From a virus, in IMG/VR virus record IMGVR_UViG_3300006071_000124, positions 1-20,171 of that record: DNA of 20,171 nt. One strand, 5' to 3'. Shown here piece after piece: positions 1 through 20,171 of this stretch. The first letter of the stretch is position 1. Each line of letters begins with the position of its first letter. Both the position numbers and the translations under genes were made by a program. The notes under the pieces were generated by a model. The model saw nothing but the letters and a program-made list of their open reading frames with translations. It ran no database searches and was not told the DNA's origin.

Positions 1-12
1 ATAGTCAGTCAT
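1..12 (-). CDS. Start of an edge-truncated gene (first four codons)
   Basis: The minus strand reads ATG-ACT-GAC-TAT into the left edge, giving M-T-D-Y. The ATG overlaps the TGA stop of the upstream gene in an ATGA arrangement, the same junction seen at 871-874 and 8135-8138. A GGAG lies 8 bases upstream inside the preceding gene. Nothing can be said of the product because the rest lies outside the window. The call rests only on junction style and the ribosome-binding site. Confidence 0.4.
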
Positions 13-416
13 TCCCCCTTCTCCAAAACTGGCGTTTCATCAAGCAAAATATCCTTGCCCTCTCTCATCAAAAGGTCAGGTATCTCTGTCGTCATTGTCA
101 GATGATTGCGTTGGGCTTCGGGAGAACTGCAAAATTTAAACAATTTCTCCATCCAATATTCTAACATCGCAATACGTCTCGACATTCGTTTACGGTTCCA
201 AAGATAGGTATCACACTCGAATTTCATTTGATGTTCTAGTTCCTCAATCCGTTTTGCTTGCGCCTCTAATGCGTCGGAGGCTTCATTGCAAAAGCTCTCA
301 GGCCAATCTGTATTGCAACAGCATTCGCTGGCTGACTTAGAGGCACAAGTGCAGTTTAACTTTTTGCCGCGCAATCGCTTCACAAGGTCTGAATAGTCAG
401 TCACGTCAATCTCCAT
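9..416 (-). CDS. Hypothetical Cys-rich coiled-coil phage protein (135 aa)
   Basis: I do not recognise a characterised function. Residues 8-16 (DYSDLVKRL) followed by a Cys cluster (C22, C24, C32-C34, C43) and then an acidic/basic helix at about 44-62 (ALEAQAKRIEELE) match a layout common in small early phage proteins. In those proteins a short head carrying C-x-C precedes a coiled coil. The Cys spacing could bind zinc, but no standard finger pattern is complete. Two further Cys are at 68 and 96. The ATG overlaps the TAA of the resolvase gene upstream by one base (TAATG), so the two are probably translated together. It was probably acquired as part of the early accessory block. Confidence 0.75.
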   Translation of the reverse strand: MEIDVTDYSDLVKRLRGKKLNCTCASKSASECCCNTDWPESFCNEASDALEAQAKRIEELEHQMKFECDTYLWNRKRMSRRIAMLEYWMEKLFKFCSSPEAQRNHLTMTTEIPDLLMREGKDILLDETPVLEKGE

Positions 417-874
417 TACATTTGTGTTTGAGCACCATACAAAGCTAGTAACGCCGCCTCTGCCCTGCCGTGATCTTTCTTGCGGCGAAAATGTTCGCTC
501 TTAGGCCATTGGCTAATAGCCAGCGCCCTTGCAGACTCTTTATCCGCCGAAAGGCCAAAATGCCTCTTCCACTTACCGGGGGACACATCAACTCTTCTGA
601 TGCCTGCCGCTCCGATAACGCCTTTTGCGACGCCATATGCCATACCAAAATTGAAGACCGAACTAACGCCTTGCTTCGGCATCGCGTGGACGCTTTCGAC
701 AACTGCCATATCCGGCGCGTGATGCTTAATGAGCTCAAACAATGCCGTCGCATTTATTTCTTTTCCTATAATCGGCACGTCATACGCCGCAATGAGGTGG
801 ATGTCGTTTGTGTAGTAAAACGCCACGGCTCCTGACGCGCCAGGATCAACGCCCATTATGCATTTGTATGTCAT
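416..874 (-). CDS. RuvC-like Holliday-junction resolvase (phage type)
   Basis: This protein is predicted to cut four-way DNA junctions during phage recombination and before packaging. The RNase H-fold signature is visible: G-V-D-P-G-A-S-G-A with acidic D10 on the first strand, V-V-E-S at 58-61 with E60, and a C-terminal K-D-H-G-R-A-E-A-A-L segment where D134, H135 and E139 can complete the metal site. Its 152 residues fit the compact RuvC-like phage resolvases. The stretch around 63-85 (MPKQGVSSVFNFG...GV) matches the conserved helix after the second acidic residue. The start overlaps the upstream gene's stop by four bases (ATGA, 871-874). With the PD-(D/E)XK nuclease and SSB-like protein transcribed the other way from 1488, it forms a DNA recombination set. 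The family call is secure; in vivo substrate preference is inferred. Confidence 0.9.
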   Translation of the reverse strand: MTYKCIMGVDPGASGAVAFYYTNDIHLIAAYDVPIIGKEINATALFELIKHHAPDMAVVESVHAMPKQGVSSVFNFGMAYGVAKGVIGAAGIRRVDVSPGKWKRHFGLSADKESARALAISQWPKSEHFRRKKDHGRAEAALLALYGAQTQM

Positions 875-1362
875 TCTTTTTCCTTTGGCCTGATGGCGGT
901 TTTTAACTCATTTGAAATATCATCAAGCATAGAAGCAAATTTAATTATATGCTCTTCATATTCGTCGCTGACGTATCCGTCACTGTCTTGGCGACAGGCG
1001 TCAATAAGGAGTTCGTGAATAGCTTTTTTTATGTCTACGTGGACGTGATAGCCGTCCTCTGCAAACTCAGATAAATAGATCGTTAATTTCTCAGGATGTT
1101 CTGCTATTTCCCAAAACCCTACAGTGAGGTCTTCCTCTAATGCTATCTGAAGAACGTCGCTTGATATTTCTCTGACGCGGTCTTCCGTTTTTCCAATTGC
1201 TTTTTCTATATTATCCCTGGCTTTTTGGATTGTTTGTTCCATCATTGTTTCAAAATCATCAAAAGCATCTTCAATTTTTTTATCTATAGAAAAAAGATCC
1301 CAATGAGATAAATCGACCTTTCCTTCAAATGTAAGACCCTTATTTCCATCGCGCTTATTCAT
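871..1362 (-). CDS. Hypothetical acidic helical protein (163 aa)
   Basis: I do not recognise this family. The first half (about 25-75) is charged and predicted helical (e.g. KKIEDAFDDFETMMEQTIQ), probably a coiled coil. The second half is acidic and mixed, with no Cys pair, signal peptide or membrane span. It is the first gene of the leftward early unit: an AGGGG ribosome-binding site lies about 12 bases before the ATG, and its stop overlaps the resolvase start. Position suggests an early accessory protein linked to DNA metabolism, but only by association. Confidence 0.75.
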   Translation of the reverse strand: MNKRDGNKGLTFEGKVDLSHWDLFSIDKKIEDAFDDFETMMEQTIQKARDNIEKAIGKTEDRVREISSDVLQIALEEDLTVGFWEIAEHPEKLTIYLSEFAEDGYHVHVDIKKAIHELLIDACRQDSDGYVSDEYEEHIIKFASMLDDISNELKTAIRPKEKE

Positions 1363-1487
1363 ATCAATTTCCCCTTAGTGCATATTTTGACGCTCAAGCT
1401 GCCCTCCCGGATTTTTTTTGTCAAGTGGGTTGACGGGGCGGTTTTGTGTAGTCAGGGTGACACAAATCAAAATTGAGATTGGATATT
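1363..1487. promoter_or_regulatory. Divergent early control region with GTCAA-N5-TTGAC palindrome
   Basis: This non-coding stretch separates the leftward resolvase unit from the rightward nuclease/SSB unit, so promoters for both should lie here. A perfect inverted repeat GTCAA-gtggg-TTGAC spans 1420-1434, and a second short one, TTGA-cgc-TCAA, spans 1387-1397. The first palindrome gives TTGACA on the minus strand (1424-1419) and TTGACG on the plus strand (1430-1435), each resembling a sigma70 -35 box. I could not find a convincing -10 box at 16-18 bases on either strand. It reads better as an operator or a phage-specific promoter than as a plain housekeeping promoter. Confidence 0.45.
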
Positions 1488-2240
1488 ATGAAAAACCCGT
1501 TTGAAATCCACGGCATACCGCACCTGTCCCCGTCAACATGCAACACATACGTTGGAAGCCCCGCCTCCTTTGTCCTTGAGAAATGCTTGAAGCAACGAGG
1601 CCAGGTAGGCTGCGCCGCATTCAGGGGGACCGCGGTAGAGGCCGGAATTGCTCACGGCTTAGAGACAGGAGCCTTAGACGATGAATGCATCCGCGTCGCA
1701 AATGAAAAGTTTTATGAGCTTTCTGCGATCTCCCAGGACCCGCAAAAAGAAAAAGAGCGTGCAGCTGTTGCAGATATGGTCCGCGTCGGCCTCAAAGAGC
1801 TTAGACCTTATGGGCATCCGACTGGCGCGCAAGGAAAGATTGAGTATCGGTTTGAGGGTCTCCTCGTCCCATTCATTGGTTACTTTGATTTTGAATGGCA
1901 AAATCACAAGATTATCGTAGACCTTAAAACGACACACGCCATCCCGTCTAAGATAAAGACGAACCACGCGCGACAAGTGGCGCTATACACTGCCGCAAAG
2001 GGTAACGACCTTGATCCGCGTTTGGCTTACGTAAGCACTAAAAAGAGCGCCGTTTATCGCTTGGAGAATGTTGAGGAGCACGTCGCGACGTTAGGCAGAA
2101 TAGGGCTTGCAATTCAAAAATTTTTATCTATCAGTGACGATCCGATGGAACTTGCCGCGCTTGTTGTTCCTGATGTTGACAGCTTTTATTTTAATGATCC
2201 CTTTGCGCGTCAGGCAGTCTTTGACATCTGGAAAATGTGA
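1488..2240 (+). CDS. PD-(D/E)XK nuclease, RecB/Cas4-like phage exonuclease
   Basis: Predicted metal-dependent nuclease for recombination or host-DNA processing. Counting from the ATG at 1488 (250 aa), the core shows an R46-G-T-A-V-E segment, G-Y-F-D-F with D134, I-V-D-L-K-T-T with D145 and K147, and the following Q163-x-x-x-Y167 helix. That order is the classic RecB-family PD-(D/E)XK arrangement. The N-terminal LSPSTCNTY segment is also typical of phage RecB-like nucleases. No iron-sulfur Cys set is evident (only C18, C33 and C42), so a Cas4-type 4Fe-4S cluster is unlikely. An in-frame TTG at 1473 could add five residues, but the ATG is preferred. It heads the rightward unit, 64 bases before the SSB-like gene, a pairing common in phage recombination modules. 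Confidence 0.85.
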   Translation: MKNPFEIHGIPHLSPSTCNTYVGSPASFVLEKCLKQRGQVGCAAFRGTAVEAGIAHGLETGALDDECIRVANEKFYELSAISQDPQKEKERAAVADMVRVGLKELRPYGHPTGAQGKIEYRFEGLLVPFIGYFDFEWQNHKIIVDLKTTHAIPSKIKTNHARQVALYTAAKGNDLDPRLAYVSTKKSAVYRLENVEEHVATLGRIGLAIQKFLSISDDPMELAALVVPDVDSFYFNDPFARQAVFDIWKM

Positions 2241-2304
2241 GAGCTTCGTCCATTAAGGACAAGAGCAAGCGGCGGGCTAGATCGTCGCATAATGGAGAAT
2301 AGTT

Positions 2305-2940
2305 ATGGCATTAGGCATTAATTACGAGAGCGCTGGCGGTGGTGATTTCCTTCCTATCGTTAAGTATGACGCCCGCGCCGGCAAGATGTTTCGCGTCGAT
2401 CGCGTAAATGGCGAGAGCCAAAATACGGATATTTCAAGAAGCTTTAAGGCTGTCTTTGACCTGGAGAACCTTGAGACTGGGTGGATTGATTTTGAGAGCG
2501 GAGCTCCGCAGTTTGCAATGGCAGTCCTTGGGTCTGGCCCAAAGCCAGAGCAGCCAGGCGACACTTTCCGCGAAGGCGTCCGCTTCATTGTTAAGCTTGG
2601 CAAGGATTGCGGCGGAGACATTAGAGAGTTTGCGTCAACCGCTAAGGCGTTTATGCGCGGCCTTGACCAGCTGCATGACGAATACAAGTCTCAGTCTTCC
2701 GCCAATGCAGGCAAATTGCCAATTGTATCACTTGAGGATACAGTAGCAATCACTTCGGGTGAAGGGGCCCGTAAGTCGACGAACTACGCGCCAAAGTTCA
2801 AGATCACGGGTTGGGTTTCTCGTCCTGATGATCTTGTCCACAAGGAGCGTAGCTCGTCGGCTAAAGTATCAACAACGCCGCCATCAACTGGCTCTACTAA
2901 AGTTTCGGCTCCCGCGGGTGGGGATGATGACTTTGGTTGA
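2305..2940 (+). CDS. Probable single-stranded-DNA-binding protein with acidic tail
   Basis: The 211-residue protein has a beta-rich body and a low-complexity Ser/Thr/Pro/Gly linker (about 180-203). It ends in GGDDDFG, an acidic-plus-aromatic tip like the C-terminal tails by which SSB proteins recruit partners. It follows the RecB-like nuclease directly, as expected of a phage exonuclease/SSB pair. A GGAG ribosome-binding site at 2294-2297 sits seven bases before the ATG. The protein resembles a phage family commonly annotated as ssDNA-binding, but no diagnostic OB-fold residue set can be read by eye. The alternative is another replication accessory protein. The tail, neighbours and length make SSB-like the best call. 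Confidence 0.65.
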   Translation: MALGINYESAGGGDFLPIVKYDARAGKMFRVDRVNGESQNTDISRSFKAVFDLENLETGWIDFESGAPQFAMAVLGSGPKPEQPGDTFREGVRFIVKLGKDCGGDIREFASTAKAFMRGLDQLHDEYKSQSSANAGKLPIVSLEDTVAITSGEGARKSTNYAPKFKITGWVSRPDDLVHKERSSSAKVSTTPPSTGSTKVSAPAGGDDDFG

Positions 2941-2948
2941 TAAGAAAG

Positions 2949-2973
2949 ATTAGGTGGATTGTTTCCATCTAAT
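2949..2973 (+). other. Hairpin 1 after the SSB-like gene
   Basis: A 10-bp stem ATTAGGTGGA / TCCATCTAAT closes a 5-base loop (2959-2963) nine bases after the stop. As RNA all ten positions pair, with one G-U wobble. It is AU-rich and not followed by a U run, so it is not a classical terminator. It may protect the 3' end of the SSB message or act together with hairpin 2. Confidence 0.5.
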
Positions 2974-2976
2974 AAA

Positions 2977-3014
2977 GGGGTGTGGTGTTACAATGCAAAG
3001 CCGCATCACACCCC
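2977..3014 (+). other. Hairpin 2 between the SSB-like gene and the 81-aa gene
   Basis: An 11-bp GC-rich stem GGGGTGTGGTG (2977-2987) / CATCACACCCC (3004-3014) encloses a 16-base loop, again with a single G-U wobble when read as plus-strand RNA. It lies three bases after hairpin 1 and 19 bases before the next ATG. No T tract follows. It could be a weak, factor-dependent terminator, an RNA-processing site or a protein-binding element that sets the ratio of SSB to downstream products. Confidence 0.5.
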
Positions 3015-3033
3015 GGCTTAATAGGGAATTGAT

Positions 3034-3279
3034 ATGCGATTTTTAATAACGATGAACATGCCGTCTTACACAGATAACCTTGTTCACCAAATGCATGTCG
3101 AACACAAATCATCAAACAGTCTTGAGGATTTTGTTCGCGCTCTTAACGAGAATGATTACGTAGTCGTTGAAGAGTTTTATAAAGATCGCTATTCAGCAAA
3201 CTATATTAGTCGTGGCAATGTCGCGATTAATCATCGCTACGTGGGCAAGGTTAAAGTTTTTACCAATCAATATGTGTGA
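3034..3279 (+). CDS. Small hypothetical phage protein (81 aa)
   Basis: No characterised family is recognised, though the opening MRFLITMNMPSY resembles small early proteins found in phages of aquatic bacteria. It is soluble in appearance, with no membrane span, a central acidic helix (LEDFVRALNEND) and a basic, beta-like C-terminal part. An AGGGAA ribosome-binding site at 3023-3028 precedes the ATG. It lies in the rightward early unit, 16 bases before the DUF6378-type gene, so it is probably co-expressed with the recombination genes. Confidence 0.75.
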   Translation: MRFLITMNMPSYTDNLVHQMHVEHKSSNSLEDFVRALNENDYVVVEEFYKDRYSANYISRGNVAINHRYVGKVKVFTNQYV

Positions 3280-3295
3280 GAAATAGGAGATAGAT

Positions 3296-3685
3296 ATGCA
3301 TCACAAGGAAGCATTACTCACTGCCGCAAAAATCGTTGACGACAGATCAAAGCAATACGGATCACCTGACGCATGCTTTGAAATCATTGCGCGCATTGCA
3401 ACGGCGACAATGGGTGAGGAATACACGCCTTACGATATTGCAATGATCTTGCATTGCGTGAAGCTTGGTCGCATGCAGGAGAAGCGTGCGTATGAAGATA
3501 ATTACGTTGACGCCATGAACTATTTAGCGTTTGCTGGCCAGTTTGCTGCCGGCCACGTCGCGTCAGAAATAGGCATGAAGGGTGTTGGGCTTCCGGGCAA
3601 TACGCTTTCTTTTACGAAGAAAACTAAAAACGTCCCGGTAGACTTGGACGCTTTGTCCGATGAAATACTTGGCCCCGCTGAGTAA
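3296..3685 (+). CDS. DUF6378-type conserved phage protein
   Basis: This 129-residue helical protein shows the pattern of a family I know as DUF6378: A-A-K-I-V-D-D-R-S-K-Q-Y-G-S-P, then F-E-x-I-A, Y-T-P-Y-D-I-A-M-I-L, then K-L-G-R near residue 60 and D-N-Y-V-D-A-M-N-Y at about 68-76. Members occur widely in phages and prophages near replication genes, and their biochemical role is not established. The repeated conserved acidic positions and small all-helical build recall MazG-like nucleotide-handling folds, but that is only an impression. An AGGAG ribosome-binding site precedes the ATG. Five bases after its stop the intrinsic terminator arm begins. Confidence 0.8.
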   Translation: MHHKEALLTAAKIVDDRSKQYGSPDACFEIIARIATATMGEEYTPYDIAMILHCVKLGRMQEKRAYEDNYVDAMNYLAFAGQFAAGHVASEIGMKGVGLPGNTLSFTKKTKNVPVDLDALSDEILGPAE

Positions 3686-3692
3686 TAACAAT

Positions 3693-3716
3693 GGCCGCAC
3701 ACGTTGCGGCCTTTTT
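3693..3716 (+). terminator. Intrinsic terminator after the DUF6378-type gene
   Basis: A perfect 7-bp GC-rich stem GGCCGCA (3693-3699) / TGCGGCC (3705-3711) with a 5-base loop is followed at once by five T residues (3712-3716). This is the clearest rho-independent terminator in the window. It sits within a run of same-strand genes, so the next genes need read-through or a promoter. I see no obvious promoter in the 16 bases between the T tract and the next ATG. Confidence 0.85.
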
Positions 3717-3732
3717 CACTATAGGAGACATT

Positions 3733-3930
3733 ATGATTGACGATCCATATGCTGAAGGATTTTCTGCAGGCACTAAAACAGAATGGTCTAAATGCGTCCA
3801 GGTTTGTGAAGCCTGGCAATCACAGACCTACATACAGTCTCACTATGGTAATTATGGTGAGTATGACCTGAAGGTCATTTTAAAAGTAGTTGGTCTTATC
3901 AAACAGGATATTGAGAAGACTATACAATGA
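3733..3930 (+). CDS. Small hypothetical protein (65 aa)
   Basis: The start is set at the ATG at 3733, which has an AGGAG ribosome-binding site at 3723-3727. The longer in-frame opening at 3691 would begin inside the terminator stem and has no ribosome-binding site. The product begins MIDDPYAEGFSAGTKTEW and is mixed-charge with aromatic residues; the D-P-Y-A-x-G-F-x-x-G opening is seen in various small phage proteins of unknown role. There is no membrane span. Its TGA stop lies one base before the GGAGG that drives the lipoprotein gene, so the two are coupled. Confidence 0.65.
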   Translation: MIDDPYAEGFSAGTKTEWSKCVQVCEAWQSQTYIQSHYGNYGEYDLKVILKVVGLIKQDIEKTIQ

Positions 3931-3940
3931 TGGAGGATGC

Positions 3941-4126
3941 ATGCGCTCATTACTTCTGCGAGCTGACAAAATAGCGTTCACTTTGGTAATATCGACATTA
4001 ATTGTATTACCAGTAATTGGGTGCAGTGTAGACACAAATGGGTATGAGTATAGATCAAATGGTGTATACCGACCAGTAAAGTGCGAACCTGCTTCGCCAA
4101 TCGTGATAAAGTGTTACTCCAAATAG
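3941..4126 (+). CDS. Small predicted lipoprotein (61 aa)
   Basis: The ATG at 3941 is chosen because GGAGG (3932-3936) lies four bases upstream; an earlier in-frame start at 3890 would sit inside the preceding gene. The N-terminus is basic (MRSLLLRADK), followed by a hydrophobic core (about 11-24) and a lipobox V-I-G-C with the lipidated Cys at 28. This gives a mature chain of 34 residues with two further Cys (48 and 58). It should be anchored in the inner or outer membrane facing the periplasm. Possible roles are superinfection exclusion, an outer-membrane spanin, or envelope modification. It lacks the Pro-rich character of Rz1, and no Rz-like partner is adjacent, so a spanin is not favoured. 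Confidence 0.65.
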   Translation: MRSLLLRADKIAFTLVISTLIVLPVIGCSVDTNGYEYRSNGVYRPVKCEPASPIVIKCYSK

Positions 4127-4135
4127 GAACGGAAA

Positions 4136-4438
4136 ATGAGCTGGCCAGGTAGAGACATTGTTAAGCGTCTTAACGAATTGGCCAAGAGAGAGAGTAAGCT
4201 TTACCGCGTTATGTGCGGGCCTGTAATGATTGAGGCCGCGGAAGAAATTGTGCGGCTTCGTGAAGAAGTAAAAATATTAAGCGAAAGAATAACTCACGAC
4301 GCAATTGGTTATGAAGCAGAGTGCAATAGGCTGCATGACGAAATTGCTAACGTGAATAATATTTTATTTAAGATTAGTCACTACGCCGTAGATTTTGAGG
4401 ATGTTCTAGAAATTATTCGAACGGAGAAATCAAAGTGA
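4136..4438 (+). CDS. Hypothetical coiled-coil protein (100 aa)
   Basis: No family is recognised with confidence. The protein has a basic N-terminal helix (DIVKRLNELAKRES), a central heptad-like coiled coil (about 31-52, with EEIVRLREEVKILSERI) and a hydrophobic C-terminal helix. This general design is shared with many small phage early proteins in which an A-A-x-E-I-x-x-L-R helix follows a short head. It starts ten bases after the lipoprotein stop and its TGA overlaps the GTG of the oxygenase gene (GTGA), so translation of the pair is probably coupled. Confidence 0.7.
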   Translation: MSWPGRDIVKRLNELAKRESKLYRVMCGPVMIEAAEEIVRLREEVKILSERITHDAIGYEAECNRLHDEIANVNNILFKISHYAVDFEDVLEIIRTEKSK

Positions 4439-5037
4439 TATTTGAACCAATAGTCATAGACGATGCATTGCCAGAATTTATTTTTAATAAAATACAATCT
4501 TCAATAAATGACAGGATGAATATGCCGTGGTTTTATCTTGAAGGAACCGCATACGGAGACAAAGACCTAATTAATAACTACCTTTATCAAGGTAGTTTTA
4601 TGCATTTATTTATGGCCGAGTATAATTATAATTCTCAACTTGCGCCAATACTTGAGGCGTCATTAGCGTTTATGGCAGAACGTGTCGATGTAAATTTAAA
4701 AAGAGTATTTAGGATACGCGCAGGTTTAATACCTGCCGTTAAAAAATACTTAATACACGACCCTCATGTAGACGGAAATAAAACGGCATACACTGGTCTT
4801 TTATATATAAACGACAGCGACGGCGATACTTACTTGTATAATGAGATATTAGATAAAAATTATAACGGAGCTCCTGAGGAATATTACGTAAAAGTTTTAA
4901 ACAAAAAAGTAACTTTAAGGCAAAAAATAAAACCAAAGGCTAACAGGTTTGTCTGTTTTGACAGTCGCATATATCACTCAAGCAGCACACCTGTTTTGAC
5001 GCAAAATAGGATTGTAATTAACTTTAATTTTGATTGA
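4435..5037 (+). CDS. 2-oxoglutarate/Fe(II)-dependent oxygenase
   Basis: Predicted double-stranded beta-helix oxygenase that couples 2-oxoglutarate decarboxylation to hydroxylation of an unknown substrate. Iron ligands are readable: H111-x-D113 in D-P-H-V-D-G, and H181 in I-Y-H-S-S-S-T-P. R192 in N-R-I-V-I-N-F is well placed to bind the co-substrate. The G-L-L-Y-I-N-D-S-D-G-D-T segment at 121-132 and the C-F-D-S-R-I-Y-H segment match the P4H-like group often carried by aquatic phages. The start is GTG at 4435, with GGAG eight bases upstream. Its base composition is about one-third G+C by hand count, lower than the surrounding genes, suggesting recent acquisition. Its target (protein, nucleic acid or a host metabolite) cannot be read from sequence. 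Confidence 0.85.
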   Translation: MIFEPIVIDDALPEFIFNKIQSSINDRMNMPWFYLEGTAYGDKDLINNYLYQGSFMHLFMAEYNYNSQLAPILEASLAFMAERVDVNLKRVFRIRAGLIPAVKKYLIHDPHVDGNKTAYTGLLYINDSDGDTYLYNEILDKNYNGAPEEYYVKVLNKKVTLRQKIKPKANRFVCFDSRIYHSSSTPVLTQNRIVINFNFD

Positions 5038-5053
5038 AGATAATTACTTATCT
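5038..5053. terminator. Weak convergent inverted repeat
   Basis: A 6-bp AT-rich inverted repeat AGATAA-ttac-TTATCT bridges the six-base gap between the oxygenase and the convergent 81-aa gene, followed on the plus strand by ATTTT. The location suits a bidirectional terminator, but the stem is short and lacks G-C pairs. The call is tentative. Confidence 0.25.
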
Positions 5054-5289
5054 ATTTTACCGCCTGGTATTGACGTTATTTCGTCTGCCGTTGGTATTGT
5101 TTTGAACGAGCGACGAACGGCCTTAAGCATCATGACCGCTTCCTTCTGCGCTTCGTCGTGCTTGATGTGATCCACCAAGGCAATAAGCTTTGTGAAGGAA
5201 ATTACTCTTGCCGCGACTGCGTCTAGCGGAAATTCGTCCACGTCTGACGTGTCGATCTCTGGGATATCATCGTCGTCATACTCACTCAT
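5044..5289 (-). CDS. Small acidic hypothetical protein (81 aa)
   Basis: No known family is recognised. The first 20 residues are strongly acidic (MSEYDDDDIPEIDTSDVDEF), then an amphipathic helical part (about 24-65) ends in a short Gly/Lys tail. An acidic tail of this kind can mimic DNA or bind a basic partner, but no assignment is justified. An AGGGG ribosome-binding site lies eight bases before the ATG. It is the last gene of the leftward phosphoesterase unit and converges on the oxygenase gene with only six bases between stops. Confidence 0.7.
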   Translation of the reverse strand: MSEYDDDDIPEIDTSDVDEFPLDAVAARVISFTKLIALVDHIKHDEAQKEAVMMLKAVRRSFKTIPTADEITSIPGGKIDK

Positions 5290-5315
5290 GACTTGCCCCT
5301 TAAAATGGACGCTTC

Positions 5316-6632
5316 TTACGCCCTTCCCTTATATATACTTCCCTCATCCGGGGTCCCGACGACAAGTTTCCAGCGGCGAGCAACGCCGTGATCAGGATGA
5401 ACGGAAATAAGCCACTGACAAGCAGGATGACTACGCATACGGCCAGAGCGAGAGTATTCAGAAGGGCCTGATAAACACCCATTGGCAAACCCCTGTTCTA
5501 GTTCCACAGGAGTGTGGAAGTGACCAACCATCACCCAGTCTACCACAACTTGCTCAGATGCATAATCTTGTATGATACGCTGCATGCCCCTGGCGATCGT
5601 GGCAGAGGGGCCAATCATGCCCATGCCGCCCCGGCTGCCTATTCTGTCGCCATGCGTGAAGAGAAAATTCCAGCCTGCTATGTTGATTAATGCGTCGCCA
5701 GATATGGGAGCGGAGAAAGATATCCGCTTTGTTTGTCTTCCAGTAAACCAGCTCTCGACAAGCCAAGCGACCAAAGTATCATATGAGTTGACAACAAATC
5801 CTTTGGCTTCCGGTTTCTTAGTCGTTCGACCGTGATTTCCTGGGACGGAGACGACACGGATTTCACAGTCAAAGGAAGAGAGTAGAAGCTCCAGACCGGA
5901 TATGAGATGCTGAGAAAGCTCACGCACAGCAGGAATGGCCAAAAGATCATTGGTTTTTGCCAGTTCTTCATGTATTTCCCCGGAGATTAAATCTCCGCAA
6001 AGTATAACGTATATGATGGCAGGAGGAGGGCCGGACCAATGAACCGTGCCCATTTTGACGACGCTTTGAAATAGCCTCTGCAAGCGCTTTCCGCATATTT
6101 CTTTGCTGTAGGAGTTCCTGCCGCCCATTTGGTCTTTGTCGATATACTCGCCCATGTGGACGTCGGATATCTGAAGAATAAGCGCCTCTTTTCTGACGCG
6201 TCCCGCAGTGTCCTTGGATGGCTTCCAGGGCTGAGGGTATAGTGGAGTAGCGGTAAGATTAAATACGCCCTCCCTGAGGGCCTCTGCGCTAATTGTAGTG
6301 CGCTCTGCGGCGGCTGCCCTGGCTTCAGCGCTGGCAAGCTTATCCTTTAAGCGGCGGACCGTTAAGTGCTCCGCAGACTTCTCCTCTCCAGAAGAAGCAG
6401 GATCCTTGTAAAGAGACCAGTCTGGCTCAAGGCCGTATTCTGTTTCGGCGATTGCCAGTCTTCGGTGAACCGTTTGCGCGTGGACGCCCATCTTCTTCGC
6501 GGCAGTCGATATCGCCGTCCGCTCGTGGCTATTTGTTGGGATGCCTTGTGGCTTGCAGCCTTCCTGCAGAAGGCTTTCTATTAATTTAATTAATTTTTTT
6601 AGGTCATCTTTTGAGGGGATTTCTCGCGCCAC
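5316..6632 (-). CDS. HTH-metallophosphoesterase fusion (calcineurin-like)
   Basis: Residues 36-62 form a helix-turn-helix (TAISTAAKKMGVHAQTVHRRL) typical of phage sequence-recognition heads, and 85-115 form a charged coiled coil. From about 150 a calcineurin-like phosphoesterase follows with all hallmark motifs: D157-x-H159 in I-S-D-V-H, G-D213-L, G-N266-H267, T-H327-G-D and G370-H-F-H373. The two-metal site therefore looks complete. The family includes DNA-processing, nucleotide and protein phosphatases, and the HTH suggests a DNA-linked substrate. The start is GTG at 6632 with AAGG about 10 bases upstream; no nearby ATG is better. It is divergent from the GcrA homologue across 126 bases. 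The exact substrate is unknown. Confidence 0.85.
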   Translation of the reverse strand: MAREIPSKDDLKKLIKLIESLLQEGCKPQGIPTNSHERTAISTAAKKMGVHAQTVHRRLAIAETEYGLEPDWSLYKDPASSGEEKSAEHLTVRRLKDKLASAEARAAAAERTTISAEALREGVFNLTATPLYPQPWKPSKDTAGRVRKEALILQISDVHMGEYIDKDQMGGRNSYSKEICGKRLQRLFQSVVKMGTVHWSGPPPAIIYVILCGDLISGEIHEELAKTNDLLAIPAVRELSQHLISGLELLLSSFDCEIRVVSVPGNHGRTTKKPEAKGFVVNSYDTLVAWLVESWFTGRQTKRISFSAPISGDALINIAGWNFLFTHGDRIGSRGGMGMIGPSATIARGMQRIIQDYASEQVVVDWVMVGHFHTPVELEQGFANGCLSGPSEYSRSGRMRSHPACQWLISVHPDHGVARRWKLVVGTPDEGSIYKGRA

Positions 6633-6758
6633 TGTATTGACCTTTGGTTAAGTCTTACTAATGTTTGATTTGCGCATGAGGGGACGTCACAGAATTGTCA
6701 ATAACGTCAATATGTTGCGCATCATACGTTAGAAATCGATATATAGCAAGGTGATGAA
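6633..6758. promoter_or_regulatory. Divergent control region with three phased YGTCA repeats
   Basis: This non-coding stretch lies between the GTG of the phosphoesterase and the ATG of the GcrA homologue. CGTCA at 6685-6689, TGTCA at 6696-6700 and CGTCA at 6705-6709 recur in the same orientation at 11- and 9-base steps, about one helical turn. The last two are part of longer YGTCAATA repeats. TTGTCAA here (6695-6701) is also found in the other divergent region (1418-1424). For the rightward gene, TTGCGC (6715-6720) and an AT-rich GATATATA at 6738-6745 make a plausible promoter, and AAGGTGA (6748-6754) is its ribosome-binding site. No GANTC site is present. Confidence 0.5.
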
Positions 6759-7247
6759 ATGATCGACGACGCAGCTAAAAATAAAATTATAGAAATGTGG
6801 AACGCCGGCAGTAGCGGCAGCGAAATAGCCACCGCCCTTAACTTAACCAGGAACGCAATTCTTGGATTTGTTCACCGACAAAGAAGAAGTGGCGTTTTTG
6901 TAGAGGAGAGAGCGTCTGGGCGGAATAACGAAAAAGAGAAGGCAGAAAAGAAGAAGGCAAAGATTGAAAAGAAAATAGAAGTAAAGCCAAAGATAAGAAT
7001 GGAGATGCCCAGAGTAGATATAACAAGTGCCTTTGACATAAACGAATACTTTAGCAAACCAATAACAGGCGTGTCACTGCTTGATCTGAGCTATTACTCA
7101 TGCCGATTTATTGTAACAACAGAAAACGACAAGCCGCCAGTATATTGCGGCGAACGTGTTGACCGCGGTTCTTACTGTAAGCCGCACGCCGATCGTTGCT
7201 ATATACCCGCAAGAATTAAATTGGAAAAACTACTTGATCGCAGATAA
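6759..7247 (+). CDS. gcrA: GcrA-family cell-cycle regulator homologue (phage)
   Basis: GcrA works with sigma70 RNA polymerase at promoters carrying CcrM-methylated GANTC sites in Alphaproteobacteria. Residues 7-40 carry the family's DNA-binding head (I-I-E-M-W-N-A-G-S-S-G-S-E-I-A), and 30-40 read TRNAILGFVHR, very close to the TRNAVIGKVHR signature. Residues 51-85 are a Lys/Glu-rich linker. The C-terminal part keeps the sigma-contact zone pattern: S-C115-R-F, Y-C130-G and Y-C140-K-P-H143, with another Cys at 147. At 162 residues it is close to full length. A phage copy could redirect host cell-cycle transcription or drive phage promoters. It is transcribed alone, divergent from the phosphoesterase and convergent with the tail operon. 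Confidence 0.85.
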   Translation: MIDDAAKNKIIEMWNAGSSGSEIATALNLTRNAILGFVHRQRRSGVFVEERASGRNNEKEKAEKKKAKIEKKIEVKPKIRMEMPRVDITSAFDINEYFSKPITGVSLLDLSYYSCRFIVTTENDKPPVYCGERVDRGSYCKPHADRCYIPARIKLEKLLDRR

Positions 7248-7340
7248 TACGCCGTGAAATACTGCGCTTAAGCACCTGACAGTAAAAATAACAATGAGCA
7301 ACGCGACAAACACCCGGAGAAGCGTGTATATTTTATTCAT
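7230..7340 (-). CDS. Candidate 36-aa single-span membrane peptide
   Basis: This short reading frame starts with an ATG at 7340, 18 bases after the stop of the Gly-rich tail-tip gene, and ends in TAG at 7230. A strong GGAGG (7347-7343) precedes it, with tight two-base spacing. The peptide opens MNKIYTLLRV, has a hydrophobic span (about 10-21, FVALLIVIFTV) and a short tail ending A-I-K, with basic residues at both sides. Its 3' end runs 18 bases antisense into the GcrA gene. Size, single span and position at the end of the tail operon suit a small holin or inner-membrane effector. No family match is claimed. Confidence 0.45.
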   Translation of the reverse strand: MNKIYTLLRVFVALLIVIFTVRCLSAVFHGVLSAIK

Positions 7341-7352
7341 GTCCTCCGGGTG
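7311..7352 (-). promoter_or_regulatory. Hairpin that can mask the ribosome-binding site of the 36-aa peptide
   Basis: On the minus strand a perfect 9-bp inverted repeat CACCCGGAG (7352-7344) / CTCCGGGTG (7319-7311) encloses 24 bases. The 5' arm contains GGAG of the peptide's ribosome-binding site, and the ATG lies in the loop. The downstream arm is coding sequence for residues 8-10. Folded RNA would hide the ribosome-binding site. A large-loop terminator shared by the convergent units is the alternative, but no T tract follows on either strand. Confidence 0.5.
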
Positions 7353-7358
7353 CATTGT

Positions 7359-8138
7359 CTAATACCATGATATTGTGACGTAACCAGTTCCGCCGCTTCC
7401 GCCTTGATATCCATTACACCCGCCAGCTGCATAACATCCTACATAAATATTGTAGTCAGCGCCCGTCCCGCCGCCGCCGCCTGTCGTTCCTGGCGCGGCA
7501 TAAAATGGGTAAGCGTTTCCAGTGTAGGGGCCACTTCCGCCAATAAGCGGATTTGCTAATGTGATGTATGAGTAACCGCCGGCATACCCTGACTCACCAT
7601 TGTTTTGCCAGTATCCACAAGGACCGTGAGCGCCGCCACTGCCCGCGCTTCCTCCACCGCCTTGTGTTCCATTAATTCCGTAACCAGTCCCAGCGCCAGT
7701 CCTACCGCCGCCGCCGCCTGTCGCATATTGATACCAAACTTGACCGCCTGACCCAAAATAAGACGTTCCGCCGGTTGTTCCCACGCCACCCGCTGACGGT
7801 TGACACCCTTGGTTCCCAGAACTTCCGTAACCACCTGCGCCGCTGCCTCCCGCGCCCGCAACCTGAATAGTGATGTAATTATACGGAGGTATTGTGAAGC
7901 CGCCGCTTTGGCCGTTTGCGTATGTAACAGATCCAGACGGTATTTTTCTGGTGCTATAAAAATTTGCAAAAGATATTGGATTGCTGGAGTTTGGAAATGG
8001 ATACGTAGCCGTTGCGCTACTATTTGTATAAAGCAGACCGCGATAAGCGTTAAGATTGGTGCCGTATCCAAACTCGTTGTTTATTGAGTTAGATGCAGAC
8101 CCAGCAAGCGCAAGAGGCCCACTTGATGGTAATGTCAT
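7359..8138 (-). CDS. Glycine-rich tail-tip / adhesin protein
   Basis: Probable receptor-contact protein at the distal end of the tail fibre. Residues 1-65 form a short attachment-like head (MTLPSSGPLALAGSASNSI ... ISFANFYSTRK), a start seen in many phage tail proteins. From about 92 to the end the chain is dominated by Gly runs (94-104, 117-124, 141-150, 160-169, 219-226, 246-251) separated by aromatic or polar loops, ending V-T-I-S-W-Y. Such Gly-run stacks form polyglycine helices in gp38-type adhesins of T-even phages, with the loops giving receptor specificity. Its ATG overlaps the fibre stop (ATGA, 8135-8138), the same order as gp37-gp38. Five Cys residues occur among the loops, unusual for a virion tip. 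The receptor is unknown. Confidence 0.75.
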   Translation of the reverse strand: MTLPSSGPLALAGSASNSINNEFGYGTNLNAYRGLLYTNSSATATYPFPNSSNPISFANFYSTRKIPSGSVTYANGQSGGFTIPPYNYITIQVAGAGGSGAGGYGSSGNQGCQPSAGGVGTTGGTSYFGSGGQVWYQYATGGGGGRTGAGTGYGINGTQGGGGSAGSGGAHGPCGYWQNNGESGYAGGYSYITLANPLIGGSGPYTGNAYPFYAAPGTTGGGGGTGADYNIYVGCYAAGGCNGYQGGSGGTGYVTISWY

Positions 8139-9001
8139 TTACTCTGCTCCAATTCTTCGACGCGAACTGATAGCTCTTTTATTGCGTTAATAAGAACGCC
8201 GATAATATTACCATACGCAACATGCATAAAACCATTATCATCGTGATGAACAACCGCAGGCAGAACGTCCAATACTTCTTGAGCAACAACACCAACACCG
8301 GGCGCTTTTGTTGACTTGTTAATGTAGCTAACGCCACGAAGCTGTTTAACAATAGAAATTGCGTCATCTATTGTGCGTATATCTTCTTTTAATCTTTGAT
8401 CAGAATAGGCGGTAACATTGCCTGATGCTGTTATGTTTCCTACTGTTGAAACGCTGCCACCGCTAACAACAAGAGCATTTGCTGCGCCAGTATTGTTGAC
8501 GACAAATGTAGATCCAGACGTTGAACTAGCGCCGACAATAAGATTGCCAATAAGAGTTCCGCCAGCAATTGATAGGCGGTCAGACAATGCATTAAGAACA
8601 TTTCCGACTGCTGCAGATGACCCAGTGTCATAAACAATAGTTGCATAACCGCGTGTTACGACAACGCCTGACCCTGACGTTGTCTTAAATGTAACCGTGT
8701 TATTTGTTCCTGAAACACTGTCACTTGTTCCGTTAATGACAATCCAAAATCCGCCAATATTATCTGGAAGCTTTACATTGACGTTACCAGGAGATGAGCT
8801 TGTTCCGATAGTTCCAGTAATAGAAACAATTAAATTTTGCGCCTCTGATGTGCTCATTGTATAATCTGTCAAGCCGCTAAGATATATAGGGGCAGTAGAC
8901 CCAAGAGCCTTATCAATATAACCAAAATTATCGTTTAGCGGGACGTTCCATGACTGAGAATTAAGCGTCGGCTGATTAAGATTTTTATTTGTAGTGGTCA
9001 T
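8135..9001 (-). CDS. Tail fibre with C-terminal S74 self-cleaving chaperone
   Basis: Trimeric tail fibre or spike. The N-terminal 40 residues (LNQPTLNSQSWNVPLNDNFG) match the attachment head of many podovirus fibres. The middle is Ser/Thr/Gly-rich and beta-predicted. The C-terminal 89 residues are a peptidase S74 intramolecular chaperone: S200-D-Q-R-L-K205-E-D-I, then G-V-S-Y, G-V-V-A-Q-E-V, and a final helix I-N-A-I-K-E-L ending in a short coiled coil. The Ser and Lys five residues apart fit the known Ser-Lys dyad, so cleavage just before S200 is predicted, removing the chaperone after trimer folding. At 288 residues it is a short fibre. A GAGGAA ribosome-binding site precedes the ATG. It lies between the ejection-type protein and the Gly-rich tip. 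Confidence 0.88.
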   Translation of the reverse strand: MTTTNKNLNQPTLNSQSWNVPLNDNFGYIDKALGSTAPIYLSGLTDYTMSTSEAQNLIVSITGTIGTSSSPGNVNVKLPDNIGGFWIVINGTSDSVSGTNNTVTFKTTSGSGVVVTRGYATIVYDTGSSAAVGNVLNALSDRLSIAGGTLIGNLIVGASSTSGSTFVVNNTGAANALVVSGGSVSTVGNITASGNVTAYSDQRLKEDIRTIDDAISIVKQLRGVSYINKSTKAPGVGVVAQEVLDVLPAVVHHDDNGFMHVAYGNIIGVLINAIKELSVRVEELEQSK

Positions 9002-9011
9002 ATTGCATTCC

Positions 9012-11714
9012 TCAGATGTGTCTGTTTGCTACTTCTAAAGCCTTAACGACGTGCTCGTCAGGCGCGTTTAATATCTGCTTCGTGCCGTCGTTTATGCGCT
9101 TTCTAGACCGGTCGACTGCTTTCATTAGCATGTCCGCCGTCATTTCTCCGGGAATACGTCCGCCAGCTTTTCTCTGTAAGCGAGGGGGCTGACCGGCTTG
9201 CTCAATAGCGGCTGGATAGCCAACCTGCGGAATTGTCTTGCCTGTCTCTTCTGCCACCTTAGCAATTGCGCCAGACAAAGAAGAGAACGCCTCAGGTGAC
9301 GGCTTGCGCATTAGCTGAGCCATTAGCTTAGGGTCATGCATCGCCTCTTGCAGAAGCTTCATTGCGGCGTCTTTTGTCGTCCCATACAGGAATGAGTTCA
9401 TGCCAGAAACAATTGGCGCGGTAAGACCTTTGCCGACGCCCAGAAACCGAGCCGCGGCAGCGCCAAATGGCGCACCGCTTGCCGCGGTAGACACGCCCTC
9501 AGCTATGTGACCAAGAAGAGCCGCGGCGGCCACGTCAGGTATTGCGCCAGTAGCCCTGCCGTAAAGGATCGACATAATGTTGTTGTTTGCAAGCTTGTCT
9601 AACGTCTTCGTGCTTGTCAGATTGCCATGAGGAAGCTGAGACACAACCTTTGACGAACGATGCAAGGCGTCAATGTAATTTTGTAGGTCATGATCGCCCG
9701 CGGCAATGTCCTTTATCTTGTCTTTATTTCTGTCGAGAAAGTTAGACAAGCGCTTTGGATTATTACTGTCTGCCTCGCGCTGGAATGCTTCAGTCAATTG
9801 ACGCTTTTGCGCTGCCTCGACACTTTCTCCCGCACGTTGCGCAATATTCTCCACTCTTCCCCGCAACCCAGGAATTTCGTCAATCACTGACGCCATTTTA
9901 GGATCAGAAATAAATTTCTGAACGTCTTTTGGCGTCACATTAAAGTTCGTTCCGTTCTTCGTGAGCTTGCCAATAACCCAATTAGTTGTGGGCTCGTCAA
10001 TGTTAACGCCAGGGAGCTCGCGGACCATACGCAAGTTTTGCGCGGCATTTGGTCCTGAAAACATTTTATCAAAAACAGCTTCACCCGCGATACGCTCGCC
10101 GCCGCCTTGCATATCAGCCACAAGCTCAGACAGGAACTTTGGGCCAAATGTGTCGTGGTAATCTTTTGTCGCGGCGCGAGCCGTGTTCCACGCATTACGC
10201 TGAGCACCTGTCTTGTCACCAAAGAGAATATTCTTCTCGTTGTTGAGCATTTCAGCAAGCTTTGCCGCCACTTCGTTATTCGCGTGTTGCGTAAAATAAT
10301 CACCCTTCTCGCCAGCACTGCGCGCCGCAGAAAGTATTTGCGAGCGAAGATCCTGGAAGTGTAAGAGAGGAATGTTTTTGCCTTCAGTCTGGCTAAGAGC
10401 CTCAACGACAGACATGGCGTCAGCGTCGAGAGCCTTACGCTTTGATGGCGACATTGAATTGATGAAGTCGGCGAGCTCATTCATCGTTTTTGTTTTGTAG
10501 ATCGCGGCAGACTGAAGTCCGGGATGCGCCCACGCGGTCTTCTCTGCTTCTGCTTTTTGCTTCTCCAGGGCAGACACAACATTCTTAACTTGTATTGCCG
10601 CGTCGCCTTGTGGGTTTAAGGACGGAGGAAGGCCGGCGGCGGTCTCCATGTCGACTGGCTTAATGTGTGTGCCGACTTCACCAGGAACGCGAGGAGCCGC
10701 GGCAGTTGTCGCCTCAAGCGAGCGAGCCTCTTGCGCCTTGCGTCGCGCAATATCCTCCTCGCCTTCCTTGCGGCCCATGCCTTCTAGTCTGGTCTCAAGC
10801 GCCTTTGCCTCACCACCGCCAAGGACTTGCGCAGTTGTTGGCTGCACTTCTTCGACGTAACGACCTGGCTGGCCTTGTAGCGTTAACTCAGTCTCTAGGC
10901 GCGACGCCGCCTTTTCAGGCTCAGCAAAAGCTTCGCGTGCAACCTGTCCCGCAATTTTACTAGCGCGCTCCGCAACAGCCGGCGCAGCCCGTGCTTCAAG
11001 AAGTTTAGAAATTCCTGCCGCGCCTGCAGCGCCAGGAAGCGTGCCAAGAAGGCGGGCAGGCATCTCATACTTTGTGCCGCGCGTCAGTTCGCCTGCAATG
11101 CCAGAGCCAAGGCCGCCCAATGCGCCTGCGGCCAGTCTGGTGCCAATGCCGCCAGGTCCCGCCAAAGAGCCGCCAGTAAGCTCGCCTGTTGCTTCTGCGA
11201 CACGTCCCGGAAGTGTTTGCGGGTGATACTCAGGCATGCCGGCGCGAATTGCTGCTTGCTGCATGCCGTGAGCTGTCGGGACGGGAAGGCCGCCGATCGT
11301 TGTCACTTCACCGGCGAGCTCGCGCTCAGACGGTTTGTAGAACTCCTGGCCAAGTTTTTTGCCCGCTTCCATAAAACCAGCCGCGGTTTTTCCTGGTGGC
11401 AGCATGCCAAGAGCTTCAGCGCCCTCAGATAGTTTGCGCGTGCCATACTCGCCGGCAATATCATACAGCTGAGCCAAAGACCCAGGCATGCCGGGGATGC
11501 CGACTGCGCCTTTTGCTGCCCCAGACACAAACCCTTTACCGATATCTTCACCAAACCCTGGGGGTGTTGGCTTGCGCGCTGATGGCGGGTTGAACTTAAA
11601 TTCAGGCGTAGAGGTCGCGCTTCTTTCTGCCTCAACAAATGCGGGGGTTGGCGCTTCCTTTCTCCGCAAGCTTGGCGGGGAAAAGACGAAATCCTTCTTC
11701 TCTTCCTCTGCCAT
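9012..11714 (-). CDS. Putative internal virion / DNA-ejection protein (900 aa)
   Basis: No enzyme motif is visible. The chain begins with a Pro/Lys-rich unstructured segment (about 1-55). An Ala/Gly-rich hydrophobic part (about 60-245, such as GAAKGAVGIPGMPGSLAQLYD and LAAGALGGLGSGIAG) may insert in membranes. Long charged helical and coiled-coil parts follow from about 250 to 700. A second Ala-rich hydrophobic patch (about 725-785, AAAALLGHIAEG, GAAAARFLGVG) comes next, and K-A-G-G-R-I near 850-854 leads into a helical tail. This build and its position between the lysozyme-bearing protein and the fibre match the internal core proteins that podoviruses eject to form a channel. It starts with a TAATG one-base overlap with the gene before it. 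The ejection role is inferred. Confidence 0.7.
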   Translation of the reverse strand: MAEEEKKDFVFSPPSLRRKEAPTPAFVEAERSATSTPEFKFNPPSARKPTPPGFGEDIGKGFVSGAAKGAVGIPGMPGSLAQLYDIAGEYGTRKLSEGAEALGMLPPGKTAAGFMEAGKKLGQEFYKPSERELAGEVTTIGGLPVPTAHGMQQAAIRAGMPEYHPQTLPGRVAEATGELTGGSLAGPGGIGTRLAAGALGGLGSGIAGELTRGTKYEMPARLLGTLPGAAGAAGISKLLEARAAPAVAERASKIAGQVAREAFAEPEKAASRLETELTLQGQPGRYVEEVQPTTAQVLGGGEAKALETRLEGMGRKEGEEDIARRKAQEARSLEATTAAAPRVPGEVGTHIKPVDMETAAGLPPSLNPQGDAAIQVKNVVSALEKQKAEAEKTAWAHPGLQSAAIYKTKTMNELADFINSMSPSKRKALDADAMSVVEALSQTEGKNIPLLHFQDLRSQILSAARSAGEKGDYFTQHANNEVAAKLAEMLNNEKNILFGDKTGAQRNAWNTARAATKDYHDTFGPKFLSELVADMQGGGERIAGEAVFDKMFSGPNAAQNLRMVRELPGVNIDEPTTNWVIGKLTKNGTNFNVTPKDVQKFISDPKMASVIDEIPGLRGRVENIAQRAGESVEAAQKRQLTEAFQREADSNNPKRLSNFLDRNKDKIKDIAAGDHDLQNYIDALHRSSKVVSQLPHGNLTSTKTLDKLANNNIMSILYGRATGAIPDVAAAALLGHIAEGVSTAASGAPFGAAAARFLGVGKGLTAPIVSGMNSFLYGTTKDAAMKLLQEAMHDPKLMAQLMRKPSPEAFSSLSGAIAKVAEETGKTIPQVGYPAAIEQAGQPPRLQRKAGGRIPGEMTADMLMKAVDRSRKRINDGTKQILNAPDEHVVKALEVANRHI

Positions 11715-14700
11715 TACTTTTCTCCAAGGAGGATCGCCGCGACGCCTTTACCATACATTTTATCAATTTCGCCTTTACTGGATTTTACTTGGTCTTTTGT
11801 TAAAGACTTCAAGTAACCCATGTCGTCCTTGTCGATTGCTTCAAGGATGGCGCGATTAACATATCTCTCTGGAGTATTAAATTTTCTGAATGTTGTATCC
11901 GCTCCGGCAAGTGTGCCAAAGCGCGCCGCATAATCTTCCATAAACGCTAAGCGGTCTTGCTGATACTTTGCAGCCTCACGTAAGCCCGCGCTAATACGCT
12001 TATAAGCAATCGGGCTGTTTTCCATACCAGGATTTGCTCTTACTGCGCTTTGAACAATAAAGCCTGGCTCGTGCCCAAGAGACTTGGCAACATCAAAACC
12101 AAGACGCGTGGTGTCTTTTGACAAGGCTTCTGCCGCGGCAACATTGTTTGGATCAAACAAAGGTTGGCCGCCAAGCATTGTCGTTATTTCGTTTGCAGTC
12201 TTAGCAAGGTCTGTTCTTGCTTGAGACGCGGGCCCTGGCTCTAAGAAGTTTGCCTCCTTAGGCAGTTGATCAAATTGATGGTCCATTTCGTCAAGACGAA
12301 ATAGCTGATCAAATGCTGCCTTCGATGTTGTGCGAAGTCCTTCTACTTCTTTCTTAGCCGCTTCTTGCTGCTTAGGAAGATCTCCGCTCATTGCAATGTT
12401 AAGAGCGCCAGGGATCTTTGTATCTTTTGGCGCGGCAAGCGTCGGCTGCCAGTCAATGGCGTCACCCACTTTACGCTCTTTGCCTTGAACCTTTTCTTGA
12501 AGAGACTTCTTGCCAATATCTTCAATTCTTTCACCACCGCCGCGTGTTGGTATTTTATTAACGTCGACGTTTTTCGTTGGATTACCCTCAGCGTCAGAAA
12601 TCTGAACAGGCGTCTTGTATGGCTGCGTCTTGTCGTAGACCATCCAGCCAACATTTGGTGCCCACTGCTTCTCGTAAAGACCGGCAAGTTTTTCTTTCGT
12701 CTCTGCCGCCGCGCGTGCCGCGAGGTTCTCGCGCTCTTTAGTTTCAGCGGCGAGCTTTGGAACTTCAGCCTTGAGCTTCTCAATCTCTGGGATCTGCTTG
12801 CCGACATCCATGTAAGACTTAGCGCCAGCGCCAAGACCCGCACCCGCGCCTCTTAGCATTGCGCCACCAAGGCTTGTGGTCGGAGACGAAACCATCCCCT
12901 CAAGTGCAGCGCCAAGACCTGAAAGCAACGGCACCACTGTTTGACGGTTAAGGCCAAATCCTTCTTCAGATGGCTTAACACCTCCTGAAAGATTTACTGT
13001 CGATCCTTCTTCAGGAAGATTTGCCTGAGCGTAATAGCTTCTTGCATTTGGCGGTAAGTTAGAAAGGGCGTCTCCGACACCGCCGCGTAGCGTTTCATTT
13101 CTATTTGCCCAAGCTTTTGCGTATTTTCCGTATTTTTCAGGATCGCTAGCAACTAGATTATTAAGAAACGCCTCGCGCGCCGCCATGAACTTTTCAGGAT
13201 CATTTCCTGATTGCTTCAGGAATTGACGCGCACGTCCAGGCCCCGCCATGACTGCAGTGTCGTAAGCCATGCCGCGAACTCCTTCAGGGAGTTGGTCAGC
13301 ATTAATGCCTTGCCAGTATTCCTTGCGGTAGATGTCTTTGGCCTGGTCGCGCGTAAGGTTTTTAACGTCAATGCCCGGATGCGCGGCTTGATTGATGCCA
13401 TACATAGACGGCGTTCTGTTTGTGTCGCTTGGGTTCAGTCCGCCCTCAAACTTAAAGGTCTGCTCTACATTTCGCTCGAAGTCGTCTGACGGCTTAACAA
13501 AGCCTTCGCCTTCATACCCACGACGGTTGACTACACCGCCATCGTAATAGCCGACACGACCGCCGTCTTTTGCGAAAAAAGCAGCAGCAGGACCCAAGAA
13601 AGACCCGATTGATCCAAGGCCGCTCATAATAGAAGAGCCAAGCTCACTAAGACCCCCAAGAAAACCTGTATTAGCTGCAGCTCCAGCACCTTCGGCGGCC
13701 TTACCAAAAGTCGGAACGATCATGTCGCCTGCAGCGCCAACAGTGCCCCTCATCCCTGCGTCAGCAGCAGTTGAAGCGCCACCTGCTTTACTGAACAAGC
13801 TTCCAAGACCTATGTCTTTACCAAGGTCAACCGCCTGATTGGCAAGCCCCAGCAACCCAGACAAAGACGTCCCTTGCTTAGCGCCGCTCCCACCACCAAG
13901 GCCGCCTGGCGTTAACCCATGAGACCCTTGGATCTGTCCGGTAGGCATCGTTTGAGCCTTCTCAGCCTTGTCCATTTCCTCATACATTTTGGCTTGTTCT
14001 TGGGCTAACGCGGCAGGATCCGTGTCTACGGCACCAGTGAGATTGTATCCCTTACGACCAACAACTCCGCCGCGGTAATAATCTTTACCTGGCGTTAGAT
14101 CGATTACAGCGCCGCCCATACGCTCCTTGCCTTTGGCGCGACCGCCACGAGCCAGGAACATGCCAAATGGATTTTGAGCTTGAGCTTGATACGTCTGTTG
14201 ACCAGTGAGAGGGCCAAGTCCGCCGGCAAGTCCGCCAAAGAACTGCGCCTGCATGTATGGGAACATTTGCTGCTGCTGAAACTGATTGTATAGGGCGTTG
14301 ATGCCAGCTTGCTGCGTTTGCTGGCCAAGAGTGCCTGCCCCCAATTGTGCTTGAGCTTGACCAAGCGCCGCCTGCTGCGCGGCAGTGCCAAGATTGCCCA
14401 ACTGCTGTGCGCCTTGAAGACCGTATTGCTGCTGGTTCTGAGCCGCCTGAAGCGCCTGTCCGTATCCAGTTTGATACAGCGGGCTTAGTGCTTGACCAAG
14501 TCCAAGGTTCTGCTGACCCATAAGCGTCGCACGCTGAAGACCTGCGCGTTCTCCGCCAAAAGCGCCGCCTCTAATGGCGTCTGCCTGTTGCTGAGCTAAC
14601 TGCTGACCTTGCTGCTGTTGAACTGCCTGCTGAACCGGGCTAACAACCTGGTTCATGTAAGGGTTCATGTAGTTCCCAACTGTATTGTAGGCAGGGTTCA

Positions 14701-14998
14701 AGGCGTTCATTGTCGCGCCAGTGGCCATATTGTAATACGGCTGCGCCATGCCTTGCGTATTTGTAATATTTTGAATAGCGCCGGTCTGGGTAGGATTTAA
14801 CTGTGCGACAAATTGCTCTGGTGTAGTGCCAAATTGCTGGTAGGGCTGAGCAACATCATTTTGCGCCATGCCCATTGCCTGATTATACCAGCCAAGAGCC
14901 TGAGGAGACGCCTGTGTCGTTGCTTGTTGTGCGGGAGCCAATCCACCCCAGCCAAGGGCACCTGTCCCTCCGCCGCTTTGTGATCCTTTCCCGCACAT
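11714..14998 (-). CDS. Internal virion protein with embedded GH108 lysozyme domain (1094 aa)
   Basis: Residues 1-280 are low-complexity Gln/Ala/Gly with repeats of the QQ-x-G-x-x-A type. Residues 283-320 and 476-500 hold GGR/RGY boxes (ARGGRAKG, YYRGGVVGRKGY, KDGGRVGYYDGGVVNRRGYE). A glycoside-hydrolase-108-like muramidase follows at about 505-640, with catalytic-type E518 in F-K-F-E518-G-G, then P-S-M-Y-G-I-N, R-D-Q-A-K-D-I-Y-R-K-E-Y-W and a C-terminal peptidoglycan-binding-like helix around F-L-N-N-L-V-A-S-D. Residues 690-780 are hydrophobic then coiled-coil, and 850-1094 are helical. A lysozyme fused inside a long virion protein points to local opening of the cell wall during DNA entry, as with T7 gp16, rather than to a free endolysin. 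A GGAGAGAG site precedes the ATG. Confidence 0.82.
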   Translation of the reverse strand: MCGKGSQSGGGTGALGWGGLAPAQQATTQASPQALGWYNQAMGMAQNDVAQPYQQFGTTPEQFVAQLNPTQTGAIQNITNTQGMAQPYYNMATGATMNALNPAYNTVGNYMNPYMNQVVSPVQQAVQQQQGQQLAQQQADAIRGGAFGGERAGLQRATLMGQQNLGLGQALSPLYQTGYGQALQAAQNQQQYGLQGAQQLGNLGTAAQQAALGQAQAQLGAGTLGQQTQQAGINALYNQFQQQQMFPYMQAQFFGGLAGGLGPLTGQQTYQAQAQNPFGMFLARGGRAKGKERMGGAVIDLTPGKDYYRGGVVGRKGYNLTGAVDTDPAALAQEQAKMYEEMDKAEKAQTMPTGQIQGSHGLTPGGLGGGSGAKQGTSLSGLLGLANQAVDLGKDIGLGSLFSKAGGASTAADAGMRGTVGAAGDMIVPTFGKAAEGAGAAANTGFLGGLSELGSSIMSGLGSIGSFLGPAAAFFAKDGGRVGYYDGGVVNRRGYEGEGFVKPSDDFERNVEQTFKFEGGLNPSDTNRTPSMYGINQAAHPGIDVKNLTRDQAKDIYRKEYWQGINADQLPEGVRGMAYDTAVMAGPGRARQFLKQSGNDPEKFMAAREAFLNNLVASDPEKYGKYAKAWANRNETLRGGVGDALSNLPPNARSYYAQANLPEEGSTVNLSGGVKPSEEGFGLNRQTVVPLLSGLGAALEGMVSSPTTSLGGAMLRGAGAGLGAGAKSYMDVGKQIPEIEKLKAEVPKLAAETKERENLAARAAAETKEKLAGLYEKQWAPNVGWMVYDKTQPYKTPVQISDAEGNPTKNVDVNKIPTRGGGERIEDIGKKSLQEKVQGKERKVGDAIDWQPTLAAPKDTKIPGALNIAMSGDLPKQQEAAKKEVEGLRTTSKAAFDQLFRLDEMDHQFDQLPKEANFLEPGPASQARTDLAKTANEITTMLGGQPLFDPNNVAAAEALSKDTTRLGFDVAKSLGHEPGFIVQSAVRANPGMENSPIAYKRISAGLREAAKYQQDRLAFMEDYAARFGTLAGADTTFRKFNTPERYVNRAILEAIDKDDMGYLKSLTKDQVKSSKGEIDKMYGKGVAAILLGEK

Positions 14999-15010
14999 GC
15001 ACTCTCTCCG

Positions 15011-15526
15011 TTATTGCCTGACTTCGACAGCTGGCTCTTGCCAGCCACCAGTTTTTACGCCGTATAGGAAGAAAGCACCGGCAGGAGCGCCAAACACTCT
15101 CTCATAAAGCTTGACCTTGCTTTCGGTTCTGTGGGTAGATAATACACCAATAATGAGCGGCATACCAAGTTCGTCTGCCACTTGCTTGCTGAACTCGCAA
15201 AGTTTTCTCGCCCGGCCACCGCTTGCGCCCCTATGCTTTGGGTGAACAAATACGGTTTTTTCCTCAATTATTGGCGCGTCAGAATACCACATTGTTCCTA
15301 CGCGTAACAAAACGAAGCCTTCGACCATCTCGCCAGGGGTTCCGATGACACCAACCAGGCCGTGGTCCTGGTGCAAAGACATCCAAATATCCCACAAAAT
15401 CTTATCGACATTTGGCTTAAAAATTCCGTTTTCCTTGCACACCATAAGCGCCAATTCCATGACGCCGTCGACATCTTGCGGCACGCCAACTCTTATCTTT
15501 ACCTCTTCTATAGGTTTTCGCGGCAT
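15011..15526 (-). CDS. GNAT-family N-acetyltransferase in the virion operon
   Basis: Predicted acetyl-CoA-dependent N-acetyltransferase. The core motif is clear: T-V-F-V-H-P-K-H-R-G-A-S-G-G-R-A at 91-106, where the R-G-x-x-G-G-R-A loop binds the pyrophosphate of acetyl-CoA. The following helix is R-K-L-C-E-F-S-K-Q-V-A. L-I-I-G-V-L-S forms the next strand and K-L-Y-E-R-V-F-G closes the fold at 139-146. Length (171 aa) is normal for a stand-alone GNAT. An AAGGGGGA ribosome-binding site precedes the ATG. It lies between the 168-aa virion-type gene and the lysozyme-bearing gene, with gaps of 9 and 12 bases, so it is expressed late with structural proteins. The substrate is unknown; a virion or host surface or protein amine is possible. 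Confidence 0.85.
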   Translation of the reverse strand: MPRKPIEEVKIRVGVPQDVDGVMELALMVCKENGIFKPNVDKILWDIWMSLHQDHGLVGVIGTPGEMVEGFVLLRVGTMWYSDAPIIEEKTVFVHPKHRGASGGRARKLCEFSKQVADELGMPLIIGVLSTHRTESKVKLYERVFGAPAGAFFLYGVKTGGWQEPAVEVRQ

Positions 15527-15535
15527 CGTTCCCCC

Positions 15536-16042
15536 TTAGTCGCGTTTTGGCCCTGGAAGTTTTTTCAGTGTCTGAACAGTTTTTGCGCGGTAGTCTGTAA
15601 CGAAGTCATCAAGTGTGTGGTGGCCTCTATCAATATCCCCACCGCCAATACGAGAGACATTAAAAGGCGTAATAACATACTCGCCCCCTGCCACGATAAC
15701 TTCTACTGGCGGCTCTTCGCCAACATGCTGCATCCCAAACACATCATTGGCGATACGAAATCCCGCCATTGTGTTCCCCTCGCCCATTGCAGAGATAATG
15801 TCCGCAGGAATAACGTAAGACCCAGAGTGAACATTTACTGGCAAATGATCCGTGCGGCCTGCAACCGGGCTGTGTATGGGGCCGACGTGAATTTTGTTTG
15901 ATATTTCTCCGCCCATAGCGCGCTTTTGTCGTGCTTGATTAAAAGCAGCGGCAACTGCCTGTTTCTGAGGGTGCCCAGCGCGGACCATTTCAGATATATT
16001 GCTAGATATTGTTTCCTGAGATTTTCCGTGCTTGAGCGGCAT
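15536..16042 (-). CDS. Conserved virion-type protein with internal repeat (168 aa)
   Basis: The opening [16 protein letters not shown] and [13 protein letters not shown] form a basic helical head seen at the start of many phage proteins. The rest holds a duplicated beta-type unit: V-H-S-G-S-Y-V-I-P ... A-M-G-E-G-N (residues 71-90) and V-A-G-G-E-Y-V-I-T ... R-I-G-G-G-D (117-136). The A-G-R-T-D-H-L-P segment at 61-68 is also typical. Comparable proteins recur in the tail regions of podoviruses of aquatic bacteria, but their role (virion part, scaffold or assembly factor) is not established. GAGGT upstream of the ATG overlaps the preceding stop. No enzyme motif is seen. Confidence 0.7.
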
Positions 16043-16050
16043 GACTTACC

Positions 16051-16644
16051 TCAGTCCAGTGAGTAGTTAACAGCAACAGTTTGACCAGTGCCGATAGATA
16101 CATAAATTCCATTAGAAAATTGAGAACCAACTTGTAGCGTTCCAATAGTCGTGGAAGATGCCGCAATTTTATTTGCAGTGCTGACATTGAAAACCGTTCC
16201 GGGAACAGTTTGAGACCCAGTAACGCTTGGGAGCGCATATGTTATTTGATTGCTGGTTGGTGTGCCGGTAACTGTAAAAAGACCGTTATATCCAGAAGGA
16301 ACAACGCCAGCAACATACACGCTGTCGCCAACGCTAAATAAGCTTGCCCCATTATACGTTATTGTCGCAACGCCACCAGCGCCGCCGGTTCCTGCCGTTG
16401 CAGTCGTGGCGTAGGTAATATAATTAAAAAATGTGCTGCTTGCCGTTCCGGCAACAACTGTATTTACGCTAACAAGGCGTCCAGGTTTATTCGTTATAAC
16501 GCCAGATGTTGAGTAGCCGAGAGATGTATATTGACCATTTAGATATCCATACAATTTATCAATTGCCTGCATTGTCTGATTAAGATTATTAATCGCAACG
16601 ACGCCGTTTTTTTGTGTTGTGAGGATATCGTCAAGCGTAGCCAT
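16051..16644 (-). CDS. Tail-associated protein carrying one hub-type beta repeat (197 aa)
   Basis: The N-terminus (DDILTTQKNGVVAINNLNQT) is a short helical head found in small virion proteins. Residues 90-140 are one copy of the G-V-A-T-I-T-Y ... F-S-V-G-D-S-V-Y-V-A-G-V-V-P-S-G-Y-N-G domain that is repeated in the preceding tail-hub protein. The C-terminus is Thr/Ser/Val-rich and beta-like. The ATG is joined to the hub stop by a TAATG overlap, and GGAAAG in the hub gene is its ribosome-binding site, so the two are made together. Sharing a domain with its operon neighbour suggests that it docks on the hub or stacks with it. No enzymatic motif is visible. Confidence 0.75.
   Translation of the reverse strand: MATLDDILTTQKNGVVAINNLNQTMQAIDKLYGYLNGQYTSLGYSTSGVITNKPGRLVSVNTVVAGTASSTFFNYITYATTATAGTGGAGGVATITYNGASLFSVGDSVYVAGVVPSGYNGLFTVTGTPTSNQITYALPSVTGSQTVPGTVFNVSTANKIAASSTTIGTLQVGSQFSNGIYVSIGTGQTVAVNYSLD
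16225..16377 (-). repeat. Single beta-repeat copy in the 197-aa tail protein
   Basis: Residues 90-140 match the third hub copy closely: A-T-I/L-T, F-S/Q-V-G-D/E, V-P/S-P-S-G-Y-N-G, T-V-T and Y-A-L at the same spacing. It belongs to the same domain family as the array at 18063-19043, so the unit was copied across a gene boundary or the two genes share an ancestor. Confidence 0.75.
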
Positions 16645-19430
16645 TAGAACTTTCCGTCTTGTTCAACGCGATAACGTATACCACCAATACGCCAGAAAGT
16701 TCCTACTTCAGTTGGCGAGCTCTGCAAATTAATTGCCATCAACCTGCCGCGGAAGCGTGGAGTTATGTATTGCGTCGTGTTTGTCAGCGTATACGGTCCA
16801 TATACGCGAGGGGTGTCTGTAGGATAATCGGCGACATAGAAAGTCATGAGAACGTGAGCGGTTTGATCGCCGCCGTAGTATCCCCATTTCATGTCCGGCC
16901 ACACCTGGTCTACAAATACTTTCATCTCGCCTTCTTGCATGGCGAAATAGCCAGTCTGGAAGGTTGACGCCATTGGAAGGCCATCAGCATCAGGAGATGT
17001 TTCGTGCTGATAAACATAATTGCTTCCTGATGATATGCCGGCACCTATTGGTGCGCCAAGGACGCTTTCATTAATCCAGGCAGTTCTTGTCAGCGTCCCA
17101 AAATCCCATTGGTCAAGATAGACGTTATATTTTACATACTTTGTTATCTCGCCGTTACTATTTGTTGTTGGGTAATACCACGCAATCTCTCCAAATCTCG
17201 AATTAGCGGCGGCTCGTATTTTGTATAAATAGTTGCGGTCAAGATCCTGAAAAATAACGTCCCAAACCGGACATTTAATTATCTCAACACCGGACCCAGA
17301 CAATTTAAAAAATTGGCTTTGACCCATCCAGTAAACAACACCATTCATTGACGCCGCGCCTTTGCGTGCAATCATGCCGCAGCCCGTGCCAATCTCGTTA
17401 AATTGATATACATACGGAGGCCCAACGTATTGCATCGCCCAAAGAGCTATGTCAGTCCATAGCAATCCTTGCTGCGGGCCCTGAATAGCTCCGACTATTT
17501 TAGAGCCTCTTGGAATGCGATAAGATCCAGCCTGGTTGGTTATTGACGAAATCCACTGCGTGTAATCATTAACATCGCTCCAGCGGACAAGTAGGGGATC
17601 TTGAATGCCGCTATACGTAGACCCCCACGCGACAACTTGCCTTTGAGGCATCGCGACAAACATTCCATCGTTTACCGTTGGAGCTCCAGAAATAACAGAG
17701 GCAACAACCGCCCCAGTTCCGGGGGCCCAAGTATATATTTCACCATTTATTGGGCATGCCATAAATATGGACCCCCAATTATCCAAGGTCCAATCAATTG
17801 TTGTAATTGGAGTTCCCTGAACTGTGGCGGGCGGAATAACGCCAGTCCCGTAACCGCCGGCCCCATATCCGCCAATGCCGTATCCCACGCCAAGAGGAAG
17901 AGGAGCAGGTGTTCTATAAAATTCGTATTTAGCCTCGCCGCCATTCATTCTGGCTACAAGACTGAATACCGTTCCGTCTGCGGTATATGCCCCAGGGTTT
18001 ACGGCGACCGCGTAAGCCACATACCCGCGAATAAGGCCAATTGATACGAATGTTCCAGGGTTGCTTGCTAGGGCATAAGAAACAGTCGTGTCTGTTTTTG
18101 CTGTTACAGTATAAGTTCCATTGTATCCGCTAGGGGACACGCTCGCGACGTATATTGTTTCGCCAACCTGAAATGTTCTGTCGCCACTAAACGTAAGCGT
18201 TGCCGTCCCTGAACTCCAAACAGCGTTTGTAACAAGAACCTGATCAGCCGCATCAACAACAGTAGATCCTGTAGACGCTGTATTATAGCCAGAGGGAGAC
18301 ACGCCGGAAACAACGACGGTGTCTCCAAGATTAAATACATAATCACCGCTATAGACAACTCTTGCGACGCCTCCTGACCAGGTGGCAGTAATAGTTGGCG
18401 CGGTTGACGCGGTGTATCCGGCAATAATAGTAAATTGAGACGTCGATACTACAGAGGCTACATTGTAGTTGCCGTATATTGTAACACCGCCGGCTATTGT
18501 TGAAACAACTGCCGGAAACGTGTCCCCGACAAGATACCCGTGATTTGCAAGCGTAACAATAATTTGAGACTGTGTGTTCGTCAGTGTGTATGTCGGAACA
18601 GCGCCACCGCCAGGAGATACAACAGTCGACGTGGCGGGAAGAGGAGAGCCTGTTGCGTCTATTGACGTAATTCTAAACTGATCTCCACTTAAAAATGTGC
18701 AATTATATGTTCCAAATAAAACTAACCCGTCTACCGCTATTTGTGTTTTTATGTAAACCGTATCATAGTTTGTAACATTTGACCCGTAAGCATTGACGTC
18801 TACAGAACTATCTCCGGCCCGCGTTATGATCCCATTTTGTGATGAATACGAAAGAGTTCCAACAACTGTGGCATTTCCTGTCCCTGACGTAATATTGAAG
18901 CAAAAACTACTTCTTGTGGGGGCAGGTGTCGCAAGGATTGTTTGAGTTCCGTTATAGGCACCAGGCGTAAACCCACTTAATGTAACGGTCTCTCCAGTGT
19001 GAAAAATATAATCTCCGTCAAACACAATTGTTGCAATACCTGAACTTTCAGATGCAGAAATTACTGGTATCACGATGGGAGACGCGGTCGGGAGTAAGTA
19101 ATTAAAAGTATCCGTCCGCGGCGTTATAACAGCACGAGATCCATTATATATAACAGACAGCCCATTACCGTCGACACCCGTTCCTTCTTGGCCAAGACCA
19201 AGATACGTATTAGCGTTTGTGTCTTCCCATGCCCATAATGCGCGAACAATTGAGCCAACTGTATTGCTAAAATATTTTGTCCAGCCGCCAAGCTTTTGTA
19301 TAAGAGCTATCTGACCCTGTTTATCAGGAACAAACCGGACAAGGTTTGTCGTAGATATTGCCGCCTCATTGAGGGTTGGTGTCCTGTTTTGGTCAACGCC
19401 AGGTATAAGTTTGAGTGTTTGATGCGGCAT
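16644..19430 (-). CDS. Tail hub/stabilisation protein (P22 gp10-like), with inserted beta repeats
   Basis: Long beta-rich tail protein of 928 residues. Its head (K-L-I-P-G-V-D-Q-N-R-T-P-T-L-N-E) and V-Q/L-I-Q-K-L-G-G-W-T match a family of short-tail structural proteins placed after the head-tail adaptor. The C-terminus, with I-T-P-R-F-R-G-R-L-M and W-R-I-G-G-I-R-Y-R-V, recalls the P22 gp10 end. Three clear copies of a roughly 50-residue F-x-V-G-D/E-T-V-x-V-S-G-x-x-P-S-G-Y-N unit lie at about 130-180, 355-396 and 407-456, with two more divergent ones at 206-256 and 285-336. From 545 on, W-containing repeats look like propeller blades. Placement directly after the adaptor supports a tail-hub/nozzle role. 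The exact equivalence to gp10 rather than T7 gp12 is inferred. Confidence 0.75.
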   Translation of the reverse strand: MPHQTLKLIPGVDQNRTPTLNEAAISTTNLVRFVPDKQGQIALIQKLGGWTKYFSNTVGSIVRALWAWEDTNANTYLGLGQEGTGVDGNGLSVIYNGSRAVITPRTDTFNYLLPTASPIVIPVISASESSGIATIVFDGDYIFHTGETVTLSGFTPGAYNGTQTILATPAPTRSSFCFNITSGTGNATVVGTLSYSSQNGIITRAGDSSVDVNAYGSNVTNYDTVYIKTQIAVDGLVLFGTYNCTFLSGDQFRITSIDATGSPLPATSTVVSPGGGAVPTYTLTNTQSQIIVTLANHGYLVGDTFPAVVSTIAGGVTIYGNYNVASVVSTSQFTIIAGYTASTAPTITATWSGGVARVVYSGDYVFNLGDTVVVSGVSPSGYNTASTGSTVVDAADQVLVTNAVWSSGTATLTFSGDRTFQVGETIYVASVSPSGYNGTYTVTAKTDTTVSYALASNPGTFVSIGLIRGYVAYAVAVNPGAYTADGTVFSLVARMNGGEAKYEFYRTPAPLPLGVGYGIGGYGAGGYGTGVIPPATVQGTPITTIDWTLDNWGSIFMACPINGEIYTWAPGTGAVVASVISGAPTVNDGMFVAMPQRQVVAWGSTYSGIQDPLLVRWSDVNDYTQWISSITNQAGSYRIPRGSKIVGAIQGPQQGLLWTDIALWAMQYVGPPYVYQFNEIGTGCGMIARKGAASMNGVVYWMGQSQFFKLSGSGVEIIKCPVWDVIFQDLDRNYLYKIRAAANSRFGEIAWYYPTTNSNGEITKYVKYNVYLDQWDFGTLTRTAWINESVLGAPIGAGISSGSNYVYQHETSPDADGLPMASTFQTGYFAMQEGEMKVFVDQVWPDMKWGYYGGDQTAHVLMTFYVADYPTDTPRVYGPYTLTNTTQYITPRFRGRLMAINLQSSPTEVGTFWRIGGIRYRVEQDGKF
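18063..19043 (-). repeat. Tandem beta-repeat array within the tail-hub gene
   Basis: Clear copies lie at 18891-19043, 18243-18368 and 18063-18212, with divergent copies at about 18663-18815 and 18423-18578. The shared protein pattern is a T-I/V-x-F/Y-x-G-D strand, F-x-x-G-D/E-T-V, V-S-G, then P-S-G-Y-N-G-T-Y-T-V. The protein pattern is conserved more than the DNA, so this is an old duplication kept by selection, not a recent slippage array. Confidence 0.75.
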
Positions 19431-19433
19431 TTA

Positions 19434-20171
19434 TTATCCCCGCGTAGGCGTGGCAGACGTGGATGCCCCTTGCGAGCTCCACGCCGCTGCCTCGAACTTT
19501 TTGCGGTTCTCTTCGCTGAGAGCGCTTTTCAGGAGTGCCTGGTATTGCGTCTCGTATGTGATAGGCATTTGAGGGTCGTTGCCCATAGCACTTGAGAAAT
19601 TACGCTGGTAAGCAGAAATGTAGATCATGCTTGCCATAATAAAAAGATCAGGCAGATACAGGCTAATGAATGTGTTCGTCGTTGTGTATGCCGCATTTGG
19701 ATAGCTTGGATAATTAGGATCACCAGACACACCAGGGCCAAGACTTTGCGGTCGATAAGTTCCAACGAACTCTACTGTGTAGGCACTGTCTGGGTATGGC
19801 CCGACAAGGAACGTGTAGTCGTCAAATGGGCACCAATACTTTGGCTGACCAGTTGCTGTCGAGTTACCGTAGACGGCGTCAAGAAATTCTTTTGTCGTCG
19901 GCAGAAGAGGGACGCGCGTCCCAAGATCTGGGTTTGTTTGTCCGGCAGGCGTGATGAGATTTATTTGCTCTGGGACGACAAACGGTCCAGGCGTCATTGT
20001 CGGAGAAATTAATATATTTAGCTGCCGACTTCCGGTCGTTAATGAGTAAGAAGTAGTGGACAGAGACGTGAAGAGAAAGTCTAGATCGCGATATATGCGG
20101 TTTTCCGCATATGTGATCATTTGGGGCAGGATCGTAACGAAAGCATCGTCCAGGGGGTCGACAACCGCCAT
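19434..20171 (-). CDS. Head-tail adaptor protein, gp4/gp11-like (5' end cut by window edge)
   Basis: Probable ring protein joining the portal to the tail. The readable part opens MAVVDPLDDAFVTILPQMIT and continues A-E-N-R-I-Y-R-D-L-D-F-L, a hallmark of the adaptor/tail-tube A family of podoviruses. Y-L-P-D-L-F-I-M-A-S-M-I-Y-I near 170-190 and the helical, Lys/Glu-rich C-terminal end fit as well. The M at the window edge is probably internal, since family members usually have some 15-20 further residues before the D-P-x-x-D-A-F segment. It is separated by three bases from the hub gene, which has its own GGGG ribosome-binding site. The T7 gp11 versus P22 gp4 equivalence is not resolved. Confidence 0.75.
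   Translation of the reverse strand: MAVVDPLDDAFVTILPQMITYAENRIYRDLDFLFTSLSTTSYSLTTGSRQLNILISPTMTPGPFVVPEQINLITPAGQTNPDLGTRVPLLPTTKEFLDAVYGNSTATGQPKYWCPFDDYTFLVGPYPDSAYTVEFVGTYRPQSLGPGVSGDPNYPSYPNAAYTTTNTFISLYLPDLFIMASMIYISAYQRNFSSAMGNDPQMPITYETQYQALLKSALSEENRKKFEAAAWSSQGASTSATPTRG

Follow-up and report, generated by a model that had tools for sequence, protein, structure and literature searches.

Two long neighbouring proteins encoded in a 20,171-nucleotide stretch of viral DNA (IMG/VR record IMGVR_UViG_3300006071_000124, positions 1 to 20,171; hereafter the window) contain short Gly-Gly boxes, and the locus raises the question of what these boxes are and what they do. A reading of the sequence alone (hereafter the sequence-only reading) had described them as recurring GGR and RGY boxes that form one common signal for capsid loading, DNA or membrane binding, or maturation cleavage. 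Pilot proteins are components of the virion that exit before the DNA does. Ejection and tape-measure proteins have similar jobs, which they reach by different routes, and both are hard to study.

The first protein, P0001 (1094 aa; 11714..14998, minus strand), matches both phrog_4287 and the Pfam family GH108. Its N-terminal domain (aa 25–284; 14147..14926, minus strand) matches the DNA ejection protein phrog_4287 with an E value of 1.5e-5, and its GH108 muralytic domain (aa 512–586; 13241..13465, minus strand) scores 48.7 bits against a Pfam cut-off of 21.2. A hydrophobic segment (about aa 455–476; 13571..13636, minus strand), with limits set by eye on the hydropathy profile, lies before the second box, and the 130 aa preceding that box rank highest in hydropathy within the protein. 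From these domain matches, we identify P0001 as the fusion of a DNA-ejection-type protein with a GH108 lysozyme. The genes ahead of it encode SU10-adaptor-like, gp10-like, 197-aa, P0003 and acetyltransferase-like proteins, and its placement after the adaptor- and gp10-like genes (SU10 adaptor, phrog_3287) fits an ejection protein of the phrog_4287 type. The second protein, P0002 (900 aa; 9012..11714, minus strand), is by position and gene order a probable further ejection protein; it has no Pfam or PHROG match and no recognised muralytic domain. Its conserved C-terminal tail (aa 846–900; 9015..9179, minus strand) carries a box near its start. Both window proteins are probably ejected.

The gp10-like gene encodes a 928-aa protein (16644..19430, minus strand; phrog_3287), whose likeness to P22 gp10 comes through the annotation of a relative, MW202675; this record has the same gene order, with a 'phage stabilization protein', a label which we take to mean P22 gp10, annotated where the window has the 928-aa protein. 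Among relatives, the length of the gp10-like protein ranges between 766 and 948 aa, and the 197-aa (16051–16644) and 928-aa proteins of the window both match phrog_9998, which suggests a shared repeated module. A GNAT-like acetyltransferase gene (15011–15526) lies inside the structural operon, and several distant phages have an acetyltransferase annotated at a comparable place. P0003 (15536..16042, minus strand) is a small neighbour with two repeats, GSYVIP and GEYVI, that served as bait for collecting relatives. Its N-terminal 42 aa match phrog_2423 and are followed by the repeats TDHLPV..GSYVIP and PVEV..GEYVI, which resemble tape-measure modules. In P0010, a relative of P0003, the first 37–46 aa match regions annotated as head maturation protease in Acinetobacter phages. 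Among bacterial genome contigs, just two gave a P0003 relative (L241 and L242, from an Acidithiobacillales MAG and a Paceibacterota MAG).

The four boxes sit at the residues given by the sequence-only reading, which had placed them at 9156–14150; the range is about right, with a few bases of the outer boxes clipped. In the 1094-aa protein, ARGGRAKG (aa 283–290; 14129..14152, minus strand) occupies the spot at which relatives have an S74 domain. It is followed by the first junction box, RMGGAV..YYRGGVVGRKGY (aa 293–318; 14045..14122, minus strand), which includes RGGVVGRKGY (from aa 309; 14045–14074, minus strand). The second junction box, KDGGRVGYYDGGVVNRRGYE (aa 477–496; 13511..13570, minus strand), directly precedes the lysozyme. 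The 900-aa protein has KAGGRIPGE (aa 849–857; 9144..9170, minus strand), with Arg848 immediately before it. KFEGGLNP in the GH108 stretch also has a Gly-Gly pair and was counted as part of the enzyme domain. Tandem DNA repeats were looked for in the window and none were found.

The short label under which the boxes had been described proved too loose. GGR alone is at chance level in both proteins (p 0.17–0.20 in the 1094-aa protein and 0.39–0.43 in the 900-aa protein), as is RGY alone (p 0.19). These values, and the many copies of the short core GG[^G][VI] expected from shuffles (see below), are what would favour a mere composition artefact of Gly/Arg-rich proteins. The extended form is non-random: the pair YYRGGVVGRKGY and YYDGGVVNRRGY is identical at nine of 12 positions, which was equalled in none of 200 global and two of 200 local shuffles, and the core GG[VIL][VIL]x[RK]xGY occurs twice in the 1094-aa protein and never in 2,000 global and 2,000 local shuffles. 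The random-composition control is therefore divided, with short GGR and RGY no better than shuffles and the extended boxes far above both local-composition shuffles and the permuted-codon controls described below. A composition artefact is effectively refuted for the extended boxes and is extremely improbable overall; the extended box, and not the short GGR/RGY label, is the real feature. The idea of a single signal common to both window proteins did not survive, since the short forms are at chance and there are two box types, GGVVxRxGY in the 1094-aa protein and RKAGGRI in the 900-aa protein, which differ in both sequence and context.

Relatives came from two scans of viral contigs, with 80 loci (the best 80 of 518) and 45 loci, respectively; most were gathered with P0003 or the P0002 tail as bait, so the set represents a single broad kind of phage. 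Among 1745 ORFs in 135 sequences, 98 match the ejection N-domain and 83 match the P0002 tail, with zero overlap. Grouping the 86 N-domain proteins with a length of 500 aa or more at 70% identity gave 53 clusters. In the 53 cluster representatives, GG[^G][VI] is observed 179 times against 70.8 expected from local shuffles. Copies of the tandem box GGx[VI].{2,11}[YF].{1,2}GG number 74, in 49 of the 53 clusters, against 1.75 expected (200 shuffles, maximum 6); these enrichment ratios are not probabilities, as the sequences are related and not independent. The boxes are thus kept in diverged relatives. Among the ORF families listed, the tandem box is nearly exclusive to the N-domain ejection family (57 versus one elsewhere). 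In the second box, GG, V, R, G and Y are invariant across five relatives despite diverging flanks.

The box of the 900-aa protein belongs to a second type, R[AK]xGG[RK][VI], and opens the conserved C-terminal tail. The last 55 residues of P0002 are conserved among relatives in which the identity of the whole protein falls to 27%. Among 55 distinct P0002-type tails, Arg stands at position −3 in 49 and Ala or Lys at −2 in 50; Arg or Lys follows GG in 49, and GG[RK] together with V, I, L or A was counted in 52. The form R[AK]xGGx[VIL] is present in 51 of 65 distinct tail-family ORFs, compared with nine of the 79 ejection ORFs and 32 of the remaining 1306.

Domain models for the relatives, seeded from Pfam hits, gave a usual order of N-domain, optional S74 domain, box (S/RMGGAV..GxYxxGG), spacer, optional second S74 domain, box (FAYGGLVPRxGYAxGG and variants), muralytic domain and C-terminal part. 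The muralytic domain is swapped among five families (GH108, SLT, Phage_lysozyme2, Phage_lysozyme and Hydrolase_2). The boxes hold their position at the module joints regardless of whether S74 domains are embedded and of which lysozyme is present, so that their placement at boundaries, first noticed in the window protein, extends to the relatives. Two S74 domains are found in 24 of the 53 representatives, one in 19 and none in ten. SDxRxK, the self-cleavage motif of the endosialidase chaperone, is present in all 67 embedded S74 domains (43 of 53 relatives), and all 67 are followed by a Gly-Gly pair within 70 aa (mean 37 and maximum 50 for random positions). The phrog_4287 profile ends with an S74 domain behind the N-domain, a trait that is variable and not fixed: the domain is missing in ten of the 53 representatives and in the window, where Pfam and model searches of the 1094-aa protein found no S74 domain with SDxRxK. 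At the end of the N-domain, the window runs from NPFGMFL straight into the box (NPFGMFL-ARGG), whereas L015 has SPFGMFL-SDPRAK, with the S74 domain then leading to ARMGGAV; in L017, ARMGGAVIDMEPGKDYSRGGYARGG directly follows the S74 domain. Ejection-type proteins in which one or two S74 domains are embedded, such as L113:294-4862 and L041:8983-14613, are possible self-cutting polyproteins. DUF4214 domains are present in box-bearing proteins from more than one family (L041:8983-14613, L186:1814-4375 and L225:328-3603).

In six records the parts are encoded by separate genes (Sulfitobacter pCB2047-C, Rhizobium RHph_N2, EBPR podovirus 2, Microcystis Mwe-JY13, Pseudomonas PAE2 and Bradyrhizobium ppBeUSDA76-2). 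The S74-bearing ORF of these records stops 61–71 aa past the start of the S74 domain, at about the point where box 1 starts in the fused form, and the next gene is annotated as a peptidoglycan hydrolase in two of the six. The tandem box was found in none of the 18 proteins examined from these records. They are tied to the window family by S74, gene order and PHROG (phrog_6121 in six of six and phrog_4287 in four of six). The N-domain model finds no significant match in them (best E value 0.059), which speaks against a simple fusion. A full-length match to phrog_4287 is seen in the Bradyrhizobium protein alone, and the N-terminal parts of the separate-gene records may therefore not be homologous to that of the window. 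The domain comparison suggests a fusion, solidly for one record and less firmly for the rest. The coincidence of the ORF end with box 1 is the point in favour of regarding the boxes as leftovers of joints formed by gene fusion or recombination and kept at the DNA level. The strict box is, however, encoded by 25 distinct DNA versions with several synonymous codons per position, from which it follows that selection acts on the peptide. A DNA-level element was rejected on these grounds, and we consider fusion leftovers very unlikely.

The boxes extend beyond the collected relatives. A strict DNA pattern for GG[LV]VPRxGYA gave 29 stretches in viral contigs, some from relatives already collected, and all 29 lie in frame inside long ORFs, 22 with the N-domain and the other seven with S74 or a muralytic domain. 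In 2.9 million viral contigs, a second pattern, [FY]AxGG[IVM]VGYAxGG, gave 69 stretches, against zero for each of two permuted-codon controls; because it demands Phe or Tyr where T5 has Arg, this pattern cannot detect type-R boxes. It corresponds to 70 ORF matches, 21 of which have the ejection N-domain. PHROG assignment of 19 of the 70 gave eight tape-measure proteins, one DNA ejection protein, one lytic tail protein and nine without a match, and 23 of the 70 group with a tape-measure match in blastp clusters. The other 26 have no class by N-domain, PHROG or blastp; three cluster with an SLT domain. The statement in the sequence-only reading that similar boxes occur in virion proteins of other phages was right in substance, as they are present in both ejection and tape-measure proteins. 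This joint occurrence would suit docking tags, by which the boxes and the C-terminal tail load proteins into the head or tail via the portal, scaffold or hub, as would the 900-aa tail, which is conserved on otherwise very diverged proteins like a sorting tag. Internal copies before lysozymes, several per protein, are unlike a terminal sorting signal, and tape-measure proteins assemble in tails, not heads; docking is an unlikely role.

The AlphaFold2 model of the 1094-aa protein, of low confidence overall, has both boxed regions as coil (mean confidence about 25–32) between the helical N-domain and the lysozyme. In this model and in that of L113 aa 433–1005 the mean confidence is low (54) and the boxes are coil at ∼25–40, while the S74 and C-terminal parts are folded. 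A folded hairpin was rejected for the box, which is low-confidence coil in both models. Such coil at module joints would be expected of uncut flexible hinges, in which turns at Gly-Gly would allow a long protein to be unfolded, threaded through the narrow tail and refolded, with Val, Tyr and Arg serving solubility or weak contacts; hinges would also explain the variable copy number and the domain swapping. The sequence is more specific than a mere linker would require, given the permuted-codon result (zero versus 69) and a second box whose GG, V, R, G and Y stay unchanged in five relatives while the flanks diverge. We regard hinges as a genuine possibility that falls well short of an even chance.

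All 30 muralytic-bearing cluster representatives have a Gly-Gly box 10 to 155 aa upstream of the muralytic domain, and in 14 of the 30 the hydropathy maximum of the protein lies within the 130 aa before the box (3.13 expected; zero of 20,000 simulations). A comparable layout is described for the tape-measure protein pb2 of phage T5, which is cut after R1127, as located by mass spectrometry, between a hydrophobic stretch and a muralytic domain (PMC10038345). The sequence around the R1127–A1128 bond is NSFVPR before the cut and AEGGMMYPG after it, and RAxGG is found in nine of nine T5-type tape-measure proteins (T5 and eight further records hand-picked from 60 listed of 908, one of which, CRP-811, is a marginal match with an E value of about 1). 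The 900-aa box type matches this cut site. Maturation cleavage, one of the roles that had been proposed for the boxes, thereby gains outside support from the T5 R-AEGG cut; no result here favours capsid loading, DNA binding or membrane binding.

We therefore tentatively favour, at somewhat less than even confidence, module-junction motifs of pilot proteins that are most likely to be exposed flexible processing sites, as in T5 pb2; the boxes may mark sites of cutting or bending in ejection proteins. Those of the 1094-aa protein lie between the N-terminal ejection domain and the rest and between the hydrophobic stretch and the lysozyme, and in the 900-aa protein the box opens the conserved C-terminal tail. 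A cut next to Arg and close to Gly-Gly, made in the course of assembly or ejection, would separate the muralytic domain or the tail from the hydrophobic segment in the manner of T5 pb2. Cleavage in the window phage, the bond that would be cut and the enzyme are put forward by analogy, and the analogy fits the 900-aa box better than the 1094-aa boxes, in which the Arg at the T5 position is missing (FLARGG, ERMGG, YYRGG, FAKDGG and YYDGG), leaving only the 900-aa box in register. Further points weigh against cleavage: Arg or Lys occurs soon after the GG core in just 17 of the 30 pre-lysozyme boxes (a GY/HF-like end in 13), and the single mapped T5 site near Gly-Gly could be a coincidence, with a chance of roughly 3% by our own arithmetic for five Gly-Gly pairs in 1219 residues. 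A protease encoded by the phage itself was rejected for three families: Peptidase_S78 was not found in the 43 kb contig of one relative, nor CLP_protease or Peptidase_S49 in the contigs of two (43 and 62 kb), all possibly fragments. Another protease, or one of the host, must accordingly be assumed.

A broader proposal is that ejection proteins of short-tailed phages and tape-measure proteins of long-tailed ones share a portable Gly-Gly processing signal, the same kind of host protease and the release of muralytic or C-terminal cargo, and that many relatives are in addition self-cutting S74 polyproteins, with one or two embedded autoproteases per protein that would each lead into a box; we consider it rather doubtful. 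If processing at the boxes is real, a shared motif at the joint between a channel-like segment and its muralytic cargo would make such processing testable across many uncultured phages, and the motif would be a sequence handle for finding ejection and tape-measure proteins. A second, unexpected means of splitting the same protein is suggested by the S74 domains embedded in relatives.

Processing of tape-measure proteins is described as common (PMC1796659), and other reports mention the movement of lysozyme domains between ejection proteins with possible host cleavage of P22 gp20 (PMC8954989) and a T5-like cut assumed for phage JBD30 (PMC11445458). Open-licence literature, mostly in the form of listings and the beginnings of abstracts, yielded no paper on the boxes or on S74 inside ejection proteins. 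Compared with Peptidase_S74, the endosialidase intramolecular chaperone, the embedded domains of relatives keep SDxRxK (67 of 67), but are internal and lead directly into a Gly-Gly box, and they do not have the C-terminal helix-like stretch seen in P0004, the S74 fibre protein of the window itself. The phrog_4287 DNA ejection system, with its P22-like gene order, resembles the window in the N-domain match and in gene order; it differs in that the window has one fused ORF with boxes and without S74, whereas the six separate-gene records are split. Lambda gpH has FATGG (GG at 736) and YATGG (GG at 781), both in its last 120 residues, which resemble the [FY]AxGG half of the long boxes, but it does not have the GGxV..GYxxGG tandem. 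It undergoes cleavage (PMC3224144); gpH was rejected as a second mapped cut site, as the literature searched gave no cut position. The closest parallel is T5 pb2, in which the R-A-x-G-G register equals R848-K-A-G-G of the 900-aa protein and that of most of its relatives, while the hydrophobic stretch before and the muralytic domain after the box have their counterpart in the 1094-aa protein only. T5 pb2 is a siphophage tail protein, in contrast to the putative short-tailed-phage ejection protein of the window, whose muralytic protein carries the other box type and would be cleaved there only by analogy.
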